Source: Phycisphaerae bacterium | GTDB lineage: Bacteria > Planctomycetota > Phycisphaerae > UBA1845 > Fen-1342 | Reading direction: 5' to 3' | Assembly: GCA_022072445.1 (NCBI GenBank) | Contig: JAJVHV010000013.1 | Span: 1 to 64,000, forward strand | Length of the DNA stretch: 64,000 nucleotides | In this document: positions 1 through 64,000 of the stretch, one piece after another | Layout of the letters: each line of letters starts with the position of its first letter | Numbering within the stretch: the stretch's first letter is position 1 | Translations under genes and position numbers: made by a program | Notes under the pieces: generated by a model | Databases searched by the model: none | The model's input: only the letters and a program-made list of their open reading frames with translations | What the model was told of the DNA's origin: nothing

Positions 1-42
1 GGGGTAAGGTCCGTTGCCACCTAAAAGAATGGGAGTGCGTCC

Positions 43-486
43 ATGACTCCGACAGCCGCCCGAGCGTCCATGTTGGCATACGTGTCGATCCTGATCCTCG
101 CCGGTCCGACGACCGCTGTGCTGTGCGATGACTACATTCCGGAGTTTCACTGCCACTATGAGAGCTGTGTCAGTGCCAGCAAGTGGTGCATCGCGCCGAC
201 TGGACTCGGTGAACCGACATCGTGCAAATACTGCACGAAACAGTCGCCGCCAACCGACTGGTTCTGCGCTTCCGAGGCTGCGCAGATTTGCCGCGCCGCG
301 AGTTCGGAACCTAATTTCACTTGTGGGAATCTGGTTGAAAACGGAACGTGCAACGCACAAACTGGTCAATGCGAAGGTGGAAACGCTAACCTCTTCAAAA
401 CCTGCAAGGTCCACACTTGCACGCCGGAAGCCAAGCCGGGCGCAGTAACGGGAGCAAGTCCATGTGTACGATTGCAACAACGGTGA
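43..486 (+). CDS. Cysteine-rich secreted small protein
   Basis: Not a family I can name. The 147-residue product begins with a hydrophobic export signal (about residues 10-26, ending near TTAVLC), and the exported part carries 14 cysteines, often in C-x2-C or C-x(4-8)-C spacing, suggesting a disulphide-rich extracytoplasmic domain. A GGGAG ribosome-binding site sits 7 bases before the ATG. It overlaps the start of the next gene by 25 bases, which implies translational coupling. A second small cysteine-rich secreted protein lies at 43993-44367, also upstream of a paralogue of the large protein found at 2259-3668, so the pairing looks functional. Role unknown; binding or folding of a partner at the cell surface is inference only. 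Confidence 0.7.
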   Translation: MTPTAARASMLAYVSILILAGPTTAVLCDDYIPEFHCHYESCVSASKWCIAPTGLGEPTSCKYCTKQSPPTDWFCASEAAQICRAASSEPNFTCGNLVENGTCNAQTGQCEGGNANLFKTCKVHTCTPEAKPGAVTGASPCVRLQQR

Positions 487-1508
487 CTTTCGCGTTGCTG
501 GGAATCGCACCGTCCGACGCCAACGACGCGTACGCCACATACGCGTCGCAGGTCGTGCCGGTCCGTGCCCAGATCGTCTGGCGACTGCTTCAGGCACCGA
601 AGGGGCCGGACCTCTGGGACCAGAGCCGCTGGATCGACGCGCCGGCGCCGCCGGGCATCAAGGGTGAGCGCAACCTGGAACTGCGCCTCCGCGGCGCTGA
701 TTTCGCTGTCCAGGCCACTGGCCAAATCGAGCCAGGCGTGGAGTCCAACGTCGCGTGGATCGACCGGACATGCACCGAAGTGAGCCGGTCCGCCGATGGC
801 CAATCGTCGACGACGATCAGCGACACCTGCCACAACGGCTTGTTCGATCTCTGCAGCGTACCGACGGTGTTCGCGGGCATGCTGCCGCAACAGCGTCAGT
901 TCCTCCGCGACCTCGCCGCGGCCGGAAGGCTTGAGACGCTGGAGGCAACCGCGGACGCAGTCAGTTTCCGGTCGCTGGGCCCCCCGCTCACCATCGTGCA
1001 TGCCATCGAAGGCACGCTTGATCCGCGGCGCGGCGGGATGCCGGTTCGCCTGAGGTTGACGAACATCAACATCCAAGAGCCCTTCTATCGCGAGATGCGC
1101 GTCGCCGAGTCGACCTCGATCGACGGACTCGAAATTCCCACGCTCGCGTACGTGCTCTGGGTGCCGTTCGGGGACCACGTCACGATCGAGGAGTTCCGGC
1201 TGACGTCCATCGAGCGCGATGACACCATCACCTCCGAGACGCTGGCTGTCGCACCTGTTCGGCAGAACGGCGACGTGCTGGATCGGTTCGCCGGCGAGGC
1301 CGTCCGCTACGGCCCGGACGGGTCCGTCCTGTCGCGGCACGACTTGTCGCATGCGAACTCGCTGGCCGTCGGGCACGCCATGCAGCGGCAGATTCTGGCC
1401 GACGCGACGCGCGAGCGGCGCGGAGCGGCGATGCAGGTCATGGTGCTCGGCGCCACCCTGGCCACAGCCGGCGCAGCGTGCTTCGCGTGGTTTCGCCATC
1501 GCCGTTGA
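462..1508 (+). CDS. Secreted or membrane-anchored protein of unknown function
   Basis: 348 residues from the ATG at 462. An upstream in-frame ATG at 417 would add 15 non-signal residues, whereas the one at 462 is preceded by GGAG and opens directly on a signal-like segment (MCTIATTVTFALLGIAPSDA). The middle is beta-rich without a motif I recognise. The last 25 residues form a membrane segment followed by R-H-R-R, so the protein is probably anchored with its bulk outside. It overlaps the cysteine-rich gene before it and is followed 6 bases later by a MauE/DoxX-like membrane gene. Its beta-strand pattern faintly resembles the N-terminal part of the 2259-3668 product, but I would not claim homology without an alignment. 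Confidence 0.7.
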   Translation: MCTIATTVTFALLGIAPSDANDAYATYASQVVPVRAQIVWRLLQAPKGPDLWDQSRWIDAPAPPGIKGERNLELRLRGADFAVQATGQIEPGVESNVAWIDRTCTEVSRSADGQSSTTISDTCHNGLFDLCSVPTVFAGMLPQQRQFLRDLAAAGRLETLEATADAVSFRSLGPPLTIVHAIEGTLDPRRGGMPVRLRLTNINIQEPFYREMRVAESTSIDGLEIPTLAYVLWVPFGDHVTIEEFRLTSIERDDTITSETLAVAPVRQNGDVLDRFAGEAVRYGPDGSVLSRHDLSHANSLAVGHAMQRQILADATRERRGAAMQVMVLGATLATAGAACFAWFRHRR

Positions 1509-1514
1509 CGCGTG

Positions 1515-1970
1515 ATGCGCCCAGCGCTGATTGACCGGCTGACGCTCGGATGTGCGGTTGTGTTCGTCATTGCCGGAACAGTGAAAGAGCTCGACCTTGA
1601 TCGGTTCGAGCGATCACTGTTCAACTCGGTATTCTTCTCGCTCCAAACCGCGTCTCTTCTCGCACCGCTTCTGGCAGTCGGTGAGATAGTCATCGGCGTT
1701 GGGCTGTTCGTTCGGCTAATGCGCCCATACGCTGCGGCGCCAGCGCTTTTTCTCAGCCTCGTGTTTGCGTCCTTTCACACGTACATTCTTGCCAGCGGCG
1801 AAGCGGTTGACTGTGCATGTGCCGGCATACTGCTGGACCACTCAAACGCAGCGACGCACGCCGGCTTGCTCGTGCTCTGCACACTGCTGGTTGGCATCAG
1901 CGCGCTGGCGCTCGATCGGGGCGTCGTGCGTATCAGTGCGGGGCAGAGGCCGTCATTCCCGTACCCGTAG
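1515..1970 (+). CDS. MauE/DoxX-like integral membrane protein
   Basis: About 151 residues with four hydrophobic helices (roughly residues 10-28, 45-70, 75-95, 115-135). The short motif V-D-C-A-C-A-G between helices 3 and 4 matches the position of the paired cysteines in MauE/DoxX-type proteins, which in some bacteria pass reducing equivalents across the membrane. A GTG at 1512 directly precedes the ATG; the ATG is preferred. Sitting among cysteine-rich secreted products, a part in thiol-disulphide chemistry of that operon is plausible, but this is inference. The 289-base gap to the next gene holds no other convincing gene. Confidence 0.6.
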   Translation: MRPALIDRLTLGCAVVFVIAGTVKELDLDRFERSLFNSVFFSLQTASLLAPLLAVGEIVIGVGLFVRLMRPYAAAPALFLSLVFASFHTYILASGEAVDCACAGILLDHSNAATHAGLLVLCTLLVGISALALDRGVVRISAGQRPSFPYP

Positions 1971-2258
1971 CCACCGTCGTGGTTCGCGACTCAACGGGCA
2001 AGCGCACCAGGACTCTCCTGTCCGCGTCTTGAACTCCCGGCGCTCCTGCTCGATTGGGACTTCCGCCGGTTGTCGGCGCGGTCAGCGCGGGCCAAAGAAA
2101 ACAGATTCCGCGCTTGACAAAGCCGGCCGTGGGGGTAGGTATGGGTGAGGTCGAAGCTCCACGTCCAACTCTCATGGAGGTCGGTGCATGTTTCGAAGTG
2201 GGGTACCGCAAATCGTCGTCGTCCCCGCCGTGGGGGCCCCCGCCCGCCTGAACACGTC

Positions 2259-3668
2259 ATGATCGCCTCGGTCGTTGTTCCCGTTCTGTTGAGTATCGCC
2301 GGTCAGAGTGGCGGCTGGAGCCACGAGGTGCCGCGCGAGCTGCTGGCCATGGAGCAGTCGCGCAACATCGCCCGCGGGCACGTCACCTGGACGTATCGGG
2401 ACCATGAAAACCGCCGCGCCAAGCATTACACCTCGCGCTTCGCGGGCGAAGACTACATCCACGTCGATCGCGGCGACGACGACGGCGTCGTCTTTCGCGG
2501 ACCGACCGGCGAGCCGATGGTCGGTTTCTCTCGTCCCCATTGGAAGGCGACGTTGCTCTCGGGCGATAAGGCCTGGACGCACGACGGTCGCTACATCCTG
2601 GCAGACCTGGAGAAACGGGTCGTGAGAGCCTCGTTCATTCCCGACGTGCGCGGCATCGGCCTGTCGCCGACGCAGCGCCTGTGCCTCGATGCGCATGAGG
2701 CCGTCTGGATGTCGGGGCTGCACAAAGGCGTCACCGAGTTCCGGGTTGAGTCGGAAGGTCCGCTGGCGGTCGTCCGCGCCCGTAACACCATCGGTGACGG
2801 TCGCACGCACGAGATCGCGTGGTGGCTCGACCCGAACAAGAACTTCGCCGCCGTCCGCACGCAAGAGCTTGAGGACGGCAGGATGATTCGCGAAACGCGC
2901 ATCGCACTGGCCGAATCCGGCAAGGTCTGGTTTCCCGAGCGAATCGCCTGCTATCGCTCCGACTATCGTGACGGCGCCGAGCCGTGGCAGGAACTCACGG
3001 TCGATACGGCAACGTTCGCCGATTCGTTGCCCGAGAAGTTCGACCCGTCCGACATCGGGTTGGAAGTGGGGATGAATGTCACCGACCAGATCGATCGGCG
3101 ATCAAACCTACTCTGGGACGGCGAGAAGCCGGTCACAGGAAAGGAATTCGCCGACCGCGAGCGCGCAGGCGAGAGAATCACCGTCGGTCCCAATTGTCGG
3201 CGCGCATTCGCGTCGCTCGATCAGCTTCGCGAGGCCGAGGTCGCCGCCGGGCTGCACGAAAAAGACCGCGGCGAACTGTGCGACCCGTTGACACCCCGCC
3301 GCTCGAAGCTGTGGGAGGACTACGTCAAGACGTTCATCAAGGTGTACGAGCTTGATGGTGGCCAGATTCAGCGCGCCTGGACGATCCACAAGACCTGCCT
3401 GGAGCAGGCCGAGTCGTACGAGAAACGCCGCAAGTCCGAAATCGAGGCGGCCGAGGCCGAGGTCGGACGCCTCATGTCGCTGGCACCCGACGCCAAGGAG
3501 CGTTTGGAGAAGCTCGGACCGGCCGTCCGCGAGCGCACCAAGCTCGAGGAGCCGATCGTGCGCATCTTCGACGAGCAGTTGTCGCCGCGCCTGGAGCGCC
3601 TGCCGACCCGTGCTCAACGCGACGCGTACCCCGGCGTGATGAAACGCATCCGCGAAACGGGGAAGTAG
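2259..3668 (+). CDS. Large secreted protein, paralogue of 42603-43982
   Basis: 469 residues from the ATG at 2259, which opens on a clear signal segment (MIASVVVPVLLSIAG); the frame is open further upstream but that part is basic and unlike a signal. The first 280 residues are beta-rich and look like LolA/lipoprotein-sorting-type repeats. The last 150 are strongly helical, with a segment Y-E-L-D-x-x-Q-x-x-R-A that recalls LTxxQ (Spy/CpxP-like) helices. It is clearly paralogous to the product at 42603-43982: shared blocks include Y-I-H-V-x-R-G-D, D-I-G-L-E-x-G, L-L-W-D-G, E-R-x-A-G-E and R-L-E-R-L-P-T-R-A-Q-R near the C-terminus. Both copies follow a cysteine-rich secreted gene. Function unknown. 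Confidence 0.75.
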   Translation: MIASVVVPVLLSIAGQSGGWSHEVPRELLAMEQSRNIARGHVTWTYRDHENRRAKHYTSRFAGEDYIHVDRGDDDGVVFRGPTGEPMVGFSRPHWKATLLSGDKAWTHDGRYILADLEKRVVRASFIPDVRGIGLSPTQRLCLDAHEAVWMSGLHKGVTEFRVESEGPLAVVRARNTIGDGRTHEIAWWLDPNKNFAAVRTQELEDGRMIRETRIALAESGKVWFPERIACYRSDYRDGAEPWQELTVDTATFADSLPEKFDPSDIGLEVGMNVTDQIDRRSNLLWDGEKPVTGKEFADRERAGERITVGPNCRRAFASLDQLREAEVAAGLHEKDRGELCDPLTPRRSKLWEDYVKTFIKVYELDGGQIQRAWTIHKTCLEQAESYEKRRKSEIEAAEAEVGRLMSLAPDAKERLEKLGPAVRERTKLEEPIVRIFDEQLSPRLERLPTRAQRDAYPGVMKRIRETGK

Positions 3669-3724
3669 CCTCTCGGGGACGGAAGAGTCCGTGAATCGCC
3701 GCCCCCGCCGTTCGCCGCACCGAG

Positions 3725-6319
3725 CTACCGCCCCGCTCGCCGGCGCAGCAGCGCGGTCAGCACGGCCGCCGCCCCGATCGTCGGCGCCAGCGTCAGCAGC
3801 GTCGCCGCCGACGCGCGCTGCTTCGATTGCGATTCCAGCCGCGCGAGTCGGGCGTGCAGCTCCGCCACTTCGTCGGCGAGCCGGTCGCGCTCCTGGCCGG
3901 CCTGGTCGAGCCGCTGCGTCAGCTCGCGGATCGACTCGATCGCGAGCGCCTCGAACCCGCGGATCGTGAGCGTGCGATAGCCCTCCGCGTCGCGCCCGAT
4001 CCACGCGGGGAAAACGCGCTCCACCTCCTGCGCGATCAAGCCCATCTGCGGGCCGCGCAGGTCGCCATGCATCTGCGGTTCGCGCCATTCATACGTCACG
4101 CCATGCAGCGCCAGAAGCTTGTCCAGCGCGCCGCCGATCTCCGCGATGTTCGTCTTCAGCCGCCGGTCCGATGAATCCGTCCACGCTCCGCCGCCCGGCT
4201 TGGCCGCGCTGCCGTTCACGTGCAGCAGGAACTGCGGCGAGGCGGTGCCGATGCCGACTTTCCCGTCGCTGGCAATCGTGACCGCGGTGCTCAGGTCCGT
4301 CACGAGATACGTGCGGAAGGCGTAGTCGAAGCTCGAGCTGATGTCCGAAACACCGCCCGAATAACCGTTGGCGTTGCCGAACATGAAGAACGCGCCGGCG
4401 TCGCTCACGCGCCACGTGTAGCGCTGGCCCGCTTCCAGATCGATCGGGGTCGTGAGCAGGATCGCCGCGAAGTCTCCGCTGTCCGGCAGTGCGGCGCTCT
4501 GCGTGTGCAGCAGCGCCCCGCCGGTGCCCTCGCCGGCGTAAACCCGCAGCGTGACGTTGCCGCTGCTGCCCTGCCGCCAGAGGTCGATGCGCGTCAGCCG
4601 GCCCGTGGCGCCGGCGGTGAACGACTGCCAGCGGTCATCGTCCGAAAGCGTAAACTCCGCGTCGGACGACTGGTCGAGCGTGCCGGCGGCGGTGTTGAGC
4701 AGGCTGAATTGCAACGCGCCGCCCGCGTCCTGCGAGATCGCCGCGGTGTTCGAACCAACGACGATGCCCGCCGAGCCCACGAACAGCCGTCGCCACTGCG
4801 CGTCGAATGCGCCCAGGTCGGACGCGTCGTCCACCTCAGGACCGATATCGCCGGCGACCTGAAGCATGAAGCCGGGCGTGGCGGTTGTGCCGATTCCCAC
4901 GTTGCCGGTGCTGTAGAAGATGTCGTTGCCGACTTGCGTCCAGATCTGCCCCGACGAAGTCTGCGGCGCCCAGCCCGTGCCGGTATACGTCAGCACCTGC
5001 CCGATCGCCGGCTGCACCGCGCTGACCGGGCGGCCCTGCAACCCGCGGACCGACAAGTTTGAAAACGTTCCGGTAACGTCTCCGCTCGCGCCGCTCGTGA
5101 AACGCACAAACGCGCCCGAATCGAACCCGTCGAACAGGTCCGCGTTCAGCCCGCTGCCCGGTCCGTCGCCCGCCAGCACGAGCGGAAGCACCTCGACGTC
5201 GCGCGTGATCGTCGCTCCGATCCGCGCATCGGCCAGCTCGCCGCTGACGATATCGGCCGCGTCATGCCCGTGGTCGGCCTCGGCAAAATCCGACGAGTCG
5301 AATCCGTCGAGCACGTCCGCGTCGAGTCCGCTACCTGCGCCGTCGGAGCTCAGGACGATCGGCAGCACTTCGCTGTCGCGCGTGACCGCCGCCGGCAGTC
5401 GCGCATCGGCCAGCTCGCCGCTCACGATCTCAAGCGCATCGTGTGTGTGCAGCGCGTCGGCGAAGCTCGTCGAGTCGCGGCCGTCGAGTGAGTCGGCGTC
5501 GAGACCGCTGCCCGAACCGTCGCCGCCGAGCACGAGGTCGATAATCTCGCTGCGCAGCGCCAGGTCGGCGCCGTTGATGCCGTCCACCAGGTCCGCATTG
5601 AAGTTCACGACCAGTTGCGACGAGCTGACGACCAGCGGGGCGGCGGAGAGTTCTTCCGATATCAACTGCCCGCTGCCGCGGATCGAGCCGATCACGTCGA
5701 GCTGCTGCCCCGGCGTCAGTGTGTTGATGCCGATGCGGCCGTCGTTGTCCACGATGATCGCGTCCTTCGGGTCGCCGTCGGGTGCGTCGAGCGAGTTGCC
5801 GTCGCCCGAGCCGCCGCCGTCCTCCCCTGGCGGGCCGGGAGGGCCGGGCGGCCCCTGTGGGCCGGGAGGGCCTTCCGGACCTTGCGGCCCCGTCGGCCCC
5901 TGCGGCCCGGTCTCGCCGGTAGGTCCGGGCGGCCCCTGCGGGCCGGTGTCGCCGGTCGCTCCAGGTTCGCCCTGCGGTCCGGGAGCACCGTCGTCGCCCG
6001 CCGGGCCGGGGTCACCCGCGGCCCCTTGAGGACCGGCTTCTCCAGTCGCCCCTTGCGGACCGAGATCACCTTGCGCGCCCTGCGATCCCGTCGCGCCTGT
6101 CGCGCCGGCCTGTCCCGTCGGCCCCTGTGGACCCGTCGGCCCCTGCGGGCCGGTTGGCCCCTGCGGGCCGACGCGGGCGGCGTCATCGACGGCGTTCGGG
6201 TCGACCGGGCACCCGCCCGACAGTTGCATCAGAAGCAGAGAGATGGCGACGATCCCGACGGTCGCGATTCCGCTTGAGACGGGTCGCATGCGGTGCGATG
6301 ATCCGATATTTGTTGCCAT
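3725..6319 (-). CDS. Collagen-like surface protein with S74 self-cleaving chaperone domain
   Basis: 864 residues. An N-terminal signal ends in L-S-G-G-C (Cys37), a lipobox-like site. Residues about 51-167 are 39 uninterrupted G-x-y triplets (GPQ, GPT, GPP), a collagen triple-helix segment. Next come about three repeats of some 60 residues containing A-D-x-L-D-G-x-D-S and H-x-H-D, as in phage tail fibres, then beta-rich sequence. The C-terminal S-D-R-R-L-K-T-N-I with G-L-I-A-Q-E-V matches the peptidase S74 endosialidase chaperone, whose Ser-Lys pair cuts the domain off after trimer folding. A coiled coil and a terminal membrane segment with R-R-R-A-G-R follow. GGGAG lies 7 bases before the ATG. 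Expected to be a trimeric surface stalk. The final membrane helix after an S74 domain is unusual. Confidence 0.88.
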
Positions 6320-6495
6320 TGCTTACTCCCCTTCGCCGTCGCCGTGCGGCAGCGGCGGCGGCACTCGCCCGGGCGAATCGCGAACCGTTCGCATGCGCAT
6401 TGAGAATGCGTGCTCGCAAGGCGACCGAAACACAAGGTCCTTCCGCGCGCGACCCGAGAGTCGCGGCGGCGAGCCCGCACTGTCCAGAGATGTCT

Positions 6496-6524
6496 AGTAT
6501 ATCTTGCGCGCGGCTGTCACACAA
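6496..6524 (-). promoter_or_regulatory. Candidate sigma70-type promoter for the collagen-like gene
   Basis: Read on the minus strand: TTGTGT, a 17-base spacer, then TATACT, about 177 bases before the ATG of the collagen-like gene. It lies in a slightly AT-richer patch of otherwise GC-rich sequence. The -10 box is one base from consensus; the -35 box is weaker. Prediction by eye only. Confidence 0.35.
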
Positions 6525-6698
6525 GGAAGGGTGTCAATCCGCGGCAACGCAGCCGACGCGGCGCGTCGCATAATCCGCCTCTCTGGCGACGCCCAGGCCC
6601 GAACGGCCGAACGTGTCGGGCTGGAGGCGTCAGCGCCTGGAAGGGGGTCGAGCTCAATGGCCCGCGATCGTCCTGCATTCAACGATCGTTCGACCACG

Positions 6699-6728
6699 GC
6701 ATGCTCACGCCTGGCCGCGAGAGCATGC
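6699..6728. terminator. GCATGCTC palindrome, terminator-like repeat
   Basis: GCATGCTC, a 14-base loop (ACGCCTGGCCGCGA), then GAGCATGC. A second copy with the same arms and nearly the same loop is at 10452-10481. Both lie just beyond the 3' ends of genes, here the histidine kinase, so a role in transcript ends is likely. There is no following T-run. Confidence 0.45.
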
Positions 6729-6772
6729 CATCCGGGCAAGAGCATGTCATCAGAGAGTATGCCACCCACCGA

Positions 6773-7546
6773 TCACGCCGCGGGCCAGCGGATCAGCACC
6801 GTGCAGCCCACGCCGTCGTTCGCCCGAACCTCGATCGTCCCGCCGTTCTCATGAACCAACCGGCGGCAGACGGCCAGACCGATGCCGATCTGCGACCAGT
6901 CGCGCAGCTCTTCGCCGGGGGGCGACGCCAGGAACGGGTTGAAGAGGTTCTCGAGCCGGTCCTGGGGGATGCCGACGCCGGTGTCTTTCACCTCGATGCG
7001 GACCATCTCGTCATCGGGGCGGGCGCGGACGGTGAGGATACCGCGGCTTTTTTCCATGGCCTTGCGGGCGTTGAGCAGCAGGTTGAGCAACACCTGGTGC
7101 AGCATGGTCGGCTGTCCGCGGACGCGCAGCGCCGCGTCGACGTCGATGACCAGCTCGATGCCGACTTTCTCAAACGGGCTGGCCACGCTGGCGATCGCGT
7201 CCTGAAGCGCGTCGGCCACCACACAAACGTCGTTGGGGCCCGGCTTCGTCGTGTCGCGGGCCAGCGCCAGCAGGTGTGCGCAGATTTCCGTGGCGCGCTG
7301 CGACTGCACCACCGTCCGCTGCAAGACCTTCTTCATCAGCACCGGATCGTCGCTGGCCAGCGCGTTCTGGCAGCCGCCCAGCACCGGCGTCAGCAGGTTG
7401 CGAAACTCGTGCGCCACCATAAGCACCATCGAGCCGAGCAGCGCGTGGCGATGGAGCGAAAAAAGCTGCTGCTGCACGTCCTCGATCGAGCGCTGCACGT
7501 CGTCGGATGTGTGCAGCGATTGCGACGACGGCCCGTGCGAACTCAT
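6773..7546 (-). CDS. Sensor histidine kinase lacking a sensor domain
   Basis: 257 residues from the ATG at 7546, chosen because GGAGGA lies 10 bases upstream; the frame continues 19 codons further without a better site. After a short helical leader comes the dimerisation H-box M-V-A-H-E-F-R-N (His46), then N-box N-L-L-L-N-A-R, G1 D-T-G-V-G-I-P and G2 G-I-G-L-A-V, all in order. It is thus an intact HisKA plus HATPase_c enzyme, most like the NtrB/ZraS group. There is no transmembrane, PAS or HAMP segment, so it is cytoplasmic and must receive its input by another route. No response regulator is adjacent, making it an orphan kinase in this window. Confidence 0.9.
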   Translation of the reverse strand: MSSHGPSSQSLHTSDDVQRSIEDVQQQLFSLHRHALLGSMVLMVAHEFRNLLTPVLGGCQNALASDDPVLMKKVLQRTVVQSQRATEICAHLLALARDTTKPGPNDVCVVADALQDAIASVASPFEKVGIELVIDVDAALRVRGQPTMLHQVLLNLLLNARKAMEKSRGILTVRARPDDEMVRIEVKDTGVGIPQDRLENLFNPFLASPPGEELRDWSQIGIGLAVCRRLVHENGGTIEVRANDGVGCTVLIRWPAA

Positions 7547-7676
7547 CGTGACTGTGTCCTCCGGGGCGCCGGAGGTCTTGAGCAGTCGAGCCCGGCGCGG
7601 CACGCATCGGCGATGCCCCTCGCCGCTTGGACGCGAATGGCGTGCAAAGGAACGGTACTATTCGTTCGCGCGCGTG

Positions 7677-8660
7677 TCAAACGGGTTGCCGTCGCCGCCC
7701 TCGCAACCCCGCGCCCGCCGCCAGCAGCAGGAGGGTCGCCGGCTCCGGGACGCTTTCGATCCGAAATATCGTCTGATCGAAGTCGCCGACGAACAGCGTG
7801 CCGTCGGGTGCGAACGTCAATCCGTCGGGTCCGATCACGCCGTCGGCCGCGTTGCGATGATACGTCGCCAGCCGTTGCAGCATGTTCCCGCTCGTGTCGA
7901 TCACGTCGACGTAGCCGTCGCCAAAGCCGGAGAACCGCGCCAGGATCAGATTGCCGGCGTAGTTGCGCAGCTCGCCGGCCGCGTTGGGCGGGATGATCGC
8001 GACGCCGTCAGGCCCCGGCCCGCCCAGATTGCTGCTGATCTGCGTGAGATTGGAGAGCGACAGGTCGTCGCCGGCGATCGCGAAATCCGCCCGCCACAAC
8101 GCGCGGCGATTCCAGCTCGTGACGTAGATCGTGTCGTCATCGAGAAAGCCGATCCCGCCGCCGTTGGGAAACTGAAACGTCGGCAGCGGGAACGAATCGA
8201 GCACGCGGCCGGGTCCGTCGGCCTCGAACTGCGCCAGCACGACGGCCATTGGTGCGTACTGCATCGAGAGATAGCGGCCGCCGGGCAGCAGAAGCAGCCC
8301 GGCATCCGGCTTGCCGTCGAACACGCCCGGGCCGTAACTGACGGAGAGATCGGGCAGAATCGCACCGGAGAGCGGATCAACCGCATAGACGCGATTCGCC
8401 TCGCCGCCCGACACGCTGCCGAAGCTTGCGAGCAGCGTTCCAGCGGCGAGCGTCTGATGATTGATCGTGGCGGCCTGCGGCAAAACGGCCAGGCCGGTGA
8501 CACCCGCCGGGTCCTGTGGTCCGCTCAGCCGCAGCGCCGTGACCTGTGTGCCGGGAAACGCCGGGTCGAGCGTCAGGCTGGGCAACTGTGCGGCGGCGGG
8601 GGACGCGGTCGCCGCGATTGCCAGGAGCAGCGCGGAGCGTCGATTGCGAGTTGTGCTCAT
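7677..8660 (-). CDS. PEP-CTERM sorting-tail exported protein
   Basis: 327 residues from the ATG at 8660 (MSTTRNRRS, followed by an A/L-rich signal ending A-A-A-Q). The body has repeated beta-propeller-like strands (L-P-G-G-R-Y, D-G-T-L-F-V-G-D-F) like NHL/SMP-30-type or streptogramin-lyase-like propellers. The C-terminus is V-P-E-P-A-T, a hydrophobic helix and R-G-R-R-R, the textbook PEP-CTERM tail that exosortase recognises before surface release or anchoring. No exosortase gene is in this window. It is followed on the same strand by the histidine kinase after 130 bases. Ligand or partner unknown. Confidence 0.85.
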   Translation of the reverse strand: MSTTRNRRSALLLAIAATASPAAAQLPSLTLDPAFPGTQVTALRLSGPQDPAGVTGLAVLPQAATINHQTLAAGTLLASFGSVSGGEANRVYAVDPLSGAILPDLSVSYGPGVFDGKPDAGLLLLPGGRYLSMQYAPMAVVLAQFEADGPGRVLDSFPLPTFQFPNGGGIGFLDDDTIYVTSWNRRALWRADFAIAGDDLSLSNLTQISSNLGGPGPDGVAIIPPNAAGELRNYAGNLILARFSGFGDGYVDVIDTSGNMLQRLATYHRNAADGVIGPDGLTFAPDGTLFVGDFDQTIFRIESVPEPATLLLLAAGAGLRGRRRQPV

Positions 8661-8802
8661 CCGCCGCGGCCTCTCACCCATCCGGTACCTCGCCGTCAGC
8701 GATGTTATCCCGCGAATCGTCGCGTAATCAATCCGCCGGAGCGCGACATTGCCGGATGGTGGCGGCGGTTCCTAGAATGAATGACCGCAACGGAGTCGCC
8801 GG

Positions 8803-9636
8803 GTGCTCAATCGCTGGGTCGGAATAATCAGTGCGGTTTTGATGGTGTCGGCCAATGCGGCTCTGGTGCTGCACGACGTCGTGCCGGCCTGGACCGCCGA
8901 CGAGCCGCCCAGCGCTGACGCGGCGCTGACGCCCGGGCAGTCGCGAAGCGTGCAGCTCGACATCTACGACGCGCAGGGCCGGCTTATCGGACAGAGCTGG
9001 ACGGTGGCGCGGCTTGCGGTCTCCATTCTGACGGTTCAGAACTGGACGCTGCTCGAGTCGATCACGTTACCGAACGGCGTGCGCACCCCGCCGGCGCGCA
9101 TCGACAGCGAACTGGCCTATAACGACTCGCGCGTGGTCGATCGTCTCTCGATGCGGATCATCGGGCTGGGATTGCCGGCGGGACTGACGGGCGAGTTCAT
9201 CCCGCCCGACACGTTTCCGTGCGTCTGGCAGATGGGTGAACTTCGCGGGCGCTTTCTGCTGCCAGCCGCGGCGACGCGCGCCCTGGGCGACGTCATTCGC
9301 CCGTTCGATCGGCTTCCCGGGCTTTACGTTGGCCGAAGCTGGCGCGTGAAGCTCGTCAACCCGCTGGCGCAGATTGTGCCCGGGATGGGATCGGCGGCGA
9401 TTGGGGTGGACTCGATGCTGGTCACCGTCGTTGGGCGGGATTCGATCGAACACAACGGAGTGACAGTGAACTGCTACCGCGTCGAGACGCGGCGTGCGAC
9501 GGCCTGGGTGGCCGCCGACGGCCGCGTGCTCAAGCAGACGGTCGAACTGCCGCTGCTCGGGACGCTGACGCTCCTCGATCGTCCGTTCGACGAGGACGCG
9601 CGGCAGCGCGCCCTGATCCGGTTTCGTGGAGGCTGA
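8803..9636 (+). CDS. Exported protein of unknown function, upstream of ABC ATPase
   Basis: 277 residues with a GTG start; the first 24 residues form a signal or anchor helix (WVGIISAVLMVSANAAL). The rest is beta-rich with one cysteine-containing segment and a C-terminal part (V-A-A-D-G-R-V-L-K-Q-T-V-E-L-P-L-L-G-T) resembling the DUF3108/LolA-like style, though I cannot assign the family. The ABC ATPase gene starts 11 bases after its stop, so the two are probably co-transcribed and may act together. Function unknown. Confidence 0.65.
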   Translation: MLNRWVGIISAVLMVSANAALVLHDVVPAWTADEPPSADAALTPGQSRSVQLDIYDAQGRLIGQSWTVARLAVSILTVQNWTLLESITLPNGVRTPPARIDSELAYNDSRVVDRLSMRIIGLGLPAGLTGEFIPPDTFPCVWQMGELRGRFLLPAAATRALGDVIRPFDRLPGLYVGRSWRVKLVNPLAQIVPGMGSAAIGVDSMLVTVVGRDSIEHNGVTVNCYRVETRRATAWVAADGRVLKQTVELPLLGTLTLLDRPFDEDARQRALIRFRGG

Positions 9637-9647
9637 GCGGGCGGCGC

Positions 9648-10439
9648 ATGGCCGAATACGTTGAGAGCAACGCCGGCGGGCAGCACGGCAACGGGCGCGA
9701 AGCAACCGTGCGGCTGGAGAGTGTCACGAAAAGCTTCGGCGGCCGCGACGCGGTGCGTGAACTGTCGCTGACGCTGCACGCCGGCGAGGTGTTCGCGTTT
9801 CTCGGCCCCAACGGCGCGGGCAAGACCACGACGCTGCGCATGACGACCGGCTTGCTGCGGCCCGACTCGGGCGACGTGGAAGTGTGCGGCTTTTCGATGG
9901 CCCGTCAGGCGCGCGAAGCGAAATGCCACATCGCCTACGTCCCGGACGAGCCCTACGTCTACGACAAGCTGACCGGCCGCGAGTTCATTCATTTCGCGCG
10001 CGACATGTACGGCGTGGAGCGGAGCGTGGCCGACGCAAGGCTGGCGCGGCTGGTGGAGCAGTTTGACATGGCGGGGTTTCTCGACCGGCTCTGCGAGCAC
10101 TACAGCCACGGCATGAAGCAGAAAGTCGTGCTCGCCGCGGCCCTGATCCACGCCCCGCAGTTGCTGGTGGTCGACGAGCCGACGGTCGGGCTCGACCCGC
10201 GCACGATCCACGTCACCAAATCGATCTTTCGCGGCGTCGCCGACGCGGGCGGGACGGTGTTCATGAGCACGCACGCGCTCGACGTGGCGGAGACACTCGC
10301 GGACCGGATCGGCATCATCAATGACGGGCGGCTTGTGGCACTAGGGACCATGAGCGAGCTGCACGCGCTGGGCGCCGCGAACCGCCGGTTGGAGAACATC
10401 TTCCTCGAGCTCACCGCCACTCCGCCGCGCGTGAGCTGA
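9648..10439 (+). CDS. ABC transporter ATP-binding protein, drug/export type
   Basis: 263 residues. Walker A G-P-N-G-A-G-K-T-T (about residue 53), Q-loop region, signature Y-S-H-G-M-K-Q (about 151; the S-H-G-M-K-Q form is common in ABC-2 exporters), Walker B L-L-V-V-D-E-P (about 172), the following G-L-D-P and switch histidine S-T-H-A are all present, so the ATPase should be active. It would power a membrane permease, yet no permease follows: the next gene is convergent. Its only operon partner is the exported protein just upstream. A 25-residue leader precedes the conserved core. Confidence 0.92.
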   Translation: MAEYVESNAGGQHGNGREATVRLESVTKSFGGRDAVRELSLTLHAGEVFAFLGPNGAGKTTTLRMTTGLLRPDSGDVEVCGFSMARQAREAKCHIAYVPDEPYVYDKLTGREFIHFARDMYGVERSVADARLARLVEQFDMAGFLDRLCEHYSHGMKQKVVLAAALIHAPQLLVVDEPTVGLDPRTIHVTKSIFRGVADAGGTVFMSTHALDVAETLADRIGIINDGRLVALGTMSELHALGAANRRLENIFLELTATPPRVS

Positions 10440-10451
10440 ACGCCGAACCGG

Positions 10452-10481
10452 GCATGCTCACGCCTGACGGCGAGAGCATGC
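10452..10481. terminator. GCATGCTC palindrome between convergent genes
   Basis: Second copy of the 6699-6728 element: GCATGCTC, 14-base loop, GAGCATGC. It lies 12 bases past the ABC ATPase stop and 26 bases past the M28 peptidase stop, where a two-way terminator is expected. Confidence 0.5.
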
Positions 10482-10507
10482 TGCCCAAGCACTTATGCCA
10501 CCGATGC

Positions 10508-12439
10508 TCAATCGCGGCCGCGGGCGCGCGGGGCGGCGTCGAAGGTGATCTTGACCGTGACGGATTGGCCGTCGCGCGTCAGGACGAGTTCGGTCGTGTC
10601 GCCCGGGTTGAACTTGCCGAGCGCGTCCATGTAGTCGTACATGTTCTTGATGTCGCGGTCGCCGATCTTGGTGATGCGGTCGCCGGCCTTGATGCCGGCC
10701 TTGCCGGCCGGGCCGTTCTCGTCGGCCAGCCCGTCAACCAGCACGCCGACGTCGTCCTCGGCGTAGGAGGGCATGATGCCCATGCGCACCTTGAGGCGCG
10801 AGCGGGCCGAGACCGCCGGGCGCTCGGCCTTGGCGTCGTCGGCTTTGCCGTCGGCCGGGGCGGCGGCGTTGTCCTTGTCGGCCGGTTCCTTCTTTTCGAG
10901 CTTGAGGAACTCGGGGCCTTCGCGGCGCTGGGCGAGGTCGGTGATGATGGTGTGCACGACGCCGAGCAGCTTGGCGGCGCCTTCGCCGTCGATCAGGTCC
11001 CAGTCGTCCTCGGGCTGGTGATACTGCTTGTGCAGCCCGGTGAACGCAAAGATGATCGGGATGTTCTTCTTGTAGAACGAGAAGTGATCGCTCTGGCCGA
11101 AGACGCCCTGCGATCGCTTCGGCTTCTTGTAGGTGATGCCCGCCGGCTCGGCGGCGCTGGCGACGAGCTGCTCGAAGCCGTCAGCGGTGTCGAGGCCATA
11201 GATCTCGAGCTTGTCCTGGGCCATGCGGCCGATCATGTCGAGATTCACCATCGCCTTGACGCGCGCGAGCTCGAAGGTGGGGTGATTGACGAAGTGATCG
11301 CTGCCGAGCAGGCCGCGCTCTTCGCCGCTGAAGAGCATGAAGACGACGTTGCGGTGCAGTTTCGATCCGCCGCCGAAGACGCGGGCCAGCTCGAGTACGC
11401 CGGCGGTTCCGGAGGCGTTGTCGTCGGCGCCGTTGTGAATCTCGGCCTTTCCGCCGCCGCCGCCGAACATCTTGGGCGCGGTGCCGAGGTGGTCATAGTG
11501 CGCCCCGACCACGATGATCTCGTCGGTGGTGCCGTCGCCGGGGAGCAGGCCGATGACGTTGCGGGCCTCGAGCATGTTAACCTTGACGCCGGGGGAGAAT
11601 TTGGCGGAGAGACTCTTGAGATCGGTGGAGAGCGACTTTCGCTCGGTGCGCAGCTTGGCGGCCAGTTCGGCGACGGGGGGTTGACCGGCCTGCTTGAGCA
11701 GGGCGTCGGCCAGGTCGCGCTTGATGTGGGCCATCGGGATCTTCATCGTCTGGCGGAATTCGCCCTCCCAGCCGTAGAGCGCGTCGTCGGATTCTTCCGG
11801 CGGGTTGACGATGAGCAGGGCTTTGGCGCCGTGCTTGGCGGCGACCTGGGCCTTGGTGGTGAACAGGGCGTGCTCGGAGCGCTCCTTGCCGCCGAACTTG
11901 GCTTCGTCGTCGTCGGCGCGGGGTTCGTGCCGCAGGACGATGAGCACTTTGTCCTTGGCGTCGAAGTCCTGGTAGTCGTTAAATTCAAAGTCCGGCGCCT
12001 CGATGCCGTAGCCAGCGAAGGCGAGCGGGCCGTCGAACTCGCCCTGTTTTTCGTCGTCGTAGCCGAAGGGCATCGGCGCCCAGTTTTCGCCGAGCGCGAC
12101 TTTGCCGTCGAAGCCGTTAAGCGTCAGGGCGGCTTCCTGGCGGTCGATGCGTTTGCCGGAGCGGACTTCAAAGCTCTGGTAATACGTGCCGTTGTCACCG
12201 GCCGGTTGCAGGCCGGCCGCCTTGAACTTTTCGACGGCGTATTCGCCGGCGTGGGCGATGCCCTCGGAGCCGGTTCCGCGGCCGCCGAGCTCGTCGCTGG
12301 CGAGGTATTTGACGTGCGCGACGTATGCCTCGGCGTTGAAGCTTCCTTTCTTGGCGGCCAGTTGCAGGGCGGACGCGGCGGCGACTGCAATGAGTACGAA
12401 CGCCGCGCTGGTGGCGGCCCGATGCCAGAATCTTCTCAT
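10508..12439 (-). CDS. Exported M28-family zinc aminopeptidase with PDZ domain
   Basis: 643 residues from the ATG at 12439, which opens on a signal (MRRFWHRAATSAAFVLIAVA); an upstream start would add 44 poorly fitting residues. A PA-type insert covers about residues 105-245. The M28 zinc peptidase core follows: G-A-H-Y-D-H-L-G (His314), G-A-D-D-N-A-S-G (Asp340), S-G-E-E-R-G (Glu373/374), N-L-D-M-I-G (Asp401) and Y-H-Q-P-E-D-D-W (His474), giving all expected metal ligands and the catalytic glutamate. A PDZ domain (about 550-640) ends the protein. Such enzymes trim N-terminal residues from peptides outside the cytoplasm. It is convergent with the ABC ATPase and transcribed alone. Confidence 0.93.
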   Translation of the reverse strand: MRRFWHRAATSAAFVLIAVAAASALQLAAKKGSFNAEAYVAHVKYLASDELGGRGTGSEGIAHAGEYAVEKFKAAGLQPAGDNGTYYQSFEVRSGKRIDRQEAALTLNGFDGKVALGENWAPMPFGYDDEKQGEFDGPLAFAGYGIEAPDFEFNDYQDFDAKDKVLIVLRHEPRADDDEAKFGGKERSEHALFTTKAQVAAKHGAKALLIVNPPEESDDALYGWEGEFRQTMKIPMAHIKRDLADALLKQAGQPPVAELAAKLRTERKSLSTDLKSLSAKFSPGVKVNMLEARNVIGLLPGDGTTDEIIVVGAHYDHLGTAPKMFGGGGGKAEIHNGADDNASGTAGVLELARVFGGGSKLHRNVVFMLFSGEERGLLGSDHFVNHPTFELARVKAMVNLDMIGRMAQDKLEIYGLDTADGFEQLVASAAEPAGITYKKPKRSQGVFGQSDHFSFYKKNIPIIFAFTGLHKQYHQPEDDWDLIDGEGAAKLLGVVHTIITDLAQRREGPEFLKLEKKEPADKDNAAAPADGKADDAKAERPAVSARSRLKVRMGIMPSYAEDDVGVLVDGLADENGPAGKAGIKAGDRITKIGDRDIKNMYDYMDALGKFNPGDTTELVLTRDGQSVTVKITFDAAPRARGRD

Positions 12440-12604
12440 GTCTGCGTTCCCGAAGGATGGTCGGCTTGAAGTATCGCCAGCGGGAAGCATACCGCGCGAC
12501 GGGCTGGGATTGAAGGGAGGCTGCTGGGTGCTCGCCACGGTCCCCGGCGGGCAAGGGGCCCGCGCACCCACCGCGAGCTTGGGACAGCCACTATCATCGG
12601 GAGC

Positions 12605-13165
12605 ATGAATCGATCGGCGACCGATGGGGAACCCGTGCTTCGCCGCGCTGACGTGCGCGACGCGGCGACGCTGGCGGCGTTTGCGCGGCGCGTGTTCGAT
12701 GAGACGTTTGCGGCGCAGAATAACCCGGCGGACATGGAAGCGTACATGGCGGCGGCGTTTTCGGTGGAGCAGACGCGAGCCGAGCTGGCTTGTGAGCAGA
12801 GCATTTTCTTCGTGGCGGAGGCGGGCGGCGCGCTATGCGGATACGCCAAGCTACACCGCGGCGAGCGGCCGGATTGCGTCGCGGAAGCGTCGGCCGTCGA
12901 GCTGGCGCGGCTGTACGTGGATGCACCGTGGCACGGCCGGGGCGTCGCCGACGCGCTGATGCGCGTGCTGCTGCGGCAGGCGGCGGCGTGGGGGGGGCGG
13001 GCCCTTTGGCTGGGCGTGTGGGAGCACAATCATCGCGCGCGGCGCTTCTACCGGCGCTGGGGGTTTGAGCACGCCGGCGCGCATCCGTTTATTCTCGGAT
13101 CGGACCACCAGACCGACCTGGTACTGGTGCGAAGCATCGCGCGAGGTGCGGCGGGAAATTCGTGA
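12605..13165 (+). CDS. GNAT-family N-acetyltransferase
   Basis: 186 residues. The acetyl-CoA-binding segment A-R-L-Y-V-D-A-P-W-H-G-R-G-V-A (about residues 99-113) fits motif A of GNAT enzymes, with the W-x-x-N-x-x-A-x-x-F-Y-x-x-x-G-F motif B following. The N-terminal residues D-E-T-F resemble the polyamine/PaiA-like group, so a small amine substrate is possible but unproven. It reads divergently from the M28 peptidase and is followed 84 bases later by the YmdB-like gene. Confidence 0.88.
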   Translation: MNRSATDGEPVLRRADVRDAATLAAFARRVFDETFAAQNNPADMEAYMAAAFSVEQTRAELACEQSIFFVAEAGGALCGYAKLHRGERPDCVAEASAVELARLYVDAPWHGRGVADALMRVLLRQAAAWGGRALWLGVWEHNHRARRFYRRWGFEHAGAHPFILGSDHQTDLVLVRSIARGAAGNS

Positions 13166-13249
13166 TTTGGCGGATCGTCGCGGCGAGCGTATATTCGATC
13201 CGTCGGCGTCGGACGCGGCAGGACCGCGGTCCGACGCACGGAACCGCCC

Positions 13250-14068
13250 ATGCGTATTTTGATCATCGGGGACATCGTCGGGCGTCCGGGGAAGCACTGC
13301 TGCTCGCAGGTCATTCCGCGGCTGGTCCGCGAGCGCGAGATCGACTTCGTCATCGCGAACGCGGAGAACGCGTCGGCCGGGAGCGGGCTTACGCCGCAGA
13401 TGTTCGCCAAGCTGCTGCACTACGGGATCGACGTGTGCACGATGGGGGACCACATTTACAAGCGGCGTGAGATTCTGCCGGTGCTGGAGTCGTCGGACCG
13501 GATCGTGCGGCCGGCGAATTTTCCGCCGGAGGCGATCGGCCGCGAGGTGACGATCCGCGAGTCGCGGCGCGGGGTGCGGGTGGCGGTTGTGTCGCTGATC
13601 GGGCGGGTCTTCATGAACGTGCGGGCCGATTGCCCGTTTCACGCGGTCGACCGCATCCTGGCGGCGCTGCCGCATGACGTGCGGGTGGTGGTGGTGGATG
13701 TTCACGCCGAGGCGACGAGCGAGAAGGTCGCGCTGGGGTGGCATTTGGATGGCCGCGTCAGCGTCGTGGTCGGAACACACACGCACGTGCAGACCGCCGA
13801 CGAGCACATCCTGCCGCGCGGGACGGCGTATCTGACTGACCTGGGCATGACAGGGCCGTACGACTCGGTGCTGGGGCGCTCGCGCGAGCACGTGGTACGC
13901 TCGCTGATCACGGGGATGCCGTATCCGTACGACGTGGCAGAGCAGGACACGCGGCTGTGCGGCGCGCTGGTGGAGCTGGATTCGACCACCGGCCGGGCGA
14001 TCAGCATCGAGCGCGTCTGCATTCGCGACGATTCGGGGGGCGTCGGGGCGGGAGATGATGGTGACTAG
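13250..14068 (+). CDS. ymdB: YmdB-like metallophosphoesterase (TIGR00282 family)
   Basis: 272 residues, the usual family length. Dimetal-site blocks in order: I-I-G-D-I-V-G-R-P-G (Asp8), N-A-E-N (Asn41), C-T-M-G-D-H (about 68), D-V-H-A-E-A-T-S-E-K and G-T-H-T-H-V-Q-T-A-D. Members hydrolyse cyclic nucleotide phosphodiesters such as 2',3'-cAMP, and in Bacillus influence motility and biofilm choices. Oddity: the usual G-N-H reads G-D-H here, an Asp in place of a metal-ligand Asn, which could still bind metal. The gene often lies beside rny, which is absent here. Confidence 0.9.
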   Translation: MRILIIGDIVGRPGKHCCSQVIPRLVREREIDFVIANAENASAGSGLTPQMFAKLLHYGIDVCTMGDHIYKRREILPVLESSDRIVRPANFPPEAIGREVTIRESRRGVRVAVVSLIGRVFMNVRADCPFHAVDRILAALPHDVRVVVVDVHAEATSEKVALGWHLDGRVSVVVGTHTHVQTADEHILPRGTAYLTDLGMTGPYDSVLGRSREHVVRSLITGMPYPYDVAEQDTRLCGALVELDSTTGRAISIERVCIRDDSGGVGAGDDGD

Positions 14069-14330
14069 GGGCGAATGCAGAATGAAGAATGCAGCATGCA
14101 GAGGGGGCGCGGGGGCGGCTTTGCCGCAAGTCATCCGAGCACGACGCGCCGGCGAGTGACAGGGAGTGCAGCCCGGGGGCGGCTGCTCTCCATGCCCATC
14201 CGGCGAAGCGCAGCCGGGGCGCTCGTGCTCCCTCAATTGAGAAATGGGCCGGGCGCGGATAAAACTCGTGCAGCCGAAGGCGGCGACGTGTCCCGCCCGC
14301 CTGGGATCAGCGTGCGCGCCGCGTGCTGCC
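14069..14330. other. Intergenic stretch with repeat fragment
   Basis: No gene supported. About 14162-14190 contains a piece GCCCGGGGGCGGCTGCTCTC that recurs with small changes at 59741-59760 and 60067-60086, inside the tandem repeat there. The start includes a short run of ATGCAG-like repeats (GAATGAAGAATGCAGCATGC). Confidence 0.45.
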
Positions 14331-14390
14331 CGGATCGTCAGGAAACCCGGAATCAACGTCCGGATTGTCAGGAAGACCGGAATCAACGTC
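14331..14390 (+). repeat. Two 30-base tandem repeats abutting the start codon
   Basis: Unit 1 (14331-14360) and unit 2 (14361-14390) match at 27 of 30 positions and both end in AATCAACGTC; the ATG of the dehydrogenase gene follows at once. Because 30 is a multiple of three the frame remains open through both copies. Confidence 0.8.
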
Positions 14391-15590
14391 ATGAATGTGC
14401 TGGTCGCCGACAGTCTGCCCGAAAGCTGCCTCGAGCAGATCAGGATGCTGGGATGCCGGATCACGTACAAGCCCGATCTGAAGGCCGACGACCTGCCGGG
14501 TCGAATCGCGGACCAGGGAATCCTGGTCGTCCGCTCGACGCAGGTTCTGCCGGCGACGATCGAGAAGTCGAACGCGCTACAGATGATCATTCGGGCCGGC
14601 GCGGGCGTGAACACGATCGCCGTCGACGCCGCCTCGGCCCACGGCATCTTCGTCACCAACTGCCCGGGGAAGAATGCCACCGCCGTCGCCGAGCTGGCGC
14701 TTGGGCTGATCCTGGCGCTGGATCGGCGGATCGTGGAGGGGACGGTTGACCTGCGCGCCGGCCGCTGGAACAAGAAGGAGTATTCCCAGGCGCGCGGACT
14801 GGCGGGGCGGACGCTGGGAATTCTGGGATTCGGTCAGATCGGGCGGCTTTTGGCGCTACGGGCGCAGGCGTGCGAGATGCGGGTCTGCGCCTGGTCGCGT
14901 TCGCTGACGCCCGAGCGGGCCTCCGACGCGGGCGTCGAGTTCTGCAACTGGCCGCGCGAGGTCGCGCGGCGGAGCGACATCGTCTCGATTCACTGCGCGG
15001 CGACGCCCGAGACGCACCATCTGGTGGATGCCGAGTTTCTCGAAAACATGCCGGCCGGAGCGTATCTGATCAACACGGCGCGGGGCGGGATCATCGACGA
15101 GCAGGCGCTGGCCAGCGCGGTGCGGCAGCGGGGCATCCGCGTGGGACTGGACGTCTTCGAAGACGAGCCGGAGGGCGGGACGGCGAGCTTCAAGAGCCCG
15201 CTGCTCGATCTGCCGGGTGTGATCGGGACGCACCACATCGGCGCCTCGACCGACCAGGCTCAGGACGCAATTGCGGCGGAAGTGGCACGCATCGTGCGGC
15301 GGTTCCTGCTGAGCGGCGAGGTGCTGAACTGCGTGAACATCGCCGAGCAGACCCCGGCGACGTGGCAGTTGATCGTGCGGCACTATGACCGCGTGGGCGT
15401 GCTGGCGGCGATCCTGGAGGTGATCCGCGGCGATCAGATCAACGCGGAAGAGATCACGAACCGTGTTTTCGCGGGAGCGCGGGCGGCGTGCTGCTCGATC
15501 ATGCTGAGCGACCGCCCGAGCGAGGCGGCCATGGAGCGGATACGCGGCAGCGCCGACGTCATCCAGGCGGAGATTCGGGCCGTGGTCTGA
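14391..15590 (+). CDS. D-3-phosphoglycerate dehydrogenase-like enzyme
   Basis: 399 residues from the ATG at 14391 (M-N-V-L-V-A-D-S); the frame is open 49 codons upstream, through repeat and low-quality sequence. NAD-binding G-F-G-Q-I-G (about 145), the catalytic Arg in N-T-A-R-G-G (about 229), Glu in the E-D-E-P-E-G block and His in G-T-H-H-I-G-A-S (about 282) are all present, so it should be active as a 2-hydroxyacid dehydrogenase. The C-terminal 75 residues look like an ACT-type regulatory domain. In serine synthesis this enzyme oxidises 3-phosphoglycerate, but the family also holds other hydroxyacid dehydrogenases and no ser genes are adjacent. The nearest GGA-rich site is far (about 16 bases), so the start is less secure than the family. 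Confidence 0.88.
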   Translation: MNVLVADSLPESCLEQIRMLGCRITYKPDLKADDLPGRIADQGILVVRSTQVLPATIEKSNALQMIIRAGAGVNTIAVDAASAHGIFVTNCPGKNATAVAELALGLILALDRRIVEGTVDLRAGRWNKKEYSQARGLAGRTLGILGFGQIGRLLALRAQACEMRVCAWSRSLTPERASDAGVEFCNWPREVARRSDIVSIHCAATPETHHLVDAEFLENMPAGAYLINTARGGIIDEQALASAVRQRGIRVGLDVFEDEPEGGTASFKSPLLDLPGVIGTHHIGASTDQAQDAIAAEVARIVRRFLLSGEVLNCVNIAEQTPATWQLIVRHYDRVGVLAAILEVIRGDQINAEEITNRVFAGARAACCSIMLSDRPSEAAMERIRGSADVIQAEIRAVV

Positions 15591-15700
15591 ACCCGGACCG
15601 AGGCGGCGAGCATTTTTTCCGACCGCGGGTTACCTTGCCGCATCGGGCGGGTATGAGTGTGTGCAGACGGGCATCAATGGTGGCGGAGGCGTATCGGCTC

Positions 15701-16708
15701 ATGCGACAGTGGTCGAGGTTGACCGTCGGTTTGTCATTGCTATCGCTGCCGGCGGTCTCGTTGGCGCAGGAACCGGCACCCACTCGCGCCGAAATCCGAC
15801 TCGAAAAGTCGATTTACCTGGTCGGCGATCCGATCTGGGCCGAGTTCCTGATCCGCAACTGTGGGGATACACCGGCGCAGCTGGGTCCCGTGCGGGCCGT
15901 TGCGGAGGGCACATCGCTTCCGCTCGACTTGGTGCTCGGAGCTCCCGGCGCGGGGGCGCTGAGCGTCCGATTCCGCGATGAGAAGGCGGTCGCCGTGCAC
16001 GTTCCGACGGAGGAAACGTCGGCTCCGGCGACGACGGACCTGACGCTGGCGGCGCGTGGCGCGCTGGGTCTGTCGGTCGATCTGCACACGATCCACCCGC
16101 AGAGCCGCTACGTCGGCACGTACGCCTTGGAGTGGAAGCCGCTGGGCGGCAAATGCGGGACGGCGACGGCGACGTTCCGCGTCGAGGCGCGGCAGGACGT
16201 GATTTTCATCACAGACTTCGGGCGCATCACGTGCAAGATGGCGTATGAGAGCGCGCCGCACAACGTCCGCAATTTCCTCGATCTCACGCGCGAGGGGTTC
16301 TACAACGGCAAGACGTTCCACCGCGTCGTGCCGGGCTTCGCCGTCCAGGGCGGCTGTCCGAAGGGCGACGGCTCGGGGCTGCGGCCGGATGGAAAAACGA
16401 TCGTCGCTGAGCTGACGCCGCACGCGTTCGACATCGGTACGCTGGCGATGGCGCACAAGCGTGGCGACCGCGACTCGGCGAGCTGCCAGTTCTTCATCAC
16501 GCTGGCGCGCGTTCCGGAGCTGGACGGGGAGTTCACGGTGATCGGCCAGGCGAGCGACGAGGAGTCGTTGCGGACGCTGCGGCAGATCGCGACGCAGGCG
16601 ACCGACAAGAACGGGCGTCCGGCGCGGCCGATCGTGCTGCGTTCGGTGAACCTGGTGGAGTCGGAGGAGTCGGTCGCGACCCGGTCGCGATCGGTCGGAC
16701 AGCCCTGA
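15701..16708 (+). CDS. Exported cyclophilin-type peptidyl-prolyl isomerase
   Basis: 335 residues from the ATG at 15701, with GGAGG 11 bases upstream and a good signal (MRQWSRLTVGLSLLSLPAVS); ATGs at 15653 and 15677 are less apt. Residues 20-160 form an Ig-like or beta-sandwich domain. The cyclophilin core follows: F-H-R-V-V-P-G-F-A-V-Q-G-G, then A-M-A-H, S-A-S-C-Q-F-F-I-T and E-F-T-V-I-G. The catalytic Arg (F-H-R) and Q-F-F are intact. It would help fold exported proteins. It is followed 159 bases later by pilB. Confidence 0.9.
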   Translation: MRQWSRLTVGLSLLSLPAVSLAQEPAPTRAEIRLEKSIYLVGDPIWAEFLIRNCGDTPAQLGPVRAVAEGTSLPLDLVLGAPGAGALSVRFRDEKAVAVHVPTEETSAPATTDLTLAARGALGLSVDLHTIHPQSRYVGTYALEWKPLGGKCGTATATFRVEARQDVIFITDFGRITCKMAYESAPHNVRNFLDLTREGFYNGKTFHRVVPGFAVQGGCPKGDGSGLRPDGKTIVAELTPHAFDIGTLAMAHKRGDRDSASCQFFITLARVPELDGEFTVIGQASDEESLRTLRQIATQATDKNGRPARPIVLRSVNLVESEESVATRSRSVGQP

Positions 16709-16867
16709 GGCGGACGAACCGGATCGCGCCGCTTGTCTTTGCCGATTCGCACGTGATAACATCCTTGTGATTACTCGCGCTGCAACACGCTCCCGGACGG
16801 CGGCAGGCGACCGCTCCCCGTTGCGCGGCGGCGCGCAGCAGCCGAGAAATCCCACGGAAGGACGCTG

Positions 16868-18586
16868 ATGGCCCGACGCCGCAAGAAGCTCGGTGAAATC
16901 CTCGTCAGTTGGAACATCGTCACGCCCAACGCGCTGGCGGACGCGCTGGCGTTCGCCGCGCAGAACGGCAAGAGAATCGGGGAGGCGCTGATCGAGCTGG
17001 AGCTGGCCAGCGAAGAGGACGTGACCAAGGCGCTGGCGTTCCAGTTCGACCTGGAATACGTGGACCTGGACAAGAACGTCGTCGTGCCGGCGGCGTTGCA
17101 GCTCGTGCCCGAGAAGATCATCCGCGACCACCGCATTCTGCCGATGCAGAAGGAGGAAGGCCGGCTCAAGGTGATCATCTCCGACCCGCTCGACTTGCAG
17201 ACGCTCGACCTGCTGCGTTTCCGGCTGAACCTCGAAATCGACGTCGCGCTGGCCCCCAAGACCAAGATCCAGCGCTTCATCGACACGTTTCTGCAACCGG
17301 TCGGGACCAGCGTCGACGAGGCCATCGAGGCGATCGACCGCGACTCCGATCTGCACGCCAAGGAGGTCGAAGCCCGCAAGAAACTCGAAGAGGCTGACGA
17401 CGACGCCCCGATCATCAAGCTGATCAACCTGATGATCGCCGAAGCCGTGCGGCAGCGTGCCAGCGACATCCACGTCGAGCCGATGGCCGACCGGGTACGG
17501 GTGCGCTATCGCATCGACGGCGTGTGCATCATCCGCGACGACGTACCCAAGGGCATGCAGGGGCCGGTGCTGGCGCGCTTGAAGCTGATGGCGGGCATCG
17601 ACATCGCCGAGAAGCGGCTGCCGCAGGACGGCCGCATCAAGATGGTGGTCGGCAAGGACACGATCGACTTCCGCGTCAGCGCGCTGCCCGCGTATCACGG
17701 CGAAAGCGTCGTGCTGCGTATTCTGCGGCCCGACTCAGTCAAGATCGGCATCGTCGGCCTGGGTTTCGAGCAGGATGACAATGAACGGTTTCAAAGGGTC
17801 ATCCGCCGGCCGAACGGCATTTTCCTGGTGACCGGTCCGACCGGCTCGGGCAAGACCACGACGCTCTACGCGGCGTTGTCGGAGCTGAACCGGCCGGACC
17901 GCAAGATCATCACGGCCGAAGACCCGGTGGAGTACATGTTCCCGGGGATCAACCAGTGCCAGGTGCGCGAGGACATCGGGCTGTCGTTTCAGCGCATTCT
18001 GCGCTCGATGCTGCGGCAGGCGCCGAACATCATCCTGGTGGGCGAGATTCGCGACCGCGAGGTGGGTGAAGTGGCCGTGCAGGCGGCGCTGACCGGGCAC
18101 CTGGTCTTCAGCACGCTGCACACCAACGACGCCCCCAGCGCCATCACGCGCCTGATCGACATGGGGATCAAGCCGTTTCTGGTGGCCTCCGCGGTGCAGG
18201 CGATCATGGCGCAGCGGCTGGTGCGCGTGATCTGCAACGAGTGCAAGGAGATCGATCCGTCGCCCAACCGCTTCACGCTGAAGCTGCTGGGCATCACGGA
18301 CAAGGACCTCGAGGGCCGACACGTCTATCGCGGCCGCGGCTGCAACCGTTGCAGCAACATCGGCTATCGCGGCCGGCAGGGCATCTTCGAGATGATGATC
18401 ATGAACAACGAGGTGCGCGAGCTGGCGTTCAACCGCGCCCCGACCAACCAGCTCCGCCGCGCCGCCCGCGCCAGCGGGATGCGCAACCTGCTCGAGGACG
18501 GCAAGCTGAAGATCCTGCGCGGCATCACCACGCCGGACGAAGTCGTTCGCATTGCGCAGATGGAAGGCGTCGTCGCCGAAGAATGA
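16868..18586 (+). CDS. pilB: Type IV pilus/type II secretion assembly ATPase PilB/GspE
   Basis: 572 residues. An N-terminal MshEN-type domain (L-G-E-I-L-V ... A-L-A-F-Q-F), then the ATPase with Walker A G-P-T-G-S-G-K-T-T (about 322), Asp box, Walker B I-L-V-G-E-I-R-D, His box and the tetracysteine zinc site C-N-E-C ... C-N-R-C (about 455 and 491), diagnostic of extension motors. GGAAGGA precedes the ATG by 5 bases. It powers pilus extension or pseudopilus secretion at the inner membrane. PilT lies 2 kb downstream; pilC, pilM and pilQ are not in the window. Whether the true system is T4P or T2SS cannot be settled here; PilT nearby favours T4P. Confidence 0.93.
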   Translation: MARRRKKLGEILVSWNIVTPNALADALAFAAQNGKRIGEALIELELASEEDVTKALAFQFDLEYVDLDKNVVVPAALQLVPEKIIRDHRILPMQKEEGRLKVIISDPLDLQTLDLLRFRLNLEIDVALAPKTKIQRFIDTFLQPVGTSVDEAIEAIDRDSDLHAKEVEARKKLEEADDDAPIIKLINLMIAEAVRQRASDIHVEPMADRVRVRYRIDGVCIIRDDVPKGMQGPVLARLKLMAGIDIAEKRLPQDGRIKMVVGKDTIDFRVSALPAYHGESVVLRILRPDSVKIGIVGLGFEQDDNERFQRVIRRPNGIFLVTGPTGSGKTTTLYAALSELNRPDRKIITAEDPVEYMFPGINQCQVREDIGLSFQRILRSMLRQAPNIILVGEIRDREVGEVAVQAALTGHLVFSTLHTNDAPSAITRLIDMGIKPFLVASAVQAIMAQRLVRVICNECKEIDPSPNRFTLKLLGITDKDLEGRHVYRGRGCNRCSNIGYRGRQGIFEMMIMNNEVRELAFNRAPTNQLRRAARASGMRNLLEDGKLKILRGITTPDEVVRIAQMEGVVAEE

Positions 18587-18671
18587 GACAACGCGCCTCC
18601 GCGCCCCCGCTTGGTGTCCATCGCCCCGCGCGTTGGCCGCGCCCGGCTTGCGGCCAACGAGTCGCCTGGCG

Positions 18672-18779
18672 CTACAGGATTCCCCAGTCGAAATCGACGC
18701 CGAAGAATATCCGCAGCGGCAGTGTGATGAGGAACCCGATCAGCCTCGGCAGATAGGTCCAGAGTTGCTCGAAGGACAT
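18672..18779 (-). CDS. 35-residue membrane peptide
   Basis: M-S-F-E-Q-L-W-T-Y-L-P-R-L-I-G-F-L-I-T-L, then P-L-R-I-F-F-G-V-D-F-D-W-G-I-L. An AGGAGG ribosome-binding site lies exactly 6 bases before the ATG, the best in the neighbourhood. The peptide is one hydrophobic helix with an aromatic, acidic tail. The frame is open for 35 codons upstream but without a start site of equal quality. Function unknown; its position between pilB and the methanethiol-oxidase-like gene gives no clear clue. Confidence 0.6.
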   Translation of the reverse strand: MSFEQLWTYLPRLIGFLITLPLRIFFGVDFDWGIL

Positions 18780-18893
18780 TTCAGACCTCCTCTCGTTCGC
18801 TGTGCGCGAGACGCCCCCTGGGAGCGCCGGCTCCAGTGCGCCCGCGCGTCTCATAACACATTTGATTCTATCTGTGGTCGGCAAGTCCCGATG

Positions 18894-20339
18894 TCAACCA
18901 AAGATATCGGACGTGCAGTCGCCTCCCGGGTAGCGAATCTCGTGCGCTCGGGCGGGTCCATCCGGCTCGGAGCCGAAGTCAACCACGAATCGCTCGTTGA
19001 CCTTCAGGCCGCCGCGCGCGACATCGCAGTCGATTTGCAGGAGATATGAGCCCTGTGCGGCCATGTCGGGATAAAACTGGTTGTCCCACGAGCTGAAAAG
19101 GGAGCTCGTGACATACAGGCGCTTGCCGTCGAGGCTGAGTTGCAGCATCTGCGGCCCGCCGCCGAGCTTTCGGCCGGCGACGGCCTCCGCTTTGCCCAGC
19201 ACGCCGCCGATCCACACCTGGCCGGTCAGACGCGGCTTGGCGGGGTCGCTCACGTCGTACTGGCGGATGTCGCCGTGCAGCCAGTTCGAGAAATAGAGGA
19301 AGCGATCGTCCATGGAGAGGACGAGGTCGGTGATGAGCCCGGGAACCGGGAAGGGCCAGCCCTCCTTCTCGACGCCCGGCACTTCAATCACCTTGTCGGC
19401 CGCCCAGTTGGCGCCGGGCTTGTGAATGTGCCACATGGTACTGCTCAGCGCTGCACCGACGAAGCCATGAGCGCTGTCGGGGTTGTGGCCAAAGCGGATC
19501 TCCAGCGGGATCAGACCCGCCGGACCGAGGTCGATGCTCTGCGCGATGCGGCGGTTCTTGAAGTCCCAGATGTGGATCTGGCGGCCATAGAGCCCGGCGT
19601 CCACGTTCTTGGGGTCGAAACCGCCGCCAAAGGTCTGCGGCGCGCCCCACTCGGAGCTGACCATGATGTTGTGGCGCGGCTGGTACCAGAAGTCGTAGTT
19701 GAACTTCATGCCGGTCGCGTCGCGTTCCCAACGGCCGGCCACGTCGAACTTCTCGTCGAGCAGCAGAAAGCCGCCGGGGCCGCGGCCATCGGCGTCGCCG
19801 AGCATGGAGATGAGCACCTGCCCGGTGCTCAGGCAGTGCACGGTATGCGGCGCCGTGAGGTTGGTCTTGCGGCGGATTTCGTCCGGCTCGATCACCTTGT
19901 GAATCTTCGGGGCGCGTGGGTCGGCGACGTCGACCACATGCACGCGCGACGACTTCAGGCCTGGCAGGATGAGGAAGCGCCGTTGGCGATTCGCGTCGCC
20001 GTGGCAACTGCTGCACGCGTTCCAGCCGAAGTGGTGCAGCTCGTCGCCGACGCTGGGCATCGACAATCGGTGGATGACCTTGCCGCAGGTCGGCGAGGCC
20101 GGATCGGCATCGATCGTCGCGAGGTAGTCGGGCTTGTCCACCTTGGTGCCGACATAGAGTGCCGTAACATAAAGCAACGTCTCGCGCGGCGCGCGCATCG
20201 CCTCGGCCGGCGAGGCGTAACCCGGTCCGGCCGTCGCCTGCCCTTCGCGTCCGGACTCCTGGCGGCGCGGCGCGCCAAGGGCGGACGCTGGGAGTGCCGA
20301 AGCGGCGGCGAGCATGCGCAGGAATTCGCGCCTTCTCAT
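18894..20339 (-). CDS. Methanethiol oxidase / selenium-binding protein (SBP56 family) with Tat signal
   Basis: 481 residues from the ATG at 20339, with AGGAGG 7 bases upstream. It opens M-R-R-R-E-F-L-R-M, a twin-arginine style signal, then an Ala-rich stretch. The body matches the SBP56/SELENBP1 family: L-H-H-F-G-W-N-A-C-S-S-C-H-G-D, A-P-H-T-V-H-C-L and H-I-W-D-F propeller segments are its conserved parts. Members oxidise methanethiol to hydrogen sulphide, formaldehyde and hydrogen peroxide, using a metal (copper in bacterial MtoX). A Tat export signal fits a folded metalloprotein outside the cytoplasm. It is transcribed alone, convergent with pilB and divergent from pilT. Confidence 0.9.
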   Translation of the reverse strand: MRRREFLRMLAAASALPASALGAPRRQESGREGQATAGPGYASPAEAMRAPRETLLYVTALYVGTKVDKPDYLATIDADPASPTCGKVIHRLSMPSVGDELHHFGWNACSSCHGDANRQRRFLILPGLKSSRVHVVDVADPRAPKIHKVIEPDEIRRKTNLTAPHTVHCLSTGQVLISMLGDADGRGPGGFLLLDEKFDVAGRWERDATGMKFNYDFWYQPRHNIMVSSEWGAPQTFGGGFDPKNVDAGLYGRQIHIWDFKNRRIAQSIDLGPAGLIPLEIRFGHNPDSAHGFVGAALSSTMWHIHKPGANWAADKVIEVPGVEKEGWPFPVPGLITDLVLSMDDRFLYFSNWLHGDIRQYDVSDPAKPRLTGQVWIGGVLGKAEAVAGRKLGGGPQMLQLSLDGKRLYVTSSLFSSWDNQFYPDMAAQGSYLLQIDCDVARGGLKVNERFVVDFGSEPDGPARAHEIRYPGGDCTSDIFG

Positions 20340-20626
20340 GTGCAATCCTCCTTTTCGCCAGCGGTGAAAGAAGTGTGCCCGTTAAACCGAGATTCTACCC
20401 CACGCGACCACGTTCGACGACGGTCTGCTCCACTCCATGCGCCCTCCGCTCGCTCCACACCGGGCCACACGAATCGGCTGGCGGGAGCCGAGGGCCGCGC
20501 CAGGCGAGCCGGCGCGGGACCGGGTAGAACGATCAAGCGCGGCAGGCTACGATACGGCATCGGCCGGCATGCGCTGTCGTCAGGCGGGGGGCGGCCGGCG
20601 TGCCTGTGAGTTCGCGAGGATGAGTC

Positions 20627-21766
20627 GTGGCCACTGTTCACATTGACCGTCTGCTCGAAACCTGCATCCGCGTCGGCGGATCGGACATCCACATTCACGT
20701 CGGCCGGCCGCCCGTACTGCGCGTCGGCGGGCGCCTGCGCTCGCTGGAAACCAAGGTGCTCGAGCCCGACGACACGACGGCGCTGATGAAGTCGATCACG
20801 CCCGAGCGCAACCAGCAGGAATTCCAGGAAGAAGGCGGGACCGACTTCGGCTTCGCCTTCGGCGACGCCGGGCGCTTCCGCGTCTCGGTCTTCCGGCAGA
20901 AGGGCAGCGTGTCGATGGTGCTGCGTCTGATTCCGTCGAAGATTCTGACGTTCGAGCAGATCGGCCTGCCGCCGATCGTCAAGGCGCTGTGCCGGCGGCC
21001 GCGCGGCTTGTTCCTGGTGACCGGCCCGACCGGCTCGGGCAAGACGACCACGCTGGCCACGATGGTCGATTACGTCAACATGAATTTCGACCGGCACATC
21101 ATCACGGTCGAAGACCCGATCGAATACTACCACCCGCACAAGAAGTCGGTCATCACGCAGCGCGAGGTCGGCATCGACGTGCCCAGTTTCGCCGAAGCGC
21201 TGCGCCGCTGCCTGCGCATGGACCCCGACGTGATTCTGGTCGGCGAGATGCGCGACCTTGAGACGATGGAAGCCGCGATCCGAGCCGCCGAGACGGGCCA
21301 CCTGGTCTTCGGCACGCTTCACACCACCGGCGCCCAGGGTACGATCAATCGCATCATCGACGCCTTCCCGGTCGACCAGCAGGAGCAGATTCGCGTGCAG
21401 CTCAGCACGACGCTCATCGCCGTGCTCTCGCAGACGCTGCTGCCGGTGATGGAAGGGACCGGGCGCGTCGCCGCGTACGAGTTTCTGGTGGTCACGCCGG
21501 CCATCGCGAACCTGGTCCGCGAGAACAAGACCTACCGCATCGACTCGTCGATCCAGACCGGCAAGAAGTACGGCATGCAGCTTCTCGACGAGCATCTCTG
21601 GAAGCTCTACGAAGCGGGCACGTGCCCCGGCGACGAGTGCCTCGAGCGCGCCCGCCACCCCGGCGACTTCCAGGAAAAGATGGAAGCGAAACTGCGCGGC
21701 GTCGCCGGCGCCGTCGGCCTGGGCGGCAAGAAGTACGACCCGCTCGCGGATGAGTCGCAAGGCTGA
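20627..21766 (+). CDS. pilT: Type IV pilus retraction ATPase PilT
   Basis: 379 residues with a GTG start preceded by GAGGA. Walker A G-P-T-G-S-G-K-T-T (about 132), Asp box (V-E-D-P-I-E-Y), Walker B V-I-L-V-G-E-M-R-D, His box (T-L-H-T), and the retraction-specific A-I-A-N-L-V-R-E motif (canonical A-I-R-N-L-I-R-E). No tetracysteine zinc site, in contrast to PilB. It drives pilus retraction and hence twitching motility and DNA uptake. The last 60 residues form a longer tail than usual, with D-E-C-L-E-R-A-R and a glycine patch. Directly downstream begins the palindromic repeat array. Confidence 0.93.
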   Translation: MATVHIDRLLETCIRVGGSDIHIHVGRPPVLRVGGRLRSLETKVLEPDDTTALMKSITPERNQQEFQEEGGTDFGFAFGDAGRFRVSVFRQKGSVSMVLRLIPSKILTFEQIGLPPIVKALCRRPRGLFLVTGPTGSGKTTTLATMVDYVNMNFDRHIITVEDPIEYYHPHKKSVITQREVGIDVPSFAEALRRCLRMDPDVILVGEMRDLETMEAAIRAAETGHLVFGTLHTTGAQGTINRIIDAFPVDQQEQIRVQLSTTLIAVLSQTLLPVMEGTGRVAAYEFLVVTPAIANLVRENKTYRIDSSIQTGKKYGMQLLDEHLWKLYEAGTCPGDECLERARHPGDFQEKMEAKLRGVAGAVGLGGKKYDPLADESQG

Positions 21767-21836
21767 GAGAAGAGAGCCACGAAGCGACGAAACGCCCCAA
21801 CGGGAGCGAGAGGCTTTCGCCGAGCCGTCAGCCCAA

Positions 21837-24200
21837 GCCGCGCCGCGCGATCCGCGCCGCCCCGCACGATCCGAGCCGCGACCGCGCATGTCCGAGCCGC
21901 GACCGTAAGGGAGCGGTTTCTTAGCCCCGCGCCTGTCCGAGCCGCGACCCCGCCTGTCCGAGCCGCGCCGCACGATCCGAGCCGCGACCGCGCATGTCCG
22001 AGCCGCGACCCCGCCTGTCCGAGCCGCGACCGTAAGGGAGCGGTTTCTTAGCCCCGCGCCTGTCCGAGCCGCGCCGCACGATCCGAGCCGCGACCGTAAG
22101 GGAGCGGTTTCTTAGCCCCGCGCGAGAACCCCTCGGCCGCAGCTCGCACTCCCGCTCGGCCAGGAAACCGCTTGCTAACGCGCGCGGCTCGGTTCCAGCA
22201 CCCGCGCGATCCGAGCCGCGCCGCGCGATCCGAGCCGCGACCCCGCCTGTCCGAGCCGCGACCGCGCATGTCCGAGCCGCGACCGTAAGGGAGCGGTTTC
22301 TTAGCCCCGCGCGAGAACCCCTCGACCGCAGCTCGCACTCCCGCTCGGCCAGGAAACCGCTTGCTGACGCGCGCGGCTCGGTTCCGGCCCCGCGCGAGCC
22401 GCGCCGCACCCGCACAATCCGAGCCGCGCCGCGCGATCCGAGCCGCGACCGCGCCTGTCCGAGCCGCGACCCTGCCTGTCCGAGCCGCGACCGTAAGGGA
22501 GCGGTTTCTTAGCCCCGCGCGAGAACCCCTCGACCGCAGCTCGCACTCCCGCTCGGCCAGGAAACCGCTTGCTAACGCGCGCGGCTCGGTTCCGTCCCCG
22601 CGCGAGCCGCGTCGCACCCGCACAATCCGAGCCAGCTCACTCCGGCTCGGCCAGGAAACCGCTTGCTGACGCGCGCGGCTCGGTTCCCTCGATCCGAGCG
22701 GCGACCGTAAGGGAGCGGTTTCTTAGCCCCGCGCGAGAACCCCTCGACCGCAGCTCGCACTCCCGCTCGGCCAGGAAACCGCTTGCTAACGCGCGCGGCT
22801 CGGTTCCAGCACCCGCGCGATCCGAGCCGCGCCGCACAATCCGAGCCGCGCCGCGCGATCCGAGCCGCGACCCCGCCTGTCCGAGCCGCGCCGCGCGATC
22901 CGAGCCGCGACCGCGCATGTCCGAGCCGCGTCCCGCCCTGTCCGAGCCGCGTCCCCGCCTGTCCGAGCCGCGACCGTAAGGGAGCGGTTTCCTAGCCCCG
23001 CGCGAGAATCCCTCGACCGCAGCTCGCACTCCCGCTCGGCCAGGAAACCGCTTGCTGACGCGCGCGGCTCGGTTCCGTCCCCGCGCGAGCCGCGCCGCAC
23101 GATCCGAGCCGCGACCGTAAGGGAGCGGTTTCTTAGCCCCGCGCGAGAATCCCTCGACCGCAGCTCGCACTCCCGCTCGGCCAGGAAACCGCTTGCTGAC
23201 GCGCGCGGCTCGGTTCCGTCCCCGCGCGAGCCGCGCCGCACGATCCGAGCCGCGACCGTAAGGGAGCGGTTTCTTAGCCCCGCGCGAGAACCCCTCGGCC
23301 GCAGCTCGCACTCCCGCTCGGCCAGGAAACCGCTTGCTGACGCGCGCGGCTCGGGTCCAGCACCCGCGCGATCCGAGCCGCGCCGCACGATCCGAGCCGC
23401 GACCCCGCCTGTCCGAGCCGCGTCCCCGCCTGTCCGAGCCGCGACCGTAAGGGAGCGGTTTCTTAGCCCCGCGCGAGAATCCCTCGACCGCAGCTCGCAC
23501 TCCCGCTCGGCCAGGAAACCGCTTGCTGACGCGCGCGGCTCGGTTCCGTCCCCGCGAGATTCGAGCCGCGACCGCACAATCCGAGCCGCGCCGCGCGATC
23601 CGAGCCGCGACCGCACAATCCGAGCCGCGACCCTGCCTGTCCGAGCCGCGTCCCGCCCTGTCCGAGCCGCGACCGTCAGGGAGCGGTTTCTTAGCCCCGC
23701 GCGAGAACCCCTCGACCGCAGCTCGCACTCCCGCTTGGCCAGGAAACCGCTTGCTGACGCGCGCGGCTCGGTCTTGTCCCCGCGCGATCCGAGTCGCGAC
23801 CGCACAATCCGAGCCGCGCCGCGCGATCCGAGCCGCGACCCCGCCTGTCCGAGCCGCGACCGCGCATGTCCGAGCCGCGACCGTAAGGGAGCGGTTTCTT
23901 AGCCCCGCGCGAGAATCCCTCGACCGCAGCTCGCACTCCCGCTCGGCCAGGAAACCGCTTGCTAACGCGCGCGGCTCGGTTCCGTCCCCGCGCGAGCCGC
24001 GTCGCACCCGCACAATCCGAGCCAGCTCACTCCGGCTCGGCCAGGAAACCGCTTGCTGACGCGCGCGGCTCGGTTCCGTCGATCCGAGCCGCGACCGTAA
24101 GGGAGCGGTTTCTTAGCCCCGCGCGAGAATCCCTCGACCGCAGCTCGCACTCCCGCTCGGCCAGGAAACCGCTTGCTGACGCGCGCGGCTCGGCTCCGGC
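21837..24200. repeat. 2.4-kb palindromic repeat array (11 long units plus halves)
   Basis: A long unit of about 110 bases, starting GTAAGGGAGCGGTTTCTTAG and ending CCAGGAAACCGCTTGCTGAC plus a CGCGCGGCTCGGTTCC tail, occurs 11 times (starts near 22096, 22284, 22493, 22706, 22976, 23117, 23258, 23447, 23676, 23880, 24099). Two left-half copies (near 21904, 22031) and two right-half copies (near 22651, 24039) also occur. AGCGGTTTC and GAAACCGCT within a unit are inverted, giving a long hairpin. Between units run short TGTCCGAGCCGCGACC repeats. One further long unit and three shortened left ends are at 55948-56300. Frames through the array encode only low-complexity S-L-T-V-A-A-R peptides and should not be called genes. 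Confidence 0.92.
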
Positions 24201-24202
24201 GC

Positions 24203-24229
24203 AAGGCGGCGGAGTTCAGCGTCGATTGA
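24203..24229 (+). pseudogene. Nine-codon 3' remnant of a KAAEFSVD-ending gene
   Basis: Directly at the array edge, AAG GCG GCG GAG TTC AGC GTC GAT TGA reads K-A-A-E-F-S-V-D-stop. The 27 bases at 24201-24227 are identical to 59486-59512, the very end of the secreted gene 58618-59514. Nothing upstream continues the homology; the repeat array abuts it. It looks like the stump of a lost paralogue, though a mobile 3' fragment is also possible. Confidence 0.5.
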
Positions 24230-24241
24230 CGGTACCGGCGA

Positions 24242-24877
24242 TTATCTTTCGATCCAGCGCAGCAGCATGACGAACACGCTTGCCGCCAGCAGCGTGGCGG
24301 CAAGGCCGGCGAGCACGCGGCTGGCGAAGGCGCGGCGGGGGGCGGGATCGCCGCCTCCCGAGCACTGCGTTCCAGACGCCTCCGCGGATTGCGGAGGTCG
24401 GACACGGACTGGCTGCCGCGGATCGGCCGACGCGCCCGGCCAGGCATGCGGCGCGGCGGAGCGCGACACGGCGCCGCAAGGCGTGAAGTCGATCCGCTCG
24501 TCGCCGAACTGAACCTGCGCAATCATGAGTTGCGTCTGAAAATCGGAGAAGCCCAGCGCCCGGCCCGCCGCCAGGATTTCCTGCCGCCGCGAGTAACGCA
24601 GCAGCCCGTCTTCGAGGCTGGCGTCGATCACACGGCGGAGCGAGTCGGCGGGCGCGTCGAATCGTCGCAGCTCGCGGTGGGCGGCTTGCTTGGCTGGGTC
24701 GCGAAGCACTTCGTAGGCTTTCGAGATCGCCGCGAGCCGCGTGCGCGAATCGTCGTCGTCAAAGGGCGACTCGCTCAGCCGAAGCCGCATTTCCAGGAAT
24801 CGTTCCGCGATCTCGCGCGGATCGTAGACTCCCGGTGTGAGCCCCAGCGTGGCGAAATGATCGGTGTCGCTTCTCAT
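24242..24877 (-). CDS. Degenerate J-domain protein with C-terminal membrane anchor
   Basis: 211 residues. Residues 5-70 fit a J-domain by helix pattern: H-F-A-T-L-G-L-T-P-G, then I-A-E-R-F-L-E-M-R, then A-I-S-K-A-Y-E-V-L-R-D-P. The H-P-D motif between helices II and III, needed to stimulate DnaK, is replaced by S-E-S-P-F-D-D-D, so classic co-chaperone activity is unlikely. A linker of Pro/Arg/Ser follows, then a C-terminal membrane helix (L-A-A-T-L-L-A-A-S-V-F-V-M-L-L). GGGAAGG lies close to the ATG. It would be a cytoplasmic domain on the membrane, perhaps a non-stimulating J-like adaptor. Confidence 0.7.
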   Translation of the reverse strand: MRSDTDHFATLGLTPGVYDPREIAERFLEMRLRLSESPFDDDDSRTRLAAISKAYEVLRDPAKQAAHRELRRFDAPADSLRRVIDASLEDGLLRYSRRQEILAAGRALGFSDFQTQLMIAQVQFGDERIDFTPCGAVSRSAAPHAWPGASADPRQPVRVRPPQSAEASGTQCSGGGDPAPRRAFASRVLAGLAATLLAASVFVMLLRWIER

Positions 24878-25213
24878 GCCTTCCCGCTTCTTACCTTAGC
24901 CCCCGGGATCCAAAAGGCAACGTCCGAAATTGCGCGTTCTGCGGGCGGAGAGTGGGACGGCGGGACGAAGGGACTCAGGGAACGCAAGCCGGGGCAATCG
25001 GAACCCCAGTCGGAGAATCCGAACCCCCGACGCCAGTCGGGGGCCGTACGGCGAGGATGCCGCTGCGCCCTGGCGACGCTGCTGGCGCAATACGCCTGCC
25101 GCGCCTCCGGCCCCTCACTCGCGTGAGGGGTTCGGATGGGTCGACGCTTGTCGGATGCGTCGGCGCTTGTCGGATGGGTCGGCGGCCGGCGACCGCTGTG
25201 CTACGTGCGCGGC
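24878..25213. other. Gene-free stretch with hairpins
   Basis: No gene supported. It contains the two hairpins at 25024-25043 and 25111-25130 and short GTCGGATG repeats at 25135-25190. Confidence 0.55.
25024..25130. repeat. Two hairpins of a TTCGGAT-flanked family
   Basis: 25024-25043 is CCCCCGAC-GCCA-GTCGGGGG. 25111-25130 is CCCCTCAC-TCGC-GTGAGGGG followed by TTCGGATGG. The first is the exact reverse complement of hairpins at 59611-59630, 59906-59925 and 59941-59960. They lie beyond the 3' end of the class V aminotransferase gene and may end its transcript. Confidence 0.6.
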
Positions 25214-26338
25214 TCAGTGCCCCGGCAGGGCGGCGATGAGCTGGCTCATTTCTTCGGGCGAGTTGTAGAAGTGCGGGCTGGCGCGCAGCCGTCCCTGCCG
25301 CGAGGCGATGACGATCTTGAACTCGTTGCGCAGGTGCTTTCGCACGGCCTCCTGGTCGTGCTTGTCGGACGAGAACGAGACGATGCCGCTCCACTCGCTG
25401 GCGGTGCGCGGGCTGTGAATCTGCCAGCCCTTGGCGCGGATTCCCTCGACCAGCAGGTCGGTAACCTGCTTGACGCGCACCTGCACGTTCTCGATTCCGA
25501 CGCCCAGCAGCAGCTCGATCGACGCACCCAGCGCGCAGACGCCGGCGAGGTTGTACACGCCGCTGTCGAACCGCCGGGCGTCGTCGTGAAAGTCAATCCG
25601 CATCTCGGGCGCTTCGTACGAGTGCTTCATGCTCATGTAGCCGACACAGGTCGGCCGCAGGTGCCCGATCAGCTCCTTCTGACAGTAAAAGATGCCGGCG
25701 CCCTCCGGCCCGCACAGCCACTTGTGCCCGTCGGCGGCCAGAAAATCGACGTGCATCTTGCGGACGTCGATCGGGTGGACACCCAGGGCCTGGATCGCGT
25801 CTACGAAAAACAGCACGCCCCGCTCGCGGCACACTTCGCCCAGCCGCGCCAGGTCGAGCCGGAAACCGTTCGACCACTGCACGGCAGAGACGGCGACCAC
25901 GCGCGTGCGGGCGTCGATCGCCGCGACGAGCCGATCGAATGGAATCCGCCCGTCGGTCTCGGCCACGCGCTTGAGCGTCACGCCGCGCTGCTCGAGCATC
26001 ATCCAGGGGTAGACGTTGGCCGGAAACTCCATCGCCGTGGTGACGACGTTGTCGCCGGTGATCCAGTGCACGCCGTTGGCGACGTAGTTGACGCCCTCGC
26101 AGGTGTTCTTGATGAAGGTGACTTCGAACGGGTCGGCGTTCAGCAGGCGGGCGGCGAGCTGCCGCACGCGATCGGCGGCGCGATAATAGTTGCCGCGCAG
26201 GTAGGCCGCTTCCGCCATCTCGTGGGCGAAGCCGGCCATCGCTTCGGCCGCGGGTCCGGAAAGCGGGGCGACGGCGGCGTGGTTCTGGAAGTTGTAATGG
26301 CGCGTAATGGGAAAACTGTTGCGCACGTCCGTGACCAT
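25214..26338 (-). CDS. Class V aminotransferase (cysteine desulfurase-like, PLP)
   Basis: 374 residues; GAGG lies 6 bases before the ATG. Fold type I PLP enzyme: N-H-A-A-V-A-P-L near the start, A-V-Q-W-S-N-G, D-A-I-Q-A-L-G and the Schiff-base lysine in A-D-G-H-K-W-L-C-G-P-E-G. This is the family of SufS-like desulfurases, isopenicillin-N epimerase-like and kynureninase-like enzymes. The C-terminal loop cysteine typical of SufS/IscS is not evident, so a desulfurase role is doubtful, and no suf genes are near. Substrate unknown. It is divergent from the sigma factor gene. Confidence 0.87.
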   Translation of the reverse strand: MVTDVRNSFPITRHYNFQNHAAVAPLSGPAAEAMAGFAHEMAEAAYLRGNYYRAADRVRQLAARLLNADPFEVTFIKNTCEGVNYVANGVHWITGDNVVTTAMEFPANVYPWMMLEQRGVTLKRVAETDGRIPFDRLVAAIDARTRVVAVSAVQWSNGFRLDLARLGEVCRERGVLFFVDAIQALGVHPIDVRKMHVDFLAADGHKWLCGPEGAGIFYCQKELIGHLRPTCVGYMSMKHSYEAPEMRIDFHDDARRFDSGVYNLAGVCALGASIELLLGVGIENVQVRVKQVTDLLVEGIRAKGWQIHSPRTASEWSGIVSFSSDKHDQEAVRKHLRNEFKIVIASRQGRLRASPHFYNSPEEMSQLIAALPGH

Positions 26339-26873
26339 CTCAATCCTCGCGCGGTACGAAACCGCAACATTTTATCCCCGGCGGCAGGCGGCGCGACGGA
26401 CGACCAGCGCGCAAAACTGTGCCGCGCAGCGTCAACGCCTGCCGCGAGCGCGCTGCGATTTCGCGAATGCAGACGCGCCACGCCGCACCACATAGTTCTT
26501 CGGCGATCGCTGCGTGGCAATCGTGGATCATTGTGTCGACGGTGGTGGTTGGATGAATAAGCGCGGTGGCGGATGGTGTGCGGTCCCGGCGAATGCGGCG
26601 CGCGTCACTTATCGGACTGAATTTGACGTTAATCCGTCAGTTTGGTGCAATTCGTGCCAGGCTGACGAGATTTCGCTTGACGGTTGTGCGGGATCGGACG
26701 AGAATCATACGCAGGCGTCATAAGATCGTCTTCCAACGCGTTCGTTCTGTCGTGGAAAGACCTGATGCTCAGTCGCGGCCGGCAGATTCATCCCATAACG
26801 ACCGGTCATAAGACGTGTCATAAGCGTCGGCGCGATTGACGGGCTGCCAAGGCCCGCGAACCTGGGTGAAGAC
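26339..26873. other. Divergent regulatory region upstream of the sigma factor gene
   Basis: No gene supported. This 535-base region separates two divergent genes and is less GC-rich than its surroundings. It carries the elements listed at 26624-26824. Confidence 0.6.
26624..26824 (+). promoter_or_regulatory. Candidate promoter and GTCATAAG operators of the sigma factor gene
   Basis: TTGACG (26677-26682), 17-base spacer, GAGAAT (26700-26705) is a sigma70-like promoter candidate. Three direct GTCATAAG octamers follow at 26717-26724, 26805-26812 and 26817-26824, the last two exactly 12 bases apart. An inverted repeat TGACG-N6-CGTCA is at 26624-26639. They suggest a regulator, possibly the sigma factor itself through its helix-turn-helix modules; this is inference. 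Confidence 0.35.
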
Positions 26874-28556
26874 ATGAAGAAATACCGCTCCAGCGCGGTA
26901 GCCAATCTTGTTTTGCAGTTGCAGCGCGCGCCCAGCCGCCTCACGCTGCGCCATCTGCTGCAGACCGAATTCCTTCTGACAGTCGTCGAAGCGGACCGGG
27001 AATACCCGTTCGACTTCGTCGTTCATACGCTGACCGGTTATCGGCCAGCCGCGGGGAGCGAGCTTTCGGGCGATGTGCTCGCGGGCAGTGCGTTGCGCGC
27101 CGACCTGACGCTGATGGCCGAACAATTGAGCGAGCACGCCGAAATTCCCGCGGCGGCGTGTCAGGAGCCGGTCTACTCGGTGAACGAGCTGGCCGAGCGG
27201 TTCGACGTCAGCACCAAGACGATTTTCCGTTGGCGGCAGCGCGGACTGATCGGCTGGCGGCTGCGATTCCCGGACCGCCGCTCGCGGATCGTGTTTCCCG
27301 AGCGTTGCGTGCGGCGGTTCGTGGCGGAGAACCTGGACCTGGTGATCCGCGGCACGTCGTTCTCGCAGCTTTCGCGCGACGAGCGCAGCGCGATCGTGCG
27401 GCGCGCGGGCGAGCTGACCGAGGCGGGTGTGAAGACGGTGAACTCGGTCGCCAAGGCGATCGCGGCCGAGACGAGCCGTGCGATCGAGACCATCCGGCTG
27501 ATTCTGAAGAGCTTCGACGAGGCGCATCCGGGCACGGGGATTTTCAACCGGCCGAATCCGGAGATGCACGCGAACGAGCTGCAGCTCCGCGTGTGGGAGG
27601 CCTATCTCGACGGCGCCAGCATCGAGTCGCTGGCGCAGCGCTTCGAAAAGTCGGTGGCGTGGGTCTATCGCACGACGACGCTGATGCGGGCGCGCGAGAT
27701 GAAGAACCGCCGGATCGAATTCGTGCCGAGCGCCGAATTCGACGACGCGTCGGCGGACGTTGCGATTCTGCACGATCCCGAGGCGAGCGCGGGCGATTCG
27801 GCCGTCGCGGAGGCGTCGGTTCCGGCGGACCTGCCACCCTATTTCCAGCAGTTGTTCCGCGTTCCGCTGCTGTCGGCGGCGCGTGAGCGGGCGCTGTTCC
27901 GCAAGTTCAACTATCTGAAGTGCAAGGCGGACCGGCTGCGGGAGGCGCTCGATCCGGACGCGGCCCGGGCGGTGGAGCTGGACCGCGTCGACGCGCTGCT
28001 GTCGGAAGCGGCGGCGGTGAAGAACGTGATCACGCAGGCGAACCTGCGGCTGGTCGTGAGCATCGCCAAGCGGCACGTGCGCTCCGGGCAGGAGTTTTAC
28101 GAGCTGATCAGCGACGGCAACGTGTCGCTGATGAAGGCGGTGGAGAAGTTCGATTATTCGCGCGGCTTTAAGTTCAGCACGTACGCCTCGTGGGCGATCA
28201 TGAAGAATTTCGCCCGCACCGTTCCCGAGCAGATGCAGCAGTACGACCGGTACCAGACGGGCCGCGAGGAGATGCTCGAGACAGTGGCTGGGCCGACGAT
28301 CGACGAGAGCGACGACGACACGCTGCCGGCGCTGCGCGGCGCGCTCGACCAGATGCTCGACACGCTCTCGCAGCGCGAGCAGGCGATCCTGCGGCGGCAC
28401 TTCGGCCTGGAGAGCGGCGGGCAGGCGATGACGCTGGAAGAGATCGGCCGCGAGCTGGGCGTGTCGAAGGAGCGCGTGCGGCAGATCGAGGCGCGGGCGA
28501 TGAACCGGCTGCGGAGCGAGTTTCGCAGTGATGCGCTGAAGCTGATCGGGGCGTAA
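26874..28556 (+). CDS. Sigma70-family factor with three N-terminal helix-turn-helix-like segments
   Basis: 560 residues. Before the sigma part (about 318-560) there are about 300 residues with three HTH-like segments: 101-155 (Y-S-V-N-E-L-A-E-R-F-D-V-S-T-K-T-I-F-R-W, MerR-like), about 170-215, and 232-275. The sigma part has a region 1.2-like start (P-P-Y-F-Q-Q-L-F), region 2 (L-R-L-V-V-S-I-A-K-R-H ... K-F-S-T-Y-A-S-W-A-I) and region 4 (L-E-E-I-G-R-E-L-G-V-S-K-E-R-V-R-Q-I-E). Region 3 is missing or very short: only about 50 residues lie between regions 2 and 4. It can probably bind core polymerase and -10/-35 DNA, with extra DNA contacts from its N-terminus. No anti-sigma gene is adjacent. 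Confidence 0.88.
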   Translation: MKKYRSSAVANLVLQLQRAPSRLTLRHLLQTEFLLTVVEADREYPFDFVVHTLTGYRPAAGSELSGDVLAGSALRADLTLMAEQLSEHAEIPAAACQEPVYSVNELAERFDVSTKTIFRWRQRGLIGWRLRFPDRRSRIVFPERCVRRFVAENLDLVIRGTSFSQLSRDERSAIVRRAGELTEAGVKTVNSVAKAIAAETSRAIETIRLILKSFDEAHPGTGIFNRPNPEMHANELQLRVWEAYLDGASIESLAQRFEKSVAWVYRTTTLMRAREMKNRRIEFVPSAEFDDASADVAILHDPEASAGDSAVAEASVPADLPPYFQQLFRVPLLSAARERALFRKFNYLKCKADRLREALDPDAARAVELDRVDALLSEAAAVKNVITQANLRLVVSIAKRHVRSGQEFYELISDGNVSLMKAVEKFDYSRGFKFSTYASWAIMKNFARTVPEQMQQYDRYQTGREEMLETVAGPTIDESDDDTLPALRGALDQMLDTLSQREQAILRRHFGLESGGQAMTLEEIGRELGVSKERVRQIEARAMNRLRSEFRSDALKLIGA

Positions 28557-28877
28557 GCGCCTCGCGACGACCGACAGAGATTCAGGACCACCGGGCGAGC
28601 GTCGGGCAACGGCGTTCGCCCGGCGTACGTTTATGATGGTGCCGCGGCCTGAGAATGCTGAACGATGGACGCCGTTCGGCGGCAAAGCCATAGCGGCGGT
28701 GAATGGCAAATGCGAGCGAAGAATAACGAGTTGAACTGCGACGGCTGCAACGGCTGGTCTTGTCGCCGCGACGGCGTCATTCGTCACGCCGACGGCCGAA
28801 ATTCGTTCTTCGCTCTTCGCCATTCGCTCTTCCGCGTGGCCACGGCGGGCCTGACGCTACGGCAGCGGAAGTCGCGT
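28557..28877. other. Gene-free stretch with repeat relic
   Basis: No gene supported. 28720-28745 matches, in reverse orientation, the tandem repeat start near 52625 (25 of 26 bases, the last part being AACTGCGACGGC). About 28796-28850 contains the related CTTCGCCATTCGCTCTTC. Confidence 0.5.
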
Positions 28878-30143
28878 TCAATGCACGCGCGCCCCGTTCT
28901 TGTACTCAAGGACGTAGTCGTCATTCGCCGGCCCGCTGGCGTTCGTCGGGTCGGGGTCGGTGTTGCCGTCCAGCGACGACTCGTTCTTGTTCGACTTGAG
29001 CTTGGCCTTGTCCGCCTTGAGCGTCACTTTCCAGGTTCCGATCGCTGCCGCCGGCGCCGTCACGCCCACCTCCAGAACGTGCTTCGTCCCGCCCTTCCAG
29101 GCCGGGGCTGCCAGCGTCAGTTCGCCCGAATCGACTTGCGGCACGAGCGCCGTGTCGCAGTTGGTATCGAACGTGAACGTGATCGTGTCGCCCGCCTTGA
29201 TGTTGGCCGGCGCCGTCACGTCCTTCACCACGGGCGTCATGGTCGTTCCGCCCTCGCCCGCCAGCGTGAACCTGATCGGCAAGTCTTCGCCGCGAATGCC
29301 CTTGATGCGGAACTTGTTCTCCTCCGTCATCGCCGGCCCGATGGCCCGCAGGTTGATCCGGTCGGCGTCGGTGCGTTTGGCCTTGGGCGTGCGGTTGCGG
29401 CCGTCGAGGTCGCCGAAGAAGCGCATTCCAAAGTCCTTGAACGCCCACGCGTCGGAGCAGCGATCCGCGCCCAGCGCGACGCGCGCCCGGTGCTCGTCGG
29501 TCTGCCCGTCGATCGCCTTGGTGAAGTCGTCGGTGAGCGTCTGGCTCAGGCAGGCCGAAATGAACACCGCACCCTGACCCAGCTTGCGGTAGCGCTGAAT
29601 GAACTTGTCCGTCACGGCGATTGACGAGCCTTCGGTCTCGTCCGCCGTCAGCTCGTCCTTCTGAAAGCCCTTCTTGTCGATCAGGATCTTGAGCGCGTTG
29701 TCGCGCCGCCCGGCGGCGCCGCCGTCCGAGCCGAACGGCTCGATCACCAGCGAGTTGTTCCCGCCATGGGTCGAGATCACCAGCATGCCCATGTCGTCCT
29801 TGTTGTTCATCAGCAGGTCGCGGAACTTCTCGATCGTGCAATTCTTCGCCGGATTGGCCTGCGTCGGCTCCTCGGTCTCGAGCATCTCGACCAGCGTGTA
29901 ACGCTGGCCGTAGACGTTGCCCCTGCGATCGGCGCGCTGCTCCAGACACTCGGCCACTTCCGTATCGACGTCGCGCGTCCGAAAGCGCCACTTGAACGGC
30001 GCGAAGACGTAAGCGGTGTGGTTCTTCTTGCTGATTCCGGGCGTCTCGTGCTGAGCGGCGGCCCGCGGCACCGCCAGCGCCGCCGCCACCAACGCAACCA
30101 GCCCCGCGAGACACGCGGCCATGCATCCCTGAGTGCGATTCAT
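28878..30143 (-). CDS. Exported caspase-like (clan CD) cysteine peptidase candidate
   Basis: 421 residues from the ATG at 30143 (GGGAGAG upstream), opening on an export signal that ends A-V-P-R-A-A-A-Q. A clan CD His-Cys dyad is visible: M-L-V-I-S-T-H-G-G (His126) ends one hydrophobic strand and A-V-F-I-S-A-C-L-S-Q (Cys198) ends the next, the pattern of caspase, gingipain and CHAT folds. Residues about 285-395 resemble a beta-sandwich (D-T-I-T-F-T-F-D-T-N-C-D), probably Ig-like. Unlike most bacterial CHAT/metacaspase proteins it is exported. It is second in an operon with 30170-31018, 26 bases apart. Substrate unknown; a bioinformatic fold match would decide. Confidence 0.65.
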   Translation of the reverse strand: MNRTQGCMAACLAGLVALVAAALAVPRAAAQHETPGISKKNHTAYVFAPFKWRFRTRDVDTEVAECLEQRADRRGNVYGQRYTLVEMLETEEPTQANPAKNCTIEKFRDLLMNNKDDMGMLVISTHGGNNSLVIEPFGSDGGAAGRRDNALKILIDKKGFQKDELTADETEGSSIAVTDKFIQRYRKLGQGAVFISACLSQTLTDDFTKAIDGQTDEHRARVALGADRCSDAWAFKDFGMRFFGDLDGRNRTPKAKRTDADRINLRAIGPAMTEENKFRIKGIRGEDLPIRFTLAGEGGTTMTPVVKDVTAPANIKAGDTITFTFDTNCDTALVPQVDSGELTLAAPAWKGGTKHVLEVGVTAPAAAIGTWKVTLKADKAKLKSNKNESSLDGNTDPDPTNASGPANDDYVLEYKNGARVH

Positions 30144-30169
30144 GAGCTCTCTCCCGTCAGTTGCGTGGT

Positions 30170-31018
30170 TCACTCGCCCATACCCAGACGACCGGCGACG
30201 TCGCGCGCCGCCTCGTCGTCGGGAATCAACTCGCGGACAGCGGCGTAGCGCGCCTCGGAATCAGCCACCTCGCGCGCGATGCCACGCAGCGCCGCAACGA
30301 TCGCCGCACCGTCTTCCGCGGCCGGCCAGATGCAGTGACCCTCGTCCTGAATGATCGCCACGCCGCCGCGCGCCAGATGATCGCACAGCCGCTCGGCGAA
30401 TCTCCGCCGCTCGGCCTGCCGCCAGGCGCTCACGGCGGCCGCATCCGGCTCCGGTTCGCTGGCCGCGTCAACGGGATGCAGATGCACGTGCGTCGCCGTC
30501 GCCGCGCCGGCAAAGCCGATCACCAGATCGTTCAGTTCGCCGTCGTCGGGCTCGACACGTTCGACGAGCGGCGACTGGGCGAAGAAACCCAGCGCCGCCG
30601 CTCGAGCCGCATCGATGGGCAGCGCCTCACACCACGCGCTCCACGACGCACGAAACTCAGCCAGCAGCGCGTCGCGCGCTTCAGCCACCTCGCGCTCAGC
30701 GCCGCTCTCCGGCGCCGCGTCCAACGACTCGCCCTCCTCGCTCTCCGCCGCTGACCGGCGCAGCGCGACTCCATTCACCAGCACCGACGCGTCGCTGATC
30801 GTGATGTTGAATGGCGGTCGGATCTCCTCGCCACGAATGAACACCGCGCCCGACCACAGCACATCGTCGCCCGTCTGCGCCGCCAGTCCATCGACGTTGG
30901 ACAGGCGCGGCGCCGGTGTAGACATCCCGGCCAGCAGCACTCCCGCCCCGAGTGCGGCGAGCAGCGCGCTGGCGGCCATCGCGGGCAGCGCCATGGCGCC
31001 GCGAGAGTTGCGAATCAT
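30170..31018 (-). CDS. Exported protein of unknown function, first gene of caspase-like operon
   Basis: 282 residues; GGAGG lies 6 bases before the ATG at 31018, ruling out the upstream start that would add 40 residues. An N-terminal membrane or signal segment (A-L-P-A-M-A-A-S-A-L-L-A-A-L-G-A-G-V-L-L) is followed by G-A-V-F-I-R-G-E-E-I-R-P-P-F-N-I-T-I and V-L-V-N-G, a beta-strand pair I have seen in planctomycete proteins but cannot name. An acidic linker and an Ala-rich helical half follow. The caspase-like gene begins 26 bases downstream. A role as inhibitor, anchor or substrate of the peptidase is a guess from context. Confidence 0.65.
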   Translation of the reverse strand: MIRNSRGAMALPAMAASALLAALGAGVLLAGMSTPAPRLSNVDGLAAQTGDDVLWSGAVFIRGEEIRPPFNITISDASVLVNGVALRRSAAESEEGESLDAAPESGAEREVAEARDALLAEFRASWSAWCEALPIDAARAAALGFFAQSPLVERVEPDDGELNDLVIGFAGAATATHVHLHPVDAASEPEPDAAAVSAWRQAERRRFAERLCDHLARGGVAIIQDEGHCIWPAAEDGAAIVAALRGIAREVADSEARYAAVRELIPDDEAARDVAGRLGMGE

Positions 31019-31197
31019 CTTGATCCTCCAGGCATACAATGACCAGATTTGTTGAGTTTGGCCCGTAGCCCTGCTTATACGACTCTCCCCATGCAGGGTC
31101 AAGAAAAATCCCGACCAACTGGCCACCCGCGCGGGCACCGCGCAATCTCCGCCTGGCCCGCTCGCCTCGCCGCACGAGTCAATCCGATAGCCCCGAT

Positions 31198-31875
31198 ATG
31201 AACGTGACGGAACTCCCCGGCGCGCCGCTCGAGCCGCTCAGCCGCACGTTCGGCTTCGACCGCGGAACGCCCATCGACCGCCACTACATCCACGCCTTCC
31301 TCGAGCGCCACGCCGCCGACGTGCGCGGCTGTGTCCTGGAAGTCGGTGACGCCGGCTACACGCAGCGCTTCGGCGGTCCGCGCGTCTCGCGCAGCGAAGT
31401 GCTCAGCGTCGCGCCCGACCGCCGCGCCACGATCGTCGGCTGTCTGGAGACCGGGCGGAACGTCCCGCGCGATACGTTCGACTGCGTGATCCTGACGCAG
31501 GTGTTGCCGATGGTGTTCGACGTCGCCGCTGTCCTGCGGAACTCGCGCCTCGCACTGCGCGCCGGCGGCGTCCTGCTGGCGACGGCGCCCGGGATCTCGC
31601 AGATTTCGCAATACGACATGCAGCGCTGGGGCGACTATTGGCGGTTCACCACCGCCTCGCTCCGCCGACTGATGAGCATGGCATTCCCCGGCGACGCGGT
31701 CGAGATCGCCAGCTTCGGCAACGTCCGCGCCGCCAGCGCCCTGCTCTATGGTCTGGCGGCGGAGGAGCTGAGCACCACTGAACTCGAGATGCGGGACGAT
31801 GATTATCCCGTCACGCTGACGATCCGCGCTGCGCGCGCGGCGGCGGCGCCGGCCGCCTTCTACGAGCCGACGTAA
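31198..31875 (+). CDS. SAM-dependent methyltransferase-like protein
   Basis: 225 residues. Opens with F-G-F-D-R-G-T-P-I-D-R-H-Y-I-H-A-F-L, then V-L-E-V-G-D-A-G-Y-T (a class I motif I variant with D in place of a second glycine), D-C-V-I-L-T-Q-V-L-P (motif IV) and A-G-G-V-L-L-A-T-A-P-G. This form is common near glycan and polysaccharide genes, where it acts on small sugars or lipids, but no glycosyltransferase is near here. Its last 16 bases overlap the 3' end of the E1-like gene on the other strand (31860-31875). Confidence 0.8.
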   Translation: MNVTELPGAPLEPLSRTFGFDRGTPIDRHYIHAFLERHAADVRGCVLEVGDAGYTQRFGGPRVSRSEVLSVAPDRRATIVGCLETGRNVPRDTFDCVILTQVLPMVFDVAAVLRNSRLALRAGGVLLATAPGISQISQYDMQRWGDYWRFTTASLRRLMSMAFPGDAVEIASFGNVRAASALLYGLAAEELSTTELEMRDDDYPVTLTIRAARAAAAPAAFYEPT

Positions 31876-32885
31876 CGCGCGTAAACCGTGCGGGCGGCAG
31901 CGGCGTCTTGGGTCCCCTTCACAATCGCGCGCCCGTCCGGGAAGAGCGTGAGCTCGAATCCATCCGCGGAGAATCGAAGCATGAAGCGATTCAACCGCGC
32001 GCCCGCCGACTCGCCCAGCCGCCGCGCCACCGCTTCCAGGTCGATCGCCCTGCCGCTCTCCACCGGCAGAATCTGCACCGCGTCGCGACCGCAGAGCGTC
32101 GTCGTCGCCGACGCCCGCCCGCCGGCGAGAAACTCGAACCGCCCATGCTTGCAGCACGGGCAGTCGGCGGCGTCGCGCGCCGACTGCATGTCGACGCCGC
32201 GCACGCGGCAACCCCAAGCGTCGATCATCAGCAGTTCGCGATTCAACGCCTCGCTCTGTCCCGTCAGAATCTGCAGCGCGTAAAGCGCCTGAAAGCTCGC
32301 CACCAGGTTCACCACCGGCCCCAGCACGCCCGCCGTGTCGCACGTCGGCGACATGCCGGGTGGGGGCGCCTCTTCCCAGATGCAGCGCAGGCAGGGCGTC
32401 TGACCGGGGATGATCGGCATCGCCAACCCCTCGCCGGCCACGCACGCTCCATAAAGCCACGGCCGCCCGCTCTTGACCGCCACGTCGTTGATCAGAAAAC
32501 GCGTCTCGAAATTGTCCGTCCCGTCCAGAATCAGATCGGCGTCACTGCACAGTCGCTCGATGTTCGTCGGGTTCGCGTCTTCCACCACACCTTCGACGCG
32601 AACGTCCGAATTGATCGCCCGCAGGCGGCGCTCCGCCGCCACGGCCTTCGGCAACCCGTCCGCTACGTCGCGCTCGTCGAACAGCACCTGCCGCTGTAGA
32701 TTGTTCAATTCGACGAAGTCGCGATCGACGATCCGCAGGAAGCCGAGCCCGGCCCGAACCAGCGTGTTCGCCAGCACCGTGCCCAGCGCGCCGCAGCCGA
32801 TCAGCACGGTCCGCGACTCCAGCAGGCGGCGCTGCCCCGCCTCGCCGATCGCCGGGTACAGAACCTGTCGCGAATATCGCTCCAT
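31860..32885 (-). CDS. E1-like adenylyltransferase (MoeB/ThiF/HesA family)
   Basis: 341 residues. Rossmann nucleotide site L-I-G-C-G-A-L-G-T (about 30), the R-Q of N-N-L-Q-R-Q, a catalytic-type cysteine in P-T-C-D-T-A-G-V-L-G-P-V, and zinc ligands C-L-R-C and C-P-C-C. The enzyme would adenylate the C-terminus of a small ThiS/MoaD-like protein for sulfur transfer in thiamine or molybdopterin synthesis. No such partner is within this window. A GTG directly before the ATG is an alternative start. Confidence 0.9.
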   Translation of the reverse strand: MERYSRQVLYPAIGEAGQRRLLESRTVLIGCGALGTVLANTLVRAGLGFLRIVDRDFVELNNLQRQVLFDERDVADGLPKAVAAERRLRAINSDVRVEGVVEDANPTNIERLCSDADLILDGTDNFETRFLINDVAVKSGRPWLYGACVAGEGLAMPIIPGQTPCLRCIWEEAPPPGMSPTCDTAGVLGPVVNLVASFQALYALQILTGQSEALNRELLMIDAWGCRVRGVDMQSARDAADCPCCKHGRFEFLAGGRASATTTLCGRDAVQILPVESGRAIDLEAVARRLGESAGARLNRFMLRFSADGFELTLFPDGRAIVKGTQDAAAARTVYARYVGS

Positions 32886-32955
32886 CACCCACGTCCCTGG
32901 CCCGCGTCCGCCGCCGCGGCGCCGCTACTCCGGCGCCAGCGGAATCTTCCCATGT

Positions 32956-33852
32956 TCACGGCGAATCGAACAGGCCGGGCTGGCGGGGCGGGGCGGCGAC
33001 CGCCCGCAAGCGCGGAAACTGCTCCAGCAACCCATCGGGTACGTCGATGCGCCGACGCTCGAGCATCGCCCGCAGCTCCAACGCGTTGGCCACCGCCTGG
33101 CCGCGATAGTGATTGTTCGCAAACACGTACACCTCACGCGCCTGCCCCGACATCGCATCGATCCGCGCGATCCACTCGCGCAGCTCGGCGTCGCTGTACA
33201 GGTAGTTATAGCGCTCGAACGGCGGCTTGCCCTCCGCGAACCAGTTGGCGGCGTTGCGGCCGTGCAGCCGCACGTACGCCGCTCCGCCCGACACGTGGCT
33301 GCTCGGCCCGATGCAGTCGCGCAGCCGCGGCTGGTCGATGTTGCACATCCCGCCGCTCCGCGCCAGCGCTGCCTGCGCTTCGGGCGCCAGCCACGACGTG
33401 TGCCGAACCTCGATGAACCGCGTCACGCTCTCGAACCGCTCGGCGATCCGCGCCAGCCAATCGACCGCCTCCGGCGAGTATCGGAACGACCAGGGAAACT
33501 GCACCAGCAGCGGGCCGAGCAGGCCGGCGGTTCGAATCGGGCTCAGTGCATCGAGGAACGCGTCGCTGTCGCGCTGCGCGGGGAATTCGGCGCGCTCATG
33601 CGTGAACGTCCGCGTCAACTTGAAGGCGAAGCGGAAATCGGCCGGCACTTGCCGCGGCCACGCCGCCGTCATCCGTGGCGACGGAATGCGATAGAAACTG
33701 GAATTGACCTCGAACGCGTTGACGAAGCGCGACAGGAATTCCAGCGGCCGCACGCCGCGCGCCCCGCGCCCGGGCCTGGGATAGACCGGGCCTTCCCAGT
33801 CCGGATAGCTCCATCCGGCGGTTCCGATCCAGAGCTTGGCGGGATGTGGCAC
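32956..33852 (-). CDS. DUF72 (YecE-like) protein
   Basis: 298 residues from the GTG at 33852. Conserved DUF72 blocks: W-I-G-T-A-G-W-S-Y-P-D-W, E-V-N-S-S-F-Y-R-I, F-A-F-K-L and F-A-N-N-H-Y-R-G-Q-A. The fold is a TIM barrel of unknown activity. The GTG is favoured over the ATG at 33879 because GGAGGG lies 5 bases upstream and because the extra residues are encoded by a repeat. The ribosome-binding site lies in the hairpin at 33851-33868, which could limit its use. Confidence 0.85.
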   Translation of the reverse strand: MPHPAKLWIGTAGWSYPDWEGPVYPRPGRGARGVRPLEFLSRFVNAFEVNSSFYRIPSPRMTAAWPRQVPADFRFAFKLTRTFTHERAEFPAQRDSDAFLDALSPIRTAGLLGPLLVQFPWSFRYSPEAVDWLARIAERFESVTRFIEVRHTSWLAPEAQAALARSGGMCNIDQPRLRDCIGPSSHVSGGAAYVRLHGRNAANWFAEGKPPFERYNYLYSDAELREWIARIDAMSGQAREVYVFANNHYRGQAVANALELRAMLERRRIDVPDGLLEQFPRLRAVAAPPRQPGLFDSP

Positions 33853-33902
33853 AGCGGCCCTCCGCTGTAATCTTACCATGTAGCACAGCGGCCCCCCGCT
33901 GT
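33851..33902. repeat. Twin ACAGCGG hairpins, period 34
   Basis: 33851-33868 is ACAGCGG-CCCT-CCGCTGT and 33885-33902 is ACAGCGG-CCCC-CCGCTGT. The first contains the ribosome-binding site and start of the DUF72 gene on the minus strand. Confidence 0.75.
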
Positions 33903-33942
33903 GATCCCGATCGCGGACCCGGGCCGGACGAAACGGCAGACT

Positions 33943-34395
33943 CTACGCTGGAGCGGTCGGGTCGCAGACCTCGATTCCCTCGTTCTGCGCCGCCGCGTTC
34001 AGCTCCTGATCGCACGACAGGAGCAGCAATCGGTCTGCACCGTCATCGGTTGTCGGCGCCAGAAGCGCGGAGGCCAATTGGAGCGCGTCGGCGGCGCGCA
34101 GCGCATGGGTTCGCGTCAGATCGACGGCCCGCGCGACGACCGCCGCGCTCAGCTCGATCAGCGTGTAGCGCTGCCGGAGGTCCGACTCGAAAGCTCCCAG
34201 CGCCGCCGCCACGATGGCCGCGTCAACGCCGACGCGCCGCGCTCGGCGGACGAGCACGGATGTCACCTCGACCTGCGCGAGCCGCGAGACGCAGACGCGC
34301 TCGCCGCGCGCGACCCGCTCGCGGACCGATTCGGTCCCCGGCTCATCGACGTAGCATTTCACCAGCGCCGACGAGTCGAGAAAGACCGTAGGCAT
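33943..34395 (-). CDS. PIN-domain ribonuclease, VapC-like toxin candidate
   Basis: 150 residues. PIN active-site acids are intact: F-L-D-S-S-A-L (Asp7), V-E-V (Glu43), A-A-D-A-L-Q-L-A (Asp103) and S-C-D-Q-E-L (Asp129). Such enzymes are Mg-dependent RNases, often the toxin of a VapBC pair. The upstream gene (34402-35061) ends only 6 bases before this start, as for an antitoxin-toxin pair, but encodes 219 residues with no visible DNA-binding motif I can name. The pair lies directly downstream of the 16S gene on the same strand. PIN enzymes of the VapC type commonly cut tRNA or rRNA, which makes the context suggestive. Confidence 0.85.
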   Translation of the reverse strand: MPTVFLDSSALVKCYVDEPGTESVRERVARGERVCVSRLAQVEVTSVLVRRARRVGVDAAIVAAALGAFESDLRQRYTLIELSAAVVARAVDLTRTHALRAADALQLASALLAPTTDDGADRLLLLSCDQELNAAAQNEGIEVCDPTAPA

Positions 34396-34401
34396 GCCGA
34401 A

Positions 34402-35061
34402 TTACCGCCGGTCGTTGATGATGTCGTCCGAGAGCGGCCCGCCGGGGATCTTGACCGGCTGGAAAGTCCGCGGCTTTCCATTCTGGAGCGTCTGCTTGAC
34501 GGTCGGGTGGTTGCGGTTCAGTTGGACGGTGGTGGCCGGGAAATCGGGCTTGGCGGGGTTTGGCCGCTTGGCGGTCGTGACGATTCCATCGGCTTCGAGC
34601 CGCGCGAAGAACTCGCGCGCTTCCGTGCCGGAGAGGCCCATCTCGGGCAGGAGCGTCTTGAGAACGTAGCCGATCCACATGAAGTCGTTGACGTTTTCGA
34701 GGCGGGCGAATGAGCGGACGAAGTTTGCGATGAGAGCCTCGGCGACTGGTTCAGCCGACGGCGGCGCGTGTTCCGACTTAGCGCTCACGGACTCCTCATT
34801 CCCTAGCGATCGGAGAACGAGCGCCGCGTCGATGGCAAAATCCAACTTGTGAACCACGCTGACACGCACTTTCGCCAAATCGGGGAGCGCATTGATCAGG
34901 GCTGTCTGCGGTGCCAGGCGCTGCCCCCACGCATCGACGAAGTCCACATCCTGAACATCGGGCCAGTAATTCTTCACCAACTTTCTGAAGTCGGCCAGGG
35001 TGGCTGCGGGTATAAGCTTAGGAATGTGCGAAATGAGCAAGTCGTGGATCAAGCTCTGCAT
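34402..35061 (-). CDS. Unknown 219-residue partner of the PIN-domain gene
   Basis: GGAG lies 7 bases before the ATG. The protein has a helical N-terminus, an acidic middle (S-V-S-A-K-S-E-H-A-P-P-S), then a part reading F-M-W-I-G-Y-V-L-K-T-L-L-P-E-M-G-L-S-G-T and A-R-E-F-F-A-R-L-E-A-D-G-I-V, the latter like a winged-helix recognition region. It is more than twice the size of typical VapB antitoxins. It is the first gene after the 16S rRNA gene and its terminator-like region. Antitoxin function is inferred only from position. Confidence 0.6.
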   Translation of the reverse strand: MQSLIHDLLISHIPKLIPAATLADFRKLVKNYWPDVQDVDFVDAWGQRLAPQTALINALPDLAKVRVSVVHKLDFAIDAALVLRSLGNEESVSAKSEHAPPSAEPVAEALIANFVRSFARLENVNDFMWIGYVLKTLLPEMGLSGTEAREFFARLEADGIVTTAKRPNPAKPDFPATTVQLNRNHPTVKQTLQNGKPRTFQPVKIPGGPLSDDIINDRR

Positions 35062-35095
35062 CGGGTTGCTCCGTTCAATTCAAGTCAATCAAGTC

Positions 35096-35214
35096 AAAAA
35101 AAAAGAAACGACAAGTGAAACAGTGGACGGGCCGCGCGGCGGTTTCCCGCCGACGGGCCGGGTTGCCCCGGCCTGCGAATGTGCTGACTTGAGTCACGGG
35201 TCGCAAGCGACCCG
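35096..35214 (-). terminator. Three hairpins and a T9 tract downstream of 16S rRNA
   Basis: In transcript order: CGGGTCGC-TT-GCGACCCG (35214-35197), GGCCGGG-GCAA-CCCGGCC (35173-35156), CGGCGG-GAAA-CCGCCG (35152-35137), and a T9 tract at 35104-35096. Two loops are GNRA tetraloops. This is a strong stop for the 16S transcript, or a set of processing stems, though the T tract is 32 bases from the last hairpin. Confidence 0.65.
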
Positions 35215-35226
35215 CGTCTAAGAATC

Positions 35227-36808
<1,582 letters not shown>

Positions 36809-37344
36809 AGTTTGACGATATCCGACCCCGAAAGGCCGGTACCTATCCTGTCTGTGTTGAAGGCTCAAACACTCACGTCTGTTGCGAGAATGTTTGAGCT
36901 GCTTCCGCCTCTCGACGGAAAACACTTTGCCGATATCCGATATCCGGATCCCGGCCGGCACCCCAAACCCGCTTCCGCAGGCAGAGATGCATCACATTCT
37001 CGCGGCTATTCGTCCACTGTTCACTTGTCAAAGATCGCCCGGCCAACATGCGCCGGGCCGAGTATGTTACCACCCGCGCCGACGGTTGCAAGCCCCTTTC
37101 GAGCCCTAAATCCGAAAAAATTGCTGCGATTTGCGCTACCGCAGCGGACGTTTTATCGGACGATATCGCTGGACACCCCCTCAACCCTATACTTCCTACA
37201 CGCAGGCGACGACGCCGATAACGTCAAACCCATGGGATCGCGACGCCGCCCGCCCAGCCGATTTGGAACGCTGTAGGAACCAGGGCCAAACGCTGGCGCG
37301 ATGCCGGGTCCCGGCGCCTTGGCCGAATTTCAGGGAGGTCCATC
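36809..37344. other. Leader region between 16S rRNA and the propeller lipoprotein gene
   Basis: No gene supported. It holds the 16S leader with repeats of GATATCCG (36825-36960) and the promoter candidate above. A TATACT box at 37188-37193 may belong to a promoter for the divergent lipoprotein gene. Confidence 0.55.
37064..37091 (-). promoter_or_regulatory. Candidate 16S rRNA promoter
   Basis: On the minus strand, TTGCAA, 16-base spacer, TAACAT, about 255 bases before the 16S 5' end. It lies just upstream of a GCCCGGC/GCCGGGC hairpin in the leader. By eye only. Confidence 0.35.
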
Positions 37345-39348
37345 ATGACGTCTCGCCGCTTCGCTGCTCAGTCCGTCGCCGCTCTTGCCCTGTTGCTGGT
37401 CGCGGGTTGCCCGGCACTCGACAACATCCTGAACCAGAACAGCAGCAGCAACTCAAACGACAACGACTCGACCGGGCTGGATAACCCGTCCGGTCTGGTG
37501 CGCTTCAAGTCCGCTAACGAATTGCTCGAGTTCTTCCGCCAGCAGGTCAACCAGCGCCACGGGCAAAACCGCATGTTCTTCGGCATGGGCGCCGCAGCCG
37601 CCGACGCGTCGAACGAGACCGCCGGCGCCGCCGACGACGGCGCGACGCCCGACCCGTTCAGCACCACCAACCTGCAGGAGGAGGGCGTCGACGAGAGCGA
37701 CGTCTTCAAGTCCGACGGGACGTACTTCTATGTCGCCGACGGCGGCAAAGTGCGCGTCGTGAAGGCCGCCCCGCGCAGCGAGCTGGCGCAGGTCGGCGAA
37801 GTGACGCTGGCGAGCGACGTTTACGTTGATTCGCTCTACCTGCACGAGGGCAAGCTGCTGGCCCTGGCCGTGAAGTACGTTTCGTATGACAGCATCGACA
37901 GCCGCTTCGGACGGCCGGAGCTGCTGATCTATCCGCCGTACTACGTGGGCAACAGCGTCGTGCTGTACGAGGTGGACATCTCGAATCCCGCCGCGCCGGC
38001 CGTCGCAAGGCACATCGAGCTGGACGGCTCGCTGGTCTCGTCGCGGTTGACAAACAACCGCGTGATTGTCGTGCTGACCATCGCGCCGAAGCTGCCCGAC
38101 AACCCGACCGTGCTGTCGGTGAACAATCTCGGCCTCGACGACGTGCTGCCGCAGGTCCGCACCGGCGCGGGGTCGGCGGTTATGGTCGGCTGGGAGAACT
38201 GGCTGCGGCCGGAGATCGCCGACGGCTATTTCATGACCGCGATCCTGACGCTCGACGCCGGCAACATCGAGTCGATCCTCAACTCGGTGGCGGTGCTGGC
38301 GAATTGCGGCACGATCTACGTCTCGCCCGAGGCCGTCTACCTGACCGACGCGACGTATGACATGGAGGACAACTATCGGCAATCGACTGCCGTGCGCAAG
38401 TTCGCCTTCGACGCGAATGGCGTGGCGGCATACGCCGCCAGCGGCAAGGTGCCTGGGCAGTTGCTGAACCAGTTCTCGCTGGGCGAGAGCGACGGCGACC
38501 TGCGCCTGGCCACGCACATCGAGAACTTCAGCATGTTCGTCGGCATCGGCTTTTCCGATGACGTCGCCGTTTCCAGCGACGTCGCCCAGACCGCCGACGA
38601 GCCGCTCAGCGGCCCGACCAACGCCGTCTACGTGCTCCGGCAGAGCGGCGAGAGCCTCGACATCGTCGGCCGCGTCGAGAACATCGCCGAGAACGAGCGC
38701 ATCTACTCGGCGCGCTTCATCGGCGATCGCGGCTACCTGGTCACGTTCCGCCGGATCGACCCGCTTTTCGTGCTCGATCTGTCGGACGCGGCGTCGCCGA
38801 AAATCGTGGGCGAGTTGAAGGTGCCCGGCTACAGCGACTATCTGCACCCGATCGGGACGGACCGGTTGATCGGCGTGGGCCGCTCGGCGCTGACGACCGG
38901 TTTCGGCAACACGATCCCCGACGCGCTGCAGCTTTCGCTCTTCGACGTGAAAGACCCGGCTAATCCGAAGCTGATCGAGCAGATCCAGCTCGGCGGCACC
39001 GGCAGCTCGTCAGATGTCAGCCACACGCACAAGGCGTTCACTTATCTGCCGCAGACCGGCGTGCTGGCCATCCCCGCGCAGCTCTACAAGGACATCAACG
39101 ATCCGTTCGTCTTCGGCGGCGTCGAATTTGACGGCGTGCTGGTGTTCGACGTTGACCCCGACGCGGGATTCACCGCGCTGGGCAGCGTGGCGTCGGTCGT
39201 CGAGAGCGACGAGTTCGGCTACACGTACACGCCGTGGCGCCGCGCGTCGCTGATCGGCGACAGCGTTTACGCCTTGACGCCGCAAGGCATCCGCGCCGCC
39301 GCAACGTCCGATTTCAACACGACGACCACCGTGACGTTCGCGGACTGA
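37345..39348 (+). CDS. Beta-propeller lipoprotein (pfam09826 type)
   Basis: 667 residues. AGGGAGG precedes the ATG. A signal ends L-L-L-V-A-G-C, a good lipobox with Cys22, then an Asn/Ser/Asp-rich linker (N-Q-N-S-S-S-N-S-N-D-N-D). The core has T-N-L-Q-E-E-G-V-D-E-S-D-V-F-K-S-D-G, the entry motif of the large secreted beta-propeller family distantly related to WD40, and many propeller blades thereafter (L-L-A-L-A-V-K-Y, I-E-Q-I-Q-L). It should be anchored outside the cytoplasmic membrane; ligand unknown. It is divergent from the 16S gene with a 536-base gap. Confidence 0.88.
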   Translation: MTSRRFAAQSVAALALLLVAGCPALDNILNQNSSSNSNDNDSTGLDNPSGLVRFKSANELLEFFRQQVNQRHGQNRMFFGMGAAAADASNETAGAADDGATPDPFSTTNLQEEGVDESDVFKSDGTYFYVADGGKVRVVKAAPRSELAQVGEVTLASDVYVDSLYLHEGKLLALAVKYVSYDSIDSRFGRPELLIYPPYYVGNSVVLYEVDISNPAAPAVARHIELDGSLVSSRLTNNRVIVVLTIAPKLPDNPTVLSVNNLGLDDVLPQVRTGAGSAVMVGWENWLRPEIADGYFMTAILTLDAGNIESILNSVAVLANCGTIYVSPEAVYLTDATYDMEDNYRQSTAVRKFAFDANGVAAYAASGKVPGQLLNQFSLGESDGDLRLATHIENFSMFVGIGFSDDVAVSSDVAQTADEPLSGPTNAVYVLRQSGESLDIVGRVENIAENERIYSARFIGDRGYLVTFRRIDPLFVLDLSDAASPKIVGELKVPGYSDYLHPIGTDRLIGVGRSALTTGFGNTIPDALQLSLFDVKDPANPKLIEQIQLGGTGSSSDVSHTHKAFTYLPQTGVLAIPAQLYKDINDPFVFGGVEFDGVLVFDVDPDAGFTALGSVASVVESDEFGYTYTPWRRASLIGDSVYALTPQGIRAAATSDFNTTTTVTFAD

Positions 39349-39608
39349 CCGCGGTGGCGTTTGCCGAAGTACCGCATACGTTGGCCGATGAACCGCCGTG
39401 ACGATCGCGGATGACGGCTTGCCGAACCGCGACGACGTTCGCGGAACGACCCCTCAACACCGCCGCGCGGGGCGGACACTCGACCGGGTGCCCGCCCCGG
39501 TGCGTGAATTCGGAGCCCGGCGCGGCTGCGACCGGTCTTGGCCAAACAGCACGTGCAGCTTCGCGCGGCATTCTCGTGCGTCGTGCGAGATGGCCGAGTC
39601 GGAGTGCG

Positions 39609-39962
39609 TCAGCCGCCGCTCTCGTCGCTCCCGTTTTTCGGAATGGGCTTGCCGTCGCAAATGACCACGTCCTTGCGCCGGTACACCGCGGCGCAAGCCA
39701 GCTTCCTGGCCGCTGCTTTCACGCCGAACGTGTGCGTTCGCCCACCGCCGCTCTCGCCCGCTGTGCTCTTCTCGTACTTCCAGTCCGCCTTGCTCAGGAA
39801 AATCACGTCGACGCGCCAGATGAACACGTTGGCCAGTTCGTAGTAGAGTTCGACAAGCTCGGCAAGCGCCTTCTCAACGTATTCGATCGCGCGGCGGATC
39901 GCGGCGACGCCCAGTCCGGTAGGCAGCGGTACTGAGGCGTCGAAGTCACTGAGCTTCGCCAT
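39609..39962 (-). CDS. 117-residue unknown protein overlapping DNA methyltransferase
   Basis: GGGAG lies 4 bases before the ATG, inside the 3' end of the methyltransferase gene, with a 17-base overlap; coupled translation is likely. Residues 1-45 are helical (A-I-E-Y-V-E-K-A-L-A-E-L-V-E-L-Y-Y-E-L), and the rest has I-W-R-V-D-V-I-F-L-S-K-A-D-W-K-Y-E and G-G-G-R-T-H-T-F-G. I cannot name the family. Position suggests a restriction-modification partner, and the D-x(n)-E-x-K-like elements are not clear enough to call an endonuclease. It may be shortened relative to a longer ancestor. Confidence 0.6.
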   Translation of the reverse strand: MAKLSDFDASVPLPTGLGVAAIRRAIEYVEKALAELVELYYELANVFIWRVDVIFLSKADWKYEKSTAGESGGGRTHTFGVKAAARKLACAAVYRRKDVVICDGKPIPKNGSDESGG

Positions 39963-40902
39963 GGCGCTCCCCGATGAGAAGCTCAGCCAGTTGCGGCACA
40001 GCTCGGGACGCGAGGTGAAAATATGCCGGGTTACACTCGATTCCTACGCTGCGAAGCCCGACCGCCGAGGCGGCCGCGATCGTCGAGCCGGCGCCCATGA
40101 AGGGATCGAGAATCACCCCTTCACCCAGCGGCAACGACGCTCGCACCAATTGCCGCATGAGTGACTGGGGCTTGAGCGACGGATGCGGTGCGATGCGACG
40201 CTCAGCGCCGCGTGCTGGCGCCGCGTGCAGCAGGTCTTTGAACGGCTCCGTCGCTGAAATTCGCCGCAACCCGCCGGTCTTCCACTTCCGCAGATTGTCC
40301 TGCACGCGGCCCTCGCAGGGCTTGCGAAAGAGTCCCCACGGCTCCCAGCAGGACTTCGGCATGACCGACACCTCGTCGAACTCCTTGTGCGCGTTCTTCG
40401 GCCGATCGCCGCCGCGGAGCGTGTGCACCACACGGATAATCTCACCGCGTTTCTCGAAGCCCGCCGCGACAAAGGGTTCGTAGACGAGATACGACACCAG
40501 CGGGTTGGTCGCAATGAAAACGTGGGCTCCCGGCACGAGCACCGGGTAGAGTCGCGCCGCCAGCCGGCGGAAAAAATCACGGAGCTGCGCGCGATCGGCC
40601 TCGCGCAAGATCGTAAAACGCGGCAGAGGGCTACGCCGGTGCCCATCGAACGAGGGCGGTATCCGCCACACGCCGCCGCGCCCCCTCTCACGTTTGGCCA
40701 GCTCGTCCGGTTGATATTCGATCAGCCCGTAGGGCGGGTCGGTGACGACGGCGTGGATTGAGTTCCGCGCCGCGTGCGAAAGCCACTCGAATGCGTCAGC
40801 CTGCACCAGCTCGTAGCAGCCGAACCCGCCCGAAGCTCGAAAACCCGGAAACCAGTGCGCCGACGTCCGCTGGCCCGATTGCTTGATTCGCCGCGCATGC
40901 AT
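39946..40902 (-). CDS. DNA methyltransferase (N4/N6, beta-class)
   Basis: 318 residues from the ATG at 40902. Catalytic motif T-D-P-P-Y-G-L (residues 54-60) comes before the SAM-binding D-P-F-M-G-A-G-S (266-273), the beta-class order of N6-adenine and N4-cytosine enzymes. H-P-S-L-K-P-Q-S-L-M between them is typical too. The D-P-P-Y form favours N6-adenine. It sits with a 117-residue gene of unknown role; no obvious restriction endonuclease is nearby, so it may be a solitary, regulatory or defence relic. The ribosome-binding site is weak. Confidence 0.9.
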   Translation of the reverse strand: MHARRIKQSGQRTSAHWFPGFRASGGFGCYELVQADAFEWLSHAARNSIHAVVTDPPYGLIEYQPDELAKRERGRGGVWRIPPSFDGHRRSPLPRFTILREADRAQLRDFFRRLAARLYPVLVPGAHVFIATNPLVSYLVYEPFVAAGFEKRGEIIRVVHTLRGGDRPKNAHKEFDEVSVMPKSCWEPWGLFRKPCEGRVQDNLRKWKTGGLRRISATEPFKDLLHAAPARGAERRIAPHPSLKPQSLMRQLVRASLPLGEGVILDPFMGAGSTIAAASAVGLRSVGIECNPAYFHLASRAVPQLAELLIGERHGEAQ

Positions 40903-40932
40903 GCCGCTGAGAGTACCACAAACCGCTGCGGC

Positions 40933-40966
40933 ACAAAAACGATGACCCCGGCCCGAAGGCCGGGGT
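40933..40966 (-). terminator. Intrinsic terminator of the 41045-41731 gene
   Basis: On the minus strand, an ACCCCGGCC/GGCCGGGGT stem with a TTCG tetraloop (40966-40945), then T5 at 40939-40935. It lies about 80 bases past the stop codon of the PEP-CTERM-like gene and just before the methyltransferase start. Confidence 0.7.
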
Positions 40967-41044
40967 TCGTGTTTCAACACATCGGCGAAAACTGCCGGCG
41001 GGTGCGGAGCCCGGAACGATTGCCGGGCCCGGAGCGGCGCCGGA

Positions 41045-41731
41045 CTAGCGGCGGAATCGCCGCGCGATGGCCAGACCGATGACGCCGAGCAATGCGGCGC
41101 CAGGTGCGGGAATCATGGTCAACTGATCCTGGGCGGCGTCGCCGATGCGGAAGCCGTGCCGCGCGGTCGCCCAGACCAGATTCAGGACGCGAACGTTGCC
41201 GAGATAATCGAGGCCGTCGTAGCCGCCGGCGCCGTTGCCATAGCGGTTGTACCACGAGCCGCCGGCCGCGACCGCGGTGTTGGCCATCGACAGCCACGTG
41301 GCGGCCTGGCCGTTGACCGAGCCGATCTCGCCTTCGAGATACCAGATGACTTCCTGAAGCTCGTCGGCCGAGCTGGCCCGCGTCACGCCGTAGTTATAGC
41401 CCGCCAGCGTGCCCTCGCGGAACGACTGATAAAGGAACGCGGCCTGTGCCGAGAGCGGATCGTTGACCGGATGCGCCGCGTGCGTCACGCCGACCACGCG
41501 GAACCCGTGGCTACTGTAGTCGATGTACTCGGTCCGCTGGATGCAAAACGTGCGGAAGTTCGCGACCGAAGCCCGGCTGAGATTGTCCAGCTCGAACTCG
41601 CCGCCCGGCCCGCTGCCGGCGGCGTCGATAAAGCGGACGATGTCGCCCACGTGTTCGTTGTCGCCCAGGGCGATGGACCCGCCGCACACCAGGCTGGCAC
41701 CCACGCCGATGATCAACCCCCACTTGCGCAT
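41045..41731 (-). CDS. PEP-CTERM-like exported protein
   Basis: 228 residues from the ATG at 41731, one codon after an alternative ATG. A signal (L-I-I-G-V-G-A-S-L-V-C-G-G-S-I-A-L) is followed by a Gly-poor soluble domain with no family I recognise, and a C-terminal I-P-A-P-G-A-A-L-L, hydrophobic helix and R-R-F-R-R. This is the P-A-P variant of PEP-CTERM tails. GGAG is 6 bases before the second ATG. A good terminator follows. It is probably sorted to the surface, as with the product of 7677-8660. Confidence 0.75.
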   Translation of the reverse strand: MRKWGLIIGVGASLVCGGSIALGDNEHVGDIVRFIDAAGSGPGGEFELDNLSRASVANFRTFCIQRTEYIDYSSHGFRVVGVTHAAHPVNDPLSAQAAFLYQSFREGTLAGYNYGVTRASSADELQEVIWYLEGEIGSVNGQAATWLSMANTAVAAGGSWYNRYGNGAGGYDGLDYLGNVRVLNLVWATARHGFRIGDAAQDQLTMIPAPGAALLGVIGLAIARRFRR

Positions 41732-41734
41732 CAT

Positions 41735-42145
41735 GATCTCCGCCTTCCGGCGCCGTCGGCGCCTGACGATTAGAGTTCAACCACCCTGGGCATTACTCGC
41801 CCCTCACACGACAATAAGCAGACGCCGGGGGGCGATTCAATCACTTTCTTTCCAGGATTCACCAAGAATCGGCGGCGGGAGAGATAAATTCTGCGATCGC
41901 CGCGCGGCAACCATGCGGGGCGATAACGCGTCTGGCCCTGCCGATAATTCACCCGCCAACGCGCCGCACGCGCCCGATTGCCCCCCGCGCATTTCCCGGA
42001 TCTGGGCCCGCCCCGCACGCCGCACACTCCCGATAGCTCGCGGCGCACTCGCCGCCCCCCGCGGGCATTATCGGCTTGGGCGCGCCCGCGGGTGAATCGA
42101 CTTAACAAACTTCATTTTTGCGATGAGAGCACCGATCAAACGAAC
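41735..42145. other. Gene-free stretch
   Basis: No gene or clear element is supported in these 411 bases. Long GC-rich frames exist but show no signal, motif or ribosome-binding site. Confidence 0.5.
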
Positions 42146-42571
42146 GTGCACGCCGATTCGATCCAGTTCGCGCAGCCGTCACACGCGGCAGGGTTCTCCG
42201 AGCTCGCCGGCTCGAGCAACCACGTGCTGACGCGTCCGCGCCGCGTCGCGCTGCTGATGGTGGGCGTGTGGATCCTCAATGCGTTCGACCTGGGTTTTAC
42301 CGGGATCGCGACGGCACTGGGGAATTTCACCGAGCTGAATCCGATCGCGGCGCACCTGCTCGACACCGACTGGACGCACGTCATGCTCTACAAGATCGGG
42401 CTGACGGCGCTGGGCACGCTGATCATGATGCGCCTGGCGCGGCACTCGGTCGCCGAGCTGGGCTGCTGGTTGCTGTTCAGCGCCTACGTCTACGTCGCGG
42501 TGCGCTGGTACGTCTACTACGAGTACTGGTTCAACGAGACCGCGATGCTCTACCGCTTCTCCAACATGTAG
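42146..42571 (+). CDS. Small membrane protein of the DUF5658 type
   Basis: About 141 residues if translation begins at the GTG at 42146, which has only a weak upstream site; the frame is open to 41978. Three helices: V-A-L-L-M-V-G-V-W-I-L-N-A-F-D-L-G-F, then Y-K-I-G-L-T-A-L-G-T-L-I-M-M, then L-L-F-S-A-Y-V-Y-V-A-V-R-W-Y. The motif N-A-F-D-x-x-F-T ... E-L-N-P-I-A is the hallmark of this small family. Function unknown. It converges with the helical paralogue gene 32 bases on. Confidence 0.65.
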   Translation: MHADSIQFAQPSHAAGFSELAGSSNHVLTRPRRVALLMVGVWILNAFDLGFTGIATALGNFTELNPIAAHLLDTDWTHVMLYKIGLTALGTLIMMRLARHSVAELGCWLLFSAYVYVAVRWYVYYEYWFNETAMLYRFSNM

Positions 42572-42602
42572 CTTCGGCGCGAGCGGCCTGCCGGGCAAGC
42601 GG

Positions 42603-43982
42603 TCACTTTCGCTCAGGCTCGGTCTTGCCGCCGCGCTTCTCGACGGCGGCGCGCTGCGCCCGCGTCGGCAGCTTCTCCAGCCGCGGCTTGAGCTCCTTTT
42701 CGAATATGTCGTCCAGCGGTTTGAAGAGCTCGCCGCGGCGCTCCTCGCGGCGCTGGGCTTTTTCCGGCGTGTTGGTGCGGTCGAGCGCCGCGTATTCCTT
42801 CTCGAGGGCTTCAAACTCGCCCTTGTGCCGGGCGATGTGCGTGGCGGCCGTCTCCTGGCACTCCTTCAGAATGCTACGGGCCTTTTCGGCCTGTTCGGTG
42901 TTCAACTCGTAGCGCTCGATGAAGTCGAGCACGTACTTCTCCCACGCGGTGAGTGTGCGCTGGGTGGATGGCTGAAGCAGCGTCGGGTCGGCGGCGAATG
43001 CGGCCATCTTCTCCTCTCGCCGGGCGCGCTCCGCTTCCAGGCGCGCGAGCTCGGCCTGCACGGCGGGACTGACGCGCAGCTCGCCGGCCTTCTCGCGTTC
43101 GCCAAACTCGTCGGGCGAAATCAGACGCGCTCCGTCCCAAAACAGAATGTTCAACTCCTGGCCCAGATCGTTGAAGTGCAAGATGTTCACGCCCGGCTCG
43201 ATGCCGATGTCCTCGGGGCGGAACGACCTCGGCTGCCCCGGCTGATTAAACGCGGCCCCGTGAACGCGGATAATCTCGAAAGGTTCCTTCCCGTCCCTGA
43301 AGGATGTTCGATAGAAACGGACGACCGCGGGATACCACACTCCGTCGTATTGCTGCAATTCGCTGCGTGATTCGTATTGGATCTTGCCGTCGTCGACGCG
43401 CGCGACGCGCACAGGCGAGTAACCTCGAGACGGGTCGATCCACAGGCGCGTGGACTGATTGCCGTTCTCGATTGTGATGACCGGCATCCCATCCTCTTCC
43501 ACCAGGCGCGTTCGGCTCTGGTCGGTCGCGAGCGCCTCGCTTACACCGGCCGGCGTGTAGGCAGCCGTCATGCCCAGGCTGCGCACGTCCGGTGCGCCGT
43601 GTTTTCCTGGCACCAGCGGCCGCACCTCGGCACGGATAGAACCGGATTGATGAGTCCAGAAGCGATCGGCCGTTGTCAGTGCCTGGATCGGTCTCGTGCC
43701 CAGCACGATTCCTCCAGAAAGTGGTTGCCCATCAGGACCGCGCGCAATCACGCCGCTCTCATCGCCCCGGTGGACGTAGATGCGTTCCTCGTTGGCAATC
43801 CGACTTGTGTACAGACGTGTGCTGCGCTTGCCCTGTTTGTCGACCTTCTCGCGCGACCATTCAATGTGAGCTGTCGCGATCGAAGCCCGGCACTGCTCTG
43901 CCATCTGGAGTAGTTGAGCAGCATCCGGAGCATCCTGCATGGGCGCAGACAACGCGAGCATACTCAGCAGGCAGATTTCCAT
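42603..43982 (-). CDS. Large secreted protein, paralogue of 2259-3668
   Basis: 459 residues from the ATG at 43982 with AGGAGA upstream, opening on a signal (MEICLLSMLALSAPMQDAP). Shares I-Y-V-H-R-G-D-E-S-G-V-I-A-R-G-P-D-G-Q-P, D-I-G-I-E-P-G-V-N, L-F-W-D-G, E-R-E-K-A-G-E and R-L-E-K-L-P-T-R-A-Q-R with the other copy, in order. The C-terminal 150 residues are helical, with Y-E-L-N-T-E-Q-A-E-K-A-R-S-I-L, an LTxxQ-like element. The cysteine-rich gene 43993-44367 begins the same operon, 10 bases upstream. Unlike the first locus there is no 462-1508 or MauE-like gene in between. Function unknown. Confidence 0.78.
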   Translation of the reverse strand: MEICLLSMLALSAPMQDAPDAAQLLQMAEQCRASIATAHIEWSREKVDKQGKRSTRLYTSRIANEERIYVHRGDESGVIARGPDGQPLSGGIVLGTRPIQALTTADRFWTHQSGSIRAEVRPLVPGKHGAPDVRSLGMTAAYTPAGVSEALATDQSRTRLVEEDGMPVITIENGNQSTRLWIDPSRGYSPVRVARVDDGKIQYESRSELQQYDGVWYPAVVRFYRTSFRDGKEPFEIIRVHGAAFNQPGQPRSFRPEDIGIEPGVNILHFNDLGQELNILFWDGARLISPDEFGEREKAGELRVSPAVQAELARLEAERARREEKMAAFAADPTLLQPSTQRTLTAWEKYVLDFIERYELNTEQAEKARSILKECQETAATHIARHKGEFEALEKEYAALDRTNTPEKAQRREERRGELFKPLDDIFEKELKPRLEKLPTRAQRAAVEKRGGKTEPERK

Positions 43983-43992
43983 CGCCGGTCTC

Positions 43993-44367
43993 CTATAGGC
44001 AGCCCAAACCGCTGTAGACGTACGTGCTGCATTCATTCGGGCCGAAGTTGACGGGGAGGTCGTCCGATGCGCACACGTTGCCATTGCAGTTCGGCGGCGG
44101 ATAGCAATCGTACTCGATCCAACACGGATGCATTTCCGATCTGACGGCCTTGTTTCCACCCGCCTGAATCGCCAACAGGGCGACGCAGGCCCGCCAGGAA
44201 TCCGGGTCGCAGGAATCGCCTGAACACAGCGGACATGCGGTGGCATCACAGTTGGAGCAGCATGGTTCCGGAGGATGAACGATGTAGATCGTGTAACAGG
44301 GCACGTTGGGCTGACAAGGAACAGCCAACGATGCGAACGAAGCGAGCAGAAGCAGCCCGGCGATCAT
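43993..44367 (-). CDS. Cysteine-rich secreted small protein, second locus
   Basis: 124 residues; GAGGAG lies 6 bases before the ATG. After a signal (MIAGLLLLASFASLAVP) come 15 cysteines, including P-C-C-S-N-C, A-C-P-L-C and C-N-G-N-V-C, so a disulphide-rich exported domain. It is similar in type, not in exact sequence, to 43-486. It heads a two-gene operon with the helical paralogue. This repeated pairing is the best support for a common function. Confidence 0.72.
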   Translation of the reverse strand: MIAGLLLLASFASLAVPCQPNVPCYTIYIVHPPEPCCSNCDATACPLCSGDSCDPDSWRACVALLAIQAGGNKAVRSEMHPCWIEYDCYPPPNCNGNVCASDDLPVNFGPNECSTYVYSGLGCL

Positions 44368-44499
44368 GCGAGTCTCCTCATAGTATGTGAATTCGCCACC
44401 CGAGTCACTTCATGCGGAACATACCCCCCCCCCCCGCTCTGTCAAGCGCCGCGGCGTGCGGCACGTTCGCATGGAATGGAGGACGCCTGAGCGGCCCGG

Positions 44500-47184
44500 C
44501 TACGAGCGCGTTGTAGCGGCGGGTCGTGTGCTGGTGCTGGCGGGTTGGCTGGTGGCGCGCCACTGCTGCGACTTCGCGTCATAGCCCTTGCCCGGCTCAG
44601 CCTTGTCCCAATCGCGGTACAAGTCAGCCAGGTCGTGGGCCATGCTGCCGGCGATCGGGTGGTCTTCGCCCAGCGTGCGGTCGATGATCGCGCGAGCCTC
44701 CAGCAGCATCGGCTCGCCCTCGGCGTAGCGGTGCAGGGCGCCCAGACACGAGCCGTACCAGCCGAGAATGAACGCCAGCCCCTGTGCGTCGGCGGGCAGC
44801 GCCTCGCGGGCGTTCTTCAGCGCGCGGTCGAGGTACACGATGGCGTCCTCGAAGCGACCGCGGGCGCGCAGATAACTGCCCATGTTGGCGATACTGGCGA
44901 TCGTGTCCGGATGCTTCTCGCCGAGCCTGCGGCTACTGATTTCGATGTCCTTGAGTGCGAGTCGGTCGGCGTCGTCGAACATGCCCAACGCTTTGTAGAC
45001 CGTGCCGAGATTATTCATCACGTCGAGCGTGCCGGGATGCTCCTCGCCCAGAATCCGGGTGCGCGCCGCCAGCGTCTCCTCGTTCAGCACCCGCGCGCGG
45101 GACAGCCGCCGCTGGTAGCCCTCCGGGTCGGTCTGCTTCATGCCCGCCATCGCGACGGAGTAGAGCATCCAGGCAAGGTTGGCGCGAATTCCGAGCGCGG
45201 CCGGGTGCTCGGGGCCGGTCAGGCGGACCTGAATCTGCAGGGCCTCCTCGAGCACCTTTTCGGCATCGTCAAAGCGGCCCAGGTCGGCATAAAGCAGCGC
45301 CAGCGTGTTCATGGCACTGACCGTATCGGTGTGCTCCCGGCCCAACGTGTCGGTGCGGATTTCGAGCAGCTCGCGCGCCAGCCCCAGCGCTTCTCTCCGC
45401 CGCTCCATGAGCAGATAACACTGTGTGAGAGCGTCGAGCGTCAGCGCGGTGATCTCGTGCCGGCGGCCGAACAGCCGCTCGTGCTCGGCCAGCGCCTGGG
45501 TAAGCAACTGCTCGGCTTCGGCGAACCGGGCCTTCTTCACCAGGACGCCGCCCAGGGCAGCGACGGCCCGGCAGGTGTCCGGGTGTTCGCGGCCGAGTTC
45601 GCGCGTCCAGGTGCTGAGGGCTTCGCGGAGGTGCGCTTCGGCGGCGTCGTAGTCGCCAAGGTTCAGATACGTGCTGCCGATCGTTCCGTGCAGACGAGCA
45701 GCGACCAGCGGGCGATCCTTGAACTCAGCCGCGAGCGAACTGGCGGCGCGGTCGAGCACGCTGCGGACGGTCACGTCCTTGCCCTGAACGTTCGGGTCGG
45801 CGGCGCCCAGCATGTCGTCCAGGAATTTCACCGTCGCTTCGGACTCCTGAAGACGCGTTTCGGCGAGCGCCCGCTGCGCCGCTTCCGCGGCCTGCGCTGC
45901 GATCGCGCGTTTCCGCTGAAGCTCAGCGCGAGCCAGGCCGACGCTTGTGCCGACGATGCCCAACACCAGCGCCGCGACGACCAGCGCCGCCGCCGTGACG
46001 GCGCCGCGGTGCCGCCCGATGAATTTGCGGACCAGATAAGTCCGGCTGGGCGGCGCCGCGACCACCGCTTCGCCGCTGAGATAGCGCAGCACGTCGGCGG
46101 CGAGCCCGTTGGCGGTTTCGTAGCGGCGGCTACGGTCCTTCTCCAGCGCTTTCATCACGATCCAGTCGAGCTCGCCGCGGACGTGGCTGCCGAACTTCCT
46201 CGTATCGGTCTGCGGGCCGCCGCTGCGCGTCCTGGCTCTTTCGGACAGCCGCGTCGAGGGCTTGGGCGGCTCGACCTCGCGGATGATGCGCTGAATCTCG
46301 CCATACGCGGCCGAGCGCAGGCTGCGGGCGTCGAAGGGCGTCGTGCCGGTGAGCAGCTCGTAGAGCAGGACGCCGAGCGAGTACACGTCCGTCCGCGTGT
46401 CGATGTCGAGCGAGCCTTCGGCCTGCTCCGGGCTCATGTACTGCGGCGTGCCGATGAGCTGGCGATGCTCGGTGAAGTAGGTCTTCTCGGTCAGCTTGCT
46501 GGAAGTGGCCTTGGCGATGCCGAAGTCGATGACCTTCGCGACCGGGCGGCTGTCCTGAGCGCTGACCAGCACGTTGCTGGGCTTGATGTCGCGATGAATC
46601 ACACCCTTGGTGTGAGCGTGCTGGACGGCCTGACACACCTGCGCGAAGAGCCCAAGGCGGTCACGGACGCTCAGGTTGTTCTTGTCGCAGTAGTCGGTGA
46701 TCGGCTCGCCGCGGACCAGCTCCATCACGAAGTACGGCCGTCCGGTCTCCGTCGCGCCGGCGTCAAACACCTTGGCGATGCTGGGGTGATCCATCAGCGC
46801 CAGCGCCTGACGCTCAGCCTCAAAGCGGGCGATCACGGCCCGCGTGTCCATCCCCAGCTTGATGATCTTGAGTGCCACCTTCCGCGCCACCGGCTCGCGC
46901 TGCTCGGCCAGAAACACGCTCCCAAAGCCGCCTTCGCCTAGCTGCTGCAGCAGCCGGTAACGGCCGATCGCCGCACCGACGTGCTCGGCGGCGTCGCCGG
47001 CGGTGATGGTGGAGATTCCGCTGGACGTCAGCGTCGCGGGGTGTTCGCCGCTGGCGGAGTCGGAATTTCCCGCCCGCGTCTCGGCTTCGGAGCCGGCGCT
47101 GGCAGCCGCCGGCCGCGCATCGCGCAAGGCGTCGGCCTCGCTGGGTTGATCGGGCCGGGGCGCACTTTCGTGGGACGATGCCAT
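44500..47184 (-). CDS. Ser/Thr protein kinase with TPR repeat sensor region
   Basis: 894 residues from the ATG at 47184. An 80-residue low-complexity leader precedes a complete Hanks-type kinase domain: G-E-G-G-F-G-S-V, Lys106, H-R-D-I-K-P-S-N (197-204), D-F-G-I-A-K (220-225), [11 protein letters not shown] single membrane helix (about 400-425, [15 protein letters not shown]) is followed by about 450 residues of TPR-like repeats of 42 residues with A-L-G or L-Y-x-D-L, similar to TPR_12. Such planctomycete receptors place TPRs outside the cytoplasm. The C-terminus is Ser/Thr/Pro-rich. A large stem-loop at 47288-47320, the dnaK terminator, lies between it and dnaK. Confidence 0.92.
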
Positions 47185-47287
47185 GAGCCCAGCTTCCCTC
47201 CAGCTTCCAATGCAATCAGGCGGGATTCTAACGTCTCTGCGTTCCCGTGGGCACCCACCACCGAACCGCCGCACCGATTCAACAAAG

Positions 47288-47320
47288 CCGGACCCCTCAC
47301 CGCGTGGATGAGGGGTCCGG
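47288..47320 (-). terminator. Intrinsic terminator of dnaK
   Basis: A 12-base perfect stem CCGGACCCCTCA/TGAGGGGTCCGG with a 9-base loop, then CTTTGTTG on the minus strand. It lies 50 bases beyond the dnaK stop codon. Confidence 0.7.
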
Positions 47321-47369
47321 AAATGCTCCTTCGGTTGTCACGTCCCTGCGCCGGACGCGCGACGCATGC

Positions 47370-49274
47370 CTACTTCTTGACTTCGAACTCCGCGTCGATC
47401 ACGTCGTCGTCCTTGCCAGACTTCGGCGCTTCGCCGCCGCCGGCAGCCGACTCGGCGCCGGTGGCACCCGCGGTGCCTTTGGCCTTGTAGATCGCCTCTG
47501 CCAGCCGATGCTGCGCCGTGGTCAGTCCCTCGATGGCCTTCTGGAGGGCCTCGCCGCTATCGGACTTGATCGCGTCCTTGACGCGGTTCACGGCCTGCTC
47601 GATCTCCGTGCGATCGCTCGCCGAGACCTTGTCGCCATATTCGCGCAGCCCCTTCTCCGCCTCGTAGACCATCTGGTCGGCGCGGTTCTTCAGGTCGACA
47701 AACTCGCGGCGCTTCTTGTCGTCGGCGGCGTGCGACTCGGCGTCGCGCGTCATGCGCTCGACTTCCTCACGGCTCAGGCCGCTCGAGCCCTTGATCTGGA
47801 TCTTCTGCTCCTTGCCCGTGCCGAGGTCCTTGGCGCTGACGTTCAGGATGCCGTTGGCGTCGATGTCGAACGTGACCTCGATCTGCGGCACGCCGCGCGG
47901 CGCCGGCGGAATGCCGGTGAGTTGAAAGCGATCGAGCGTGCGGTTGTCGCCGGCGAACTGCCGCTCGCCCTGCAGCACGTGAATGTCCACCGCCGTCTGA
48001 CTGTCCGCCGCCGTGCTGAAGACTTCCTTCTTGCTGGTCGGAATGGTCGTGTTACGCGGAATGAGCGGGGTCATGACGCCGCCCAGGGTCTCGACGCCCA
48101 GCGAGAGGGGCGTGACGTCGAGCAGCACGATGTCGGTCTTGTCGCCGGCGAGCACCGCGCCCTGGATGGCCGCGCCGACGGCGACCACCTCGTCGGGGTT
48201 GATGCTCTTGTTCGGCTCCTTGCCGAAAATCTCCTTGGCGAGCTGCTGCACCTTCGGGATGCGCGTCGAGCCGCCGACGAGCACGACTTCGTCGATCTGG
48301 CTGGGCGACAGCTTGGCGTCCTTCAGAGCCTGCACGACCGGCCCTCGGCAGCGCTCCACCAGTTGGTTCACGAGCTGCTCAAACTTCGACCGCGTGATCG
48401 TCATCTGCAAGTGCTTCGGCCCGCTCGCGTCCGCCGTGATGTAGGGCAGGTTGATCGTGGTCTCCATGCCGCCCGACAGCTCGCACTTGGCCCGTTCGCA
48501 GGCTTCCTTCAAGCGCTGAAGGGCCATCGCGTCCTTGCGCAGGTCGATGCCCTCCTTCCGGCGGAACTCCTCGGCGACGTGCTTGATCAGCTCCTCGTCG
48601 AAATCGTCGCCGCCCAGGTGCGTGTCGCCGTTCGTGCTTAGCACCTCAAAGACGTTGTCGCCCACGTCGAGGATGGAAATGTCGAACGTACCGCCGCCCA
48701 GATCGAACACCGCGATGCGCTCGTTCTTCTTGCGCTCCAGGCCATAGGCCAGGGCTGCCGCGGTCGGCTCGTTGATAATGCGCTCGACCTTCAGGCCGGC
48801 GATCTGACCGGCTTCCTTGGTCGCCTGCCGCTGCGAGTCGTTGAAGTAAGCCGGCACGGTGATCACAGCCCGATCCACCGGATGTCCCAGGTAGCGCTCC
48901 GCGGTCGCCTTCAGATCGCGCAGCACCATCGCCGAAATCTCGGGCGGTGCGAACTCCTTGTCGCCCACGCCCACGCGGACCAGCTCCTCCACCCCGCCGA
49001 TGATCTTGTAGGGCACCAGCTTCTCCTCGGAAGCGACCTCGGAGTGCCGGCGGCCCATGAAGCGCTTGATCGAGTAGACCGTGTTGGTCGGGTTGGTGAC
49101 CTGCTGGTTCTTGGCCCGCTGCCCGACGAGGCGATCGCCCTTGTCGGTGAACGCGACCACCGAGGGGGTCAGGCGTGAACCGGCCTCGTTGACGAGCACC
49201 TTGGGCTGGCCACCTTCCATGATCGCGACGACCGAGTTGGTGGTACCCAGGTCGATTCCAATGATTTTCGACAT
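47370..49274 (-). CDS. dnaK: Molecular chaperone DnaK (Hsp70)
   Basis: 634 residues from the ATG at 49274 (GGAG 7 bases upstream); the open frame before it is not conserved-looking. [11 protein letters not shown] at the N-terminus, [24 protein letters not shown] and [10 protein letters not shown] are the ATPase motifs; the peptide-binding half ([11 protein letters not shown]) and a helical lid ending D-V-I-D-A-E-F-E-V follow. Full-length and intact. No grpE or dnaJ gene is next to it. The upstream region contains a palindrome at 49385-49398 that might regulate it. Confidence 0.98.
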
Positions 49275-49591
49275 TTCAAGTCTCCATCCGTGCGCGATTC
49301 CGGACCGTGCCGCCCGTTCGCGACAGGCGGCCAATAGCAATCGCAATACCAGCAACGTCCTGCGACTGCCGAATTGACATAATTATTTATCAATAAATGT
49401 TTTAAGCGTTCTGAGCTAATGCGAGACGCCGCGCACGCCCTGTCAATCTGACAGGATCAACACGGCGGCGGCGGCGGATCATGCCGGTTCGGCCGCCGCG
49501 GATTCGAAGCCCGCCTGGGGGCTCGACTGCCGGACGCGCCGCGCGGGACGCCCACCGAGGACGGACCGACTCGGTGCCGCTCGCCGGCCCG
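49275..49591. other. Region between dnaK and the APC permease gene
   Basis: No gene supported. It is 317 bases, with the palindrome above in an AT-rich segment about 49370-49410. Confidence 0.55.
49385..49398 (-). promoter_or_regulatory. AT-rich palindrome upstream of dnaK
   Basis: ATTTAT-CA-ATAAAT, about 110 bases before the dnaK ATG, in the most AT-rich spot of the neighbourhood. No CIRCE element (TTAGCACTC-N9-GAGTGCTAA) was found. It may be a promoter or an operator. Confidence 0.35.
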
Positions 49592-51610
49592 CTAGCGCGC
49601 GTCGCTCTCCACCAGGAGTGGCAATATGACCATCGGCACACCCGCGAACTTCAATCGCCGCTGGATCGCATACGCCGTTTCATTGTGCAGAAACTTGTCC
49701 CACCAGTGCGGGCGGTCGAAGGCGAGCGTGCCGGCGAAGACGACCGCCCGCGGGTGCTGCTGATGCAGCTCGACGCAGAGATCGGACGCCGACTCGACCA
49801 CGTCGGTGCTCAGGCGGCAGGCGAATCTCGCCGGCCTGCCGGCCTTGCGTGCCACGTCGACGTATTGCTGGAGCGCATCCTGCGTGTGCTTCTCCAGTTC
49901 GTCCACGTGACTGCCGCCGCGGAAGAAATTCGAATCCAGCGCGCCGATCGACACGAAAATGAAGTTGTGAAACGTCTCCGGGAAGATGCGCATCACCGTG
50001 AAGAGAATGTGCAGGCCAAGACCGCCGTAGCCGCCGACCAGCAGGATTGCAGTCGGCCTGGCGGCATCCCAGACAGGCTCGGGCTTGTCGGGCTTGAGGA
50101 ACTTGGGCACGTTGGCCAGCTTGCGGTCGACGGCCCTGACCATGATCGTGGCGTTGCGGTAGTGCCAGCGGATCAGCCCGCAGAGGCCGACCAGCCCCAG
50201 CGTGATCAGCACGGTGATCCAGCCGCCCTCGGTGAACTTCTCGAAGATCATCACCCCCAGGATCGAGAAACAGACGGCGAATCCCAGCAGGTGGATCAGC
50301 AGGTCGCGGTTCCAGCGCTTGCGCTCCAGCCACTCGCTCATCCAGTGCTTGAGCATGCCAAGCTGCGAGAGCGAGAACGTCAGGAACACGTTGATGCTGT
50401 ACATCACCAGCAGGATGACGATGCTGCCCTGCGTGAACCAGAGCGTCGTCATGGCGGCGGCACCCATCAGCAGGATGCCATTCTGGTTCGTCAGCCGGTC
50501 GGACAGCGCCGCGAAGCGCCGCGGCAGCCACGAGTCGAGCGCCATGTTCGCCATGATGCGCGGGCCGTCGATGAAGCCGGTCTGGGCGGCGACCAGCAGC
50601 AGCACGGCCTCCGATCCGATCGTGATCAGTACCAGCAGCGTCCCGATCGGCACGCCCCCAGGGTTCAGCCCGCCGAAGAGACTTTCCGCCAGCGACGCGT
50701 TGAGCGTGCGGCCCGGCGTCTTGCTGATGCCGATCAGCATATAGCAGAGCAGCAGGCCGGCGGCAGTGACAGCCAGCGAGCTCGCCATGTAGAGCATGGT
50801 GCGTTTGCCGGTGGCAACCTTGGGCTCGCGCAGGATGGCCATGCCGTTCGAAACGGCCTCGATGCCGGTGTAGGTGCCGCCGCCCAGTGAATAGGCCCGC
50901 AGGAAGACCAGCAGCAGGCCCCAGAAACCGATCGTCGCAATGCCATTGGAAGTGTCGCGGTAAACCGACGACACCACCGCCGGTAAGTCGAAGAGATGCG
51001 ACATGACCACGCCGCCGATCAGCACGGCGTGCATCAGAACAAACGTCAGGAAGATCGGGATCAGAACGGTGACCGATTCCTTCACGCCGCGCAGATTCAT
51101 GATGATCAGCACGAGGATGGCGGCCAGCTCGACCGGGACTTTCAGGTAGCTCCACGATTGCGGCAGGAGACTGAAGACGGCGTCGCCGCCGCCGGCGATC
51201 GAGGTGGCGATCGTCAGCACGTAGTCGACCAGCAGCGCGGAGCCGGACACGACGCCGGCCGTGTCGCCGAGCATTTTGGTGGCGACGAGGTATCCGCCGC
51301 CGCCCATGGGGAAGTGCTCGATGATCTTGCTGTAGGCATATGAGATGATGAAGACGGTGAAGCCGGTGGCGATGGCCAGGAAGACGCCGAGATACTTGTG
51401 CTCTTCGAGCGCGAGGAACGCTTCTTCGGGGCCGTAGGCCGACGAGGAGAGGCCGTCGGCGCCCAGGCCGACCCAGGCGAGGAAGGCGGCTAGCGCGATC
51501 TTGTGGTGGGTCGTCGGATCGCGAAAGTCGCGCGGCGCGCCGATCAGGAAGCGCTTGACGCGATCGAGGGAAGATTCCTTGCCTGTCGACGACGGTTGTT
51601 CGCTGTGCAC
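49592..51610 (-). CDS. APC-superfamily permease, KimA-like potassium transporter
   Basis: 672 residues with a GTG start. Twelve hydrophobic helices; the first contains A-W-V-G-L-G-A-D-G-L-S-S-S-A-Y-G-P-E-E-A, the entry motif of the YdaO/KimA branch of APC transporters. The last 170 residues form a soluble cytoplasmic domain (L-L-V-G-G-Y-G-G-L-G, S-I-G-A-L-D-S-N-F). KimA imports K+ with protons. Some relatives transport amino acids, so the substrate is not certain. It has no riboswitch that I can recognise upstream and is transcribed alone. Confidence 0.85.
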   Translation of the reverse strand: MHSEQPSSTGKESSLDRVKRFLIGAPRDFRDPTTHHKIALAAFLAWVGLGADGLSSSAYGPEEAFLALEEHKYLGVFLAIATGFTVFIISYAYSKIIEHFPMGGGGYLVATKMLGDTAGVVSGSALLVDYVLTIATSIAGGGDAVFSLLPQSWSYLKVPVELAAILVLIIMNLRGVKESVTVLIPIFLTFVLMHAVLIGGVVMSHLFDLPAVVSSVYRDTSNGIATIGFWGLLLVFLRAYSLGGGTYTGIEAVSNGMAILREPKVATGKRTMLYMASSLAVTAAGLLLCYMLIGISKTPGRTLNASLAESLFGGLNPGGVPIGTLLVLITIGSEAVLLLVAAQTGFIDGPRIMANMALDSWLPRRFAALSDRLTNQNGILLMGAAAMTTLWFTQGSIVILLVMYSINVFLTFSLSQLGMLKHWMSEWLERKRWNRDLLIHLLGFAVCFSILGVMIFEKFTEGGWITVLITLGLVGLCGLIRWHYRNATIMVRAVDRKLANVPKFLKPDKPEPVWDAARPTAILLVGGYGGLGLHILFTVMRIFPETFHNFIFVSIGALDSNFFRGGSHVDELEKHTQDALQQYVDVARKAGRPARFACRLSTDVVESASDLCVELHQQHPRAVVFAGTLAFDRPHWWDKFLHNETAYAIQRRLKFAGVPMVILPLLVESDAR

Positions 51611-51962
51611 GATCCGGCCTGACCGACGCTACGGAGCGAGCCGCGGACAGTGCCCGGCCGCCGAGTCACGGCCCGACGCTCCGCGCCAGGCCGGCTATGA
51701 AGATAACGCAAAGGGAAGTCCTGCCATACCGGATCGGCCGTGAATCGACGGCCCCGAGCGGCAGCGACGGGCCCTCTTCGCCACAGCCGCGCCCGTCAGG
51801 AAGCGGCGGCCAGGGAGGTTGCCCATTCACAGGAGCGCCCCGTCCGGTTCCCGAGAGGCGCTAGGAATCGTGACCGCTCGGCGGCGTGCCCGGCCGAGTC
51901 CCGACTGTGAGGGAGCGGTCCGACCTGCACGCGCCTCCGAACTCGGCGCTGCCGCCGCAGGC
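51611..51962. other. Gene-free stretch with repeat relic
   Basis: No gene supported. GACTGTGAGGGAGCGGT near 51902-51918 is a degraded left end of the palindromic unit found at 21837-24200. Confidence 0.45.
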
Positions 51963-52613
51963 TCACACGATCTCCCCGCCCATCGCGTCAAACGCGCGAA
52001 TCGGCACGCGGAGCGCGCTGGAGCGTGGATAATCGCGCTCCAGCAGCGTCCAGATCATGCGGTCGCGCGGCCAGCCGTCCGGCGACGCCAGCCGCGCTTC
52101 CAGCGTAGCCTCGTGCCGAAAGCCCAGCCGCGCCGCCACCGCCCAGCTTCGCGCGTTGGCCGGATCGCAGTGAATCTCGACGCGCCGTACCTTGGCGAGC
52201 TGAAACGCGACGCGGATCAGCGCCGAAACCGCCTCGCTCACATAGCCTCTGCCCTGATGGCCCGCCGCGATCCAGTATCCGATCTCAAACGCGTCCGGCC
52301 CGACGCGCGTGTGCAGCCCCGTCCCGCCCAGCAGTTCACGCTCGTCCCGCCGGAATATCCCCAGCGTGTAGTTCTGGTCAAGGTCGAACTGGCTGCGCCA
52401 TTGGCGGATGAGTCGCACCTTCTGCGTAATCGGCTGCGGCTCATCCACGGCCCAGGGCATCCAGGCGCGAAGATGCTCGAGATTGGCGTCAACGGCCGCC
52501 TTGAGCAGGGCTGCATCCGGCGGGTGATAGCAGCGAACGACCAGCCGCTCGGTCTCGATCCGATACGCCGGACAACACGGAGTCTCCATGCGCATCCCCG
52601 TCGAACCGGTCAT
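51963..52613 (-). CDS. GNAT acetyltransferase, RimJ/RimL type
   Basis: 216 residues if the start is at 52613; METPCCPAYR at 52589 is an equally good start. I-E-T-E-R-L-V-V-R-C-Y-H-P-P-D-A is the typical N-terminus of RimJ/RimL-type enzymes, followed by E-I-G-Y-W-I-A-A-G-H-Q-G-R-G-Y-V-S-E-A, the acetyl-CoA-binding motif A, and A-R-S-W-A-V-A-A-R-L-G-F. These acetylate N-terminal amines of ribosomal or other proteins or small substrates. Partner unknown. Confidence 0.9.
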   Translation of the reverse strand: MTGSTGMRMETPCCPAYRIETERLVVRCYHPPDAALLKAAVDANLEHLRAWMPWAVDEPQPITQKVRLIRQWRSQFDLDQNYTLGIFRRDERELLGGTGLHTRVGPDAFEIGYWIAAGHQGRGYVSEAVSALIRVAFQLAKVRRVEIHCDPANARSWAVAARLGFRHEATLEARLASPDGWPRDRMIWTLLERDYPRSSALRVPIRAFDAMGGEIV

Positions 52614-52624
52614 GTCGCCGTAGC

Positions 52625-52900
52625 GCCGTCGCAGTTCAATTCGTTATTCTGAACTCGCCATTCGCTATTACGGCCGTTGCGTCGGCCCTCCCTGGCCACG
52701 AGGAATAACGAATATCGAATGGCGAACAAAGAATTCAGCCGCCGCAGTTCAATTCGTTATTCCGAACTCGCCATTCGCTACTACGGCCGTTGCGTCGGCC
52801 CTCCGTAGCCACGCGGAATAACGAATATCGAATGGCGAATAACGAATTGGACCCGCCGCCGTTTCATTTGTTATTCTTATCCGCTATTCGCTATTCGCCG
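52625..52900. repeat. 113-base tandem palindromic repeats (2.3 copies)
   Basis: Copy 1 starts near 52625, copy 2 near 52738 (period 113) and a partial third follows from about 52850. Each has inverted segments, TTCGTTATTC with GAATAACGAA and TTCGCCATTCG with CGAATGGCGAA. A related inverted fragment is at 28720-28745 and about 28796-28850. Confidence 0.8.
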
Positions 52901-52903
52901 ACC

Positions 52904-53095
52904 TCAGTCGTCAAACAGATCGTCAAAAAACTCGTCGAACGCATCTTCGAGGTCATCGTCGTCGTCGAGGTCGCCCACGTCGTCGGCGACGTCCTCGAGA
53001 AACTCCTCGACCTCGTCCGCGTCGATGCAGCCCGCCAGAGGCGCGGGCGCCGCCACCATCAGGCCCAGTATCACGGGTGCGATAAACCGCCGCAT
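52904..53095 (-). CDS. Very acidic small lipoprotein
   Basis: 63 residues; AGGAGG lies 5 bases before the ATG. A signal ends P-L-A-G-C, a proper lipobox with Cys23. The mature 41 residues hold 17 Asp and 6 Glu and no basic residue, ending in D-E-F-F-D-D-L-F-D-D. It would be an acidic, Ca- or cation-binding surface tail; function unknown. It is the last gene before a repeat stretch. Confidence 0.75.
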   Translation of the reverse strand: MRRFIAPVILGLMVAAPAPLAGCIDADEVEEFLEDVADDVGDLDDDDDLEDAFDEFFDDLFDD

Positions 53096-53232
53096 GGCAT
53101 CCTCCTTGCGATCCGCGCTTGGCGGATTGGAGGCAGTTTATCACCCGGACAATCGAGCGCGAAGTTGCTTCGGCGGAACGCTTGCTCCGTGCTTCGCGCC
53201 CCCGTGCCCGTGCGGCTCATTGGCTCCGCGGC

Positions 53233-53961
53233 CTAGAACGCCATCGCCGGCGCCGGCTCAGCGCTGCGTCGCCGGCGGCGGCGCTTCTTGACCATCCCCA
53301 GCGGCATCGGCCGCGGCTCGCGCGGCTCGGCCGATTCGGCCAGCGCGATCGCCTCGTCGGCACCCTCCGCAAACATGTCGGCGCCCACCTCCTGCCACAA
53401 ACCATCAGCGCGATCGAAAATCCCGCCGCTCACGATGATGTTCATCGTCTGTCCGATCCCGACGCCACGGATCATCTCGATCAGCCGCCTGGTCCCCGGC
53501 ACGCCGCTGGGCTGCGTCCCGAAGATCAGCAGGATGCTGGGCCGCAGTTGGCCGATCAGCGCCAGGATTTCATCCGCCGGCACGCCCCCGCCGGGAAAAT
53601 ACACGTCCCAGCCGCGCGATTGGAACAGGTCGGCGGCCATCTGCGCGCCGAGTTCCTCGGTCTCGCCGTCCGCGCACGTTACAATCAGCCGCTTGCCGTT
53701 GGCCGCGCTCGAAGGCAGCAACGCCTGCACCTGGTCCGCCACCGTGCGGTTGATCCGCACCGCCATGTGCTCGATCGCCACGTTGATGCGATCGTCGCGG
53801 AAAAGCCGCTCAACCTGCGCCATGGCCGGCCAGACCACGTCGCGCACCACGCGCTCCGGCGACCAGCCGCCCTGGACGGCGTGCTGAACCAGCGCGAAAC
53901 ACTCGGAGCGGCGGCCCGCCAGAAGCGGCTGCATGTAACGCGTGAGAAGCGGCTCGGACAT
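53233..53961 (-). CDS. B12-binding-fold protein, CarH/MtaR-like cap and core without the lower-ligand His
   Basis: 242 residues from the ATG at 53961 (GGAGAGG upstream). An alpha-helical cap, W-S-P-E-R-V-V-R-D-V-V-W-P-A-M and V-A-I-E-H-M-A-V, fits the B12-binding-2 domain with its E-H pair. The Rossmann core reads V-T-C-A-D-G-E-T-E-E-L-G and V-S-G-G-I-F. In B12 sensors the first of these is D-x-H-x-x-G, so the ligand His is replaced by Glu/Thr and base-off cobalamin binding is unlikely. The C-terminus has K-K-R-R-R-R-R-R. No helix-turn-helix is present. It may be a lost sensor. Confidence 0.8.
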   Translation of the reverse strand: MSEPLLTRYMQPLLAGRRSECFALVQHAVQGGWSPERVVRDVVWPAMAQVERLFRDDRINVAIEHMAVRINRTVADQVQALLPSSAANGKRLIVTCADGETEELGAQMAADLFQSRGWDVYFPGGGVPADEILALIGQLRPSILLIFGTQPSGVPGTRRLIEMIRGVGIGQTMNIIVSGGIFDRADGLWQEVGADMFAEGADEAIALAESAEPREPRPMPLGMVKKRRRRRRSAEPAPAMAF

Positions 53962-54386
53962 CTCGGCCTCTCCATTTCCGCCTGCCACCCCCATCCACGG
54001 GCCGTCGCCAGCCAAGGCTGGCTACGCAGGCGTCAACCAGGAAACAGCCGGCACGTCCTTGCCGCCGACACGGTGCTGTGATTGGTGTGCTCGTTGCGAG
54101 TCACGTTGGCCGAGAGACGCGTCGCACTGCGAATCTCCCAGCCGCCTCGTTGTGACGTATCGGGAGCGGGTCGCGGCGTGCTTGAGGGCTTCGCCCGAAG
54201 CACCGGGCGCAAGTTGTGATCGGCCCGTGCGCCCCGCGGCGCACGACCGGAAACACACCGCCTCGTCGCCCGCTTTCGTCCGTTTTTCTCGGAACACCGC
54301 GCAAGCATTCACCCTCGATTTGACTTTGAAACCACATTTTCGAAGACTTCATTTTGCGCACTGCGCGCGCTGAAACGGGGCACCAC
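53962..54386. other. Gene-free stretch
   Basis: No gene or clear element supported in these 425 bases between two divergent genes. Confidence 0.5.
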
Positions 54387-55769
54387 GTGAGCATCGCCAG
54401 CATCGGCAGCCTGGGCGGCATCGGGACGCTGCTCTCCGGAATAACGCGAAGCGGCGGCGGCTCGGACTCGAGCGGCATCGCCGAGCTCTTCGGACCTGCC
54501 GTCATCAGCGATCTGAGCGCCGCCGAGGCGGCGACCGGCGCGATTCTCGGGGCGCGCTTCGGCGAGCCCGCGCAGCTTCCGCCCGCGGCTCTCGAGCAGC
54601 AGGACCAGGCTCGTCGCCGGCGGCTGATCGCCGCCCAGACGGCACTGCTCGAGAAGGACTATGCAAAAGTGCGCGACGTGGCCGGCGAGATGATCCGGCA
54701 AAACCCGCGCGACGCCGCCGCCAATCATCTGATCGCGCGAAGTTATGCCGGCGAAGGCGACTCGCAAGAGGCGCTCGAGTATTACGGACGTGCCAGCGAG
54801 CTGGAGCCGGATAACGCCCGCTATGCGTCCGATTATCGCAACGCCCAGATCCTGCGGCACACCGACGAGGCCGTCATCAAAACGGCGCAAAAGATGCTCC
54901 GCGACCCGGGACAGCGGGCCGCGGCGCTGCGGCTGTTCTCGGAGGTGGCTGCCCGCAGCGAGCGCGCCGATAACCTGCTGGCGATGGGCGACGCGCTCTA
55001 CGACGTCCGCGCGCGGCAGCAGGCGCTCGGCGCATATTTCGCGGCGCTGGAGGTCTCCGACGGAAAGGAACTGGAGCACGTGCTGGAACGTGCCAAGCGG
55101 CTGGTATCGGACGCGCCGAACGCGCCGATCACGCATCGCTTCATCGGCGAGATTTATCTGCGGCAGGGCAAGTTCGACGAGGCGATCGCGTCGCTGACGA
55201 TCGCACGTGACCTGGAGCCGGCCGATCCGAATTTCATCCTGGCGCTGGCGGATGGGTATGCGGCGCGCGGCGCGCAGCGGCTGGCGGACGGCGACCTGAC
55301 GGGAGCGCGAAACGACTATTCGGACGCCAAAGCGCTGCGGCCGCTGTACGACGAATACAACCGCGGGTTGGCGGACGCGCGGATTCGGCTGGGCGGGCAG
55401 TGGCTGGTGCGCGGGGCGCTCAATTCGGCGCTGGGCGAGCTGAATTCGGCGCGGGCCACGCTGCCGGCTGACGCGCCGGAGCTGAAGCGCCGCCTGGCGG
55501 GGCTGTACTATTCGCTCGGCAACCGCTACGCCGGTCAGGGCGACCGCCTGACGGCGGCCAGCACGTTTCAGTCGGCGTATGACCTGAACGATTCGCTGGC
55601 GAACAAAACGGCGCTGGCCGGGGCGCGCGACGTCCTGGGGCTTCAGTACATGAGCGAAGAGAAGTTCGAGGACGCCGTCATCGCGTTCCAGGCGGCGGTC
55701 GATCTGTTCCCAAACAACGAGACTTATGCGCAACACCTCGCGGACGCGCAGGCGCGGCTGGGCGAGTAG
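54387..55769 (+). CDS. TPR-repeat protein
   Basis: About 460 residues from the GTG at 54387; an in-frame TTG at 54354 is possible. At least seven 34-residue TPR units, e.g. A-A-N-H-L-I-A-R-S-Y-A-G-E-G-D-S-Q-E-A-L, F-I-G-E-I-Y-L-R-Q-G-K-F-D-E-A-I-A-S-L and L-G-L-Q-Y-M-S-E-E-K-F-E-D-A-V. The first 70 residues are less structured and Gly/Ser-rich. There is no clear signal. Such proteins scaffold complexes; partner unknown. Confidence 0.85.
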   Translation: MSIASIGSLGGIGTLLSGITRSGGGSDSSGIAELFGPAVISDLSAAEAATGAILGARFGEPAQLPPAALEQQDQARRRRLIAAQTALLEKDYAKVRDVAGEMIRQNPRDAAANHLIARSYAGEGDSQEALEYYGRASELEPDNARYASDYRNAQILRHTDEAVIKTAQKMLRDPGQRAAALRLFSEVAARSERADNLLAMGDALYDVRARQQALGAYFAALEVSDGKELEHVLERAKRLVSDAPNAPITHRFIGEIYLRQGKFDEAIASLTIARDLEPADPNFILALADGYAARGAQRLADGDLTGARNDYSDAKALRPLYDEYNRGLADARIRLGGQWLVRGALNSALGELNSARATLPADAPELKRRLAGLYYSLGNRYAGQGDRLTAASTFQSAYDLNDSLANKTALAGARDVLGLQYMSEEKFEDAVIAFQAAVDLFPNNETYAQHLADAQARLGE

Positions 55770-55854
55770 TCGTCGACAGCACTGCTGCGGCAGAGCCACG
55801 AAGCGACGCGACGGAGCCACGAAGCCACGGAGCCACGGAGCCACGAAGTGACGG

Positions 55855-56256
55855 AGTTACGTAGGGTGCATCCCTGATGCACCGCACGACCTTCGGACGC
55901 GGGTTGTGTGGTGCGTCGAGGGACGCACCCCACGCCTTGCCGCCACCGTAAGGGAGCGCGCGCCTGCCAGAGCCGCGACCGTAAGGGAGCGCGCGCCTGT
56001 CAGAGCCGCAACCGTAAGGGAGCGGTTTCTTAGCCCCGCGCAAAGAATCCCTCGACAGTTACGTAGGGTGCATCCCTGATGCACCGCACGACCTTCGGAC
56101 GCGGGTTGTGTGGTGCGTCGAGGGACGCACCCTACGCCTTGCCGCCACCGTAAGGGAGCGCGCGCCTGCCAGAGCCGCGACCGTAAGGGAGCGCGCGCCT
56201 GTCAGAGCCGCAACCGTAAGGGAGCGGTTTCTTAGCCCCGCGCAAAGAATCCCTCG
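55855..56256. repeat. 202-base tandem duplication
   Basis: Copy 1 (55855-56056) and copy 2 (56057-56256) are almost identical; the one base change I see is CACCCC/CACCCT. Each holds an inverted pair, TAGGGTGCATCCCTGATGCA against TGCGTCGAGGGACGCACCCT, and three left ends of the 21837-24200 palindromic unit. Confidence 0.85.
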
Positions 56257-56378
56257 ACCGCCGTTCGCACTCCCGCTTGGCCAGGAAACCGCTTGCTGAC
56301 GCGCGCGGCTCGGTTCCAGCGCGCGCGGCTCGGTTCCAGCGCGCGCGGCTCGGTTCCAGCGCGCGGCTCGGTTCCAGC
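56257..56378. repeat. Right end of palindromic unit with 20-base tandem repeats
   Basis: The right half of the 21837-24200 unit (CCAGGAAACCGCTTGCTGAC), then GCGCGCGGCTCGGTTCCAGC three times (56301, 56321, 56341) and an 18-base fourth. Confidence 0.85.
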
Positions 56379-56385
56379 GTCTGCG

Positions 56386-56937
56386 CCGGCCAGCACCGCG
56401 CCCGCGCCTGCCGCCGCGGCGCGGCCGCTTTCGTTAATGTCCTGTGAAAACGACCGAAAACAATTGCCGTGCGCGGGTTTCCGGTGTAGACTTCATCATA
56501 ATCGGTCCGACACCCCCGCCGCGATGATCGTCTATTGGGCGCGACGCGGCGGTCGGTTCTGGAGTGTGCTGCTGCGGCGCGCGGAGATTCGGCGACGCTG
56601 GCGCGATCGCCGATGCGCGCACAGACCGGCCATCCGAGCCGCAAGTGCCACCGCGCGGGCATTGCTCGATACACGCGCTGCGGTTGTCGGCGTCTCTGGA
56701 TGCGCCGATCTTCTCTGGATGCGCCGATCTTCTCTGGATGCGCCGGTCTTCTCTGGGGAGTACAGGGGTACACGGGCTGTGGTGTTTGAACCGAGCGCGT
56801 CTGGGGCACCTGCCCGCGGACGCCGGCCCGGCTGTGGTGTTGCTTCGTGCGGTGCCGGCGCGGCCGCGCGAGACGTTCGCGCGTGCGAGCCTCGCGGCAT
56901 CGCCCCTCCGCCGTACTCTACCCACGGAGGAATCGCA
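56386..56937. other. Leader region of the secreted-matrix operon
   Basis: No gene supported; 552 bases. It contains the 19-base tandem repeat above and GC-rich runs. Confidence 0.5.
56693..56757. repeat. 19-base tandem repeat, 3.3 copies
   Basis: TCTCTGGATGCGCCGATCT at 56693, 56712 and 56731, the third with one change, then a partial. It lies in the leader region of the secreted-matrix operon. Confidence 0.8.
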
Positions 56938-57333
56938 ATGAAACACAGACAGAAGTTGGGGATCATGCTGCTGGCGCTGGCGCTGACTTTGGCGCTCCCG
57001 TCGGGAGCGGCGCTGGCGGCGACATTTGCCTGGACGGGCGGCGGCGCGGATGACGATTGGGATACCTGCGCCAACTGGACGGTCACGGGCATTCCGGCGT
57101 GCTATCCGAGCGCGAATGGCGACGACGTGTCGATCGGCTACAACGCGAGCGGGTGGAGCGTCAACCTCATCGCTGAGCAGATCGACGACTTCACGATCGA
57201 CTCGGATGTTGCATTCGACAGTGCGACCGGCGACGATGTCACGCTGGTCGCGAGCACGGTCACCATCGCCGCCACGAATGGCGAATCGATCGTGACGGTG
57301 TCCAACGACTCCAGCATTACGGCGGTGGATTGA
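56938..57333 (+). CDS. Short secreted beta-strand repeat protein
   Basis: 131 residues; GGAGG lies 7 bases before the ATG. A signal ends A-A-L-A-A-T-F-A-W. W-T-G-G-G-A-D-D-D-W-D-T-C-A-N-W resembles the W-x-G ... D-W ... N-W entry of planctomycete autotransporter-like beta-helix proteins. It ends S-I-T-A-V-D, similar to the K-A-A-E-F-S-V-D end of 58618-59514. The stop codon TGA abuts the next ATG (TGAATG). First of a three-gene operon. Confidence 0.75.
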   Translation: MKHRQKLGIMLLALALTLALPSGAALAATFAWTGGGADDDWDTCANWTVTGIPACYPSANGDDVSIGYNASGWSVNLIAEQIDDFTIDSDVAFDSATGDDVTLVASTVTIAATNGESIVTVSNDSSITAVD

Positions 57334-58599
57334 ATGCGCGCGCGAAATGGCCAGAACTGTCTGCTTGCGCGCGAGTCGGCGTGCCGGCGGCTCGAGGGAG
57401 CGCCGCCCTCCCACCTGGTTCGGCGCGTCGGGACGTTCCTTCTCGTAACAACTGCCTACGTCGCCACAACGGCGGCGCAGGTTCCGCCGGGCTACGAAGT
57501 GCTTCAGTTGACGACCGGCCCGGCGATGGATCACCCGCCACGGATGAACAACCGCGGGCAGATTGTCTGGGAGTCGCGACTGACAGACACGGATGAGAGC
57601 GGCGAGATCTTTCTGTATGCCAACGGGACGATCACGCGGCTGACGAACGACAACTTCCGCGACGCGCTTCCCGACATCAACGACGCGGGCGAGATCGTGT
57701 GGTCGCGCTTCATCGGTCCGCAGGGGCCGTACGGGCTGACGCCCGAGATTGTACACTATCGCGACGGCGTTCTGACGCAGATCACGTTCGATGGTGCAGA
57801 AGACTATGCGCCCCGGATCAACAATCTTGGCCTGGTCGTCTGGAAGTCGTCGCTCGATGGTAGCTTTCTGGAATCTGATGTGTACTTGCTGGACGGTGGC
57901 ACTATTGTGCGACTGACCAACGGCCTTGCGGAGAATCGAAGCAATCAAGATCCAAACATCAATGACCGAGGTCAGATTGTCTGGACTCGCTATAACGACT
58001 CTGTCACTCCGTGGGAGTCGGACATCCGTCTCTACGAGGATGGCGACACGCGCACGATCAGTGCGCCGAACGAGTTCGAACCGCAGTTGCCGGAGATCAA
58101 CGACCTTGGCCACATCGTCTGGTATCACAACAACTTCACGACTAGCCAGCAGTTACGACTGTGGAATGGCAGCAAGGTGCTCGACCTGACCTATGGCCGC
58201 AATCCAAGAATCAACGATCGGGGCGACATCTACTTCATCCGCTGGCACGATTTCGGCGGCTGGCAGGCCTGGCTCTACCACGGTAAGCAGTTCTACCAGC
58301 TCAGCGACGACCCGTTCTGGAACACGGACGGTAACATCAACAACGTCGGCGAAGCCGTGTGGAAGTCAGGCGAGACGTTCACCGCTGACATTCGCTTCAT
58401 GAGCCTCCGTCTCGGCGATCTGAACTGCGACGGAACAAACAATGGGTTCGACATCGAGCCGTTTGTGCTGGCAATCTCAGATGCGACCGCCTACGAGGCG
58501 GCGTACCCCGATTGTGACATCGCACTTGCAGACATCAATCGTGACGGCTCCGTCGATGGCGTCGACGTCGAGCCGTTTGTCGCACTGTTGAAGGAATGA
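57334..58599 (+). CDS. Secreted beta-propeller protein with dockerin-like C-terminus
   Basis: 421 residues starting directly at the stop of the previous gene. Residues 30-50 form a signal (F-L-L-V-T-T-A-Y-V-A-T-T-A-A-Q), preceded by 29 residues of doubtful use. About seven repeats of about 40 residues with I-N-D-x-G-x-I-V-W form a TolB/DPP-like beta-propeller. The tail is G-D-L-N-C-D-G-T-N-N-G-F-D-I-E-P-F-V and D-I-N-R-D-G-S-V-D-G-V-D-V-E-P-F-V, two dockerin-type calcium loops. No cohesin is in the window. It probably attaches to a surface or extracellular complex. Confidence 0.85.
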   Translation: MRARNGQNCLLARESACRRLEGAPPSHLVRRVGTFLLVTTAYVATTAAQVPPGYEVLQLTTGPAMDHPPRMNNRGQIVWESRLTDTDESGEIFLYANGTITRLTNDNFRDALPDINDAGEIVWSRFIGPQGPYGLTPEIVHYRDGVLTQITFDGAEDYAPRINNLGLVVWKSSLDGSFLESDVYLLDGGTIVRLTNGLAENRSNQDPNINDRGQIVWTRYNDSVTPWESDIRLYEDGDTRTISAPNEFEPQLPEINDLGHIVWYHNNFTTSQQLRLWNGSKVLDLTYGRNPRINDRGDIYFIRWHDFGGWQAWLYHGKQFYQLSDDPFWNTDGNINNVGEAVWKSGETFTADIRFMSLRLGDLNCDGTNNGFDIEPFVLAISDATAYEAAYPDCDIALADINRDGSVDGVDVEPFVALLKE

Positions 58600-58617
58600 C
58601 TTGAAAAGGAACACACC

Positions 58618-59514
58618 ATGAATCGCATGCTCATTTCCCTGATCTTCGGTGTTGTGGCTGCCACGCCGTCGCTCGGAACGACGTACACGTTCATTGCGAC
58701 CTCGGGGTCGTGGGACAACACAGGTAATTGGAGCCCCAACGGCAAACCCGGCGCAGGTGATGAGGCCATCATCCCGAGCGGCAAGACATGCCGCATCGAG
58801 AACGAAGACGCGGCCGTCAAGCTGATGCAGATCGCCGGCACGCTGGGACTCGAGGGTTATTCGCTGACGCTGGGTGACACGGACGCCGACTCCAGCCTCA
58901 ACCTCACCGGCACCATCTACTTCAACAAACCGAGCACCGAGGTGCCCGAGCTGCTGATCTACAACACGATCACGACCACGGGTTCCGGCACCATCACCGC
59001 CCGCGTCGTGGACAGCCCCGGCGACGAAGGCGTCATCGGCGACGCCGACAGTCCGGCCAACTCCGGGTTGGTGGTCGGAAATGGAACGATCCTCGTGGGC
59101 AGCCTCACGATTCTGGTGGACATTACCAATCGGGGCACCATTCACGTCAATCACGGCAGCGACACGCTGGTCCTGGGCGGCAGCGAGGCGCCGCCGACGA
59201 ACGCTTTCGTTGGAGACGACGGCAATCTTGAGGTTTCGGGCGGCGGCACCGTCCGCATCAACGCCATGGAGGTGGACGGCGACGGGACCTGGACGGTCAC
59301 GGGCAATGACGACAGCCTGCTGTGGCTGACCGACAAGTTCACCATTGGCGACACGGGCACGTTCTACGTGAATGTGCGCGCGTGGCGGGGTACGCTGGAC
59401 ATCGATGCCGACTTTCTGACGCGCGGCGCGCTGCACTTTGGCAATCTCACCCTGTCCCAGGAGGCCACGATCAAGGTCGCCAGCGGCAAGGCGGCGGAGT
59501 TCAGCGTCGATTAG
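58618..59514 (+). CDS. Secreted beta-helix-like protein ending KAAEFSVD
   Basis: 298 residues, 18 bases after the previous stop. A signal (L-I-S-L-I-F-G-V-V-A-A-T-P) is followed by G-S-W-D-N-T-G-N-W-S-P-N-G-K-P and repeats of short beta strands with Asn/Gly turns (G-T-I-H-V-N, L-T-L-S-Q-E). It matches the style of the first gene in the operon. Its last 27 bases are duplicated at 24201-24227. The end K-A-A-E-F-S-V-D may be a conserved tail. Likely matrix or surface protein. Confidence 0.8.
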   Translation: MNRMLISLIFGVVAATPSLGTTYTFIATSGSWDNTGNWSPNGKPGAGDEAIIPSGKTCRIENEDAAVKLMQIAGTLGLEGYSLTLGDTDADSSLNLTGTIYFNKPSTEVPELLIYNTITTTGSGTITARVVDSPGDEGVIGDADSPANSGLVVGNGTILVGSLTILVDITNRGTIHVNHGSDTLVLGGSEAPPTNAFVGDDGNLEVSGGGTVRINAMEVDGDGTWTVTGNDDSLLWLTDKFTIGDTGTFYVNVRAWRGTLDIDADFLTRGALHFGNLTLSQEATIKVASGKAAEFSVD

Positions 59515-60357
59515 GCGCTGGCGCGGCATGGCGTCGGATGCACGGGTCCGACGCCGGTCGTGAGTGCGCCCTGGGGGCGGGTCTGCGTTCGTGCGGTTGC
59601 GCGCCTCCGACCCCCGACTGGCGTCGGGGGTTCGGATGGCGGGCGAGGCGTCGGATGCACAGGTCCGACGCCACGGCGGACGGACAGGTCCGGGGCCACG
59701 GCGGACGCACAGGACCGACGCCACGCGTCTGTGTACCCTGGGGGCGGCTGCTCTCCGTCGCTCGCGCAGCAGGTGCGGCTGCTCGCCATGGCTCGTAGCC
59801 CGGGGGCGGCTGCGCCACATGCGGGCCCTGCCGACGCGAACGGCCGTCGGCAGGGCACCCGCGCCCTGGGGGCGGGTCTGCGTTCGTGCGGTTGCGCGCC
59901 TGCGACCCCCGACTGGCGTCGGGGGTTCGGATGGCGCGGACCCCCGACTGGCGTCGGGGGTTCGGATGGCGGGCGAGGCGTCGGATGCACAGGTCCGACG
60001 CCACGGCGGACGGACAGGTCCGGGGCCACGGCGGACGCACAGGTCCGACGCCACGCGTCTGTGTACCCTGGGGGCGGCTGCTCTCCGTCGCTCGCGCAGC
60101 AGGTGCGGCTGCTCGCCATGGCTCGTAGCCCGGGGGCGGCTGCGCCACATGCGGGCCCTGCCGACGCGAACGGCCGTCGGCAGGGCACCCGCGCGCGACG
60201 AAGGGACGGCGCGGCGCGAGCTGATTCGCAAATCGTCCGTCGCCCCAACGGGAGGGCGAGGCTCCGCGCCCGCGATCCGCGCCACGACCACGATCCGAGC
60301 CGAAACACACAGAGCAACATTCGCTGTGCGGCGCTGCTGGTCGCTGCCGCGGACCTG
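59515..60357. other. Gene-free repeat region
   Basis: Beyond the tandem repeat at 59565-60195, the last part (60196-60357) has CGCCCCAACGGGAGGGCGAG, echoing 21793-21810 next to the pilT repeat array. Confidence 0.5.
59565..60195. repeat. Large tandem repeat with embedded hairpins
   Basis: Copy 1 (59565-59860) and copy 2 (59861-60195) are alike; copy 2 has an extra internal 35-base repeat of CCCCCGACTGGCGTCGGGGG with flanks. Three of the hairpins at 59611, 59906 and 59941 are within it. Fragments such as CCCGGGGGCGGCTGCTCTC are shared with 14162-14190. Open frames here are low-complexity and not real genes. Confidence 0.8.
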
Positions 60358-62532
60358 TCAGCATCCTCCGCCGGTGAGGGCGGCGACGAAGCCGTCGATG
60401 TCGAACCCGTTCACGCTGCCGTCGCCGTTGACGTCGCCGGCGCAGGGCGAGCAAGGCGTGCCGCTGCCGGTGAGGAGCTCGACAAGCGGGTCGATGTCAA
60501 ATCCGTTGACGCTGCCGTCGCAGTTGGTGTCGCAGGGGACGCAGGAGCTGGCGGTGGTGACGGTGACGGTGATCGCCGAGGGATAGGCGACACTGGCCGG
60601 ATTGCCATTGTCGTTGGTGTGTCCAACCTTGAGCCCCTGCGGCGTGCTTGCGGCGAATTTGGCTTCCGGTGCCTGGTAAACAGTGATGTCGGTCGAGCCG
60701 AGGCCGATGGCCTCGAGCGTGACGACGTAAAGCGACGCCGCGCCGGAGAGGCCCTGCGTGAAGCTGGTGGCGTAGCCGTTGATGTTCCGGACGCCGCGGT
60801 CGCCGCTAGCGCCCTGCAATGACTCAAGCGAAGCGCGGGATTTGGCGAATGGCGCCGCGGGCGCGACGCTTATCACGCGGACGACGTCGCCGGCGTCGGT
60901 CTCAAGGTCGTGGACGAACTGCATGACGCCGTTCTGCTGGCCGGCCGTGTTGTTGGCGCCGGAGGTGACCTGCGCGCGGACGGTGAGCTGGATGAGGTCG
61001 CCGACGGACAGATCGTCGAGCGCGTGGCCGGTGTTCACGCTGGTGGAGGTTGTCACGGTGCAGGCGACGCTGGCGTTGGAGTTCAGATAGACGCCGGTGG
61101 CCGAGGGCGTCGTGCTGTCGTAGCGCATGCCGACGATGCGGCCGGTCGTGTCGCCCTGAAAGTTGAGCACCCACTGCAGGTCGCTGCACTCGATGCCGTT
61201 GTCGCCCGTACCGTTCACGTCCCAGGGGCGCGTCTGGGTGGCGGGGTCGCCGGAGTCGCCTTCGGGTGCGTCGGCGAAGCTGTTGCTGAAGAGCCAGTCG
61301 TCGTCGCCGAAGACGGCGGAGAGCTTGCTGATGTCGCTGGCGTCGCAGTCGCCGTCGCGATCGACGTCGCCGGGGATGAACGCGATGGCGAGCGGGTTGA
61401 TGCGGCCGGCCATGATTTGATAGGTGTTGGCGGCGGTGAAGTTGTAGTCGGGCGCGGAGGCGTCGTCGAGCCAGAGCGGGACGTGCGTGTTGTAGGGTTG
61501 GACGGCGTCGGGGTCGGCGTTGGCGGTGTTGTCGAAGAAGAGCTGCGGGTTGCCGCCCTGGCCGCCGCTGCCGACCAGGCTTTCGCCGCGAATCCACTGT
61601 TCGGTGGCGGTGTCCTGCCAGTTGTTGCCGTTGGCGAGTTCGCCGGCGCCGCCGCCCTGCGCTGGCCAACCATTGCCCTTGGTGCGATAGTCGACGCGCG
61701 CGAGAGCGTCGGGGTTGATGCCGTTGGGGTCGTCGAGGGCGTGGACGCGGCGCGGCGGGAACTTGCCGGAGGTGCTGCCGACGTCGACGTGGCGATCGTC
61801 GAGGTCGTATTCCCAGCCGCCGGTGTGTTCGTAGCTCAGCTCGTCGACGACTTCGAGATCGTCGCTGGCGTCGGCGAGTGTGCTGGCGCCGCGCAGGTCG
61901 GTTGTATTACCGCCCATGTTGTCGGGCGCGCCCTTGTCGATGCTTCCATCGCCGAACTGGTCCTTGGTGATGCCGTCGGCGGGATCGACGACCGGTGTGA
62001 TCAGCTCGCTGTCGGGGAGAGCTTTGTCCTTGCCCCACAGGACGCCGAGCGGATCGTTGGGGTCGGCTTGCGTGGCGCCGCGGCGGTTGCGGACAAGCAG
62101 GAAGGTGTTTGAGCCGTCGTTGGAGATCTTTCCGGGTGGGTCAGCGGGGTTTCCGTTCCAGATGGTGGTCCAGGACTGGAAGCGCGTGTCGGCGAGCAGC
62201 GTGGGATAGTTGGCAGAGTTGCCGATGCCGATGACGAGCAGTCCGTTGTTTCCGAGACTCAGACCGTCGAGGCTGAAGAATTCGTCGATTTCGGGGTGCA
62301 GAGCGGGAATGGGAGGGATGCTGCCGAGCGGGTAGTACTCCGTCTCCGTGCCGCTGACGACGGCGATCGCGAAACCGTCGAGTTTCATGCCGGGCGTGCC
62401 CATCAGCTCGACGAATTCGACGGTGTCGTCGAGCGAGCCGGGCGGATTCAGGAAGATTTCGTTGAGAAACACCTGCGCATGGCAAATCGAAGACACCCCC
62501 GCCAAGGCCGCAAGACAAAACAGACTGCGCAT
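60358..62532 (-). CDS. Secreted LTD-like protein with dockerin-like repeats
   Basis: 724 residues from the ATG at 62532. A signal (LFCLAALAGVSSICHAQ) is followed by V-F-L-N-E-I-F-L-N-P-P-G-S-L-D-D, the start of a lamin-tail-like (LTD) domain; then a long beta-rich middle. One dockerin-like loop (G-D-V-D-R-D-G-D-C-D-A-S-D-I-S) is at about 410 and two canonical ones close the protein (N-C-D-G-S-V-N-G-F-D-I-D and N-G-D-G-S-V-N-G-F-D-I-D). The Cys pair in the last loops could form a disulphide. The pseudopilin gene ends 62 bases upstream. Substrate unknown. Confidence 0.85.
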   Translation of the reverse strand: MRSLFCLAALAGVSSICHAQVFLNEIFLNPPGSLDDTVEFVELMGTPGMKLDGFAIAVVSGTETEYYPLGSIPPIPALHPEIDEFFSLDGLSLGNNGLLVIGIGNSANYPTLLADTRFQSWTTIWNGNPADPPGKISNDGSNTFLLVRNRRGATQADPNDPLGVLWGKDKALPDSELITPVVDPADGITKDQFGDGSIDKGAPDNMGGNTTDLRGASTLADASDDLEVVDELSYEHTGGWEYDLDDRHVDVGSTSGKFPPRRVHALDDPNGINPDALARVDYRTKGNGWPAQGGGAGELANGNNWQDTATEQWIRGESLVGSGGQGGNPQLFFDNTANADPDAVQPYNTHVPLWLDDASAPDYNFTAANTYQIMAGRINPLAIAFIPGDVDRDGDCDASDISKLSAVFGDDDWLFSNSFADAPEGDSGDPATQTRPWDVNGTGDNGIECSDLQWVLNFQGDTTGRIVGMRYDSTTPSATGVYLNSNASVACTVTTSTSVNTGHALDDLSVGDLIQLTVRAQVTSGANNTAGQQNGVMQFVHDLETDAGDVVRVISVAPAAPFAKSRASLESLQGASGDRGVRNINGYATSFTQGLSGAASLYVVTLEAIGLGSTDITVYQAPEAKFAASTPQGLKVGHTNDNGNPASVAYPSAITVTVTTASSCVPCDTNCDGSVNGFDIDPLVELLTGSGTPCSPCAGDVNGDGSVNGFDIDGFVAALTGGGC

Positions 62533-62594
62533 ACCGCTTTCCTTTCCTTGATTCAGCAACCCGCGCCGGGCGCTGGCGCGCCGGCCGGCCCGCA

Positions 62595-63503
62595 TTACCT
62601 CAGTTCAAACGCGTCTTCCGAGCGGCGGCCCAGGCTGAGCACGCCGTCGAAGACCTGGCTTTCGTTCAGGTCCATCTGCTTTGGCGGAGCGACGCTGTTG
62701 TCGAGGCCGAATTCGCCGTCGTGGTCGCGGTCGGTGAATGAGTCGACATGCCCGTCGGCGAAGGCGACACTCGCGCGCAGTTTGTTGTGATCCTTCTGGC
62801 CAAAGATCCACATGGTGGATGTGCCGTGCGCTGGGCCGAAGTCGTCGTAGCTCTGCGGGCCGTAGGGGCCGCCGAAGGGTCCGTCGGTCATCGTCTTGAC
62901 GGAGCGCTGGCCGAGGACGATGTCGTTGATGTCGGTGCGTCCGTCGCCGATCATGGGAATGGTCGAGGCGCTGAGCCGATACCAGCGGCCGCTTTTAAGC
63001 GGGCCGAATGTGGCCTTGACGCGGCGCATGTTGTAATCGTTGCTGGCGGGGTTCCATTCGCTGCGGGCCATGTACCAGGCCTGCGTGTAGTTGGTGTTGT
63101 AGCCGCGCTTGACAAGGTCGGCGGCCTGGGCGTCGTTGTAGGTCTTGCCATCGGGGCCGAGCTTCTGGTTGTAGCGGGCCGGGTTGGACGGGCAGAGCTG
63201 ATCCCCCGGCCGGCCGTAGCCGCCGTTGACCAGGTCGGCCACCCAACCGATCTTGTCGACTGGCCCGTCGCGCCCCGCCGCGACTTCCGGGTCGAAGGCG
63301 CCGCTGCACAGGAAGTCGCGGTTGTCCGCCGAGTAACTGACGAAAGCGATGCCGAGCTGGCGCATGCCGGACTTGCAGACCGATTCCTTGGCCTGCTCCC
63401 GAGCCGCCGAAAGCGATGGCAGCAGGATGGAAATCAGCACCGCGATGATAGCGACGACGACCAGGAGCTCGATCAGGGTGAAGGCGCGGCGATCGGTGTG
63501 CAT
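62595..63503 (-). CDS. Type II/IV pseudopilin with H-x-D-G-like tail (DUF1559 type)
   Basis: 302 residues from the ATG at 63503. [20 protein letters not shown] is a textbook prepilin cleavage site (Ala/Phe after R-R, Glu at +5), followed by [11 protein letters not shown]. The C-terminus has F-A-D-G-H-V-D-S-F, the motif of the large planctomycete family of putative pseudopilins. Upstream starts would add residues before a perfect leader. Such proteins are many per genome and may form pili, pseudopili or surface fibres. It could use the PilB/PilT motors of this window, but this is not shown. Confidence 0.9.
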
Positions 63504-63728
63504 GATTTGACCCCAATGCGTGCCAACGCGCGATGACCGGGCCACATCCCTCGTGGCCGTGAACGACGCATGGAACCACACGAACGTGCGGATCAGACAA
63601 TGCCGGCGCTTAGACAATGTGCGTGAATTGTGAGAATGGCGCTAATCCGGGTCGGCGTTCGCCCGCGCGCAGGCCGACATGCCGCGGCGACGGTCGGATT
63701 GAGGATATTCTGTGATCGAAAGTGCCGG

Positions 63729-64000
63729 CTACTCAAGCTCACGTTCGAGCGCGTCACGCAGCCAGCCGCGCGCGAATGTCCACGCCCGCCGCACGGTGCG
63801 TTCGGCGGCGCCGAGGGTATCGGCGACTTCGGCGGATTGGAGGCCGGCGTAGAAACGCAAGTGCACGACCGCCGCGGCGAACGCGTCCACCTTTTCGAGG
63901 CGCAGGATGGCGTCGTCGAGGGCGAGAAACCCGGCCGGATCGGCGGTGGACGCCAGGTCGGCGACGCTGCTGATCGACAGCGCTGCACGCCCGCCGCCGC
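63729..64000 (-). CDS. ECF-type sigma factor, C-terminal part, cut by window edge
   Basis: Only the last about 90 codons are present. The frame reads G-G-R-A-A-L-S-I, then F-L-A-L-D-D-A-I-L-R-L-E-K-V-D, V-V-H-L-R-F-Y-A-G-L-Q, V-A-D-T-L-G-A-A-E-R-T-V-R-R-A-W, which is sigma70 region 4 of the planctomycete ECF form (helix-turn-helix followed by A-W-T-F-A-R-G-W-L). It ends in TAG at 63731-63729. The N-terminal part and start lie outside. It would direct polymerase to its own promoters. Confidence 0.8.
   Translation of the reverse strand, partial: GGGRAALSISSVADLASTADPAGFLALDDAILRLEKVDAFAAAVVHLRFYAGLQSAEVADTLGAAERTVRRAWTFARGWLRDALERELE

Follow-up and report, generated by a model that had tools for sequence, protein, structure and literature searches.

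Cysteine-rich exported proteins encoded next to LolA-fold partners in one planctomycete order

Genes for small, cysteine-rich exported proteins are found directly in front of genes for LolA-fold partner proteins, forming a two-gene unit that recurs in one order of planctomycetes. The unit appears to be undescribed so far: a literature search returned no paper on such a Cys-rich/LolA-fold unit, or on Cys-rich proteins of the Phycisphaerae. The window, i.e., the 64 kb stretch of DNA analyzed here, which forms the first part of a 117.5 kb contig from a planctomycete genome of 5.25 Mb, carries two loci with such an arrangement. Two unnamed families of exported Cys-rich proteins thereby gain a conserved genomic partner, which provides a handle on their function.

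Genes of the two loci

The genes at the two loci are:

cysA, 43–486, + strand: small exported Cys-rich protein (147 aa, 14 Cys) of a second 12-Cys family, linked to midA
midA, 462–1508, + strand: exported protein (348 aa) with a C-terminal membrane anchor, distant homolog of the LolA-fold part of Big
mauE, 1512–1970, + strand: MauE-family membrane protein with a CxC motif
bigA, 2259–3668 (likely start 2259), + strand: Big-family paralog of bigB
cysB, 44367–43993, − strand: small exported Cys-rich protein (124 aa, 15 Cys) of the 12-Cys family linked to Big
bigB, 43982–42603, − strand: exported protein (459 aa) with a predicted LolA fold and a helical domain containing the conserved Cys375

Locus 1 spans positions 43–3668 and comprises four genes. 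The immediate neighbor of cysA is midA, which overlaps it, and not bigA, which lies 289 bp beyond mauE and has no Cys-rich ORF immediately upstream. At locus 2, bigB starts 11 bp past cysB. The ORFs are real and, as had been predicted, both Cys-rich proteins have a hydrophobic N-terminus; no lipobox was seen by eye in either of these two proteins. The MauE/DoxX-like redox candidate proposed for locus 1 was borne out by a match of its third gene to PF07291 with E = 2.2e-15 (57.6 bits, against a cut-off of 27), with DoxX at 2.4e-5. No Pfam family was found for the other proteins of the two loci.

The two large proteins, BigA and BigB, had been described as paralogs on the basis of short shared blocks, and they are indeed related over their full length, with 156 of 448 residues identical (35%; E = 1e-67). 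The original prediction also held that the two loci are copies of one module, in which a Cys-rich gene is followed by a Big gene. This order is found at locus 2, but not at locus 1, where cysA adjoins midA. Furthermore, CysA and CysB have no detectable similarity, with a profile comparison matching 20 columns only, and their genes adjoin different LolA-fold genes. The duplicated cysA/cysB module was therefore rejected. Locus 1 instead carries a separate unit that parallels the one at locus 2 and consists of cysA, midA and mauE, followed by a Big gene that has no adjacent Cys-rich partner. Since an exported Cys-rich protein is followed by a LolA-fold protein at both loci, the common theme was right, but the pairing assigned to locus 1 was wrong.

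Other genes were noted around the loci. Next past bigA, on the opposite strand, positions 3725–6319 (−) encode an exported protein of 864 aa that contains collagen-like GPxGPxG repeats and whose C-terminal region by eye resembles an intramolecular chaperone (SDRRLKTNI motif). The gene for a Ser/Thr protein kinase with a repeat region lies on the same strand as cysB and 133 bp upstream of it (44500–47184, −). Similar small membrane proteins with an ..ELNPIAA.. motif are encoded convergently beyond Big at 42146–42571 (+) of the window and at L119:4112–4432 (−), a resemblance that may be due to chance.

Pairing in other genomes

Pairs were counted at 40 further Big loci by fixed criteria (a same-strand, Cys-rich, signal-bearing ORF directly upstream), with 179 other genes from the fetched Big neighborhoods serving as controls. 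A cysB-type gene was found directly upstream in 36 of 53 full-length Big genes, a fraction that is not exact for the order because the sample leans toward close relatives of the query, compared to 4 of the 179 control genes (Fisher p = 9e-25). Two of the four control positives were cysA–midA pairs. In the genome that contains the window, bigB and a copy on contig C12 are paired, and bigA and the copies on C8, C3 (253 kb), C25 and C15 are not. The idea that every Big gene is paired was rejected, since about a third of the sampled full-length genes, bigA included, have no adjacent Cys-rich ORF; in these cases, Big must either do without a linked client or rely on one encoded elsewhere.

Searches that began with the Cys-rich protein supported the pairing independently. 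One from cysB alone led to a copy in genome G008 that adjoins a Big gene. When a three-sequence Cys-rich profile was run against whole genomes, it gave four new strong matches, all four directly upstream of Big, and one further, marginal match that contains an internal stop and is not upstream of Big. A profile built from 31 sequences gave 30 matches in 114 genomes, all of them beside Big by coordinates and two previously unseen. The distances among the Cys-rich proteins correlate with those among their Big partners (Mantel r = 0.23, p = 0.0005), and both partners have the same nearest neighbor in 15 of 35 pairs, indicating that the pairs tend to be co-inherited.

Of the 12 midA matches, which come from six genomes, nine have a cysA-type gene directly upstream. 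A gene for a small Cys-rich exported protein directly precedes midA in the window and at L078, L079, L194, L195, L196, L199, L201 (two copies) and L202, while shortened Cys-rich versions are present at L198 and L200. In L197, the order is a shortened MauE gene, a cysB-type gene, Big and midA, an arrangement that ties the cysB–Big and cysA–midA units together. The expectation that pairing would be kept in other genomes thus proved correct for Big and midA alike, and with the full-length relatedness of the Big proteins, the idea of a conserved envelope unit of a Cys-rich and a LolA-like protein survives.

The alignment of 31 Big-linked Cys-rich sequences contains eight invariant Cys columns, three that are nearly so, and a twelfth that is present in most. 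The cysA-type proteins have another 12-Cys framework, separate from this one. Outside the cysteines, mean pairwise identity is 12% for the Cys-rich proteins, compared to 26% for their Big partners. Two close comparisons gave dN/dS values of 0.19 and 0.21 for the Cys-rich genes, which shows these ORFs to be real genes under purifying selection. Neither the cysA nor the cysB family had a convincing match in Pfam, NCBIfam or the PDB; a lone match to VWC2L (E = 0.0049) was seen in one of the 31 cysB-type members. A small Cys-rich ORF of another kind (L018:5963–6217; 84 aa, 12 Cys), located on C3 of the genome that contains the window, lies directly upstream of a gene for a thioredoxin-like/HEAT-repeat protein (L018:6254–7369), and the two may constitute a third kind of Cys-rich pair.

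BigA has 14 matches in the genome that contains the window, and seven of these are full length. A profile search found the Big family in 111 of the 114 genomes of the order; many of these matches are to the C-terminal helical domain alone, which also occurs in other proteins. In a sample of 392 genomes from the phylum, for which few candidates per genome were scored, so that weak relatives could be missed, Big was found at E 1e-20 in two genomes, our own and one with a partial match, and the 12-Cys family in none beyond our own. A contig search with the Big profile yielded 27 loci, all from planctomycetes and many named Phycisphaerae, most of which match the helical domain only. Two tandem Big copies in G073 (C56:5128–6276 and 8097–9245) have identical scores, reflecting either a recent duplication or an assembly repeat.

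Predicted structure and redox neighbors

The predicted structure of BigB (pLDDT 91) places Big in the LolA superfamily at the level of the modeled fold. Residues 19–272 form a LolA-type curved β-sheet, for which a structure search returned 9tp6 with E = 6e-10, and the model superimposes on 9tp6 and 4z48 (DUF1329) with Z = 15.2 over 200 residues; RseB and MucB were also among the structural matches. By sequence, LolA_like (PF17131) matched weakly in two of 52 Big members (best E = 0.031). Residues ≈306–452 are helical and have no assigned family; the structure matches listed, from a search with the whole-protein model, cover residues 19–272 only. The proposed description of these proteins as LolA/Spy-like is thus upheld for LolA by the predicted fold, but not for Spy, since there was no Pfam Spy/LTXXQ match in the 52 members or in the isolated helical domain. 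The sole Spy-like sign is the presence of L..xQ-like motifs, seen by eye in the helical domain and in related stand-alone proteins. Within the helical domain, 47 of 52 Big proteins retain Cys375, whether or not a Cys-rich gene adjoins their own gene, and no other Cys column exceeds 10 in these 52 proteins.

MidA is a distant homolog of the LolA-fold part of Big, judged from a profile–profile comparison with hhalign (E = 7.8e-6, compared to 0.40–0.85 for nine reversed or shuffled controls). The CysB model is all-β with a moderate pLDDT of 81, the other four of the five models being no higher than 66. A PDB fold search with this model gave nothing at Z = 2 or more, which does not by itself establish a new fold, because the confidence of the model is only moderate. 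Searches of Pfam, NCBIfam and PADLOC gave no useful functional name for the Cys-rich, Big or MidA proteins.

Two kinds of neighboring genes point to disulfide chemistry: DUF1573 by the Big–Cys pairs and MauE by midA. A search for DUF1573 in ten genomes gave 51 matches, nine of which are next to Big genes by coordinates, and MauE adjoins midA in 6 of 28 places; about 0.1–0.2 and 0.015, respectively, would be expected by chance, both order-of-magnitude figures, the former from a rough gene count. The DUF1573 gene is usually upstream of the Cys-rich gene, and is found once (G022:C620) at an unpaired Big gene. An intact MauE gene lies beside the unit in six midA cassettes, and MauE is tied to midA and not to the cysB–Big pairs, apart from the shortened copy in L197. 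A redoxin gene follows one Big gene. A role for MauE in aiding disulfide formation in the β subunit of methylamine dehydrogenase has been proposed, according to the account in PMC7794033 (citing van der Palen 1997). Gene context (MauE and DUF1573) lends support to the redox theme of the common function suggested for the two loci; disulfide-based folding or capture is what we infer.

DUF1573 and MauE genes also occur close together away from the Cys-rich units (L022:12956–15280, on G000:C19), with similar coordinates in G005, G013, G015, G022 and G023.

Possible functions and related systems

The best explanation, to which we assign a probability of roughly 0.4, is that the Cys-rich protein is a secreted client served by a dedicated LolA-fold carrier or chaperone and by disulfide helpers. 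The unit probably makes and delivers disulfide-rich surface or secreted proteins. In favor of this reading are the gene pairing and its recovery from the Cys-rich side, the conserved frameworks, the correlated distances of the partners, the purifying selection, the LolA fold of the Big model, the MidA–Big homology, the MauE and DUF1573 neighbors and the conserved Cys375. The client would be a small exported protein held by about six disulfides, and its partner the exported LolA-fold protein encoded directly after it, either the soluble Big, whose helical domain contains the conserved thiol, or the membrane-anchored MidA. This partner would receive the newly exported client in the periplasm, hold it in a state that permits correct disulfide formation, presumably aided by membrane thiol chemistry of the MauE type where the partner is MidA, and then deliver it to the cell surface or the medium. 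The client sequences diverge rapidly, and their work is therefore probably at the surface or outside the cell, where variety would be favored. Counting against the client model are the third or so of the sampled full-length Big genes that stand without a neighboring Cys-rich gene, the presence of the conserved Cys375 in the proteins of these genes too, and the tie of MauE to midA rather than to the cysB–Big pairs. A further point against it is that the cargo of classical LolA, which it moves between membranes, is lipid-modified, whereas CysA and CysB showed no lipobox by eye. The present results suggest that individual Cys-rich clients can have LolA-fold proteins dedicated to them, and extend to a family the MauE idea of membrane thiol chemistry for one disulfide-rich client.

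Several other explanations were considered. The Cys-rich proteins could be cross-linked components of the wall or matrix, with the LolA-fold partner as a structural part or assembly factor. Other planctomycetes do have Cys-rich wall proteins, the YTV proteins (PMC8567305), and exported DUF1573 proteins, which are Ig-like, are encoded beside many of the pairs, but the very high divergence is unusual for a structural protein and no known wall family was matched in Pfam or NCBIfam, so we regard this role as unlikely. A function as variable secreted effectors, either antimicrobial or as self/non-self markers, with the LolA-fold protein delivering them or protecting the producer, would fit a hypervariable scaffold with fixed cysteines that is order-specific and present as several paralogous pairs per genome. 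We nevertheless consider it quite doubtful: dN/dS values of about 0.2 in two close comparisons give no sign of positive selection, nothing was matched in the PADLOC library, and no recognizable delivery system was found among the listed neighbors of the pairs.

There is a slight chance that the unit is a sensor pair, in which an RseB/MucB-like LolA-fold protein binds ligands and signals, and the Cys-rich protein is its variable ligand-binding or regulatory half. The structural matches to RseB and MucB and the kinase gene upstream of cysB are consistent with this arrangement, but no kinase, sigma-factor or anti-sigma gene recurs among the listed neighbors of the pairs. It is highly improbable that the Cys-rich ORFs are not genuine, or that the pairing is a sampling artifact. 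Coding scores are low for many of these ORFs, in part owing to an unusual composition, and the Big sample is skewed as described above, but the common framework and the low control rate argue against chance, which is effectively refuted by the held-out matches beside Big and by the purifying selection seen in dN/dS. Beyond the client and its LolA-fold carrier, we tentatively raise a broader idea, itself rather unlikely, that the pairs form a lineage-specific repertoire for surface binding or conflict, with a set of exported proteins in each genome, a fixed 12-Cys scaffold, nearly all else varied, and a dedicated LolA-fold partner that delivers each member. This would be a bacterial counterpart of defensins and other repertoires built on a cystine scaffold. 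The unit also points to what seems to be an undescribed secreted repertoire, in a planctomycete group that is largely uncultured.

Among known systems, the LolA superfamily (LolA, LolA_like PF17131, P. gingivalis LolA3 9tp6 and DUF1329 4z48) resembles Big in the predicted fold of residues 19–272 and in being exported, whereas Big adds the C-terminal helical domain, many paralogs per genome and the adjacent Cys-rich gene. RseB and MucB likewise combine a LolA-type N-terminal domain with a second domain, but in Big this domain is helical, and no anti-sigma partner was seen beside Big genes. The nearest functional analogy is the disulfide-rich small subunit of methylamine dehydrogenase, the maturation of which needs MauE and MauD. 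In the mau operon (MauE, MauD and the small subunit), as here, a MauE membrane protein is encoded with a small disulfide-rich exported protein; in contrast, no known family was matched by the Cys-rich proteins described here, the unit includes a LolA-fold protein as well, and MauE is missing at most Big–Cys pairs. The YTV-type wall proteins of Planctomycetales are also exported and Cys-rich, but have no sequence match to the proteins described here, which are small, single-domain and hypervariable, are encoded beside a LolA-fold gene, and belong to a different planctomycete group. The Spy/CpxP (LTXXQ) periplasmic chaperones resemble Big in its helical exported domain and in the L..xQ-like motifs seen by eye, although that domain matches no Pfam family.

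A widespread type of protein has the helical domain of Big but lacks its LolA part (L018:7391–8887, L106, L108, L166 and others). In these proteins, a second helical stretch, which contains LTxEQ-like motifs, is located in front of the domain.
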